Positions 1 to 43,051 of a DNA stretch of 43,051 bases are shown here, in pieces; position 1 is the stretch's first letter; each line of letters opens with the position of its first letter. A program made the translations under genes and the position numbers. Under the pieces are notes generated by a model that was given only the letters and a program-made list of their open reading frames with translations, did no database searches and was not told where the DNA came from. Source of the DNA: Dialister micraerophilus DSM 19965 (lineage in GTDB: Bacteria > Bacillota > Negativicutes > Veillonellales > Dialisteraceae); contig NZ_GL878519.1 in assembly GCF_000194985.1 (NCBI RefSeq), positions 259,468 to 302,518 on the forward strand, read 5' to 3'.

Positions 1-22
1 TATATCATAACGAGTGTGTTTT

Positions 23-1120
23 TTATGTTTCGTAAACTCTTATTATACGCTTAAATATACACATCAATTCATAAGGTATGGTTTCTGCCAATTCTGCAAC
101 TTCTTCAATTGTAATTTTTTCATTTCCTTGTTCGCCTATTAATACCACTTGGTCTCCGGTTCTGACTGTATCATCTACAGCTACCATAAGTTGATCCATA
201 CAAATACGTCCGACTATCGGTCTCTTTTTACCTCCGATTAATACGTATCCTTTATTAGATAGACTACGCGGATATCCGTCTGCGTATCCTATCGGTATAG
301 TTGCGGTTTTCATCATATGCTCCGCTTTATATGTAGCTCCATATCCTACGGTTTCACCTTTTTTTAAAGTTTGCACATGAATGCAGTGACTTATCAATGA
401 CATTACCGGTTGTAGGTCCAAATTTTTCTTCATATCTCCTGAAGGATATATACCGTACATTATAATCCCCGGACGTGCCAAATTATATAAACTTTGAGGC
501 AATTCAAGTATTCCTGCACTGTTTGCGGCTGAAATTCTGAAATCTTTTGTTTTCGGCAATAATTCCAATGCCTTTTCAAATTCTTTTAATTGCGCAATTG
601 CAAAAGTCTTATCTTTTTCATCTGCGGTTGCCATGTGTGTAAATGTACCATGTAATTTCAAATGGGGGTATCGTTTAAGTTTTTTTAAAAATTCAGGAAT
701 TTTATCTAAATGTATCCCCAATCTGTTCATACCGGTATCTACAGTCAACATTACTTTTACTTCTTTATTTGATACTGCCGCAACCGCTTCCATAGTTTTT
801 AAATCCACAGTATCATCTATAGGCATAATCATATCATTTGCTACACCTGCAGGCATATCATAAGGAAGCGGTAATCCTAATGTATATATAGGGCAATTAA
901 ATCCGTGTTGTCTTAATTTTATTCCTTCATCTACACGAGCTACAGCTGCTGAACTGTATCCTTCTTCCAACGCTATATTTAAAGTGGCTATAGATCCATG
1001 TCCATATCCGTCTGATTTCAGTATTGCCATCAATTCAACATTTTCGGGTACAGTTGAACGAATAAGCCTTAAATTGTGTCTTAATGCTTTCAAACTTATT
1101 TTTGTATAGGAAACCGGCAT
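23..1120 (-). CDS. alr: Alanine racemase
   Basis: PLP-dependent racemase that interconverts L- and D-alanine to supply D-Ala for peptidoglycan. The 365-residue length is normal for the family. The PLP-binding lysine is K35 in LKSDGYGHG (family form K-x-N/D-A/G-YGHG). The catalytic tyrosine region GYGATYKAE and the C-terminal motif GRICMDQLMV are present. The ATG is preceded by a strong ribosome site GGAGG about 8 bases upstream. It follows hemW on the same strand but is separated from it by a good terminator, so it probably has its own promoter in the roughly 60 bases between them; I could not pick a convincing -35/-10 there. Identification is firm. Confidence 0.95.
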   Translation of the reverse strand: MPVSYTKISLKALRHNLRLIRSTVPENVELMAILKSDGYGHGSIATLNIALEEGYSSAAVARVDEGIKLRQHGFNCPIYTLGLPLPYDMPAGVANDMIMPIDDTVDLKTMEAVAAVSNKEVKVMLTVDTGMNRLGIHLDKIPEFLKKLKRYPHLKLHGTFTHMATADEKDKTFAIAQLKEFEKALELLPKTKDFRISAANSAGILELPQSLYNLARPGIIMYGIYPSGDMKKNLDLQPVMSLISHCIHVQTLKKGETVGYGATYKAEHMMKTATIPIGYADGYPRSLSNKGYVLIGGKKRPIVGRICMDQLMVAVDDTVRTGDQVVLIGEQGNEKITIEEVAELAETIPYELMCIFKRIIRVYET

Positions 1121-1177
1121 TAATTTTTTACCTCCGTTACAAATTTTTATTAATACTATTCTACAATAATTGTCATA

Positions 1178-1205
1178 AAAAAGGAAACACTCAATGTGTT
1201 TCCTT
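1178..1205 (-). terminator. Rho-independent terminator after hemW
   Basis: The perfect 10-bp stem AAGGAAACAC/GTGTTTCCTT has a 5-base loop and is followed on the minus strand by a run of T. It begins at the stop codon of hemW and so ends the lepA-hemW transcript before alr. Confidence 0.85.
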
Positions 1206-2341
1206 CAAGTCAACAGAAATTGTTCAAATACATAATTTCCGAAAGCAAATCCTTTTTCAGTTAAAAAAATATGATTTTCACTTTCTTTCAATAATTTTTT
1301 ATTTTTCAGCATTTCTATTTTATCTTTATAAATCTCTTTTATATCTTTATTATATCGTTCGGCAAATTTTTCTTTATTTATTCCTTCTTTCATTCTTAAT
1401 TGAAGAAAGCAAAATTCTTCCATTTCTTCTTCAATGGAAAGTTTATAAATTTTTTCCGGAGGATTTTCACCTGATAGCAACTGTTTTTGATACAATCTTA
1501 CTCCGGGTAAATTTTCTAGTCTTTCGTGTTTTATTCTAGAACATGCCGCAGGTCCCAACCCTAAATAATCGTCAAGTTTCCAATATTTCATATTGTGTTC
1601 GGATTTATACCCCTTTTGTGCAAAACTCGATATTTCATAACGTTCAAATCCGTAATGAGGTAAAATTCGACACATTGATTGATACATTTCCCAACTTGCT
1701 TCTTCACTCGGCCTATTCAACAATCCTTTTTTGTATAGTTGAGAAAATCTTGTACCTTCTTCTATTATCAAACTGTATATAGACATATGTCTTACCGGCA
1801 AATGAACTGCCCATAACAATGTATTTTTAAAATCTTTTGATGTTTGCATCGGAAGTTCGTACATCAAGTCTATACTTATATTTGAAAATCCTTCTTTTTT
1901 CGCTTGATAAATAGCTTTTTCAGCTTGTTTTGCATTATGCATTCTTCCTATTTTCAATAATAAAGAATCATAATTGGTTTGAATTCCTACCGATATTCTG
2001 TTGATTCCGATTTTTCTTATACTTGCTAAATATTCTTTTGTCATATCACATGGATTTAATTCCATTGTAATTTCGGCATTTTTTGATATATTGAAATGCT
2101 GAAACAATTTTCTCATTATTGACTCAACTTGTGTTGATGACAAAGTCGAAGGTGTTCCTCCACCGAAATAAATCGTGTCGCAAATTTTATTTTTATATTT
2201 ACAACTTTTAAGTTCAATTTCTTTTTCAAACGCTTTAACAAATTTATCGTCCGCTTTCATTCCGATTGAATAAAAATTGCAATATGAACATCTGCTTTTA
2301 CAAAACGGAATATGCAAGTAAAGTCCCAAATCTTCAGTCAT
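1205..2341 (-). CDS. hemW: Radical SAM heme chaperone HemW (coproporphyrinogen oxidase-like)
   Basis: Radical SAM protein of the HemN/HemW family, 378 residues. The 4Fe-4S cluster motif is C14-x3-C18-x2-C21 followed by NF. The missing fourth cysteine typical of true HemN coproporphyrinogen dehydrogenases favours HemW, which delivers heme to membrane targets. The SAM-binding GGGTPS follows. The ATG lies inside the 3' end of lepA (8-base overlap), so the two are translationally coupled. lepA-hemW adjacency is widespread in Firmicutes, usually next to hrcA, but here the chaperone operon lies about 30 kb away. No other heme genes are in the window. The family is certain; the exact function (HemW versus HemN) is inferred from the cysteine pattern. 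Confidence 0.9.
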
Positions 2342-4130
2342 CTTTCAATACTGCCATAAATGCTTCTTGCGGTATTTCTACACTTCCTACTTGTTTCATT
2401 CGTTTTTTACCTTCTTTTTGCTTTTCAAGCAGTTTTTTCTTACGTGAAACGTCGCCCCCATAACATTTTGCAAGAACATCTTTCTTATAAGCTTTAATTG
2501 TTTCACGTGCGATAATCTTATTACCTATTGCCGCTTGGATAGGTACTTCAAACATTTGACGTGGAATAATGCCTTTTAATTTAAGTGCCAAATTTCTTCC
2601 ACGACTCGCCGCATTACTTCTGTGTACAATTACTGACAACGCATCTACAAGTTCTCCGTTTAACAAAATATCCAATTTTACAGCATCAGTTTCTTGATAT
2701 CCGCTTATTTTATAATCTAACGATGCATAGCCTCTGGTACTTGATTTTAATTTGTCGAAAAAATCGAAAATGATTTCCGAAAGCGGAATTTTATATGATA
2801 AATCTACACGAGTTTCATCCAAGTATGTCATTGTCTGAAATACACCACGACGATTTTGTACCAATTCCATAACTGCGCCTACCATGTCGGACGGTACCAA
2901 AATTTCCACACTTGCAACCGGTTCTTCTATGTGATCTATTTTATTTGTCGGCGGCAATGCTGCAGGATTGTCTACGGTTATCATCGTACCATCTGTTTTA
3001 TATACATTATAAATAACCGACGGTGCAGTAGTTATAAGTTTAAGTTTATATTCACGTTCCAATCTTTCTTGTATTACATCCATGTGCAGAAGTCCCAAAA
3101 ATCCGCATCTGAATCCGAATCCTAAAGCCAACGATGTTTCCGGAGCATATTCCAGTGCGGCATCATTTAACTGAAGCTTTTCAAGTGCCGCTTTAAGTTG
3201 ATCATAATCTTTACTTTCTATCGGATATAATCCGCAGAAAACCATCGGCAAAGCTTTACGGTACCCTTCCAACGCTTTTTTTGCACCGTCCACCGCAGTT
3301 GTAATAGTATCTCCCACTTCACAATCTTGTACATTTTTAATACTTGCAGCTATATAACCGACAGAGCCGCATGTCAATTTATCGGACGATTTCGGAAACG
3401 GTGAAAAATATCCTACTTCAGTAACTTTGTAAGCTTTTCCTGAAGCCATCATACATATGTCCATGCCTGCACGTACTTCTCCGTCCATTACACGAACGTA
3501 TGCAATTGCACCTTTATACGAGTCGAATATTGAATCGAATATCAAACAACGTAAAGGCTCTTTACTGTTATCTTTCGGAGCAGGTATTTTTTCTACAATT
3601 TGTTCCAAAACGGCTTCTACATTTTCACCTGTTTTTGCACTTACGCAAACCGCTTCCGACATATCCAATCCTATAAGATTTTCAACTTCATTTTTTACAC
3701 GTTCGGGATCCGCACTCGGCAAATCCACTTTATTTATTACCGGAATAATTTCCAAATCGTTATCAAGAGCCAAGTATAAATTTGCAAGTGTTTGAGCTTG
3801 AACGCCCTGTGTCGCATCAATAATCAATATGGCACCTTCACACGCAGACAGACTTCTTGATACTTCATAATTAAAATCTACATGACCCGGTGTGTCTATT
3901 AAATTTAATTCATAAATCTCGCCGTCTTTATATTTATATTTCAATCTTACAGATTGTTCTTTAATAGTTATTCCGCGTTCACGTTCAAGAGCCATAGTAT
4001 CTAAAAGTTGTGCTTCCATTTCACGTTTGGAAACAGTACCGGTCAATTCAATCAATCGATCCGCCAAAGTTGATTTACCATGATCTATATGCGCAATAAT
4101 AGAAAAATTTCTGATGTGTTTTGTATCCAT
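2334..4130 (-). CDS. lepA: Elongation factor 4 (LepA), ribosome back-translocase GTPase
   Basis: Translational GTPase that acts on stalled or mistranslocated ribosomes. G1 is AHIDHGKS near residues 13-20, G3 is DTPGH, and G4 is NKVD. The LepA-specific C-terminal domain ends in the basic [19 protein letters not shown] region. The 598-residue length is typical. The ATG has AGGAGAA upstream at good spacing. The APC permease gene lies 54 bases upstream on the same strand with only a weak 4-bp hairpin between, so read-through from that gene is possible. Confidence 0.97.
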
Positions 4131-4184
4131 TAAATTCTCCTGATTTTATATAAATCCGATTCTATACTTCTTTTCATTTACAGC

Positions 4185-5621
4185 CTATCGGCTTTCGACT
4201 TTTTCTCTTCTTGATATTATATATAAAATACTTCCGAAAATCAGCCATCCTCCTAAAATTATCCATTCTTTCAAATCAAGTGCAACAGGGCTCATAGGTA
4301 CAATTAACAATGCACATAAAATTGCTCCTATAATAACACCCAGCCAAATTCCGATTTTACCTCCCGGAACTTTATACGGTCTTTTCAATTCAGGGTAATC
4401 ATATCTGAATTTCAAGCAAGCTGCAGTTACCATTGTGCACGGCAATATAAATGCCAATCCTGCAACTTCAGTAAGCGGAAGAAGCATTCTATATCCCAAA
4501 AAAGGTCCCGATATTGTCAAAACTGCAAGCAATATATTTGCTGCACGCGGTGTACCCCTTTTATCCAATTTTGAAAATACGTAAGGTAATTGTTTTTTAC
4601 GTCCCATAGCCAATATTATACGTGACGTTGCGGAAAAAAGAGAATTCATAGGTCCCAAAGGTCCCAATATGGCAATAAACAACATTGCAAATGAAAGGTA
4701 AATATTTATATCTTTTAAAACTGCAAGTGCCGGTATAGGCATTTTTATAAATTCCGTCCATTTAATAATGGTACTGAAAGAATATATGCAAATTGAATAA
4801 AATATTGCAGATGCTATAAGCGTAGCTCCGATTACACGTCCGAAATTTTTCCAGTTTATTCCTTCTTCAGCTTCCTCGGCTTGATCCGGTATAGTATCAA
4901 GTCCTGTGTAAAAAAAGGGAGTTAAAACCAAAACAGAAAGCATGGCTGTCCAAAAATCGTTTCCACCGGTTTGAGTTGACGGACCTACTACATGTTCGAA
5001 TATAGGATAAAAGTTTTGTGTCCCTCCTCTTACCAATGAAACAATCATAGCAATGGCCATTCCCAAAAACAACATTCGTGTTAAAAATTTCTGTAATTTT
5101 GCCATATGTGAAGAACCTTTAAAATTTTGCAAAATCACATATCCTGCCATAGCAAGTCCGAAAATTAAAGGCCAAAAATAAACTTTTGCTCCAAATATTT
5201 CATATAATTCTATACTTTTCAACCATGGAAAATATTGAGCGACAAGTTCTGTCAATATACTGGATACTATAAGTGCTTCCCATGGACATACTATACCGTC
5301 ACCGAACACAAGTAACCAACCTGCCACAAATGATGCTTTTTGTCCGAAAGCACGTTCTACATACTCAACTATACCACCTGAAATAGGCATCGCAGTAGTT
5401 AATTCTGCAAATGCGGCTCCTACAGGAAGTAATGCAAGACCTCCAATAATGAAAGCAATTATTGCCGCAAATGGACCGCCTCCCAATACAACCCAGTCTC
5501 CTACCATCAAAACCCATCCGATTCCGACTATTGCACCGAATCCTATATTAAAATAATCGAAAATTGATAAAGTTTTTTTTACGGAAACAGTATTTTGTTC
5601 TTTATTGTCGTTCGGCTCCAT
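4185..5621 (-). CDS. APC-superfamily amino acid permease
   Basis: Polytopic inner-membrane transporter of the amino acid-polyamine-organocation superfamily, about 478 residues with roughly 12 hydrophobic segments. The first helix carries the family Gly-rich unwound segment (IGFGAIVGIGWVL) and the second segment has the PISGGIVEYVERAFG motif typical of APC members. The substrate cannot be read from sequence. An in-frame ATG exists 15 bases upstream (5636), but the ribosome site AAAGGAAA lies between the two ATGs with correct spacing to the inner one (MEPNDNKEQ), so I start at 5621. An extended -10 promoter is visible about 50 bases upstream. No catabolic genes adjoin it that would hint at the substrate. 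Confidence 0.85.
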   Translation of the reverse strand: MEPNDNKEQNTVSVKKTLSIFDYFNIGFGAIVGIGWVLMVGDWVVLGGGPFAAIIAFIIGGLALLPVGAAFAELTTAMPISGGIVEYVERAFGQKASFVAGWLLVFGDGIVCPWEALIVSSILTELVAQYFPWLKSIELYEIFGAKVYFWPLIFGLAMAGYVILQNFKGSSHMAKLQKFLTRMLFLGMAIAMIVSLVRGGTQNFYPIFEHVVGPSTQTGGNDFWTAMLSVLVLTPFFYTGLDTIPDQAEEAEEGINWKNFGRVIGATLIASAIFYSICIYSFSTIIKWTEFIKMPIPALAVLKDINIYLSFAMLFIAILGPLGPMNSLFSATSRIILAMGRKKQLPYVFSKLDKRGTPRAANILLAVLTISGPFLGYRMLLPLTEVAGLAFILPCTMVTAACLKFRYDYPELKRPYKVPGGKIGIWLGVIIGAILCALLIVPMSPVALDLKEWIILGGWLIFGSILYIISRREKVESR

Positions 5622-5669
5622 AAAATTTCCTTTCATTAAAATACATTTTTACATAGAAAATCTATTTAA

Positions 5670-5678
5670 ATTATAGCA
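5670..5678 (-). promoter_or_regulatory. Extended -10 promoter element for the APC permease
   Basis: On the minus strand the sequence TGCTATAAT (a TGn-extended, perfect -10) sits 49 bases before the permease ATG. No good -35 is visible in the AT-rich DNA upstream, as is common for extended -10 promoters. Confidence 0.5.
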
Positions 5679-5765
5679 TAAAAATATTTAATAAATTTTT
5701 ATATGCTTAAGATAAATATTTTACAAATTTATAAAATATAAAAACAATATTGACGAAATAAAAAT

Positions 5766-5813
5766 AAAACGCTTTCAATAATTGATTTCATATCAAATTA
5801 TCAAATGCGTTTT
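5766..5813. terminator. Bidirectional terminator downstream of tRNA-Val
   Basis: Two 18-base arms (5766-5783 and 5796-5813) pair with one mismatch and a few G-U pairs. The AAAACGC/GCGTTTT ends give T-rich tails on both strands. On the minus strand it lies 14 bases after the CCA end of tRNA-Val, so it ends the tRNA and the long miaB-to-YnbB operon before the permease promoter. Confidence 0.75.
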
Positions 5814-5826
5814 TATAAGTTTTATT

Positions 5827-5903
5827 TGGTGGGACTGATCAGATTCGAACTGATGACCTCCACGATGTCAACATGGCACTCTGACCTGCTGAGCTACAGT
5901 CCC
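5827..5903 (-). tRNA. tRNA-Val (anticodon GAC)
   Basis: A full cloverleaf folds on the minus strand. The 7-bp acceptor GGGACTG/CAGTCCC is perfect. The D stem GCTC/GAGT includes one G-U. The anticodon stem is CCATG/CGTGG with loop TTGACAT (anticodon GAC, reading GUC and GUU). The T arm is ATCAG-TTCGAAT-CTGAT. Discriminator A73 and an encoded CCA follow. It lies only 30 bases after the YnbB-like gene, with no separate promoter seen, and is followed by a strong terminator, so it may be cut from the operon transcript. Confidence 0.95.
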
Positions 5904-5933
5904 TTTTTTTACTATTTTAAACTATTTTTGTTT

Positions 5934-7166
5934 TTATTTCAGTATTTTTTCTACTGCTCCCATAACTGCAAGTACGGCATGTTCAAATGTAATACTTCCT
6001 TGCATATACATTACATACGGAGGACGTACAGGCCCGTCTGCAGATAATTCTATTGTTGAACCTTGTACAAAAGTTCCTGCCGCCATAAGTATTTGATCGG
6101 TGTATCCTGGCATAGGACCGGGTATAGGTCTTGCAAATGAATCTACCGGTGACAAGCTTTGAATTGCTTCCCCGAATGAAAGCATATTTTCTTTACTGTT
6201 TAATGTTATTGCGGTAATCAAATCCGTTCTCAAGTGTCCGGCCTCAGGTTCTACATTAAACCCTAAATTTCCAAACACAGTTCCTGCAAATTCCGCTGCC
6301 ATAACTGCTTGACATGTTATATGAGGTGCCATAAACAACCCTTGAAAAAACGGGCGATATCCGCCTGCATAAGACCCCATTTCACTTCCAAGTCCCGGTG
6401 CAGTCAATTCTTGTGCACAACGTTCAACTAAATCAGCTCTTCCGCAAATATATCCTCCGGTAGGCGCCAGTCCGCCTCCGGCATTTTTAATCAGTGAACC
6501 GGCTGTAATATCCGCTCCGCATTCAATAGGTTCTTCCTTGCAAGTAAATTCTCCATAACAATTATCTACAAAACAAATTGCATCCGGATTTTTCCTTCTT
6601 ACTATTTTAATTATATCTTTTATATCTTCAGGATATAAAGATTTTCTGTTCATGTATCCTCTTGAACGTTGAATAAGAACCAATGTAGTTTTTTCGTCAA
6701 CGGCTTTTTCTATTGCGTCCGGATTATATCCGCCATCCGAATTCAATTCCGCTTCTTTATAAAAAACTCCGCGTTCTTTTAAGTTTCTCGGAGCATTTCC
6801 GGTTATTCCTATTACATTTTGCATAGTATCATAAGGTTTCCCCATTACCGACACCAAAGTATCGCCTTGTTTCAACAATGCAAGTAAAACCGTTGCAAGT
6901 GCGTGTGTACCGGAAACAAAATGCGGTCTTACCAATGCAGCTTCTGCATGAAATACATCTGCCCAAATTTCTTCCAACTTTTCACGACCCGGATCGTTGT
7001 ATCCGTAACCGTTTGTAGATGCAAAGTGATATGCCGATAAACGATGCTTTCTAAATGCATTTAATACTTTTTCAGTATTGAAAAGTGAAATCTCTTTCAT
7101 TGTTTCAAAAACAGGTTCACATTGTTTCAATGCTTCAAATTTTATTTTTTCCAACTGTTCATTCAT
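5934..7166 (-). CDS. Methionine gamma-lyase-like PLP protein (YnbB / 'aluminium resistance' family)
   Basis: Fold-type I PLP enzyme of the Met_gamma_lyase (PF06838-type) family found next to miaA in many Firmicutes (Bacillus YnbB), 410 residues. Visible landmarks are the cofactor-phosphate region VSGTHAL (85-91), the aspartate that contacts the PLP ring in FVDNCYGEF (D201), and the Schiff-base lysine K227 in GSLIKNAGGG. The family's true substrate is not established; 'aluminium resistance' is a historical label and Cys/Met lyase activity is only inferred from homology. It starts directly after the miaA upstream junction (miaA stop at 7167) and is the last protein gene of the miaB-mutS-mutL operon. 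Confidence 0.88.
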   Translation of the reverse strand: MNEQLEKIKFEALKQCEPVFETMKEISLFNTEKVLNAFRKHRLSAYHFASTNGYGYNDPGREKLEEIWADVFHAEAALVRPHFVSGTHALATVLLALLKQGDTLVSVMGKPYDTMQNVIGITGNAPRNLKERGVFYKEAELNSDGGYNPDAIEKAVDEKTTLVLIQRSRGYMNRKSLYPEDIKDIIKIVRRKNPDAICFVDNCYGEFTCKEEPIECGADITAGSLIKNAGGGLAPTGGYICGRADLVERCAQELTAPGLGSEMGSYAGGYRPFFQGLFMAPHITCQAVMAAEFAGTVFGNLGFNVEPEAGHLRTDLITAITLNSKENMLSFGEAIQSLSPVDSFARPIPGPMPGYTDQILMAAGTFVQGSTIELSADGPVRPPYVMYMQGSITFEHAVLAVMGAVEKILK

Positions 7167-8084
7167 TTAATTTGCCTCTTTTAATGTTGAATTTACATAT
7201 TTTTTTATGCCTTCATACCAATCATCTTTAGATTTATTACCTTGTCGTGTCCAATGTATATAAGGCATTCTTTTATACCATGTTATCTGACGTTTTGCAA
7301 AATGCCTGGTATTTTTCATTATTAAAGAAATTCCGTCTTCTAAAGATATTTCACCTTTAATTGCAGACACCATTTCCTTGTACCCTATAGCTTTAAAAGC
7401 TTGGCAATCAGTCGATACACCTTCATTTATTAAATTTTCAACTTCTTTTTTCAATCCTTTTTCAATCATTTTCTGAACACGAAGGTTTATTTTACTATAC
7501 AAAACGTTTCTTTCGGTTTCTATACCTATCACCGGTCCGTCATAAAGAATTTCATCGGATTTTCCGGCAACAGTTTTATTTACTCCGTTTTCCAAAAGTT
7601 CCAACAGTCTTATAAGTCTATGTTTATCTTTCGGAATTTTTATATTTGAATTATATTTCTTTATTTCTTCAATTAACGGTTTTTCACCTTCTTGTTCATA
7701 AATTTTTTTCCATTTTTTCGTGCTTTCTACTTCAGGTCTGAAATCATATCCTTCTAAAAGCCCTTGTATATAAAGTCCCGTTCCACCTACAAGAATAGGT
7801 ATTCTACCGTTTTCATTTTCTTCTTTTATATATTTTTCGGCATATTGTTTAAATTTTGCGGCAGAATACGGCTCATCTACATCCATGCAATCAACAAGGT
7901 AATGTTTTATTCCGCATGATTCTTCTTTTGTGACTTTTGCAGTACCTATATCCAAACCTTTATAAACTTGAAAGGCATCTCCGGATATTATGGAGCTACC
8001 ATATTCTTTTGCCAAATAAATCCCCAATTCCGATTTACCCGAAGCAGTCGGACCGAGGATTGTGATTAATTTAAGTTTTTTCAC
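7167..8084 (-). CDS. miaA: tRNA dimethylallyltransferase MiaA
   Basis: Adds a dimethylallyl group to A37 of tRNAs reading UNN codons; the product is the substrate for MiaB, encoded at the head of the same operon. The P-loop GPTASGKSE is near residues 10-18, followed by SGDAFQVYKGLDIGTAK, the family substrate-binding segment. The tRNA-contact motif TRHFAKRQITWY is near 259-270. The length of 305 is normal. The ATG overlaps the stop of the upstream methyltransferase gene (ATGA). Confidence 0.96.
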   Translation of the reverse strand: MKKLKLITILGPTASGKSELGIYLAKEYGSSIISGDAFQVYKGLDIGTAKVTKEESCGIKHYLVDCMDVDEPYSAAKFKQYAEKYIKEENENGRIPILVGGTGLYIQGLLEGYDFRPEVESTKKWKKIYEQEGEKPLIEEIKKYNSNIKIPKDKHRLIRLLELLENGVNKTVAGKSDEILYDGPVIGIETERNVLYSKINLRVQKMIEKGLKKEVENLINEGVSTDCQAFKAIGYKEMVSAIKGEISLEDGISLIMKNTRHFAKRQITWYKRMPYIHWTRQGNKSKDDWYEGIKKYVNSTLKEAN

Positions 8085-8848
8085 GTTTCAATCACTCCAT
8101 ACGCAACTGATTGTCCTTTTTTAGTATCTATATATGAAAAATTATATTTTCTGAAAATAATTGAAAACGGTCTTTCTTTTATAATTACCCGTTTTTTTGC
8201 TACTCGTATAGATTCATCCAAAATTTCTTTCGTCAATTTATCATAACATGCACATTTTCTGAAAGCTTCTCTATGATTTTTTTCAGATTTTACCGGATGC
8301 TTAAACATTGTATCAAAATATACTACATCAATACTTTTACTTTCAGCTTTTTTCAAATAGGTAAAAAAATCTTCATTTTTCAATTCAATTCTTTTTAATA
8401 TATCTTGATATTCATCTGTTTCAGAAATTTTTTTGATGCCGTATTTACCTATAATATACAAAGCTTTGCTTTTTTCCAAAGAAATTATTCTGCTTTTTTC
8501 CCCTAAAAATCCGGAAACAACTATAGAATCATTGCCTTGACCGAAAGTACAATCTAAAAATGTATTTACAGATTCAGGTATTAATTTGCAAAGTCTGTCA
8601 ACACTACCTCTTTTCAATTGCAACAATCTGAGTTTGGCCATTCCCAAATGAAATTTATATTCTCCGTCTTTCGTTTTCAGAAAAAGTTCTTTTCCGCAAA
8701 CTATAAGTCCGTCCAAATTATTCTCTTCCATACATTTTTTACAACTTTCTTTTCTTTCAAAAAAAGGTATGGAAAATTTTTCGGCAATTTCTCTTGCTTG
8801 GGCAATATTTTGTTCTGCAGGTTTCGGTATTGTAGTTATTCCAATCAT
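8081..8848 (-). CDS. RsmJ-like class I SAM-dependent methyltransferase
   Basis: A 255-residue Rossmann methyltransferase resembling RsmJ (16S rRNA guanosine N2-methyltransferase, DUF548 group). The SAM-binding motif I is LDCTFGQGNDSIVVSG, an acidic ribose-binding position is in SLEKSK, and the motif IV-like segment VVYFDTMFKHP matches the VYLDPMFPHR-type motif of RsmJ, though Pro is replaced by Thr. The N-terminal 90 residues carry a C-x2-C pair (CKKCMEENN) and are more diverged. It is locked between mutL and miaA by ATGA overlaps on both sides. The rRNA target is inferred only from family resemblance. Confidence 0.72.
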   Translation of the reverse strand: MIGITTIPKPAEQNIAQAREIAEKFSIPFFERKESCKKCMEENNLDGLIVCGKELFLKTKDGEYKFHLGMAKLRLLQLKRGSVDRLCKLIPESVNTFLDCTFGQGNDSIVVSGFLGEKSRIISLEKSKALYIIGKYGIKKISETDEYQDILKRIELKNEDFFTYLKKAESKSIDVVYFDTMFKHPVKSEKNHREAFRKCACYDKLTKEILDESIRVAKKRVIIKERPFSIIFRKYNFSYIDTKKGQSVAYGVIET

Positions 8849-10713
8849 GTTCTCTTGAAAAGTTTCCCCAATTCTTCCGGTGTAAATTTTATAATTGTAG
8901 GTCTACCGTGCGGACATACAAACGGACGTGATGTCATAAACAAATCACTTATCAATTCTTTCATTTGTCTTATATTGAGAACGTCTCCGGCTTTAATTGC
9001 ACCTCTGCATGCGGCATATGCCATCATTCTATGTCTTAGCGTTTCCGGTGACGGTTCGGATTGTGAATTAAATGCTATAAGCAAATCGTGTATAACCCTT
9101 TCCATATCACTTTCTGAAAAATCTTCCGGTGCTCCCGTTATACGAATTACATCAATTCCTGCCTGTTCAAATATTATCCCCAATCTTTCTATATCTTTTC
9201 TTCTTTCTTCAAATAGTTCAATATCCTGTTTATCCATTGTAATTAAGTGAGGAATAAGTATATTTTGAACCGGAATACTTTCTGCATGTTCCGCCAATTT
9301 ATCATACCTTACACGTTCATGTGCGGCATGCTGATCTATAATAAATAATTCTTTTCCTTTTACACAAATAATAAAACAATTTGCAACTTGTCCTAAAGGA
9401 ATAACAAGTTCTTCTTTTTTTATATCTTCAAATAATCTTTCGGACTGTTTTTCATTATTTTGAAAATTTTCCAGTATTGAATTTTCGGAATATATATTTT
9501 TTAAATCATTTTCCGGATTGTATTCATTTTTTTCCTCACAATGATTATCTTGTGTTTTATTATTATATGTATCGGTTGCATCTTTCCAATACAAATTTAC
9601 AAAATCATTTCCTTTTTTTGTCGAATAATAATTATTTTCAATTTTTTTTGTGTTTATATCTTTTTCATCAACCGATTCATGTTTAGGTACATACGTTATT
9701 TCTGTAGCAATTTCAGTCGCTTCAGATTGTGCAGTTAATGTTTTCAATACAGCATGATATACCAATCTGAAAATTTCTTTTTCATTTTCAAATTTAATTT
9801 CTCTTTTTTGAGGATGAACATTTATATCTATACTTTCCGGAGGAACTGTAAGTTTAATAATACATACAGGATAACCAGTTTTCGGAAGTAATGAATGATA
9901 TGCATTATCAATTGCTTTGGATATCAAAGGTGATTCTACAATTCTATGATTTACGATAATCGTTTGATATTGTCTGCTGCTTTTCAAAAGTGACGGTTTT
10001 GATATCATTCCGTCTAAAAAATACATAGCTGAACTATGTTCTACAGTAAACATTTCATTCGATACGTCTATGCCATACAAAGATGTAACCGCATCCAGCA
10101 GTCTTCCGTTACCGGGAGTTTCTATAACTACCCTTCCGTTATTAATCAATCTGAATGCTATAGTCGGATGTGACAAAGCCATTTTACCTATAATTGTATT
10201 TATTCGTCCGGCTTCTGTTCTTTCAGTTTTTAAAAATTTTTTCCGCGCAGGTACATTATAAAATAATTCTCTTACTTCTATTGTTGTCCCTACGGGTGCT
10301 CCTACAATTTTTGAATCCGTAATTTTTCCGCTTTCAATATCTAATTGTACTCCTTCCGAATTATCTTTTTGTCTTGTAGTCAATGTACATTTAGATACTG
10401 CAGCTATACTGGCAAGTGCTTCTCCTCTAAATCCCAATGATGAAATATGAAATATATTGTCTACGGTGGAAATTTTACTTGTTGCATGTCTTATTATTGA
10501 CATTTCAGCGTCTTCTTTATCCATTCCGCTACCGTTGTCCGTTACACGAATATATGTTATTCCTCCATCAGCTATTTCCACCTCAATTTCGGATGCATTT
10601 GCATCTATGGAATTTTCTACCATTTCTTTTACGGCATTTACCGGTCTTTCTACTACTTCCCCCGCAGCTATTTGATTTATAGTTTTTTCATCTAATAAAT
10701 GTATTAATGCCAT
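8845..10713 (-). CDS. mutL: DNA mismatch repair protein MutL (endonuclease type)
   Basis: Matchmaker ATPase of methyl-independent mismatch repair. N-terminal GHKL ATPase motifs are visible: NAVKEMVENSIDA, VTDNGSGM, and GFRGEALASI. The C-terminal domain keeps the endonuclease signature DQHAAHERVRYDK, plus the ACRGAIKAGD and CPHGRP zinc-site motifs, so this MutL nicks DNA itself and no MutH is needed. A TTG lies one codon upstream, but the ATG at 10713 overlaps the mutS stop (TGATG) and has GGCGGA at ideal spacing, so I start there (622 residues). The poorly conserved, Asn/Lys-rich linker is around residues 335-430. Confidence 0.96.
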   Translation of the reverse strand: MALIHLLDEKTINQIAAGEVVERPVNAVKEMVENSIDANASEIEVEIADGGITYIRVTDNGSGMDKEDAEMSIIRHATSKISTVDNIFHISSLGFRGEALASIAAVSKCTLTTRQKDNSEGVQLDIESGKITDSKIVGAPVGTTIEVRELFYNVPARKKFLKTERTEAGRINTIIGKMALSHPTIAFRLINNGRVVIETPGNGRLLDAVTSLYGIDVSNEMFTVEHSSAMYFLDGMISKPSLLKSSRQYQTIIVNHRIVESPLISKAIDNAYHSLLPKTGYPVCIIKLTVPPESIDINVHPQKREIKFENEKEIFRLVYHAVLKTLTAQSEATEIATEITYVPKHESVDEKDINTKKIENNYYSTKKGNDFVNLYWKDATDTYNNKTQDNHCEEKNEYNPENDLKNIYSENSILENFQNNEKQSERLFEDIKKEELVIPLGQVANCFIICVKGKELFIIDQHAAHERVRYDKLAEHAESIPVQNILIPHLITMDKQDIELFEERRKDIERLGIIFEQAGIDVIRITGAPEDFSESDMERVIHDLLIAFNSQSEPSPETLRHRMMAYAACRGAIKAGDVLNIRQMKELISDLFMTSRPFVCPHGRPTIIKFTPEELGKLFKRT

Positions 10714-13271
10714 CAATTTCCGCCTTTCGCTTCTTTGCTTAATCTGAAAAGAATTTCCATAGCTTCCAACGGAGTTTTGCTCATCACATCCAATGTAGAT
10801 AATTCATTTATTATCGAAGATGTAAATAAATTTTCTTCCGATGTATTTTCAACTTTTTCCATAATTTTCTTATTTGATGATTTATTGTCTTGCGATTCCA
10901 AATTATCCAATATTGCAGATGCTTGTTTCAACAAACTTTCAGGTAAACCTGCAAGCCTTGCAACATGAATACCATAACTTCTGTCGGCACAACCTGGAAC
11001 AATTCTGCGCAAAAATGTAATTTCTTCGCCTCTTTCTTTAACTGTAACAGTAAAATTTTTGATTTTTTTACTTGTCGATGCCATATCCGACAATTCATGG
11101 TAATGAGTTGCAAATAGAGTGTATGCGTGAATGTTCTTGTCAAAATATTCAACCACCGCTTTTGCAATACTCATTCCGTCATATGTGCTGGTTCCTCTAC
11201 CTATTTCATCAAGTAAAACAAGGCTGTTTTCCGTAGCATGCTTAAGAATGTGCGAAACTTCTTGCATTTCCACCATAAATGTACTTTGTCCGGTAGAAAT
11301 ATCGTCAGTTGCTCCTACACGTGTGAAAATTCTGTCCACAGGACTTATTACCGCACTTTTTGCCGGTATAAACGATCCTATTTGCGCCATTATTACAAGA
11401 ACTGCAACTTGCCTCATAAATGTAGATTTACCTGCCATATTCGGACCGGTTATTACTAACAATTCTTGGTTTGCATGGTTCAACTCAATATCATTGGGTA
11501 TAAACATTTCATTTTTCAATGCATGTTCAACCATCGGATGTCTTCCGTCATTTATTGAAATATGTTTATTTTTGCTACATTCTATTACAGGTTTTATATA
11601 TCTTTCTTTTAATGCCGCACGTGCCAACCCCGATAAACAATCCAAGCCGGCAATTGTACGTGCTGTTTTTTGCATTTCGGCAATGTACGGATAAATTTGT
11701 TTCTTTATATCTTTATATAATTCCAATTCCAATTCGGACATTTTTTCTTTGGCAACCAATACTTTAGCTTCAAACTCCTTCAATTCAGGAGTGATATACC
11801 TTTCAGCATTTACCAAAGTCTGTTTTCTTACATAATATTCCGGTATGGGTATTTTATTTGCATGCGTAATTTCAAAATAATATCCGAAAATATTATTAAA
11901 CCCTATTTTAAGTTTTATTCCGGTTTTTTCTTTTTCACTTTTTTCAAGTTCGGTTATCCATTTTCTGCTGTTTTCAGCCAATGATCTGACTTCATCCAAC
12001 TCTTTTGAATATCCGTTTTTTATATATTTTCCGTCACGTATACTTCCTGTTCCGTTTTCATTCATAGATTTATCCAACAGTTCATATACGAATTTATGTG
12101 TTTTTATATTACTGTTTATATTTTTAAGAATAACCGATGATGCACCTGACAGAACTTTTTTTATCTCCGGAATTTCTTTTAATGTCGCTTTAAGTGACAA
12201 TAAATCTTTCGGTGATGTGGTATTTGCTTCAATACGTGCCAGAATACGTTCAAAATCAAATATGCTTGAAAATAATGATTCGAGTTTTTGTAATTCGGTA
12301 GCATGTGTACGTAATTCTTCAATTCCGTTTTGTCTTAAAATTATACGATTTACATCCGTAAGAGGTTGTTCAAGCCATTTTTTCAGCAAACGTCCTCCCA
12401 TGGCGGTTGAAGTATAGTCCAAGAGTTCGAGTAATGTACCTTTTCTACCTCCGTCTCGCATGTTTTTCGTTATTTCTAAATTTCTTATAGTTTTTTCAGA
12501 TAAGTGCAGTACATGATCTTCTCGTAATTTATAAATGTTATGAAATTTTACGGAATCCGATTTCATTACATCTTTTAAATATTCAACTAAAAGAAGAAAT
12601 GCTTTTTGCACTTTTTTATTGTCCGAATATATTACATCATTTTCTTTTACTTCATCTGTATACTCTTTACGCACCAAAAGACATCCGCCTACAGATGATG
12701 TAAAAAAATAATCTGTTTTTTCATATAATTCATCAGAAATTGTACATAGAGTTTCCGAAGGTTGATAAATAGATATCATATCGAACATATCATATAATTC
12801 TTTTTTTGCGTTCCATATCCCCCAACTGCATTCACCTGTAGATATGTCGGATAAAATCAATACTATTTCACCTTGTTCTTCGTATATATACATTAAGTAA
12901 TTATTTGATTTATCTGCAATTGCATTTTCAAATAATATTGTTCCGGGCGTTATAACTCGTATAACGTCACGTTTTACCAAACCTTTTGCTTTTTTCGGTT
13001 CTTCCAGTTGTTCACACACCGCCACTTTATAGCCTTTTTGAATTAAGCGATAGATATAATTTTCAGCAGCATGATACGGAACCCCGCACATCGGAACTCT
13101 ACCTTCTTTTCCGGCACTTTTTCCGGTAAGTGTCAATTCCAATTCATGCGAAACGACTTTTGCATCATCATAAAACAATTCATAAAAATCGCCTAAACGA
13201 TAAAACAAAAGCGAATCTTCATATTTATCTTTTATACTTTGATATTGCGCCATCAAAGGAGTTTTTGCCAT
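10713..13271 (-). CDS. mutS: DNA mismatch repair protein MutS
   Basis: Mismatch-recognising ATPase of 852 residues. The mismatch-wedge Phe-x-Glu is F29-Y30-E31 in LGDFYELFYDD. The Walker A is GPNMAGKST, with LLDEIGRGTSTYDG (Walker B and signature) and the ATHYHEL switch histidine downstream. The family is MutS1, not MutS2 (no Smr domain; N-terminal mismatch domain present). The stop overlaps the mutL start by one base, giving tight coupling. It starts 29 bases after miaB. Confidence 0.97.
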   Translation of the reverse strand: MAKTPLMAQYQSIKDKYEDSLLFYRLGDFYELFYDDAKVVSHELELTLTGKSAGKEGRVPMCGVPYHAAENYIYRLIQKGYKVAVCEQLEEPKKAKGLVKRDVIRVITPGTILFENAIADKSNNYLMYIYEEQGEIVLILSDISTGECSWGIWNAKKELYDMFDMISIYQPSETLCTISDELYEKTDYFFTSSVGGCLLVRKEYTDEVKENDVIYSDNKKVQKAFLLLVEYLKDVMKSDSVKFHNIYKLREDHVLHLSEKTIRNLEITKNMRDGGRKGTLLELLDYTSTAMGGRLLKKWLEQPLTDVNRIILRQNGIEELRTHATELQKLESLFSSIFDFERILARIEANTTSPKDLLSLKATLKEIPEIKKVLSGASSVILKNINSNIKTHKFVYELLDKSMNENGTGSIRDGKYIKNGYSKELDEVRSLAENSRKWITELEKSEKEKTGIKLKIGFNNIFGYYFEITHANKIPIPEYYVRKQTLVNAERYITPELKEFEAKVLVAKEKMSELELELYKDIKKQIYPYIAEMQKTARTIAGLDCLSGLARAALKERYIKPVIECSKNKHISINDGRHPMVEHALKNEMFIPNDIELNHANQELLVITGPNMAGKSTFMRQVAVLVIMAQIGSFIPAKSAVISPVDRIFTRVGATDDISTGQSTFMVEMQEVSHILKHATENSLVLLDEIGRGTSTYDGMSIAKAVVEYFDKNIHAYTLFATHYHELSDMASTSKKIKNFTVTVKERGEEITFLRRIVPGCADRSYGIHVARLAGLPESLLKQASAILDNLESQDNKSSNKKIMEKVENTSEENLFTSSIINELSTLDVMSKTPLEAMEILFRLSKEAKGGN

Positions 13272-13300
13272 CTGATATCTACCGCCTTAAAACTATATAA

Positions 13301-14644
13301 CTATATTTTTTCTTTCCCTTTCAGTATCCATGTTTGTGCAGTTTCTACTGTAACGTCTAATGTTTGCCCTATTTTCAAACCTTCTCTGTATGGAAACATA
13401 ATCATCTTGTTTCCGGATGTTCTTCCGAACCAATTATCTTTATTTTGTTTTGTCGGTCCTTCAACAATTACTTGGAATGTTTTTCCTTCCATTTCTTTAT
13501 TTATTTCCAAACTTATTTTGTTCTGTAATTCCATTATTTCATTCAGTCTTCTATGCTGAATGTCGGACGGTACCGTATCCGTCATGCGTGCAGCGGGAGT
13601 ACCTTTACGCGGTGAGTAAATAAATGTATATGCCGAATCGAAACGTGCTCTTTTTAATATCTCAAGAGTTTCTTTATGCATCTCTTCGGTTTCTCCCGGA
13701 AATCCTGTTATTAAATCCGTTGTAACTACCACATCCGGAATTTTTTTCTTGACATAGTCGAATAATTCAAAATAATGCTCTATTGTGTAGCCTCTATTCA
13801 TTTTCTTCAGCATTTCATTTGATCCATGTTGAACGGGTAAGTGCATTTGCGTTACAACCTTAGGAGATTCGGCAATCGCATCTACCATTTCAAATGTCAT
13901 ATCACGAGGGTGCGATGTCATGTATCTTATTCTTTCTATACCGTCAACCGTATCCAATGCTTTTATCAAATCACTGAAATCTGTTCCGTTTCTGAAATCA
14001 AGTCCGTAAGAATTTACATTTTGCCCCAACAACGTGATTTCTTTATATCCGTCTTTTGCTAATTGTTTTACTTCTTTCAACACGTCACTTATCGGTCTGC
14101 TCGTTTCTCTTCCACGTACATAAGGAACTATACAATATGTACAAAATTTATTACATCCTTGCATAATAGGAACCCATGCAAAAATATTACTCTTTCTTGA
14201 TGCTGTCAATTCGCTGTAATCTTTTACTCGCTGAGGATTCATTTTAGTTAAAACAACATGCGCACCTTCAGCATTTCTTGCAGTAACGATATCTTTTAAA
14301 TCATGTATATGATACGGCCCTATTACGAAATCTATTATAGGCATGCGTTCTATGAGCTTCTTTTTACTTTCTTGTGCCATACATCCTGCAATACCTAAAA
14401 GAACACCGTCTTTTTTCTCTTTAAGTTTTTTTACTTCGCCTATTTTCCCGTAGACTTTTTCTTCAGCGTTTTGTCTTATGCTGCATGTATTTAAAATTAC
14501 AATATCCGCCTCATCCATTACATTTGCAGGCGTATATCCCAATGCTTCCAATTGACCGTTAATTCTTTCGGTATCAGATTCATTCATTTGACAACCATAT
14601 GTTATCGTATAATATTTTTTCCCTGTAAACTTTATGCTTTCCAC
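13301..14644 (-). CDS. miaB: tRNA-2-methylthio-N6-dimethylallyladenosine synthase MiaB
   Basis: Radical SAM methylthiotransferase that converts i6A37 to ms2i6A37. Its 447 residues show the N-terminal MTTase domain with auxiliary-cluster cysteines (TYGCQMNESD, LNTCSIRQNA, GIAGCMAQE), the radical SAM C-x3-C-x2-C in GCNKFCTYCIVPYVRGR, and a C-terminal TRAM segment. The start codon is GTG, supported by GGAGG at 14651-14655 with 6-base spacing. It is the first gene of a transcript that also carries miaA, so both steps of the A37 pathway are coregulated with mismatch repair. Confidence 0.96.
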   Translation of the reverse strand: MESIKFTGKKYYTITYGCQMNESDTERINGQLEALGYTPANVMDEADIVILNTCSIRQNAEEKVYGKIGEVKKLKEKKDGVLLGIAGCMAQESKKKLIERMPIIDFVIGPYHIHDLKDIVTARNAEGAHVVLTKMNPQRVKDYSELTASRKSNIFAWVPIMQGCNKFCTYCIVPYVRGRETSRPISDVLKEVKQLAKDGYKEITLLGQNVNSYGLDFRNGTDFSDLIKALDTVDGIERIRYMTSHPRDMTFEMVDAIAESPKVVTQMHLPVQHGSNEMLKKMNRGYTIEHYFELFDYVKKKIPDVVVTTDLITGFPGETEEMHKETLEILKRARFDSAYTFIYSPRKGTPAARMTDTVPSDIQHRRLNEIMELQNKISLEINKEMEGKTFQVIVEGPTKQNKDNWFGRTSGNKMIMFPYREGLKIGQTLDVTVETAQTWILKGKEKI

Positions 14645-14673
14645 AATATCCTCCGAAATTTTGACTTCTTTTC

Positions 14674-14701
14674 ATTATATCATGAATACACTCAAAACAA
14701 A
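14674..14701 (-). promoter_or_regulatory. Promoter of the miaB-mutS-mutL-rsmJ-miaA operon
   Basis: On the minus strand, TTTGTT, a 16-base spacer and TGATATAAT (TGn-extended perfect -10) lie 30-57 bases upstream of the miaB GTG, between the terminator of the preceding ABC module and the gene. Confidence 0.6.
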
Positions 14702-14702
14702 T

Positions 14703-14731
14703 AAAAATGCGATACAATGTACCGCATTTTT
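14703..14731 (-). terminator. Terminator of the DUF4418-ABC transporter module
   Basis: The 9-bp stem AAAAATGCG/CGCATTTTT extends to 13 bp with a 3-base loop and starts two bases after the stop codon of the ATPase gene. It ends in a T run on the minus strand. Confidence 0.85.
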
Positions 14732-14732
14732 A

Positions 14733-15401
14733 TCATGCTTTTGAAATGTGACCTTTTTCCATAATATAGTGTTTATCTGCATATGGTATAAAATCAGATT
14801 CATGTGTTACAACCAATACCGCTGCACCTTCATCTGCACTTTTTCGTAAAAGATTTATAGCAATTTTTACATTTTCACTGTCCAAATCGGATGTCGGTTC
14901 ATCCGCAAACAATATTTCGGGTGAACGAGCTAAAGCACGTGCAACGGACATACGATGCAATTCTCCTCCCGACAATTCGGTCGGATATGCTTTTTTCAAG
15001 TTTGAAATACCCAATTCTTCCAACAAATCATCACATTTTTGATTTATATTTTTTTCTTTTTCTGAAATATAAAATTTTATATTTTCTTCTACATTCAAAC
15101 TGTAAATTGCAGCTTCGGTTTGTGGAATTATTCCCATATGATGATGACGAAAATCACTTAATTCTTTATCAGTAAATCCGTATATATCACTTTGATCTGC
15201 AAGAACAGTTCCGGAAGTAGGTTTAAGCAATCCTGCCATTATGTTAAGCAACGTTGATTTTCCGCTTCCGCTTCTTCCTGTGATTACTACCAATTCACCT
15301 GAATTTACAGAAAAATTTATTGCAGATATAGCCTCAAAAATTCTTTTGTTTGAATTATTTAAATTATACTGTTTTGTAATCATATTTGCGGTTATTTTCA
15401 T
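14733..15401 (-). CDS. ABC transporter ATP-binding protein (LolD/MacB type)
   Basis: ATPase subunit of 222 residues. Walker A is GRSGSGKST (42-50), the signature is LSGGELHRMSVARAL, Walker B is ILFADEPTSDLD, and the switch His is in VVTHESD. The sequence class matches ATPases that work with FtsX-fold permeases, which power mechanotransmission or extrusion rather than classical import. The ATG at 15401 overlaps the stop of the permease gene. It is the last gene of the three-gene module DUF4418-permease-ATPase and is followed by a strong terminator. The substrate is unknown. Confidence 0.9.
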   Translation of the reverse strand: MKITANMITKQYNLNNSNKRIFEAISAINFSVNSGELVVITGRSGSGKSTLLNIMAGLLKPTSGTVLADQSDIYGFTDKELSDFRHHHMGIIPQTEAAIYSLNVEENIKFYISEKEKNINQKCDDLLEELGISNLKKAYPTELSGGELHRMSVARALARSPEILFADEPTSDLDSENVKIAINLLRKSADEGAAVLVVTHESDFIPYADKHYIMEKGHISKA

Positions 15402-16603
15402 CAGTTTCCACCTCTCAATATTGAAGCGGTATCAACACGGCTCAAACGAAAGGCAGAATATGCAGAAGCAAGTACTCCTACTGCAAGTACGGTAATAAAT
15501 GTCAGTATTGATAAACTACCTATCATCGCAAAGTCAGGAATCAAAAACGGCAAGTTCAATGAGGATTCTATCAAACCGCTGAAAGGTATTACAAAAATAT
15601 ATCCTGCCGCAATGCCGGAAATCGCTCCTATAATACTGATAACGGCAGATTCTTTCATAATTATTTGTGCCAAATTTCGTCTTGATATACCAAGCATACG
15701 AAGTACTGCAAATTCCTTTTTACGCGATCCTATAGGTAAAGAAAATGCAATTATCAATATGATAAATACCATAAACCAAACCGCATAAGTCAAAAATTTG
15801 ATACTTTTTGAAACTGCAGATAAACTTCCTGCAATTCCAGAAAGCATACTTTTTGCCGGAATTGCTTTTACTTTGCGTACTCGCAAATTTATATCGTTTG
15901 AAACTTTAGTTATATCATAACCTTTTTTAACCTTTATATATATGGATGAAATAACATCTTCCGCTTTACCTTGAAAAACAGGATTAAGTCCCATCTTTAT
16001 AGACGAATCTATCAACATATTTATTGTTTCCGAATTTGTATATACCGCGGTATCGAATCCGGTGCCTGTCGCTTCAAGTTTGGCTACAATTTTACATTGT
16101 TTATTGTAAAACTGTATTGTATCTCCTACAGTTGCATTTACCGAAGAGCCCACAACAACATCTCCATATCCTAAAGGCTTTCCGTAACTTTTCTTTATCC
16201 ACGGCTGAATTATAAAATCTGTTTGAGGATCAAATCCTATTATTTGTACAGGTACGGAACAACAGGATGCACTTAGCGATGCTAAAAATGTCTGTGAAGA
16301 TATTTTATCAATACCCTCTATATGCTTTATCATGTCAAAATTCTGTTTAGGCATATAAAAATATCCCGGTGTACCGTTCAAAAGCATAAATTGAGGATCA
16401 ATTTTTCTTTTTGCCGAATTAGGTATAACAACGATATCTGCACCCAACCGATCTTCAAGTCTTTCAATTCCGTTTTGAAGGCTCATTATAACGATCGAAC
16501 CTGTAAACACACAAAAAGCCAAAAGAAAAGTCAAAAAAATCATGGCTGCCGTTTTTAACGGTGCGGATTTTAAATTCTTTATAGGAAGATTAGTGTAACT
16601 CAT
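15401..16603 (-). CDS. ABC transporter permease, FtsX/MacB family
   Basis: A 400-residue permease with one N-terminal membrane helix (about 16-40), a large extracytoplasmic MacB_PCD-like domain (about 45-275, containing RLGADIVVIP, a common start of this domain) and three C-terminal helices (about 280-390) of the FtsX fold. The periplasmic part contains a Cys pair (SASCCSVPV). Pairing with the adjacent LolD-type ATPase is clear from the overlapping stop/start. The start overlaps the DUF4418 stop (ATGA). The exported or extracted substrate is unknown; see the finding on the DUF4418 partner. Confidence 0.88.
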   Translation of the reverse strand: MSYTNLPIKNLKSAPLKTAAMIFLTFLLAFCVFTGSIVIMSLQNGIERLEDRLGADIVVIPNSAKRKIDPQFMLLNGTPGYFYMPKQNFDMIKHIEGIDKISSQTFLASLSASCCSVPVQIIGFDPQTDFIIQPWIKKSYGKPLGYGDVVVGSSVNATVGDTIQFYNKQCKIVAKLEATGTGFDTAVYTNSETINMLIDSSIKMGLNPVFQGKAEDVISSIYIKVKKGYDITKVSNDINLRVRKVKAIPAKSMLSGIAGSLSAVSKSIKFLTYAVWFMVFIILIIAFSLPIGSRKKEFAVLRMLGISRRNLAQIIMKESAVISIIGAISGIAAGYIFVIPFSGLIESSLNLPFLIPDFAMIGSLSILTFITVLAVGVLASAYSAFRLSRVDTASILRGGN

Positions 16604-17013
16604 TTACAATTTTCTTTCTTTAAACATTTTCTACGCATAAAAAAATCGACAATTGCAACTACTGCAATAATTCCGGCTACTACCATTACAAACGGTTTCA
16701 TAACCATATGACAACGCATTGTTGTCTTCATACAAAGAGGTACAATATTCCCCGATACCAGCATTGTAAAAATGGAATTTAAAAAAATTGCAATTGAAAT
16801 GCCTTGTTTCATTTCAATTTTTTTAGAAATAAAATGTATTATAGATAATATCAACAGTAATACTCCTAATCCGAATACTACTTCACCTGCCCAATGACAC
16901 GTCATAAAACGTCCGTTAGGCATCGCAGGGCAAACAGATGCAAAAGTTTTTACTCCTATTGCAAGAATCAAACTTGCAATTGCCATAATAAGACTGAATA
17001 TATATTTAATCAT
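16600..17013 (-). CDS. DUF4418-family membrane protein
   Basis: Small polytopic protein of 137 residues with four predicted membrane helices (about 4-24, 43-62, 72-90, 106-126). Both predicted outer loops carry the same residue pattern. Loop 1 has C28, M37, C39, H40 (ending M-T-C-H) and loop 2 has C94, M99, C101, H102 (ending M-R-C-H) plus further Met. This resembles a metal, heme or thiol site but no function is established for the family. It begins with a good AAGGAG ribosome site and is translationally coupled to the FtsX-type permease, so the three proteins probably act together. Confidence 0.75.
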   Translation of the reverse strand: MIKYIFSLIMAIASLILAIGVKTFASVCPAMPNGRFMTCHWAGEVVFGLGVLLLILSIIHFISKKIEMKQGISIAIFLNSIFTMLVSGNIVPLCMKTTMRCHMVMKPFVMVVAGIIAVVAIVDFFMRRKCLKKENCK

Positions 17014-17096
17014 AAAGACTCCTTAAATTAATAATATAAAATAATAATACTCCATATAAAAATATAAACAGGTTCTTTATAAAAGTCAAATAAAAA

Positions 17097-17120
17097 CAAG
17101 GCATGTAATCTTATGCCTTG
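17097..17120 (-). terminator. Terminator after the P-loop/Gls24 gene
   Basis: The 8-bp stem CAAGGCAT/ATGCCTTG with an 8-base loop is followed on the minus strand by TTTTTATTT. The stop codon of the upstream gene (17111-17113) lies in the loop and stem, so termination follows translation end closely. Confidence 0.8.
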
Positions 17121-17947
17121 CTTACATTTGTTATTATATTCAACTTAACCGTTTCAAGGGACATTCCTGTTGTATACTCAATTTCTTTCTGAATATTATC
17201 CCTCATTTTATGAACAATTTTTTTCATTTCGTCAGGATTTTTTTTATGCATTTCAATTTCAAGTCGCAAAACAAGTCCATTGATTTGTTCTCTGCTCTTT
17301 TTACTGTCAACTTTGTTTATTACCAAGTACGGAATGTCTTGTACGGAATATTTTACAAGTTTTTCTATTACTCTATCCGAAAAACTTAATTTCCCGTAAT
17401 AGCTGAATACAGGACGTACAACGGATCTTTCTTCATTTTTTACACGCGGTGAATTACTCTTGTTTCTGTTTCTGAAAAATCTTAACGGATAAACCAAGTA
17501 TCCTCTGAAATAAGGTTTCAATTCTACCGTAGGAACCGGAATTACGTGTTTCCCTTCTTTATATCTTGCTTCATTCGCTTTTTTTATTTCTTCAGGTCTT
17601 GCTACATCTTCTATATGTATGTATTTAAACGGTTTTTGTAAATTTAATTGTTCCGTTATTTTGATAATCATACGTTCGGATGTTCCCAAAATCAAAATAC
17701 GTGCAGGATTAATTTTAGCCAAAGATTTTTTTACATCTTCAACTTGATTTTCATCTAAAAATATCGCACGCCGTACAGCTTTCAATCTGCTTTCTTCTTT
17801 TTTCGCCGATTTACCTGCAACAATACGATTGTCATATATCAGTATTCCGTCATCAATAATACATTCCGCTTTGTTTTTATGTGCAACTGCAATCGCCCGA
17901 TCACTTTTACCTGTTCCCGGAGGACCGACAAAAGCTATAACATCCAT
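17111..17947 (-). CDS. P-loop NTPase with C-terminal Asp23/Gls24-like domain
   Basis: A 278-residue protein whose function I do not know. It starts MDVIAFVGPPGTGKSD, a canonical Walker A (residues 8-15), and the next 130 residues look like a kinase-like P-loop fold with LILGTSER near 115. A basic, poorly conserved linker (about 150-185) leads to a C-terminal segment (about 188-275) that resembles Asp23/Gls24 proteins: FSDRVIEKLVKYSVQDIP at the start and IEYTTGMSLETVKLNI at the end. Gls24 proteins are linked to envelope stress. It lies 23 bases after murB on the same strand, which supports a cell-envelope role, but this is inference. Confidence 0.65.
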   Translation of the reverse strand: MDVIAFVGPPGTGKSDRAIAVAHKNKAECIIDDGILIYDNRIVAGKSAKKEESRLKAVRRAIFLDENQVEDVKKSLAKINPARILILGTSERMIIKITEQLNLQKPFKYIHIEDVARPEEIKKANEARYKEGKHVIPVPTVELKPYFRGYLVYPLRFFRNRNKSNSPRVKNEERSVVRPVFSYYGKLSFSDRVIEKLVKYSVQDIPYLVINKVDSKKSREQINGLVLRLEIEMHKKNPDEMKKIVHKMRDNIQKEIEYTTGMSLETVKLNIITNVSKA

Positions 17948-17970
17948 ATTCGCTCCTGTTTCATTTACTA

Positions 17971-18873
17971 CTATGCTTCTCCTATAACTTGAACTTCAGT
18001 GTACAAATCAACTTTGTAAGTTTCTTTTACACGTCTTTGTATTTCACCGATAAGCGCCAACATATCTTCACAGCTTGCATTTCCGTCATTAATTAAAAAT
18101 CCGGCATGCTTTGTACTTACTTTTGCATCTCCGACTGAAAAACCTTTTAATCCTAATTCTTCAATCATTTTTCCTACAAAATGTCCTTTCGGTCTTTTAA
18201 ATGTACTTCCGGCACTTCTTTTGTCCAAAGGTTGTTTTTCACGGCGCCTGCTGTTATATTCATTTATTTTTTGTTTTATTTCATTTATATTTCCGTTTTT
18301 TAAAGTAAGTGTAACATTTACTATAATGTCGCCGTTATCCATAAACACACTATGTCTGTAATTGTAATCTATTTCAAAATTACTGTATTCTTTTAAATTT
18401 CCGTCAAAATCACATGTAGTAACATTTTCTACTATATGCGACATTTCTCCTCCATAGGCACCTGCATTCATAAAAACTCCACCACCTATGCTTCCGGGAA
18501 TACCGCTTAATTCTTCCATCCCTGAAAGTCCGTTTTTAGCGGCAAAGTGTGCAACTTTAGCAATACTGACTCCGCTGTTTACACTTATTTTATTTCCTTT
18601 GCATTCAATATTCTTCAGTCCGACGGTTGAGATTACAACTCCTCTTATACCTTTATCACGCACAAGAAGATTTGCTCCACCACCTAAAATAAAAATAGGC
18701 GAGTTATATTTTTTTAAGATTTTTACAACTTGCTGTAATTGAGATACGGTTTCGGGTTGTACAAAACAATCTGCAATTCCGCCTATACCAAAAGTCGTAT
18801 GCTTACTCATAGGTTCATTTAATTTTATTTGATTTTCACTTAAAATGTTTGAAAAAATTTCGTAATAATTCAT
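17971..18873 (-). CDS. murB: UDP-N-acetylenolpyruvoylglucosamine reductase MurB
   Basis: FAD-dependent reductase completing UDP-MurNAc synthesis. FAD-binding signatures are ILGGGANLLVRDKGIRGVV and GIPGSIGGGVFMNAGAYGGE. The catalytic serine segment SAGSTFKRPKGHFVGKMIEE is characteristic of the type IIb MurB of Firmicutes. A TTG start 15 bases upstream (18888) has no ribosome site; the ATG at 18873 (MNYYEIFS) has AAAGCGG at suitable spacing and is preferred, giving 300 residues. The P-loop/Gls24 gene is 23 bases downstream. No other mur genes are present. Confidence 0.95.
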   Translation of the reverse strand: MNYYEIFSNILSENQIKLNEPMSKHTTFGIGGIADCFVQPETVSQLQQVVKILKKYNSPIFILGGGANLLVRDKGIRGVVISTVGLKNIECKGNKISVNSGVSIAKVAHFAAKNGLSGMEELSGIPGSIGGGVFMNAGAYGGEMSHIVENVTTCDFDGNLKEYSNFEIDYNYRHSVFMDNGDIIVNVTLTLKNGNINEIKQKINEYNSRRREKQPLDKRSAGSTFKRPKGHFVGKMIEELGLKGFSVGDAKVSTKHAGFLINDGNASCEDMLALIGEIQRRVKETYKVDLYTEVQVIGEA

Positions 18874-18955
18874 ATATACCGCTTTCAATAATAAATTGTC
18901 ATAATATACAAATTGTATTTATTATCAATAATTATTTTATCACGTTTTCATAAAA

Positions 18956-18979
18956 AAAGAGGGGGTTTATCCCCTCTTT
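18956..18979 (-). terminator. Terminator after rbsB
   Basis: The GC-rich 9-bp stem AAAGAGGGG/CCCCTCTTT lies 12 bases after the rbsB stop, with a run of seven T following on the minus strand. It closes the fumC-rbs transcript. Confidence 0.9.
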
Positions 18980-18990
18980 AATTTTTATTT

Positions 18991-19899
18991 TTATTTTTCA
19001 ATTAATTTTAATTCAACCGCAATATTCTTTTCTACGTTTTCACCTTTAGCAAGTTTAACTGCAGTGTCGATACCGACTTCACCCATCTTGTCAGGTTGCT
19101 GTGCTATTGTTGCTGCCATATCACCGCTCTTAATAGCTGCCAATCCGTCATCTGTTCCATCAAATCCGACAATTAAAATTTGCTTGTTTGCACTCTTTGC
19201 AGCACCTATTGCACCCAATGCCATTTCATCGTTTTGTGCAAAGATAGCTTTAATATCAGGATTTGCCTGCAAAATGTTTTCTGCAACTGTCAAGCCTTTA
19301 CCTCTATCGAAATCTGCACTTTGTTTAGCTAAAACTTTAAGTTTGGAATCTGCCAAATTATGGAAGCCTTGTCCACGTTCACGTGCAGCAGATGCGCCCG
19401 GAATACCTTCCAGTTCTGCAACCGGTGTTTGTTCCCCTAATTTATCAATAATGTATTGAGCTGCCATTTCTCCACCCTTTACATTGTTGGAAGCAATATG
19501 TACAGCTACATCACCTTTATCGGAAGAACGGTCAATTGTAATAACCGGAATTTTTGCTTGATTTGCTGCAATAACGGAGTTTGAGATTGCTGCAGAATCT
19601 ACCGGATTTACAATCAATACATCTACTTTACTTTGAATTAAGTCCGCAACATCGTTTGCCTGTTTTGCTGAGTCATTCTGTGCGTCAACAATTTTTACAT
19701 TGATTCCCAATTTGTCGGCTTCTACCTTTACGCTGTTTGCCATAGTAACGAAGAACGGGTTATTCTGTGTCGAAACAGAAAATCCAACCGTTATTTTTTT
19801 GTCTGAAGTTGCTGCATCTTTCTTATCTGAAGATCCGCACCCCGCTACAGAAACGAGTGCCGCACCAATCATACACGCCAATGCTACTTTCTTTAACAT
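18991..19899 (-). CDS. rbsB: D-ribose ABC transporter, substrate-binding lipoprotein
   Basis: Periplasmic-binding-protein fold anchored as a lipoprotein. The signal peptide ends with lipobox VAGC (Cys21), followed by a flexible SSDKKDAATSDKK linker. The mature part closely follows E. coli RbsB: STQNNPFFVTMANSVK, the ribose-contact regions DRSSDKGD and SAARERGQGF, ADFDRGKG, and FAQNDEMALGA. The 302-residue length is typical. A strong GGAGG precedes the ATG. It is the last gene of the operon, placed after the permease, and is terminated immediately downstream. A ribose substrate is likely from the conserved pocket and the rbsK/rbsD neighbours. Confidence 0.93.
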   Translation of the reverse strand: MLKKVALACMIGAALVSVAGCGSSDKKDAATSDKKITVGFSVSTQNNPFFVTMANSVKVEADKLGINVKIVDAQNDSAKQANDVADLIQSKVDVLIVNPVDSAAISNSVIAANQAKIPVITIDRSSDKGDVAVHIASNNVKGGEMAAQYIIDKLGEQTPVAELEGIPGASAARERGQGFHNLADSKLKVLAKQSADFDRGKGLTVAENILQANPDIKAIFAQNDEMALGAIGAAKSANKQILIVGFDGTDDGLAAIKSGDMAATIAQQPDKMGEVGIDTAVKLAKGENVEKNIAVELKLIEK

Positions 19900-19910
19900 G
19901 AAATACCTCC

Positions 19911-20849
19911 TTATAACTTCTTGCGATCCATAATAACTGCCAGCAAAATTACAATCCCTTTCACAACTTGCTGGTAAAAGCTGGAAACGTTCAAAATATT
20001 CAATCCGTTGTTCAATGTCCCTATGATTAAAGCACCGATTAACGTTCCTGATATTTTACCTTTTCCTCCGGATAAACTTGTACCTCCTAAAACAACTGCA
20101 GCTATAGCATCAAGTTCATACCCCATCCCGGCGGTAGGTTGAGCGGAGTTCAAACGTGCCGTAAGGATTGCACCTGCAATTGCACACAAGCATCCTGTCA
20201 AAGCATAAGCAAAAATTTTTATCTTGTCAATTTTTATACCTGATATGAATGATACCTTTTCATTACCTCCGACTGCATAGGTTTGACGTCCTAAAGGTGT
20301 CTTATTCAAAACAAATAAAAGTATCAAAAATGCAATAATCATCACTATTGCCGGTACCGGAACCTCCAGTAAGAAACCTTGTCCGAATGCAGTAAAAACA
20401 GGATCATTTGTAAGTCCGCTTATAGGGTTACCATTAGTGTACACTAATGTACTTCCTCTATAGATTGTCATTGTCGCTAAAGTAGCTATAAAAGGTGCTA
20501 CTTTTCCATATGAAACTATAATTCCGTTTATAATTCCCAAAATCGTACCTATTATCGCACTGTATATTATCGCCATTTGAGGATTTGTGCCCGAAGCAAT
20601 CATACTTGCCATCAAAGCACTTGATAATGCCAATATACTTCCGACAGACAAATCAATTCCTCCGGTAAGAATTACAAATGTCATACCGAAAGCAATTAAT
20701 GCGTTTATAGATACTTGTCTTGCCAAATTTTTCAAGTTTGAAGGGTCTATAAAACTGTCATTCAATATAGCTATTACGATAAATAAAATTACTAAACCTA
20801 TCAAAGGTCCCATTTCTTTAATCCATGATTTAAATTTGGTTGAATTCAT
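19911..20849 (-). CDS. rbsC: Ribose ABC transporter permease
   Basis: Integral membrane subunit of the CUT2-type sugar importer, 312 residues with 8-10 hydrophobic segments. The family markers GMTFVILTGGIDLSVGSIL (near residue 60) and AAVVLGGTSLSGGKGKISGTLIGA (cytoplasmic coupling region, near 250, split here only in description) are present. It sits between rbsA (1-base gap) and rbsB (11-base gap). It would form a homodimeric pore with the single double-domain ATPase RbsA. Confidence 0.94.
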   Translation of the reverse strand: MNSTKFKSWIKEMGPLIGLVILFIVIAILNDSFIDPSNLKNLARQVSINALIAFGMTFVILTGGIDLSVGSILALSSALMASMIASGTNPQMAIIYSAIIGTILGIINGIIVSYGKVAPFIATLATMTIYRGSTLVYTNGNPISGLTNDPVFTAFGQGFLLEVPVPAIVMIIAFLILLFVLNKTPLGRQTYAVGGNEKVSFISGIKIDKIKIFAYALTGCLCAIAGAILTARLNSAQPTAGMGYELDAIAAVVLGGTSLSGGKGKISGTLIGALIIGTLNNGLNILNVSSFYQQVVKGIVILLAVIMDRKKL

Positions 20850-20850
20850 G

Positions 20851-22329
20851 TTACTCTCCTCCGGTTGCCATAGTCATAATTCGTTTTTGATCGGCCTCTT
20901 CACGATTTAAAATTCCTGCCATTCTACCTTCATGAACAACCATAATACGATCACTCATGCCTATAATTTCAGGCAACTCGGAAGATACCATAATAATAGT
21001 AACGCCTTGAGATGTCAATTCGTTCATCAAATCATATATATCTTTTTTTGCACCTATATCAATACCTCTTGTCGGCTCGTCCAAAATCAAAATTGAAGGT
21101 TTTCTCCCTACCCATTTTGCAATAACCACTTTTTGCTGATTTCCACCGGAAAGAGAAGCTGCCGGAAGTTTTATATCTTCCGTTTTTACACCGAGTTTAT
21201 CTGACAAAGTTTTAGAAAAATTATATTCATCTTTTTTATTTATATACTCATATTTCGATAATTCTTTTTCACTCGGCAACGCAATATTTCTAAGAATTGA
21301 AAAGTCCAATATAAGTCCTTCAGATTTTCTGTTTTCAGTTATAAATCCAAAACCCTTTTTAATTGCATCTGTAGGTTTTTTTATTTTTATTTCTTTACCG
21401 TTCAAAAATATTTTACCGCTTTTATGTGAGTCTACACCGAAAATTGCTCGAACTATTTCAGTTCTTCCGGCACCCATTAATCCTGAAATCCCAAATATTT
21501 CTCCTTTTCTTACCGAGAAAGAAATATTTTCAAATGAGTCACCTGTTAAATTTTCAATTCTAAGTACTTCTTCACCGGGAGTTACGACTCTTTCGGGATA
21601 GTACTCGGACATTACACGACCTACCATATCGCTGACCAATTGTTCCATTCGTGTTTCTTTTGTTGCATATGTATTAATATTTTTACCGTCACGCATGACT
21701 GTAATTGTGTCACAATTTACAAAAACTTCTTCCATTCTATGAGAAATATAGATAATAGAAACTCCTCGAGATTTCAATTTTGACATAACACTGAAAAGAC
21801 AATCAGTTTCTCTTTCAGTAAGTGCTGCAGTAGGTTCATCCATAATTATAACTTTTGCATCTACCATCAAACTTCTTACTATTTCTGTCAGTTGCTGCTG
21901 TCCTACGGAGCATTCTTCGGCAATTTTATCCAAAGGTATGTTTACTCCTATATCTGCACATTTTTCTTCAGCCAATTTACGCATCTTTTTGAAATCTACA
22001 ACTCCGAATTTATTTTTCTGTAAATCGGATAAAAATAAATTTTCCAAAAGAGTCATGTTCGGCCAAATATTCAATTCCTGATGTACAAATGCTATCCCCG
22101 CTTTTTCAGCATCTTTATTACAACTGAAAACTACTTCTTTACCGTCAACTAAAATTTTCCCGTAATCGGCTTTATGAATACCTGTCAAAATATTCATAAG
22201 TGTTGATTTTCCGGCACCGTTTTCACCCATCAAGGCATGAATTTCTCCGGATTTAAGATGAAAATTTACATCGTCTAACACCTTATTGGTACCGAAAGAT
22301 TTACCGATACCCGACATTTTTATTTCCAT
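20851..22329 (-). CDS. rbsA: Ribose ABC transporter ATP-binding protein (two ATPase domains)
   Basis: Tandem ABC ATPase of CUT2 sugar importers, about 492 residues. The first domain has Walker A GENGAGKST, signature SVGQQQLTEI and Walker B VIIMDEPTAAL. The second has the degenerate Walker A-like GLMGAGRTE, signature LSGGNQQKVVIAKW and ILILDEPTRGID. The asymmetric second Walker A is the norm for this family. A TTG 21 bases upstream (22350) is an alternative start, but the ATG at 22329 (MEIKMSGIGKSFG) aligns with the family start. The GAGAGG ribosome site is about 13 bases away, longer than ideal, so translation may depend on coupling with rbsD. Confidence 0.94.
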   Translation of the reverse strand: MEIKMSGIGKSFGTNKVLDDVNFHLKSGEIHALMGENGAGKSTLMNILTGIHKADYGKILVDGKEVVFSCNKDAEKAGIAFVHQELNIWPNMTLLENLFLSDLQKNKFGVVDFKKMRKLAEEKCADIGVNIPLDKIAEECSVGQQQLTEIVRSLMVDAKVIIMDEPTAALTERETDCLFSVMSKLKSRGVSIIYISHRMEEVFVNCDTITVMRDGKNINTYATKETRMEQLVSDMVGRVMSEYYPERVVTPGEEVLRIENLTGDSFENISFSVRKGEIFGISGLMGAGRTEIVRAIFGVDSHKSGKIFLNGKEIKIKKPTDAIKKGFGFITENRKSEGLILDFSILRNIALPSEKELSKYEYINKKDEYNFSKTLSDKLGVKTEDIKLPAASLSGGNQQKVVIAKWVGRKPSILILDEPTRGIDIGAKKDIYDLMNELTSQGVTIIMVSSELPEIIGMSDRIMVVHEGRMAGILNREEADQKRIMTMATGGE

Positions 22330-22365
22330 TATCAGAATATTTCCTCTCAAACAGTATTGTAAATT

Positions 22366-22770
22366 TTAAAATATAACGCCAGATTCCAATACTATATTCG
22401 AAAACGGTGTTATTTCACCCGTTCTGATTATAGCTTTGGATGATTTTGTAAGTTCCTTAAATTCTTCATGGTTGTTTAATATAATCCATTTATATTTATT
22501 TTCAGGAAATAGTTTGCGCAACGCATTCCACTGATCCGAATTTTTTGTTTTTATTTCACTTGCTACATAAACTTTTTCTATTTCCATGTATTTAGCTATT
22601 TCAGATACTACATCAATAAACTTAGGTTCTCCAAGTTTTAATGCCAAATCTATCTTGGAAATACCTTCCGGTGTTGGAAGTCCGCAATCTCCTACGGTAA
22701 TTTTATCAGTATGTCCCATATCTGCAAGTACTTTTGAAATTTTACTGTTTAATATTCCTACTTTTTGCAT
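22366..22770 (-). CDS. rbsD: D-ribose pyranase
   Basis: Catalyses beta-pyranose to beta-furanose interconversion of ribose, supplying the form used by ribokinase. The 134-residue length fits. The N-terminal LNSKISKVLADMGHTDKI holds the catalytic histidine (H20), and GDCGLPTPEG and the C-terminal TGEITPFSNIVLESGV are typical. It overlaps the rbsK 3' end by 13 bases and has GGAGG about 10 bases upstream. Confidence 0.93.
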   Translation of the reverse strand: MQKVGILNSKISKVLADMGHTDKITVGDCGLPTPEGISKIDLALKLGEPKFIDVVSEIAKYMEIEKVYVASEIKTKNSDQWNALRKLFPENKYKWIILNNHEEFKELTKSSKAIIRTGEITPFSNIVLESGVIF

Positions 22771-23648
22771 TTCAATAATTCCTCCACGTCTTTACGGTAA
22801 GGCATACCGCTTTGTGCTCCGAATTTAGTTACAGAAAGAGCTGCCGCGGCATTTGCAAATCTTATACTTTCTTTCATGTTTTTTCCTTCGCTTCGTGCAA
22901 CTGCAAATGCTCCGTTAAATGTATCTCCGGCACCTGTAGTATCTACCGCTTTTACATCAAAACCTGAGATATTTATAATTGAATTGTTTTCTCCGTAAAA
23001 TACGCCTTCTTTACCGGCGGTCATAATAACTTTTCCGTTATTTGAAGTCAATATTTCATTACGTGTATAACCTTTAAACATAAGTGCAGCTTCATGCTCA
23101 TTCGGAGTTATATATTTCACTTTTTTTATCCACTCTTCCGGAACATCCATATATGGTGCAGGATTAAGCAATACCGGAATATTTTCTTCGTAACAACGTT
23201 TAATTACATAGTCTATGGTTTCTTTTGAAATTTCATGTTGCAACAAAACAATGTCCGATGTAGATATTGTCTCCCAAGCTTCTTCTATATGTTTTTGTGA
23301 AACTTCGGAATTTGCACCTTTAATAACAATTATAGTATTTTCTCCGTTTGAAACCGTTATGTGTGCAGTACCTGTATGTACATTATCCAATACATATACA
23401 TAATCGGTATTTACATTGCTGTCTTCCATTGCTTTTTTCAGCATTTGACCGTATGCATCGTTACCTACACATCCTATCATGTAAACTTTTGCACCGAGTC
23501 TTGCTGCAGCAACTGCTTGGTTCGCACCTTTTCCTCCGGGTGAAAGAACCATCTTATTACCTAAAACCGTTTCTCCCGGCATAGGACGTCGATCGACTTC
23601 TACAACCAAGTCCATATTGCAACTTCCTATAACAGAAATATGTTTCAT
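22758..23648 (-). CDS. rbsK: Ribokinase
   Basis: PfkB-family sugar kinase forming ribose-5-phosphate. The PfkB signature 1 region is SPGGKGANQAVAAARLGA; signature 2 with the catalytic Asp is VDTTGAGDTFNGAFAVA. Three in-frame ATGs lie at 23669, 23651 and 23648; the ribosome site AGGAGGT lies between the first and the other two, so I start at 23648 (MKHISVIGSCNMDLVV, 296 residues). It begins 27 bases after the fumC stop, with no promoter or terminator visible between, so it is probably cotranscribed with fumC. Confidence 0.94.
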   Translation of the reverse strand: MKHISVIGSCNMDLVVEVDRRPMPGETVLGNKMVLSPGGKGANQAVAAARLGAKVYMIGCVGNDAYGQMLKKAMEDSNVNTDYVYVLDNVHTGTAHITVSNGENTIIVIKGANSEVSQKHIEEAWETISTSDIVLLQHEISKETIDYVIKRCYEENIPVLLNPAPYMDVPEEWIKKVKYITPNEHEAALMFKGYTRNEILTSNNGKVIMTAGKEGVFYGENNSIINISGFDVKAVDTTGAGDTFNGAFAVARSEGKNMKESIRFANAAAALSVTKFGAQSGMPYRKDVEELLKCKK

Positions 23649-23675
23649 CATACCTCCTAAGTTAATCATTATTAA

Positions 23676-25061
23676 TCATCTGTCTTTGTTTGTCATTATA
23701 GCAGGGTTTACATACTTATCGTAATCTTCTTCACTTACATACCCTGATGCTATTGCCGCTTCTTTTAAAGAAATTTTTTGTTTGTGCGCTTGTTTTGCTA
23801 TTTTTGCGGATTTTTCATAACCGATATGCGGTGACAATGCAGTTACCAACATAAGAGAGCTGTTTACCAATTGATTCATTCTTTCATAATTCGGTTCAAT
23901 ACCTGTAGCACAATGAATATTAAATGAGTGAATTGATTGAGAAAGCAATTTTACACTTTCTATATATGAATTTGCCATTACCGGTGCAAAAACATTAAGT
24001 TCAAAATTACCTTGAGATGATGCAAATGATATAGTAGCTTGATTTCCATGTACACGACATGCGACCATCGTCAAAGCTTCACATTGTGTAGGATTTACTT
24101 TACCCGGCATAATTGAAGAACCCGGTTCATTTGCAGGTATTATAATTTCTCCAAACCCTGCACGAGGACCACTTGCAAGCCATCTTATATCATTTGCAAA
24201 TTTCATACAATCCATAGCTAAAGCTTCCAATGCACCATGAGAAAATACAAAGTCATCTCTTCCCGTTAAAGCATAGAATTTATTTGCAGCCGAAACAAAC
24301 GGTATACCGGTTTCTTTTGCAATCTCTTCGGAAACTTTTTCTCCGAAATCTTCAGGACTGTTAATACCTGTACCTACGGCCGTTCCTCCTATTGCAAGTT
24401 CCAGTAAATATTTTTCTGAATTTTTAATCATACTCATTGATTTATCAAGCATTTCCGCCCAACCTGAAAATTCCTGTCCAAGTGTCATAGGAACGGCATC
24501 TTGCAAATGAGTACGTCCTATTTTTACCACATCTTTAAAATCATCTGATTTTTTGTGAAATGTATCAGAAAGTGATTTTAAAGATTTATATAAACATTCT
24601 CTCAATGTACTTACAGCTGCAATATGCATTGCAGTAGGAAAAGTATCGTTTGATGATTGTGACATATTTACATCATCATTAGGATGAACTTTCTTTTCGA
24701 TATTTTTACATTTCAATTTTTCATTTGCAATATGAGCTATTACTTCATTCATATTCATATTGCTCTGTGTACCCGAGCCTGTTTGATATACTACAAGAGG
24801 AAATTCATCATTCCACTTGCCTTCGATTATTTCGTCACAAGCTTCACAAATCGCAGTCCATTTATCATTATCCAAAAGTTCTTTTTGTGCATTTATTTTT
24901 GCAGTGCATTTTTTCAATATAGCAAATGCCTTAATTATTTCATACGGCATTTGGCTCCCTATTTTAAAATTTTCCACGGATCTTTCTGTTTGCGCACCCC
25001 ACATATGATTCGCCGGAACTTTTACTTCACCTAATGTGTCATGTTCTATACGATACTTCAT
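23676..25061 (-). CDS. fumC: Class II fumarate hydratase
   Basis: Iron-independent fumarase converting fumarate and malate. Family signature GSSIMPGKVNPTQCEA is intact; upstream landmarks are TGSGTQSNMNMNEVIA, HPNDDVNMSQSSNDTFPTA and GRTHLQDAVPMTLGQE. A TTG 18 bases upstream is possible, but the ATG at 25061 has AAGGGG with about 8-base spacing (MKYRIEHDTLG, 461 residues). It heads an apparent operon with rbsK-D-A-C-B, an unexpected neighbour. FumC versus a closely related aspartase is settled by the overall FumC-like N-terminus (GEVKVPANHMWGAQTERSVENF region, residues 10-31). Confidence 0.95.
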   Translation of the reverse strand: MKYRIEHDTLGEVKVPANHMWGAQTERSVENFKIGSQMPYEIIKAFAILKKCTAKINAQKELLDNDKWTAICEACDEIIEGKWNDEFPLVVYQTGSGTQSNMNMNEVIAHIANEKLKCKNIEKKVHPNDDVNMSQSSNDTFPTAMHIAAVSTLRECLYKSLKSLSDTFHKKSDDFKDVVKIGRTHLQDAVPMTLGQEFSGWAEMLDKSMSMIKNSEKYLLELAIGGTAVGTGINSPEDFGEKVSEEIAKETGIPFVSAANKFYALTGRDDFVFSHGALEALAMDCMKFANDIRWLASGPRAGFGEIIIPANEPGSSIMPGKVNPTQCEALTMVACRVHGNQATISFASSQGNFELNVFAPVMANSYIESVKLLSQSIHSFNIHCATGIEPNYERMNQLVNSSLMLVTALSPHIGYEKSAKIAKQAHKQKISLKEAAIASGYVSEEDYDKYVNPAIMTNKDR

Positions 25062-25140
25062 ATTGCAACACCCCTTCAAATACGCTACACTATAAATATA
25101 TTCATATATAAAAATTATACTTTTAACCTAATTAATCTTA

Positions 25141-25157
25141 TATAGTTTACCACTATA
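25141..25157. promoter_or_regulatory. Perfect dyad overlapping the fumC -10 (candidate operator)
   Basis: The 17-bp sequence TATAGT-TTACC-ACTATA has two perfect 6-base inverted arms around a 5-base centre and covers the predicted -10 of fumC. That arrangement suits a dimeric repressor. No regulator gene adjoins it, and the owner of the site is unknown. Confidence 0.45.
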
Positions 25158-25173
25158 CAGTTAATTTTGTCGA
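25144..25173 (-). promoter_or_regulatory. Predicted promoter of the fumC-rbs operon
   Basis: On the minus strand, TCGACA (one mismatch to consensus), an 18-base spacer and TAAACT lie about 80 bases before the fumC ATG. The spacing and -10 match the hrcA promoter in this window. A TATAAT closer to the gene exists but lacks a -35. Confidence 0.4.
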
Positions 25174-25196
25174 ATAAACGTATAATAAACTTGAAC

Positions 25197-25226
25197 TTTA
25201 CAAATGCAAACAAGTAATAGTATAAT
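25197..25226 (+). promoter_or_regulatory. Promoter of the SRP RNA gene
   Basis: TTTACA, an 18-base spacer and a perfect TATAAT lie immediately upstream of the SRP RNA. The expected start is near 25233-25237, exactly where the long terminal helix begins. Confidence 0.75.
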
Positions 25227-25236
25227 ACCGTTATAT

Positions 25237-25390
25237 GGCTTTGCATTATTTATTTATGGCAGTCTTCGGGCCCGTGCAATGAAGTCCCGTGAACCCTGTC
25301 AGGTCCGAGAGGAAGCAGCAGTAAACGGTAAACTTCATGTGCCACGGTATCTTCGAAGGCTGTCATAAGTAAACAACGCAAGGCTTTTTT
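25237..25390 (+). ncRNA. ffs: Signal recognition particle RNA (4.5S type)
   Basis: The conserved domain IV hairpin is present: CCCGTGAACCCTGTCAGG, then CCGAGAGGAAGCAGCAGTAA, with the GGAA-type tetraloop region and the asymmetric internal loop that bind Ffh. Outside this, 25238-25268 pairs with 25354-25384 over 31 positions with only two A-C mismatches and several G-U pairs, followed by six T. The extreme 5' and 3' limits are inferred from the promoter and T run; a mature form of about 110 bases, processed within the helix, is possible. It sits directly upstream of dnaX, its usual neighbour in Firmicutes. Confidence 0.9.
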
Positions 25391-25405
25391 ATTCCGGAGG
25401 TTTAT

Positions 25406-27154
25406 ATGTCTTATTTAGCACTTTACAGGAAATGGCGCCCGCGTACTTTCAGTGAAGTTGTCGGACAAAAACATATTTCAGTACCATTATGTAATGCTCT
25501 TATTCAAAATAAAGTTGCACATGCATATTTATTTTCAGGTCCGCGAGGAACCGGTAAAACAAGTATGGCTAAAATTTTGGCAAAAGCTGTAAATTGTCTT
25601 AATCCTGAAAATTCAAATCCTTGCAACAACTGTCCAAACTGTAATGAAATAAACCAAGGTAACAGTTTGGATGTTTACGAAATAGATGCAGCATCAAACA
25701 GAGGTATTGAAGAAATACGCGCCTTAAAAGAATCCGTATGTTCACTACCTGCCACATGCAGAAAAAAAGTATACATTATTGACGAAGTACATATGCTTAC
25801 AAAAGAAGCTTTCAATGCCTTACTCAAAACATTGGAAGAACCTCCGTCATATATAATGTTTATATTGGCAACAACAGAGCCTGAAAAAATACCACTTACA
25901 ATTCTTTCACGTTGCCAACGTTATGAATTCAGAAGAATTTCGGTAGATGCTATAAAGGAGCATTTACTGAATATTTCAAAAAAAAGTAATTTCCATCTTA
26001 CTGAAGATGCCGCAGCTCTTATAGCAGTTCGTGCAGACGGAGGCTTAAGAGATGCATTATCCCTACTTGATCAATGTTCGCATGCAAATGATTCAAATTC
26101 ACTCAATGCGGATGATGTATATAAGCTAATAGGCATAACAAATACCGAACAGATTTTAAAATTGTCCGAGTATATAGCAATTCATGACAGCGGAAAAATT
26201 CTAATGTTGTTTTTCGATCTTATGCAAAGCGGCAAAGAGCCTATTTCAATATTACGAAATTTATTGGAACATTATAGAAATTTAATGTTGTATAAGATAA
26301 ATCCGAATGCTCCTGAACTTACTATATATAAATCGTATGAAAATACATTAAAAAAACTTTCAAATCTGACATCGGAATCCTACTTGGATATTATGTTCTC
26401 CGAATTATGTACATATATAACAAGTATTAAACAAGGTGCATCTCCACGTATTACTGCGGAAATGGGATTACTTCATCTGTCACGTGTAAAAGAAATAAAA
26501 AATTACAATGATATTCACAGTCGCCTTGCAAAAATTGAAGAAGAGATATCCGATTTACAGAAAAACGGCAAAATCATAAATAACTCTTCAAATATAAATA
26601 ATTCTTCCAAAGCTGAAGCTGAAACTGAAATACCTGCAAATGTAAAAAAATCAACAATTAAAACTTCAACTGATAAAACTTCACTAAAATCTCAAGTCGA
26701 AGAGCACAATAACGAAACAGTGACTGAATCATCCGTAATTTCACCCAATGAATATGACTCGATTTGGAAAAAAACTCTTGATTATTTTATGAGTATAAAA
26801 AGAATTGATATATATTCATGTTTTCAAAAATGTAATATTGTACGTTTAACAAATACAAATGTCACAATATCCGCACCTCAGCAATTTCTTGTGCTTGCGT
26901 GCAATAATCCGTCGTATAAAAAAGCTGTTTCCGATGCACTAAAAAATATCATAGGATATAATATAGAAGTACATACGGTACTCAAAGGTAGCCCTGAAGA
27001 AACGTCGGCATTAAATTCAATTTCAGTAAAAAAAAATGATTCACAATATAATTTAATTCAAAAATCTGATATTCCGGAAAAAGATAAGGCAAATGCTACA
27101 TTATCAACTGCCTTGAAATTCTTATCAGACTATGATATATATGAAAAAGATTAA
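25406..27154 (+). CDS. dnaX: DNA polymerase III subunit gamma/tau
   Basis: Clamp-loader ATPase of 582 residues. The Walker A is GPRGTGKTS, the zinc module has cysteines in CLNPENSNPCNNCPNC, Walker B is IIDEVHML, and sensor 1 is ATTEPEKIPLTILSRCQRYEF. Domain III runs to about residue 365. A low-complexity Ser/Asn/Lys linker (about 390-445) precedes a tau-type C-terminal domain. An A7 run at 26644-26650 in this linker could allow -1 slippage to a stop three codons later, giving a gamma-like product of about 418 residues (see findings). The start has CCGGAGG at good spacing. Confidence 0.96.
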   Translation: MSYLALYRKWRPRTFSEVVGQKHISVPLCNALIQNKVAHAYLFSGPRGTGKTSMAKILAKAVNCLNPENSNPCNNCPNCNEINQGNSLDVYEIDAASNRGIEEIRALKESVCSLPATCRKKVYIIDEVHMLTKEAFNALLKTLEEPPSYIMFILATTEPEKIPLTILSRCQRYEFRRISVDAIKEHLLNISKKSNFHLTEDAAALIAVRADGGLRDALSLLDQCSHANDSNSLNADDVYKLIGITNTEQILKLSEYIAIHDSGKILMLFFDLMQSGKEPISILRNLLEHYRNLMLYKINPNAPELTIYKSYENTLKKLSNLTSESYLDIMFSELCTYITSIKQGASPRITAEMGLLHLSRVKEIKNYNDIHSRLAKIEEEISDLQKNGKIINNSSNINNSSKAEAETEIPANVKKSTIKTSTDKTSLKSQVEEHNNETVTESSVISPNEYDSIWKKTLDYFMSIKRIDIYSCFQKCNIVRLTNTNVTISAPQQFLVLACNNPSYKKAVSDALKNIIGYNIEVHTVLKGSPEETSALNSISVKKNDSQYNLIQKSDIPEKDKANATLSTALKFLSDYDIYEKD

Positions 27155-27174
27155 TAATTTTAGGAGGTTTTCAA

Positions 27175-27501
27175 ATGTTCGGTAATAAAGCACAAATGCA
27201 AAACATGTTAAAAAAAGCAAAAAAAATGCAGGAAGAAATGCAAAAAATGCAGGATGAACTCCGTCAAAAAACAGTAGATGTATCTGTAGGCGGAGGAGCG
27301 GTTTCATTGTCAATGAGCGGAGATAAATTAATTACTTCATTAAAAATATCAAAAGATGCAATTAACCCCGACGATTCCGAAATGTTGGAAGATTTAATTA
27401 CAACTGCCGTAAACGAAGCATCAAAAAAAGCTGATGAAATGATTGCTCAAGGAATGAGCAAAGTTACCGGCGGACTTGGATTACCCGGCGGAATGTTCTA
27501 A
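27175..27501 (+). CDS. YbaB/EbfC nucleoid-associated protein
   Basis: Small DNA-binding protein, 108 residues, normally encoded between dnaX and recR as here. A Lys/Met/Gln-rich N-terminal helix (KKAKKMQEEMQKMQDELRQK) gives the coiled-coil tweezer arm; the core VSVGGGAVSLSMSGDKLITSLKIS and LEDLITTAVNEASKKADEM are family hallmarks, and the tail GLGLPGGMF is typical. It probably binds DNA as a dimer. The stop codon overlaps the recR start (TAATG). AGGAGG lies upstream of the ATG. Confidence 0.95.
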   Translation: MFGNKAQMQNMLKKAKKMQEEMQKMQDELRQKTVDVSVGGGAVSLSMSGDKLITSLKISKDAINPDDSEMLEDLITTAVNEASKKADEMIAQGMSKVTGGLGLPGGMF

Positions 27502-28091
27502 TGGACGATATTTTAGAAGAAGTAGCCGAGCAATTTCGTAAATTGCCGGGTATAGGTGTAAAAAGTGCAAAACGTTTGGCATATTTCATGCTTATGCGTC
27601 CGCAAAAAGATATAGATACATTTTTAAAAACTATAGAGAATGCAAAAAAATCTGTTTGTTACTGTTCAATTTGTTGCAATTTGGCAACATCGGATCCTTG
27701 TTCAATTTGCACCGACTCTAAAAGAAACTCTTCTTTATTGTGTATTGTTGAAAATCCTCAAGATGTACATGCAATGGAACAAAGTCATGAATACAACGGT
27801 CTATACCATGTTCTTCACGGTGTATTATCACCTCTTGACGGAATAGGTCCGGAAAATTTGAAAATAAAAGAATTACTTACACGATTAAAAGATTCAAATA
27901 TAAATGAGGTTATTATAGCAACAGATCCTGATACGGAAGGTGAAGCAACTGCCTATTATATTGCCGACTTGATTAAACCCTCGGGAATTAAAATAACAAG
28001 GCCTGCACGCGGTCTGCCTGCAGGAAGTAACATAGGTTATGCCGACAGTATTACATTGGCAAATGCTGTTGAAAATCGAAAGGAGATTTAA
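27501..28091 (+). CDS. recR: Recombination protein RecR
   Basis: Recombination mediator acting with RecF/RecO to load RecA at gaps, 196 residues. The N-terminal helix-hairpin-helix is KLPGIGVKSAKRLAYFML, the zinc finger has CYCSICCNLATSDPCSIC, and the Toprim domain carries EVIIATDPDTEGEATAYYI. The C-terminal RPARGLPAGSNIGYADSITL is typical. It is coupled to ybaB by a TAATG overlap. Confidence 0.97.
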   Translation: MDDILEEVAEQFRKLPGIGVKSAKRLAYFMLMRPQKDIDTFLKTIENAKKSVCYCSICCNLATSDPCSICTDSKRNSSLLCIVENPQDVHAMEQSHEYNGLYHVLHGVLSPLDGIGPENLKIKELLTRLKDSNINEVIIATDPDTEGEATAYYIADLIKPSGIKITRPARGLPAGSNIGYADSITLANAVENRKEI

Positions 28092-28097
28092 TTCAAT

Positions 28098-28349
28098 ATG
28101 CTGGAATCAATAGGTGCACCTATTGTAAGCTACGGTATTACAAGTATAATAATCATTGTTATTTCAATTTTTATTTTAGGTCGTTTTGCTAAAAAAATTT
28201 TTACGAACATATTAATGGGCGGAATACTTTATTTTATTCTTGATGCTACAAATATCGTTCATATGAATTGGAGTACAATTGACGGAATAATAGTTGCATT
28301 ATTCGGTGTATTCGGTACTGTTATGATAGCAATTTCACATTTCTTTTAA
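28098..28349 (+). CDS. BofA-like (pro-sigmaK processing inhibitor family) membrane protein
   Basis: An 83-residue protein with two or three hydrophobic segments. The central TNILMGGILYFILDATN and the C-terminal GIIVALFGVFGTVMIAISHFF fit the BofA pattern (conserved N-x4-G before a helix, then G-x2-G). In Bacillus, BofA controls the SpoIVFB protease that activates sigmaK. It lies 6 bases after recR, the common position in Firmicutes including non-sporulating relatives, so a general membrane-protease role is conceivable. The start has AAGGAG at about 10 bases. The family call rests on pattern and synteny. Confidence 0.75.
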   Translation: MLESIGAPIVSYGITSIIIIVISIFILGRFAKKIFTNILMGGILYFILDATNIVHMNWSTIDGIIVALFGVFGTVMIAISHFF

Positions 28350-28352
28350 AAC

Positions 28353-28388
28353 AAAAAAGGAATCGGTTTATAAACCGATTCCTTTTTT
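28353..28388. terminator. Bidirectional terminator between bofA-like gene and dnaJ
   Basis: A perfect 18-base inverted repeat (28353-28370 and 28371-28388; arms AAAAAAGGAATCGGTTTA) has A and T runs at its ends. It terminates the plus-strand dnaX operon and the minus-strand chaperone operon. Confidence 0.92.
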
Positions 28389-28395
28389 TATACAT

Positions 28396-29541
28396 TTATT
28401 TCTTTAATTTATCAATAATTTTATCAAAAAAAGAATTTTTTCCTTTAAATTGTGAAACATCTTCTCCGGATAAATGTGTATAATTCAACAATGCTTCTTT
28501 TTGAGCATCATTTAATTTCTTGGGAACTACAACATTTACCACTACATACAAATTGCCTTTACGTTTTGTATGTATATCCGGAACTCCTTCATGCGGAATT
28601 CTGAATCTTGTACCGGTTTGAGTTCCTGACGGAATTTTAAGTTCAACTTCTTTTTCCAATGTTTTTACACGAACAACGCTTCCCAATGCAGCTACAGAAA
28701 ATGATATATCTTGTCTGCAATATAAATCATTTCCTTCACGTTGGAAGTCGGCGTCATCTTTTACGTAAATAAATACGTAAAGATCTCCTCTGGGACCTCC
28801 GCGTAAACCTGGTTCACCTTCACCGGAAACACGCATTCTTATGCCGGTATCCGCTCCTGCAGGAATATTAATTTCAATTTTCTTGGATTTTGCAACAACT
28901 CCGCTGCCCATACATTGACGGCATTTGGTTTTAACTATTTTACCTTCACCGTTGCATCCGTCACACGGCATTACATTTACCATCTGTCCGAAAGGACTGT
29001 TTCTGACCATACGACGTTGGCCGGTACCTTGACAATGCGGACATCTTTCTACCGGAGTGCCGGGCTCCGCACAACTGCCGTTGCAGCGATCGCAAACATC
29101 TCTTTTGGTAATTGAAAATGTTTTCTTCACACCTTCAGCAGCTTCTCTAAGCGTTATTTGTAAGTCATATCTTAAATCGTTTCCGGGTTCAGGGCCGTTT
29201 TTCCTACGACCCCTTCCACCACCGGTAAACATATCAAATATATCGCCCATATCAAATCCGCTGAAATCAAATCCGCCTGCACCGTAACCTGCTCCTGCAC
29301 CTTGTGAGGCATTGCGGAATGCGTCATGACCCATTTGATCATATTGAGCTCTTTTATCTGCATCCGAAAGCACATGATAAGCTTCATTAACTTCCTTAAA
29401 TTTTTCCTCGGCTTCTTTAAGATTATCCTTATTTAAATCCGGATGATACTTACGTGCCAATTTTCTATATGCTTTTTTTATGTCAGCTTCGGATGCATTT
29501 CTTTCAACACCCAAAATTTTATAATAATCTTGATTTGCCAT
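28396..29541 (-). CDS. dnaJ: Chaperone protein DnaJ (Hsp40)
   Basis: Type I J-protein that stimulates DnaK ATPase and binds unfolded clients, 381 residues. J domain is 1-70 with H33-P34-D35 in [10 protein letters not shown] Gly/Phe-rich region ([17 protein letters not shown]) follows. The zinc domain has four CxxCxGxG-type repeats: CDRCNGSC (variant ending), [16 protein letters not shown] and CRQCMGSG. The C-terminal client domains complete it. The ATG lies 19 bases after dnaK; the ribosome site AAGGA is about 15 bases away, with a GGGATTCCC sequence between that may shorten the effective distance. Confidence 0.97.
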
Positions 29542-29560
29542 GAGGGAATCCCACTATCCT

Positions 29561-31432
29561 TTATTTCTTATCATCATCAACAACTTTGTAATCGGCATCA
29601 ACTACATTATCTTTGTCTCCCGATTTTTGTTGCTGCTGTCCTGCTGAAGAAGCTTGTTGATTTGCCTGCTGTGTTTGTTGAGCCTTTTGAGCCTGTTCAT
29701 ACATTTTCTGACTCATTTCATGTAAAGGCTTTGTCAATGCATCTGCATCTGCTTTAATTTTTTCAACATCATCACCCTTAAGTGATTCCTGCAATTTTGA
29801 AATTGCATCATTAATTTCCTTAACTTTTTGTGCATCAGCTTTATCACCGAGTTCTTTAATCGTTTTCTGTGCCTGATAAATCAAAGATTCGGCATTGTTC
29901 TTTACAGTAATAGTTTCTTTACGCTTTTTATCTTCAGCTTCATGTGCTTTTGCATCGTTCTGCATCTTTTCAATTTCTTCATCGGACAATCCTGAAGATG
30001 ATTTTATTTCAATCTTCTGTTCTTTGCCTGTTCCCAAATCTTTAGCAGATACATGAACTATGCCGTTGGCATCAATATCAAATGTTACTTGTATCTGAGG
30101 TACTCCGCGCGGAGCAAGAGGAATATCTGTCAACTGGAAACGTCCCAATGTCTTATTATCCGCAGCCATTGCACGTTCACCTTGTAAAACATGAATGTCT
30201 ACTGCCGATTGATTATCTGCTGCAGTTGAGAAAACTTGTGATTTTGAAGTAGGAATTGTAGTATTTCTCTTAATCATTGTAGTAAATACTCCACCCAAAG
30301 TTTCAATTCCCAAAGACAACGGTGTGACGTCAAGAAGTAATACGTCTTTTACTTCACCCTTCAATACACCAGCCTGAACAGCTGCACCTACTGCAACGGA
30401 TTCATCCGGATTTACGCCCTTACTTGCTTCTTTACCGAATTTATTTTTGATTAAAGCTTGTACTGCCGGTATTCTTGAAGAACCACCGACAAGAAGAACT
30501 TTGTCTATATCATTAATTGAGAGATTTGCATCTTTAAGTGCTATATCGATAGGTTCTTCTGTCATGCGTACAAGATCTTCGGTAATACTGTCAAATTCTG
30601 CACGACTCAACGTCTGATTGAAATGTACAGGCTGACCGTTTGCGTCAATTGACAAAAACGGCAAATTGATATCTGTAGACATAACACCGGATAATTCAAT
30701 CTTTGCTTTTTCAGCAGCTTCCTTCAATCTTTGATTTGTCATCGGATCACATTTCAAATCAATACCGTTTTGTTCTTTATATTTCTTTGCAATCCATTCC
30801 ATTACACGTGCATCGAAATCGTCTCCCCCCAAATGTCCGTTACCATGAGATGCTTCTACTTCAAATACTCCGTCTGCCAAATTAAGTATGGAAACATCAA
30901 ATGTACCGCCACCTAAATCATAAATCAAAAATCTATGTTCTTTACCGTCTTTTATTTTATCAAGACCGTAAGCCAATGAAGATGCTGTAGGTTCATTAAT
31001 AATTCTCAAAACATTTAAACCTGCAATTGCACCTGCATCTTTTGTCGCTTGACGCTGACTGTCCGTAAAATATGCCGGACATGTAATTACCGCATCGGTT
31101 ACTTTTTCACCTAAATATGCTTCTGCATCAGCTTTCAACTTCTGGAGAATCATAGCTGAAATTTCTTGAGGTGTATAACTCTTTCCATCAATTGTAACTT
31201 TGTAATCTTCACCCATATGTCTTTTAATGGAAACAACTGTACGTGACGGATTTGAAACAGCCTGACGTTTTGCAAGTTGTCCTACCAAACGTTCTCCTGT
31301 TTTTGAAAATCCTACTACAGACGGAGTCAATCTCGATCCTTCCGCATTTGGAATAACTACAGGTTCTCCACCTTCCATAACTGCTACTACGGAGTTTGTT
31401 GTACCTAAATCAATACCTATTACTTTTGACAT
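29561..31432 (-). CDS. dnaK: Chaperone protein DnaK (Hsp70)
   Basis: Hsp70 ATPase of 623 residues. The phosphate-binding [13 protein letters not shown] at the N-terminus, the [15 protein letters not shown] and [16 protein letters not shown] signatures, the [17 protein letters not shown] linker and the substrate-binding domain are all intact. The C-terminal lid ends in a Gln-rich tail followed by the acidic [14 protein letters not shown]. It lies third in the HrcA-regulated operon, with grpE upstream and dnaJ downstream. Confidence 0.98.
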
Positions 31433-31472
31433 TTTAAAATGTCTCCTTTCTTACTTTTTGTATCTATATAAA

Positions 31473-32102
31473 TTAATCATTTTGAACTACTTGTACTTTT
31501 GAAGGCCTCAATACTTTATCTTTATACATATATCCCTTTTGAAAAACTCCGGCTACATAATCTGAGTCAAGTTCATCCGAGGTAACTTGCATAACGGCCT
31601 CATGGAAATATGGGTCAAAAGGTTTATTTTTTGCATCTATTTCTTTAACACCCAAATCATCCATAATTTTCATCAATTGCTTATGTAATAACTTGTAACC
31701 TTCCAAATAAACTTCTGAAGCATCTTTACTTTCCATATGTTTAAGTGCAAGTTCACAATTATCTATAAGCGGTAAAAAATCTTTTAAAACTTTCAACTGT
31801 ACTTTATCCGTAAGATTTTCTTCATTCTCTCTGGTACGTCTTCTGAAATTATCGAAATCCGCTTGAAGTCGTACATTTTGATTTATCGAAACTTTTAGAC
31901 GATTTTCAGTTTCTTCAAGTTTATTTTGCATTTCAACAAACTTTTTTGTCATAATTTCCATTTTTTGCAAAGTTTCTTGTTCTTTTGAAATTTTTTCGTC
32001 TTTTTCATTTATTTCTTTACCGGAATTTTGTACAGAATCAACTTTTTTTTGATTTTTTTCCACTTCATCTCGATTTATATCTTTTTCATGCTTCTTATTC
32101 AT
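31473..32102 (-). CDS. grpE: Nucleotide exchange factor GrpE
   Basis: DnaK cochaperone that releases ADP, 209 residues. The first 90 residues are highly charged (Lys/Glu/Asp) and form the long coiled coil. The conserved NVRLQADFDNFRRRTREN is followed by VLKDFLPLIDNCELAL and the C-terminal beta domain with FDPYFHEAVMQV and GYMYKDKVLRPSKVQV. AGGAGG stands before the ATG. It lies second in the operon, 8 bases after hrcA. Confidence 0.96.
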   Translation of the reverse strand: MNKKHEKDINRDEVEKNQKKVDSVQNSGKEINEKDEKISKEQETLQKMEIMTKKFVEMQNKLEETENRLKVSINQNVRLQADFDNFRRRTRENEENLTDKVQLKVLKDFLPLIDNCELALKHMESKDASEVYLEGYKLLHKQLMKIMDDLGVKEIDAKNKPFDPYFHEAVMQVTSDELDSDYVAGVFQKGYMYKDKVLRPSKVQVVQND

Positions 32103-32110
32103 TTTTCCTC

Positions 32111-33166
32111 CTATGTATCCTTATCTTTAAGCAAAAAATCCAATTGTTTCTGCATAAAATTCAACATTCCCACAATCTTTCCATATTGCATTCTTGTAGG
32201 CCCTAAAACTGCAATTGAACCTATAACTTGATTATTACATGTAAATTGCGCACGAATTATAGACAAATCTGAAAACGATTTCATATTATTTTCAGTCCCG
32301 ATATTTACCGAAATCGGCTTGTCCATAGATTCCATAAGCAATCTATGCAATAATTCACGCTCTTCCAATAAATTCAAAAGATCTTGTACACGTTCAATAT
32401 CTCTGAATTCCGGTTGCTCAATCAAGGCTGAGGCTCCACCGGAATAAATTTCACGACTTGGCATTATTGCCTGATTTAAAGCTCTGAAAACCGGAATATA
32501 CGAAACAAGATTTTTACTTATTTCTCTTTGAAATTCCATTATTGTTTTTTCATCTAATTTTTTAAGTTCTTTGCCATGTAAAAATCTGTTCAACTTATTT
32601 GCAAGCATTTGCAATTCGTCTAAATCGGTTCCTTCCGGAATTTTTACAACTACATCTGTAACATCGCCGGAATCGGTAACGACCAACAGTATCGCACGTA
32701 ATTTATCCAAAGGTAAAAACCTTACATAATTAAATTTACCGCTTTTACCCTTTGCGGAAGCTGAAAGTGATAATGTATGCGTCAAAGAAGCAATAATCTT
32801 TGCCATATTACAAAAAATTTCATCTACACGCTTTGATGAATCTTCAAAAATACCATGAAGTACTTTTTGCTCTTCTTGTGTTACAGGATTGGGCATCATC
32901 AATTCATCTACATAGAAACGATATCCTTTAATTGATGGTACCCTCCCCGCCGATGTATGCGGCTGTTCAAGATATCCTTCATCTTCCAAATCTTGCATAT
33001 CGTTTCTTATAGTTGCACTGCTTACGCCTAAATCATATTTCTTTGCAACGGTTCGAGACCCTACCGGCTCTGCGGTTTCTGAATAATCTTGAACTATTGC
33101 CCATAGAATACGTTTTTTCCTTTCATTCATATTTTTTTTATCATTTTGACCTTTATTTTTATTCAT
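32111..33166 (-). CDS. hrcA: Heat-inducible transcription repressor HrcA
   Basis: Repressor of class I heat-shock genes through CIRCE. Its N-terminal winged helix includes KRILWAIVQDYSETAEPVGS and GVSSATIRNDMQDLEDEGYL. An upstream in-frame GTG (33187) lies inside the CIRCE itself; the ATG at 33166 (MNKNKGQND) has AAGGGTGA at good spacing, so I start there (351 residues). It is the first gene of hrcA-grpE-dnaK-dnaJ and therefore autoregulated. GroES/GroEL, HrcA's other usual target and helper, are not in this window. Confidence 0.96.
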   Translation of the reverse strand: MNKNKGQNDKKNMNERKKRILWAIVQDYSETAEPVGSRTVAKKYDLGVSSATIRNDMQDLEDEGYLEQPHTSAGRVPSIKGYRFYVDELMMPNPVTQEEQKVLHGIFEDSSKRVDEIFCNMAKIIASLTHTLSLSASAKGKSGKFNYVRFLPLDKLRAILLVVTDSGDVTDVVVKIPEGTDLDELQMLANKLNRFLHGKELKKLDEKTIMEFQREISKNLVSYIPVFRALNQAIMPSREIYSGGASALIEQPEFRDIERVQDLLNLLEERELLHRLLMESMDKPISVNIGTENNMKSFSDLSIIRAQFTCNNQVIGSIAVLGPTRMQYGKIVGMLNFMQKQLDFLLKDKDT

Positions 33167-33180
33167 AGCTATCACCCTTA

Positions 33181-33207
33181 TTAGCACTCACCATACTCGA
33201 GTGCTAA
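33181..33207. promoter_or_regulatory. CIRCE operator (HrcA-binding site)
   Basis: A perfect match to consensus: TTAGCACTC, nine bases, GAGTGCTAA. It lies between the -10 of the hrcA promoter and the hrcA ATG, covering the expected transcription start, as in classic HrcA-repressed operons. Confidence 0.97.
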
Positions 33208-33218
33208 CCTACAATCAA

Positions 33219-33248
33219 AGTTTATCATTCATTATGTATATTTGTCAA
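33219..33248 (-). promoter_or_regulatory. Promoter of the hrcA-grpE-dnaK-dnaJ operon
   Basis: On the minus strand a perfect TTGACA, an 18-base spacer and TAAACT preceded by TGA (extended -10) lie directly upstream of CIRCE. This is a housekeeping-sigma promoter, consistent with control by HrcA repression rather than an alternative sigma factor. Confidence 0.8.
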
Positions 33249-33608
33249 ACTTTTTTCATCAAACATATAAAATATTTTTATCCAAAATAAAATTCTCTTA
33301 CCCTTTGCGATAAAAAAATTTATCCTCTGTAATAAATATTGAAAATATAAAAAAATATTTTTCATATTCAGTTGAATCGTAAACTTGCAAAACACAATTT
33401 TGAAGTGATATTGACCTCTTTCATTCGAAAGAAAAAAGCAGCCATAATTTATGGTTGCTTGAAGTAGTTCATATTCAATTTAATTAATTTACCCCGACCT
33501 TTGAAAAGGTTCGAACGTTTATGATTTTTGATTATGATTATTTTAATTTGTTATCTATTTCAGTCATACTGAATTTTATTCAATTATATTATTTTTTCAT
33601 ACTTACTA
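33249..33608. other. Intergenic region without a recognisable gene
   Basis: About 360 AT-rich bases between the ANTAR regulator and the hrcA promoter. I see no coding sequence longer than about 10 codons with a ribosome site. It holds the terminator at 33436-33460 and, at 33495-33512, a small unexplained hairpin (ACCTTT/AAAGGT) without a T run. The roughly 150 bases between the ANTAR stop and the terminator form an unusually long 3' untranslated region. Confidence 0.6.
33436..33460 (-). terminator. Terminator of the pncA-to-ANTAR operon
   Basis: Ten-base arms AAGCAACCAT/ATGGCTGCTT (minus strand, one A-C mismatch, 5-base loop) are followed by TTTTTTC. It is the first good terminator after the ANTAR regulator gene. 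Confidence 0.75.
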
Positions 33609-34196
33609 TTACTTGTTTTTCTTGTTTAAAATTTCCTTAACTAACATTGATGAAACTTCCGCCATAGACTTTCCGCGTTTCATACTTACTTTTTGTAATT
33701 GCGTATGTGCCTGATCTTCAGTAACTTTATAAAATTTCATAAGCAACGCTTTTGCACGATTGATTATTTGTTTTTCTTCTATTTCCTTTTCCATACTTTT
33801 TACACGATTTACCATTTCACATTTTTTCTTATGTTGGCTTATAGCAATTTCAATTGCAGGAAAAAGAACTTTTTCTTCAACCGGTTTTATTACATATCCG
33901 AAAACCATAGAATTTTTTGCTTTTTCTATAATTTCTTCATCTCCGAATGCAGTTAAAAGCAAGACAGGTGCCAATCCGTCATGTGCAATTAATTTTGCAG
34001 CTTGCAATCCATCCATTTTAGGCATTTTTATATCCAAAATAGCTAAATCAGGTAATTTTTCTTTTACAAGTTCCCATGCCTCTACACCGTCAGATGCTTG
34101 CCCTACCACTTTATGTCCGGCTTCTTCAAGCATTTCTTTCAAGTCCATTCTTGCCAATGCTTCATCATCTGCTATTACTATAGTATATGCACCCAT
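33609..34196 (-). CDS. ANTAR-domain response regulator (RNA-binding antiterminator)
   Basis: A 195-residue receiver-ANTAR protein. The receiver has the acidic pair D10-D11, phospho-acceptor D55 in AILDIKMPKMDG, the conserved Thr in LLTAFGD, and Lys in GYVIKPV. A short coiled coil leads to the ANTAR domain (about 140-190): IINRAKALLMKFYKVTEDQA with the family's Arg/Ala-Lys pattern, then MSMLV-like end SMAEVSSMLVKEI. EutV-like proteins of this type dimerise on phosphorylation and bind tandem hexaloop hairpins to block terminators. It lies three bases after its cognate kinase. The target transcripts are unknown; no eut or nitrogen genes occur in the window. Confidence 0.93.
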   Translation of the reverse strand: MGAYTIVIADDEALARMDLKEMLEEAGHKVVGQASDGVEAWELVKEKLPDLAILDIKMPKMDGLQAAKLIAHDGLAPVLLLTAFGDEEIIEKAKNSMVFGYVIKPVEEKVLFPAIEIAISQHKKKCEMVNRVKSMEKEIEEKQIINRAKALLMKFYKVTEDQAHTQLQKVSMKRGKSMAEVSSMLVKEILNKKNK

Positions 34197-34199
34197 TTC

Positions 34200-35591
34200 C
34201 TACTCCTCATTTATAGGTATACAAATACTTGCCGACACCCATTTACCGCTGTTTCTTATTTCAAAACTTCCTTTTAAATCTATTTCTGTAATAGTTTTTA
34301 CAATATGTAATCCTAAATCATAATTTCCTTCGTTAAAATTTTCCGGAAGTAAATGCCCGTCATTCATAACTATAATTTTTAAAAAATTATTTTCTTTTTC
34401 GGTTTCAAGAATACAAGAACCGCTGCTCATATTTTCAAATCCATGTTCAATAGCATTATGTATAAGCTCATTTGTAACTATACCTAATGATACTATTTTT
34501 TCAGACGGCAAATATATTGATTCTTTACTGTTCTTTTGTATCATATCAACTTTACAATCAGATAAACTTTCAACCGACAAGTTACAAATTTTATCGGAAA
34601 TAAGTTTCCAATTTACTATTTCTTCACTTTGATGTGCCAATATATCATGAATTCTTGATATGCCGGATATTCTGTTTATTGCGGATTTCAATGCTTTTTT
34701 TGCTTCTTCATCTCTTGTCCTTCTCGCTTGCATTCTAAGCATTCCTGCAATAGTATTTAAACTGTTTTTTACTCTATGATGTATTTCTTTTATTACAGAG
34801 TCTTTTATCAACAATTGTCTTTCTTTTTCTCTTACTGCAGTCACGTCTGTAAGCACCAATACCGTTCTGTTTACACGTCCGTTTGATACTATAGGTAATG
34901 CCCACGAAGAAAATGTCATTTGTCCGGAAATTTCATCTCCGAATTCCGGCTTTATTGTCGAAGCTACACGATCTACAATCGAAATATGAAATGATGTGTG
35001 GTTTAACAATCCTTGTCCTATTGTGGTTCTTTGTTCGGAATCTAAAAACAAATCTTGCGCCATATCATTTGTATAAAGTACTCTCCCTACAGAATCTATA
35101 ATAACTACACCGTCTTGAGGTTTTATTTTATAATAATTTTCATGTTTAAACGGTATCTGCAATGCCATATTGGCAGTATCTGTAAGTATTTCTTCCTGTT
35201 CCAAAGAGTTTGATATAAATCCTACAACGGCAAATGTTATTCCTGCATTGTCAAATACAGGATATGCAGTAACATCCACCATCTTACCCAAATCCAGTTC
35301 TTTTCTTCCTTTTGCTTTTTCGCCGGTTGAAAAAACTTTGGTTGCAATTGCAAATTCTTGTTTTAAAAAAACATCACCTTCATGAAAATATTTAAGACCT
35401 TTATAATATGAAGGTACTAATGAACTCAGCAATACACACATATCTTTATTTTTTCCTTTTGTACATAGTACAACTTGACATTTGGATATGTCCGCTGCAA
35501 ATTGCAACGCTTCTGTCATATAGCCGAGTATTTTTAATTGAACTTCGTTTAAACCGGTTTTTTCACGTGCTAATGAATATAATTCACTCAT
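34200..35591 (-). CDS. Sensor histidine kinase, PdtaS/EutW type (HisKA_2), cytoplasmic
   Basis: A soluble kinase of about 463 residues without membrane helices. The N-terminal half (MSELYSLAREKTGLNEVQLKI region onward) resembles the GAF-like sensor of PdtaS/EutW; a PAS-like segment (VVIIDSVGRVLYTNDMAQDL) follows. The HisKA_2 box KEIHHRVKNSLNTIAGMLR places the phospho-His at residues 271-272, and the ATPase has the N box NELIHNAIEHGF and a G box NYDLGLHIV. An ATG 48 bases upstream exists within tsaD, but the ATG at 35591 overlaps the tsaD stop (ATGA) and has GGAGA at 7 bases. It signals to the ANTAR regulator downstream. The ligand is unknown. Confidence 0.92.
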   Translation of the reverse strand: MSELYSLAREKTGLNEVQLKILGYMTEALQFAADISKCQVVLCTKGKNKDMCVLLSSLVPSYYKGLKYFHEGDVFLKQEFAIATKVFSTGEKAKGRKELDLGKMVDVTAYPVFDNAGITFAVVGFISNSLEQEEILTDTANMALQIPFKHENYYKIKPQDGVVIIDSVGRVLYTNDMAQDLFLDSEQRTTIGQGLLNHTSFHISIVDRVASTIKPEFGDEISGQMTFSSWALPIVSNGRVNRTVLVLTDVTAVREKERQLLIKDSVIKEIHHRVKNSLNTIAGMLRMQARRTRDEEAKKALKSAINRISGISRIHDILAHQSEEIVNWKLISDKICNLSVESLSDCKVDMIQKNSKESIYLPSEKIVSLGIVTNELIHNAIEHGFENMSSGSCILETEKENNFLKIIVMNDGHLLPENFNEGNYDLGLHIVKTITEIDLKGSFEIRNSGKWVSASICIPINEE

Positions 35592-36604
35592 TTGTCTTCT
35601 CCGCAAAATCCCAATCCTGGATTTGCATTTAAATTCCATTTTGAATATAATCCTTCTTTTGCCATATAATAAGCTCTACATCCTATCATTGCACCGTTAT
35701 CCGTACAGAGCACGGATTCCGGATAACAAAATCTTATATTCATTTCATTGCAAACTCTTGTAAGTTCCTTGCGTATTCCGCTATTTGCGGCAACTCCGCC
35801 GGCAAGTACAAGAGTTTTTTGTTTGCTTATCTTTAAAGCCGCTTCGGTTTTTTCTACCAATGCACTTATAACCGCCTTTTGAAAGCTTGCAGCTACATTT
35901 TCATGTGATATTTCTATTTTTTTCATTTTTGCGGTATTTAAATAGTTTATTACCGCAGATTTCAATCCGCTGAATGAAAAATCCAATTCATGGTTTCCAT
36001 GCATGGCTACCGGAAAATGTATTGCTTCTGGATTTCCTTTTTGCGCCAATTTATCTATATAAGGGCCTCCAGGGTACGGATAACCCATAATTCTTGCAAT
36101 TTTATCAAAAGCTTCTCCTGCCGCATCATCTCGTGTTTGACCCATGAGATTAAATTCATTGTAGCCTTTAACTTCTACAAGCATTGTATGTCCGCCTGAA
36201 ACTACAAGTGCCAAAAAAGGAGGTTCCAAATCCGGATATTGCAAAAGATTTGCAAATATATGCCCTTCCATATGATTTACACCTATAAGAGGTTTATCCA
36301 ATGCCCATGCAACAGATTTAGCTGCAGATACTCCTACAAGCAAGGCACCTACAAGCCCCGGACCTTTTGTTACTGCAACTGCATCTATATCGTTCCAAGT
36401 GCATGAGGCTTTTTCAAGTGCTTCTATTGCCACCGGTAAAACATCCTCTATATGATGACGTGATGCAACTTCAGGTACTACACCTCCGAATTTTTTATGT
36501 ATAGGTACTTGAGTTGAAATAATATTTGACAGAATACTTCTTCCGTTTTCTATAACTGCGCATGAGGTTTCATCACAACTTGTTTCAAATGCCAAAATTC
36601 TCAT
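35588..36604 (-). CDS. tsaD: tRNA N6-threonylcarbamoyladenosine synthase subunit TsaD
   Basis: Catalytic subunit that transfers the threonylcarbamoyl group to A37 of ANN-decoding tRNAs, 338 residues. The metal-binding H111 and H115 are in VNHMEGHIFANL; ASKA-fold phosphate motifs include AFETSCDETSCAV and ALVVSGGHTMLVEVKGY, and the late Asp is in CTDNGAMIG. It completes the set with TsaB and TsaE encoded just upstream; TsaC/YwlC is not in the window. The start overlaps the rimI stop (ATGA), with GGAGAA upstream. Confidence 0.97.
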   Translation of the reverse strand: MRILAFETSCDETSCAVIENGRSILSNIISTQVPIHKKFGGVVPEVASRHHIEDVLPVAIEALEKASCTWNDIDAVAVTKGPGLVGALLVGVSAAKSVAWALDKPLIGVNHMEGHIFANLLQYPDLEPPFLALVVSGGHTMLVEVKGYNEFNLMGQTRDDAAGEAFDKIARIMGYPYPGGPYIDKLAQKGNPEAIHFPVAMHGNHELDFSFSGLKSAVINYLNTAKMKKIEISHENVAASFQKAVISALVEKTEAALKISKQKTLVLAGGVAANSGIRKELTRVCNEMNIRFCYPESVLCTDNGAMIGCRAYYMAKEGLYSKWNLNANPGLGFCGEDK

Positions 36605-37083
36605 AATTTTCTCCCCATAGGATCGGTAAGCTTTTTCATCATAATGTATCCGTCTTCTTTCGGATTTTCATATACACCTTTACGCAAACTGCCTACGATA
36701 AATCCCATTTTTCTATATAATTCCTGTGCGTTAATATTTCCGACTCTGACTTCGAGAAATATAAATCTCATATTACGATTTACCGCTTCAGTTTCACCGG
36801 CATTCATCAATGCTTTTGCCGTTCCTTTTCGTCTGTATTCAGGTTCTACTGCTAAATTTACCAATTGTGCTTCATCCAATATAAACCAATAACAAGCATA
36901 ACCTATTATACGTCCTTCAAATTCCGCCACAAAGTAACAGCTATGTGATTTTACTAAATCGGATTCAACAGTTTCTTTTCTCCATGCATCAAAAAAACTG
37001 TGTTTACCTATTTCATAAATAGAATTTACATCTTTTTTTAAAGCTTTACGAATTTTTATTTCTGATTGTGTTTCTTTTCCCAC
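36601..37083 (-). CDS. rimI: Ribosomal-protein-alanine N-acetyltransferase RimI (GNAT family)
   Basis: A 160-residue GNAT acetyltransferase. The acetyl-CoA loop is VEPEYRRKGTAKALM, and the C-terminal FLEVRVGNINAQELYRKMGF is characteristic of RimI-like proteins that acetylate protein N-termini (S18 in E. coli). The start is GTG at 37083, inside the tsaB 3' end (28-base overlap), with GAGG about 10 bases upstream; no ATG alternative exists near the family start. tsaB-rimI-tsaD order is common. Confidence 0.88.
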   Translation of the reverse strand: MGKETQSEIKIRKALKKDVNSIYEIGKHSFFDAWRKETVESDLVKSHSCYFVAEFEGRIIGYACYWFILDEAQLVNLAVEPEYRRKGTAKALMNAGETEAVNRNMRFIFLEVRVGNINAQELYRKMGFIVGSLRKGVYENPKEDGYIMMKKLTDPMGRKL

Positions 37084-37748
37084 TGAACTTCAGCCTCACT
37101 TCGACGTATATAGTTTGGAAGAATTTGCAAAGGATTTTCAAACTGTTTATTCTTAATTTTTTCAAATGCTGCAGAAGCTACACTCCCCGCTCTGCAACAT
37201 CTCATATGAAACGGAGCAATTTGTATACCTGCAGATATTAATTTGTCTTTATACAAATCTGCTGCTTCACCGGTTGCTATTATAGGTCCGCCGTGCTTTA
37301 CGGCTTCATTTATTATATTATCAATAGAATCCGCTTTGTTTTCCCAAACTTGCCATAAATCTTTAAACGAACTGTATAAAGAAGCATAAACATTATTACG
37401 TTGTGCATCTATTAACGGTAAAATAAAAGCTTGTGCAGATTTTAAATTATATGCAAGTGCTTGTAAAGTATCTACGGCAATTAAAGGTATATCCCATATA
37501 TATGCCATCATTTTTGCACTTGCCAATCCTATACGAAGGCCTGTAAATGATCCTGGACCGTTCGATATTGCAATATATTTTATATCTTTTCTCAAAACTC
37601 CGCTTACTTTCATCATTTCGTCTATATGCGGAATAAGTTGTTCAGAGTGTGTCAGTCTTCTTTGAACTGTCCACTCTGAAATTAATTTATCTTCTTGTGC
37701 CAAAGCACAGCTTAATACATATGAAGACGTATCAATCGCCAAGAGCAT
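37056..37748 (-). CDS. tsaB: tRNA threonylcarbamoyladenosine biosynthesis protein TsaB
   Basis: Non-catalytic ASKHA-fold partner of TsaD, 230 residues. The start MLLAIDTSSYVLSCAL and the conserved ISNGPGSFTGLRIGLASAKM define the family. The last third is more variable, as usual. It overlaps tsaE by 17 bases upstream and rimI by 28 bases downstream, indicating coupled translation. Confidence 0.96.
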   Translation of the reverse strand: MLLAIDTSSYVLSCALAQEDKLISEWTVQRRLTHSEQLIPHIDEMMKVSGVLRKDIKYIAISNGPGSFTGLRIGLASAKMMAYIWDIPLIAVDTLQALAYNLKSAQAFILPLIDAQRNNVYASLYSSFKDLWQVWENKADSIDNIINEAVKHGGPIIATGEAADLYKDKLISAGIQIAPFHMRCCRAGSVASAAFEKIKNKQFENPLQILPNYIRRSEAEVQWEKKHNQK

Positions 37749-38208
37749 ACTTTCTTATCTCCTTTATAATATTTTCAGGAGTTTTTTCATCCCATTTTAT
37801 AAAAATATTTCTTTCCGTAAGTGAAACATTCTCTATTCGTACACAAAGACTTCCATGAGGTATAAGTGAAGGAAACAATTCCGACCATTCAACTACAGTA
37901 ACTCCTCCAACACTGTATTCTTCCCAACCTATATTATACAAATCATATTCACTTTCGAGTCTGTAAAAATCAAAATGCTTTAACGGCAATTTCCCCTCAT
38001 AATAATTCATAATTGTAAATGTAGGACTTGTTACAACATCTTGTATTTTCATTCCCTTTGCTATTCCTTGTACAAAATGAGTTTTACCTGCACCGAGATC
38101 TCCACTCATCGCAATAAATAAATCATCTACAGCATTTTCACCTATTATATTTCCTAAAGTGATTGTTTCTTCTACACTTTTGGAAATTATTTTTATTTCA
38201 GATTTCAC
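37732..38208 (-). CDS. tsaE: tRNA threonylcarbamoyladenosine biosynthesis ATPase TsaE
   Basis: P-loop ATPase that resets the TsaBD complex, 158 residues. Walker A is GDLGAGKT (36-43), then VTSPTFTIMNYYEG (switch region) and HFDFYRLESEYDL, with VVEWSE as the Walker B-like end. The start is GTG at 38208, with GAGGTGGA at ideal spacing. It overlaps the end of the patatin-like gene by 11 bases. Confidence 0.96.
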   Translation of the reverse strand: MKSEIKIISKSVEETITLGNIIGENAVDDLFIAMSGDLGAGKTHFVQGIAKGMKIQDVVTSPTFTIMNYYEGKLPLKHFDFYRLESEYDLYNIGWEEYSVGGVTVVEWSELFPSLIPHGSLCVRIENVSLTERNIFIKWDEKTPENIIKEIRKYALGD

Positions 38209-39109
38209 GAATCCACCTCATCATCTCATCAAATCTGTCCATACCTATTTTATATCCTTCTTTATATAAAATTTTTAACTTTGTACGATTTCTTTCAACA
38301 CGACTTACCTCGACTTCATGTTCGGGTCGTATTACGAAAGCTTTACCTTCTTTTTCAAGTTGCAACAATTTTTCAACTTTTTCATTATAAATCTCCGGAA
38401 TAGAACATATCATTTCAGCAATTTTGGGGTATTCAGACCCGTAAAATTTTTTTATAATTGAGCAATACAAAGATGATATTTCTTTTTTCCTATATTTAAT
38501 ATCTCTGGTAAGTATATATACCGGTTTTATACATTCAAACGGAAGCTCATCAGGTAAAGGTGCAAGCGGCATAGCTACACCTCCATCTACACAGGGTATC
38601 CCTTCTACATTTACAGCTTTGGAAAACAACGGCATTGCACAACTTGCACGACATGCATTCAAATACTTTTTTTCATCCATGTCCAAATTTGATATATAAA
38701 CGCATTCTCCTGTATCACAACGTGTTATAACGGCAAGCATTTCCATATCTGTATTATTAAACTCGTCAAAATCATAAGGTATTAATTTATGTGTAAGATC
38801 TCCATATATGAAGTTAAAATTAAAATAACTTCCTTCACATATTAAATGCTCCAAGCCCATATACCTTCGATCTGAAGAATATACTACATTGGCTTTATAA
38901 TTTCTTCCTTTTTGTCTTGATAGATATCCCAGTCCTTGCATTGTGCCTGCAGATATCGCTACAGTCTTGGCAAAATACAATTTATGCTCCATAAATGCAT
39001 CCAACACGCCAGCTGTAAAAAGACCTCGCATGGCACCGCCCTCAAGCATAAGAGCAGGTTTATTTTCTTTGAAAATTTTTATATTTTGCACACTTTCACC
39101 TTCAATCAT
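38198..39109 (-). CDS. Patatin-like phospholipase family protein
   Basis: Serine-Asp dyad hydrolase of about 303 residues, similar in layout to E. coli YjjU. The oxyanion hole is LEGGAMRGLFTAGVLDAF, the nucleophile is S53 in AISAGT (the first Gly of the usual GxSxG is Ala here), and the dyad Asp is in CVDGGVAMPLAP. No signal peptide is visible, so it is probably cytoplasmic. The ATG at 39109 follows the gpmA stop by one base but lacks a clear ribosome site; a GTG at 39091 preceded by AAGGTGA is a credible alternative start. The substrate is unknown; lipids are inferred from the family. Confidence 0.85.
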   Translation of the reverse strand: MIEGESVQNIKIFKENKPALMLEGGAMRGLFTAGVLDAFMEHKLYFAKTVAISAGTMQGLGYLSRQKGRNYKANVVYSSDRRYMGLEHLICEGSYFNFNFIYGDLTHKLIPYDFDEFNNTDMEMLAVITRCDTGECVYISNLDMDEKKYLNACRASCAMPLFSKAVNVEGIPCVDGGVAMPLAPLPDELPFECIKPVYILTRDIKYRKKEISSLYCSIIKKFYGSEYPKIAEMICSIPEIYNEKVEKLLQLEKEGKAFVIRPEHEVEVSRVERNRTKLKILYKEGYKIGMDRFDEMMRWIREI

Positions 39110-39110
39110 A

Positions 39111-39857
39111 TTAAGCTTTAGATTGATTTTTTACTGCATTAATCTTTTTTTGTATTTCTTCTTGATTTCCCAAATATTCTTTTTTTACTACATTAAAATC
39201 TTTATCTATTTTATAAACCAGCGGTATTCCTGTAGGAACGTTTATTTTTGAAATTTCTTCGTCTGAAATATTTTCCAAATGTTTCATAAGTGCACGAATT
39301 GAATTACCATGTGCGGTTATCAAAACTTTTTCACCTTTTAAAATACGCGGTTTTATTACACTTTCAAAGTATGGAGTAACACGTTCAACAGTATCTTTCA
39401 GACATTCTGAAAGCGGAAAATTTTTATCCGCCTTTATTTTTAAATACGGCATTTTAAATGCGGGATTTCTTTCATCGTCTTTATCCAAACTCGGCGGTCT
39501 CACATCATATGAGCGTCTCCATAAATGCACTTGTTTTTCTCCGTATTTTTCAGTAGTTTCACGCTTATTTAGACCTTGCAATTTACCGTAATGACGTTCA
39601 TTCAAATGATAATCTTTAATTACAGGTATCCATGTCAGATCCATTTCATCAAGAACGGTATACGCAGTATGTATTGCACGCTTAAGCACAGACGTGTAAC
39701 ATAAGTCAAAAGTTATTCCTGCGTCTTTTAAAAGTTTACCTGCTTGTTTTGCTTCAGCAAATCCTTGCTGTGTCAAATCAACATCTGTCCAACCGCAAAA
39801 AAGATTTTTTTTATTCCACTGACTTTCTCCATGTCTTATAACAACTAACGTATACAT
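39111..39857 (-). CDS. gpmA: 2,3-bisphosphoglycerate-dependent phosphoglycerate mutase
   Basis: Glycolytic enzyme interconverting 3- and 2-phosphoglycerate, 248 residues. The phospho-His is H9 in VIRHGESQWNKKNLFCGWTD; further landmarks are YTSVLKRAIHTA, LNERHYGKLQGLNKRET and ITAHGNSIRALMKHLE with the second catalytic His. GGAGGTAAGT stands before the ATG. It is embedded between thiL and the patatin-like gene without a visible own promoter. Confidence 0.97.
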   Translation of the reverse strand: MYTLVVIRHGESQWNKKNLFCGWTDVDLTQQGFAEAKQAGKLLKDAGITFDLCYTSVLKRAIHTAYTVLDEMDLTWIPVIKDYHLNERHYGKLQGLNKRETTEKYGEKQVHLWRRSYDVRPPSLDKDDERNPAFKMPYLKIKADKNFPLSECLKDTVERVTPYFESVIKPRILKGEKVLITAHGNSIRALMKHLENISDEEISKINVPTGIPLVYKIDKDFNVVKKEYLGNQEEIQKKINAVKNQSKA

Positions 39858-39880
39858 ACTTACCTCCAGATTTAACCGAA

Positions 39881-40880
39881 TTATTTATACAAATCATTTT
39901 TTATGAAATGATCATAACCTTTTGCCGCTACTTTTTTTATTTTGCCTTTATGTAAAATTTCTACCGAACTTTTTATTCCTTTTTTCACTGTTCCTATAGC
40001 AGTTATACCTTTTTTTAATTTGATTTTTTCCCAAATTTCCTTTGATGCGGTGCCTACCAATTCGTAATCTTCTCCGCCGTCAAGTGCAAGTTCAAGACTG
40101 TTTTTGCCTAATTTTTCACTTATTTCACACGTTTCTTTTGAGATAGGAATTTTAGTTGAATCAATTTGTATAACAACATTTGAAGCCGCTGCAATCTCAT
40201 TTAATTCACGTGATAATCCGTCCGAGATATCATTTAATGAGTTTACACCTACTTCAGAAAAATATTGACCCCACTCAATTTGAGGTTCAGGTCTTATATG
40301 TCTCTTTTTCAAATAATCATTTTCACAATTATGTAACAAAGATATCAATCCTGCAGCGGAATCGCCTACCGTTCCGGTTACAAAAACTATATCCCCTTCT
40401 TTTGCTCCCGAACGTGTAATATATGAATCTTTTTTTCACAATACCTACTACAGTACCTGTCAGAACAACACCTTGTTTGCTGCCGGTAATATCTCCGCCG
40501 AGAATATTCACTTTATATTTTTTACACGCTTCTCTTATACCGTCATAACAAAATTCCAACCAATTTACAGGTAAATCATCCGGTAACGCTAAAGAAAAAA
40601 CTATACCTGTAGGTAAAGCTCCCATAGCTGCCATATCACTGAAATTTACTGCACATATACGATATCCTACATCTGACGGACTCATTGTGGATTTTAAAAA
40701 ATGTATTCCCTCAACCATAGTATCTGTAGAAATAACTTGATCGAAACCTTCCGGTACAATGTATACCGCACCGTCATCACCGCTGCCGAGTTTTACGAAC
40801 TTCGGATTATAAATAAAATCTTTACTTATTTTTTTTATACATTCAAATTCACCTAAATCTTTTACGGTTTTGATTTCCAT
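39881..40880 (-). pseudogene. thiL: Thiamine-monophosphate kinase, frameshifted
   Basis: ThiL makes thiamine diphosphate from thiamine monophosphate and ATP. Motifs split over two frames. The N-part has GSGDDGAVY, STDTMVEGIHF, MAAMGALP and GGDITGSKQGVV. The C-part has GDIVFVTGTVGDSAAGL, NDISDGLSREL and LDGGEDYELV. The reading frame breaks at a run of seven A (minus strand; 40430-40436) after GIVKK; with six A the frame is open throughout and gives 332 residues, normal for ThiL. All catalytic motifs are intact, so this is a recent mutation, a sequencing error or a slippage-rescued gene. The ATG at 40880 overlaps the pncA stop and has GAGGAG upstream. Confidence 0.88.
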
Positions 40881-41440
40881 CAAATACTCCTCGACATGAC
40901 CACGCCTTTATCTTTCAATTCGTCAAGTACATTTTTATGATTTTCTTCATTCACATAACCCAAGCAATCTGTAAGCAAAACAACTTCTCTACCCGAATCA
41001 ATTAATGACAATACGGTTTCTTTTACGCAATATTCCGTAGCAATCCCGCAAACATATACTTTTTTACCAACTGAATTTCCAAGCATTTCTTTTTTAGAAT
41101 TTATACCGTAAAATCCGGAGTATTCTTCCTTGTCATCTTTATACCCCTTCAAAAAAACATTTTCCTTCGAAGGTCTGCAAAATTCATTTTTAACTTTACA
41201 AAAAAAATCTTCATGTATTTTTGCGCCCTTTGAATTTTGCACGCAATGAACAGGCCAAATACCTCCGTTCACCTTAAAAGAGCAATGATTACTACCATGC
41301 CAATCAGATGTATAAAACACACTCAAATCATTACTATTAATATAGGAAACAATATTTTTTACAGCTTCATATCCATGAATACACGCTAAAGAACCGTCAA
41401 TAAAATCATATTGACAATCAACAACTATTAAATTTTTCAT
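40880..41440 (-). CDS. pncA: Nicotinamidase / isochorismatase-family hydrolase
   Basis: Cysteine amidohydrolase that converts nicotinamide to nicotinate for NAD salvage, 186 residues. The triad D8 (VVDCQYDF), K98 (FLKGY) and C138 (GIATEYCVKET) is present, as is the nicotinamidase metal site D46-x-H48-x3-H52 in SDWHGSNHCS. The metal site separates it from plain isochorismatases. An ATG 15 bases upstream exists, but GGAGGGG lies between the two, supporting the start at 41440. It is probably the first gene of the long pncA-thiL-gpmA-...-ANTAR operon. Confidence 0.92.
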   Translation of the reverse strand: MKNLIVVDCQYDFIDGSLACIHGYEAVKNIVSYINSNDLSVFYTSDWHGSNHCSFKVNGGIWPVHCVQNSKGAKIHEDFFCKVKNEFCRPSKENVFLKGYKDDKEEYSGFYGINSKKEMLGNSVGKKVYVCGIATEYCVKETVLSLIDSGREVVLLTDCLGYVNEENHKNVLDELKDKGVVMSRSI

Positions 41441-41459
41441 TTTGCCCCTCCACATTTTT

Positions 41460-41488
41460 ATTTTATCAGTTTTTTATTCATCTATAAA
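41460..41488 (-). promoter_or_regulatory. Candidate promoter of the pncA operon
   Basis: On the minus strand, TTTATA, a 17-base spacer and TGATAAAAT (extended -10) would start transcription about 13 bases before the pncA ATG. The -35 is weak and the region is very AT-rich, so this is tentative. Confidence 0.35.
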
Positions 41489-41491
41489 GTT

Positions 41492-41632
41492 TATTTGCAG
41501 ATATAATTTTACAAGTATTTTTCCAATAAGCTTTCCATGAAAATAAATTTTATTTCTTAAATTACCGAATACTTCAAACCGAAAATGCTGTAACAAAATA
41601 TTTCTATATTATAAATATTATTTCTGCAAATA
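41492..41632. repeat. Long-spaced inverted repeat in the pncA upstream region
   Basis: TATTTGCAGATATAA at 41492-41506 and TTATTTCTGCAAATA at 41618-41632 are inverted copies with 14 of 15 positions matching, 111 bases apart. The first lies just upstream of the candidate pncA -35. The rest of the 41456-41858 gap is AT-rich with no gene visible on either strand. Confidence 0.5.
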
Positions 41633-41779
41633 TATTTCTTACTTTATTCCATGTATTGCTTTAGTAAATACGTAAAAATAAAAAAATCATATTCACTTAA
41701 ACTATCTTACTGTCAAATCACTGCATGTAAATGCATATTTTGCTACTTTAAATTTATATTTTCTTTTACTTTCCTGTTT

Positions 41780-41799
41780 GTTGTATTATGTTGTATTAT
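41780..41799 (+). repeat. Tandem 10-bp repeat in a promoter region
   Basis: Two exact copies of GTTGTATTAT stand head to tail immediately upstream of a TATAAT, within the candidate promoter of the membrane-protein gene. It could be a regulator site or simply low complexity. Confidence 0.6.
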
Positions 41800-41810
41800 A
41801 TTTATATAAT
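41781..41810 (+). promoter_or_regulatory. Candidate promoter of the unknown membrane protein
   Basis: TTGTAT, an 18-base spacer and TATAAT end 48 bases before the proposed TTG start. It is divergent from the pncA promoter. Confidence 0.45.
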
Positions 41811-41858
41811 ATCGAATAACTAAAAAATTATAATTAACCGATTAAGGAGATGAATAAA

Positions 41859-42815
41859 TTGGAAATACTTAATGCAATTGCACCTTTCATAAGCATCGGT
41901 CTTTTCAGTTCCATAGTTTCACGCTTCAGCGGAGCAAATTTAAGCATTCTCGTTTTTTGCGCTCTTATATATACGGGAACAAGTCCGGTGGAAACCGCAA
42001 GCATAATGATTACATATCTTATATTTACAAAGCTTACACTTCATACACAAAAATATCCCATAAGTTTCAAACGTTTGAGAGCATTCAAAGGGATTTTGAT
42101 ACTTCTTCCTATATTTCTTATACTTTTCAGTTTGATAATTTATCCGTTTGCTGCTCTTATAATTTTCATTCTTACATTTATGTTGGAAATAATGACTCAA
42201 ACTTATGAACAAATACCAGTGCATGAAAGATTTTCTATAAAAGAAATTGTACTTTACACAACAATTTCAAGCATTTTAATGATTGTTCCATTTGCGCTTA
42301 CAAAGTATATTCCATACAACATCTACTATATAACAGGCGGAATTATAGCTCTTATGGCTTGTGCATTTTTCAAATGGATCGGTGACAATCGTACAAGATT
42401 ACAAAATATTTGGGATAAAATAATTATTATTTCATTCATATTATCCGGACTGTTCGGATTTGATTTTACAAATTGGTTCAAGGATATGAAACGCTTGAAA
42501 TCAACACGTTTTCATAAAAATTTATCTCTCATAGTTTTCCCTACTTTTTTCATAACACTTATAATGTCAAATGTACTGTTCGGAATGTTTTCTTTGTCAG
42601 GACTTTGCACTACATTTTTCACTGCAATGGGAATACGTTTCTTCGGATATTATGAAATGTCAGAAAAAGGAAAATTCAATATTATCGCACTTGCAATTAC
42701 CGTACTTGCAATTTTAATACTTTTCCTTGCAAATCCTCATCCTACAAATGCTGCAAAAATTGTAGATTCATTACTGCAAAGTAATTTCCATTTTGAAGGC
42801 TTGTTGAATATGTAA
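41859..42815 (+). CDS. Polytopic membrane protein of unknown function
   Basis: I do not recognise this protein firmly. Its 318 residues contain about 8-9 hydrophobic segments, a cytoplasmic-looking basic loop near 62-76 (HTQKYPISFKRLRAFKG) and another near 205-220 (FKDMKRLKSTRFHKN). The N-terminal SIVSRFSGANLSILVFCALI and a later MFSLSGLCTTFFTAMGIRFF look like paired repeats, which recalls TSUP-type anion exporters, but no diagnostic motif is clear. An ATG at 41850 abuts AAGGAG with no spacing; AAGGAGATGA followed five bases later by TTG at 41859 is a near-perfect ribosome site, so I start there. It is monocistronic with a convergent terminator downstream. Confidence 0.7.
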   Translation: MEILNAIAPFISIGLFSSIVSRFSGANLSILVFCALIYTGTSPVETASIMITYLIFTKLTLHTQKYPISFKRLRAFKGILILLPIFLILFSLIIYPFAALIIFILTFMLEIMTQTYEQIPVHERFSIKEIVLYTTISSILMIVPFALTKYIPYNIYYITGGIIALMACAFFKWIGDNRTRLQNIWDKIIIISFILSGLFGFDFTNWFKDMKRLKSTRFHKNLSLIVFPTFFITLIMSNVLFGMFSLSGLCTTFFTAMGIRFFGYYEMSEKGKFNIIALAITVLAILILFLANPHPTNAAKIVDSLLQSNFHFEGLLNM

Positions 42816-42851
42816 GTAAGGTTCGATAAAATATCTGATTTTATACAACTT

Positions 42852-42878
42852 AAAAGCGGAGTTTCAATCTCCGCTTTT
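42852..42878. terminator. Bidirectional terminator between the membrane protein and trpS
   Basis: A perfect 10-bp stem AAAAGCGGAG/CTCCGCTTTT with a 7-base loop has A and T flanks suiting both strands. It lies 36 bases after the plus-strand stop and 10 bases after the minus-strand trpS stop. Confidence 0.9.
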
Positions 42879-42888
42879 AATATTGCAT

Positions 42889-43051
42889 TTATTTTCTGTA
42901 TAAGCCCATTGCTTCAATGGCTTTTACATATGTTGCATTTGCTTTTTTATGTGCCTTTTCTCTTCCTTCGTCCAATATAGCATCCAATTCCGGACTTCCT
43001 TTAAGTTCTTTGTATCTGTCCAAAATCGGTTGCATTTCTCCTACTACCAAG
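42889..43051 (-). CDS. trpS: Tryptophan-tRNA ligase, C-terminal fragment (cut by window edge)
   Basis: Only the last 53 residues are inside the window. They read from LVVGEMQPILDRYKELKG through LDAILDEGREKAHKKANAT to AIEAMGLYRK and the stop. This helical tail (a short acidic segment, then L-x-E-G-x-E-K-A, then a final helix ending in M-G-L) is characteristic of TrpS. The HIGH and KMSKS motifs lie beyond the right edge, so the call rests on the tail alone. It is transcribed leftward into the shared terminator. Confidence 0.72.
   Translation of the reverse strand, partial: LVVGEMQPILDRYKELKGSPELDAILDEGREKAHKKANATYVKAIEAMGLYRK

Follow-up and report, generated by a model that had tools for sequence, protein, structure and literature searches.

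A small membrane protein of the DUF4418 family (PF14387) is encoded next to a MacB/FtsX-type ABC transporter in a nearly obligate pairing, and the trio of small protein, permease and ATPase is probably a metal-handling device. By analogy with FetA-FetBCD, we tentatively favor, at somewhat under even chances, an ATP-driven relay on the outer side of the membrane for a soft metal, Fe(II) or Cu(I), with a Cys subunit unrelated to FetA. The trio was identified in the window, the whole stretch of DNA analyzed here (43,051 nucleotides of Dialister micraerophilus DSM 19965), from a genome of 1.28 Mb that is 99.6% complete.

Organization of the locus

The trio occupies positions 17013 to 14733 of the window, where ORF translation gives three successive and overlapping genes, all on the minus strand, in the order DUF4418, permease and ATPase. 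The features of the locus are as follows.

17094..17123, minus strand: terminator-like hairpin where the gene upstream of DUF4418 ends
17061..17089, minus strand: sigma-70-like promoter TTGACT-17-TATATT, 48 nt 5' of the DUF4418 start (consensus match only)
16600..17013, minus strand: DUF4418 protein gene, 137 aa, four transmembrane helices (ORF, Pfam, alignment, AlphaFold2 model)
15401..16603, minus strand: MacB/FtsX-type ABC permease gene, 400 aa; outer-face Y83-M84 and C114-C115 mark DUF4418 partners
14733..15401, minus strand: LolD/FtsE-like ABC ATPase gene, 222 aa (ORF, Pfam, NCBIfam)
14700..14734, minus strand: terminator-like hairpin of 16 pairs, directly 3' of the ATPase gene

The ORF coordinates bear out the overlaps described in the first-pass annotation: the DUF4418 and permease genes share 4 nt (ATGA), and the permease stop and the ATPase start share 1 nt. 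The upstream hairpin sets the trio apart from the preceding gene, and the three genes look like one transcription unit because they are framed by this hairpin, by promoter-like and AAGGAG ribosome sites 5' of the DUF4418 gene and by the hairpin after the ATPase gene. Terminator-like sites are in excess in the region (5, vs 1.6 in shuffled sequences), and promoter-like sites are not (15 vs 13.3). In an expression table for Bifidobacterium longum (PMC7701253), a DUF4418 gene and an ABC permease gene whose locus tag directly follows are both listed as lowered about twofold, which fits a single transcription unit in a further lineage. That expression-table entry was the only place where our full-text literature search found DUF4418 named, and PF14387 was not named in the texts searched. 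By Pfam, none of the three genes codes for a MacA adaptor, the component expected in an operon for MacAB-TolC tripartite efflux. No relative was found among IMG/VR viral contigs.

Conserved residues and topology of the DUF4418 protein

The small protein matches PF14387 over residues 11-125 (102.3 bits, cut-off 27). No NCBIfam family was found for it, and Pfam gives no match to PF10080/FtrD, the FetA homolog of this genome being a separate gene. Its AlphaFold2 model (mean pLDDT 92.6, pTM 0.85, input alignment of 19 rows) consists of four helices, at residues 2-22, 38-62, 66-86 and 100-132, and therefore places both connecting loops on one side. In 92 of the 96 homologs (3 more being ties), the three inside segments are richer in Lys plus Arg than the two loops, and the loop side is therefore predicted to be extracytoplasmic. 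A profile of the family gave no match up to E 1 against the sequences of solved structures. Fold searches with the model (Foldseek/VIA) brought up nothing beyond generic four-helix bundles, with a best Foldseek E of 0.034, and these matches were set aside.

In the window protein, the outer-face loops read C28-x8-M37-x-C39-H40 and C94-x4-M99-x-C101-H102. The first-pass annotation had placed these eight residues, along with four hydrophobic segments and both loops on the same side, from the letters alone; the translation confirms every position, and the modeled helices and the Lys/Arg counts agree with the topology. Its two M-x-C-H motifs, offered as candidates for invariance, fared less well. 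In an alignment of 96 ORFs with 95 distinct sequences, taken from the window and from loci L031-L126, the five most conserved of all positions in the window's protein are C94 (96/96), C101 (95), C39 (95), C28 (94) and M37 (93), and all five are retained together in 91 homologs. The remaining residues are less conserved (H40 in 80/96, M99 in 65/96 and H102 in 45/96), and both full motifs are present in 29 of the 96. The four cysteines and M37 thus stand, while H40, H102 and M99 do not. As judged from the alignment, the conserved core of DUF4418 is C28...M37-x-C39 together with C94...C101, and not the two M-x-C-H motifs.

The partner permease carries its own Cys/Met site

Domains and fold identify the ABC part of the trio as a MacB/FtsX-type (type VII) transporter. 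The permease matches PF02687 (FtsX, 53.5 bits) and PF12704 (MacB_PCD, 38.5 bits) and the ATPase matches PF00005 (ABC_tran, 116.7 bits), all above the Pfam cut-offs. The permease model resembles LolE (9xro_E; Z 23.9, rmsd 9.8, 342 aligned) and HrtB (7w78_B; Z 21.2, rmsd 8.4, 338 aligned) equally well and likewise shares the MacB fold. The trio thus has in common with LolCDE, MacB and HrtBA the permease fold with its FtsX and MacB_PCD domains and a LolD/FtsE-like ATPase. However, it scores below the NCBIfam equivalog cut-offs for LolC/E and LolD (24.5 of 362 and 160.7 of 308 bits), and it differs from these transporters by the extra DUF4418 subunit, by a CC/CH pair and a Met on the outer face, and by having no MacA. 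Members of this class are thought to move an outer-face domain by ATP, a process termed mechanotransmission (PMC5985334).

Newly found by sequence comparison, the partner permease has an outer-face C114-C/H115 pair and M84 of its own. Among 74 partner permeases, 72 have Cys114, 57 have Cys and 16 have His at position 115, 72 have Tyr83 and 66 have Met84; Y83-M84 and C114-C115 both lie in the outer-face domain. As a control, 70 FtsX matches were collected in 12 genomes (10 with DUF4418 and 2 without) and 30 loci were fetched. The only CC among the control rows reaching the site was that of L155, itself a DUF4418 partner, and none of the remaining 24 rows, which represent 22 distinct proteins and include FetB/C-type permeases, has the C114-C/H115 pair. 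In the permease model (mean pLDDT 82.8), residues 112-115 are the sole stretch of at least three residues under pLDDT 50, as would be expected of a conserved loop that is shaped by a partner. CC is replaced by CH in 16 permeases and by HC in one (L051), and such Cys-to-His swaps point to a metal ligand rather than to a necessary disulfide. L051 deviates in both subunits (M37T and H40F in DUF4418, M84I and C114H in the permease). All 16 permeases with H115 pair with a DUF4418 that has Gly99; as they form one clade, this is one event on the tree and carries little weight as co-variation.

The DUF4418-permease pairing is nearly obligate

A full-length permease lies directly downstream of DUF4418 on the same strand in 69 of the 96 cases, with the ATPase following in 65, and five further DUF4418 genes have the permease upstream or divergent. 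Of the 27 genes without a downstream permease, 5 are close to the end of their contig (1.2 kb or less). We also surveyed 380 genomes of the class of the window's organism (Negativicutes), accepting partner-type permeases at E up to 1e-45. After two weak matches were left out (G366 and G371; 20 bits, internal stops), which took the DUF4418 genomes from 51 to the 49 above the cut-off, DUF4418 and the partner permease were each found in 49 genomes, 48 of them common to both, against an expected overlap of about 6 (Fisher 1e-58, descent not controlled). The two mismatches are G249, where DUF4418 is present and the permease is in pieces in the fetched locus L049, and G079, where the permease is cut at a contig start. 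The two genes are on separate contigs in G311 and G314 and 44 kb apart in G315. In 17 genomes from outside the class list, most of them with DUF4418 unpaired, a strong partner permease is present in 12 and a contig-end fragment in 1; no partner permease was found in the other 4, namely the nearly complete G412 and three represented by MAG contigs. The pairing is nearly obligate, and the recurrent linkage to a LolD/FtsX pair, which the first-pass annotation had named as a check, holds in 48 of 49 genomes and 69 of 96 loci.

Some DUF4418 genes without a permease lie shortly behind a HisKA/HAMP sensor kinase or regulator (L074, L083, L093 at 3569, and L097, where the kinase domains were confirmed), as if the protein were an accessory sensor part. 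The window's own genome has another ATPase and FtsX-type permease pair (L158, 2135-4436; contig C1, about 927-929 kb); the protein encoded just before this pair looks exported, has a C-x2-C motif and matches no Pfam family.

Genomic contexts of the module

Fet components, sought within 6.5 kb with the Fet proteins of the window's genome as queries, adjoin 18 of the 96 DUF4418 genes, on the same strand in every case. The families PF03239, PF10634, PF10080, PF04205 and a Fe_dep_repress-type regulator were checked in these loci, three of which stand behind a DtxR-type regulator. The order is P19, FetA-type, FetB, FetC and ATPase followed by DUF4418-permease-ATPase in L116 and L120, and DUF4418-permease-ATPase followed by FTR1, P19 and FetA-type in L091 and L104. 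On the permease tree, 14 of the 18 fall in the window's half, L116 and L120 in the other half, and L073 and L106 are unplaced. Of the 49 DUF4418 genomes, 36 have the FetA-type domain (PF10080) and 13 lack it, while 67 of the 380 genomes have it overall (descent not controlled); counted by genus, it occurs in 18/23 with DUF4418 vs 28/102 (descent again not controlled). In the window's family, it is present in 3/3 genomes with DUF4418 and 1/9 others. The window's genome has a cluster at about 550-557 kb of contig C1 that encodes FTR1, P19, a FetA-type protein, two FtsX permeases (FetB and FetC), an ATPase and an FMN_bind protein, and the window trio stands alone some 270 kb from it.

Two further arrangements were seen. 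In L073, L089, L090, L095 and L096, genes for an ATPase, an FMN_bind lipoprotein, two unidentified membrane proteins, a fumarate-reductase-like FAD protein and an SdhB-like Fe-S protein lead to DUF4418, a run that resembles an electron line linked with iron uptake. A DUF4491 membrane protein is encoded between fet-type genes and the DUF4418 module in L040 (4879-5166), and in L044 the module is followed by a DUF4491-like ORF.

Twenty of the 96 DUF4418 genes are found near nitrogenase-component-1-like, NifB-like (Nitro_FeMo-Co) or NifH-like genes, and 10 more are near an SsuA/NMT1-type binding protein, CysK or a Cys/Met PLP enzyme without nitrogenase-like genes (nitrogenase-component-1-like, 16/96; SsuA/NMT1-type, 14; CysK, 6; Cys/Met PLP enzyme, 5). 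These neighbors go with the other half of the permease tree and do not occur in the 37-row clade to which the window belongs. None of the 20 nitrogenase-like loci has fet markers in the same neighbor count, so iron uptake is not the sole context. The Nif-like protein scores under every NCBIfam cut-off shown; from its sulfur neighbors, our guess is a methylthio-alkane reductase. Three of the 96 loci (L052, L053 and L057) are nos loci, with the order permease-ATPase-DUF4418-...-Rieske-cytochrome b-cytochrome c-NosZ (in L057, NosZ matches TIGR04246 at 927 bits). These nos clusters hold an additional ABC machine, directly upstream of the Rieske/cytochrome/nosZ genes. Thirty-eight of the 74 paired loci are without any marker used for the tree labels.

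In 22 of the 96 loci, DUF4418 is preceded by a gene for a 55-90-residue protein with one helix, a G-x-N-R-x-P motif and an outer tail that bears His and often Met (HEMH, GHSMHMDNG and HHPHTH, for example; loci include L066, L068, L110, L116, L121 and L123). Wherever it could be placed, it falls in the half of the permease tree without the window. The count leaves out a spurious small ORF (L086, 23 to 22); two more spurious ORFs, in L046 and L122, came up in a looser scan only, and the tails of L038 and of the cut L114 are without His. This protein is possibly an unannotated metal-binding subunit.

Proposed mechanism and alternatives

The outer-face relay is proposed because the plan of the trio is like that of the Fet system (fetMP-fetABCDEF in Campylobacter, SifABCDE in Bifidobacterium), in which a Cys-conserved multi-helix protein likewise accompanies FtsX-type permeases and an ATPase. 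The two systems differ in several respects. FetA has PF10080 and eight helices, whereas DUF4418 has four helices and neither PF10080/FtrD nor CXXC; Fet has two different FtsX permeases, whereas the window and most loci have one; and the FetB/FetC-type permeases examined are without the CC site of the DUF4418 partner. As to the FTR1 and P19 with which Fet is encoded, DUF4418 adjoins fet components in 18/96 cases, and the window copy does not, although its genome has the cluster. In C. jejuni, fetA-D are each needed for growth under iron limitation (PMC10783030), and sif mutants of B. breve show sensitivity to chelation of ferrous iron (PMC5449479); two papers call the substrate of the Fet/Sif ABC transporter unknown or unclear (PMC6083913, PMC10783030).

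Starting from the observed gene structure, topology, conservation, nearly obligate pairing and neighborhoods, we infer that the two Cys/Met sites meet and bind metal, and we read the identity of the metal and its direction of movement, whether loading, release or clearance, in the same conditional way. The proteins would form one complex, presumably a permease dimer with two ATPases as a mechanotransmitting MacB/FtsX-type motor and DUF4418 as a dedicated small subunit. C28, M37, C39, C94 and C101 of DUF4418 and M84 and C114/C(H)115 of the permease would form or exchange a soft-metal site at the outer membrane face. ATP hydrolysis would move the extracytoplasmic domain of the permease, so that metal is taken from one site and handed on, either to the other site or to an acceptor. 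For the lineage of the window, the FTR1/P19 (Fet/Sif) iron-uptake system, encoded elsewhere in the genome, would be the likely client. It is conceivable, if rather doubtful, that this Cys/Met(His) site split between DUF4418 and permease makes a portable cassette that, depending on the bacterium, serves iron uptake (Fet), nitrogenase-like sulfur metabolism or nitrous-oxide respiration. The metal or redox site put forward in the first-pass annotation survives in its same-face loops, conserved Cys/Met and ABC linkage, now joined by the complementary CC/CH and Met site of the permease, and loses the invariant M-x-C-H.

The main rival of the metal relay, which we regard as unlikely, is a thiol-disulfide or electron relay in which the DUF4418 Cys pairs and the permease CC pass reducing power, across the outer face or along it, to FMN-binding or thioredoxin-like proteins. 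The two Cys pairs in two same-face loops form a layout that we take to resemble that of DsbB/VKOR. The vicinal CC of 57/74 permeases and neighbors that include an FMN-binding lipoprotein (10/96), fumarate-reductase-like and Rieske/cytochrome genes also speak for such a relay. DsbB and VKOR thiol oxidoreductases, however, have a CXXC active-site pair, whereas CXXC is absent among the conserved DUF4418 cysteines (C28-x10-C39 and C94-x6-C101 in the window). Neither VKOR nor DsbB gave a significant fold match to the DUF4418 model, the match to VKOR 4nv6 being generic at E 1.5. In addition, the system is kept in the 17 of 74 permeases where CC has become CH or HC, and the conserved M37 and M84 would be superfluous for a disulfide relay. 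A redox relay has been proposed by others for FetA-FetBCD-FetEF (PMC10783030).

A machine for copper delivery or clearance that loads NosZ, P19 or other copper proteins outside the cytoplasm, and is specific to this metal, would account for a ligand set that is all soft (Cys/Met), for the three loci directly inside nos clusters, for P19-containing clusters nearby and for the His/Met-tail protein. NosL-NosDFY, in which an ABC motor and a membrane-bound Cu(I)-binding partner deliver copper and sulfur to the outer-face NosZ, is similar in logic to the trio, three modules of which lie inside nos clusters, although the NosDFY permease presumably belongs to another family than the DUF4418 partner. 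We nevertheless consider copper specificity improbable. The recurrent neighbor clusters, as judged by their representatives, included neither a copper regulator nor a copper ATPase, nos genes occur in only 3/96 neighborhoods, and the nitrogenase-like context to our knowledge needs no copper.

There is a slight chance that the trio is an HrtBA-like extractor of heme from the outer leaflet, with Met, His and Cys of DUF4418 as axial ligands: these residues serve as heme ligands, the permease model resembles HrtB (7w78_B) among others, cytochromes occur in the nos loci and DUF4418 follows a HisKA-type sensor kinase in L074, L083, L093 and L097, but LolE and others match as well as HrtB, the DUF4418 His residues are not conserved, no heme gene was found to recur beside the module and the association with fet gives no reason to invoke heme. 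Equally remote is the export or extraction of organic sulfur or thiols (methanethiol, cysteine) with DUF4418 as the thiol-binding subunit, as the nitrogenase-component-1-like, SsuA/NMT1-type, CysK and Cys/Met PLP neighbors in the second half of the tree would suggest, since such neighbors are absent from the window's 37-row clade and we know of no through-channel for small polar solutes in MacB-type permeases. The "copper or heme" and "extruder" of the first-pass annotation are not borne out by the informative neighbors, which are Fet/Sif genes for the half of the tree with the window and nitrogenase-like/sulfur genes for the other half.

For a Pfam family previously without one, the metal relay provides a hypothesis of function that points to particular residues of two proteins. 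As a smaller pair of Cys protein and MacB-type ABC transporter that often lies in Fet/Sif clusters, the module may offer a simpler system in which to address the role of the ABC transporter in metal uptake.
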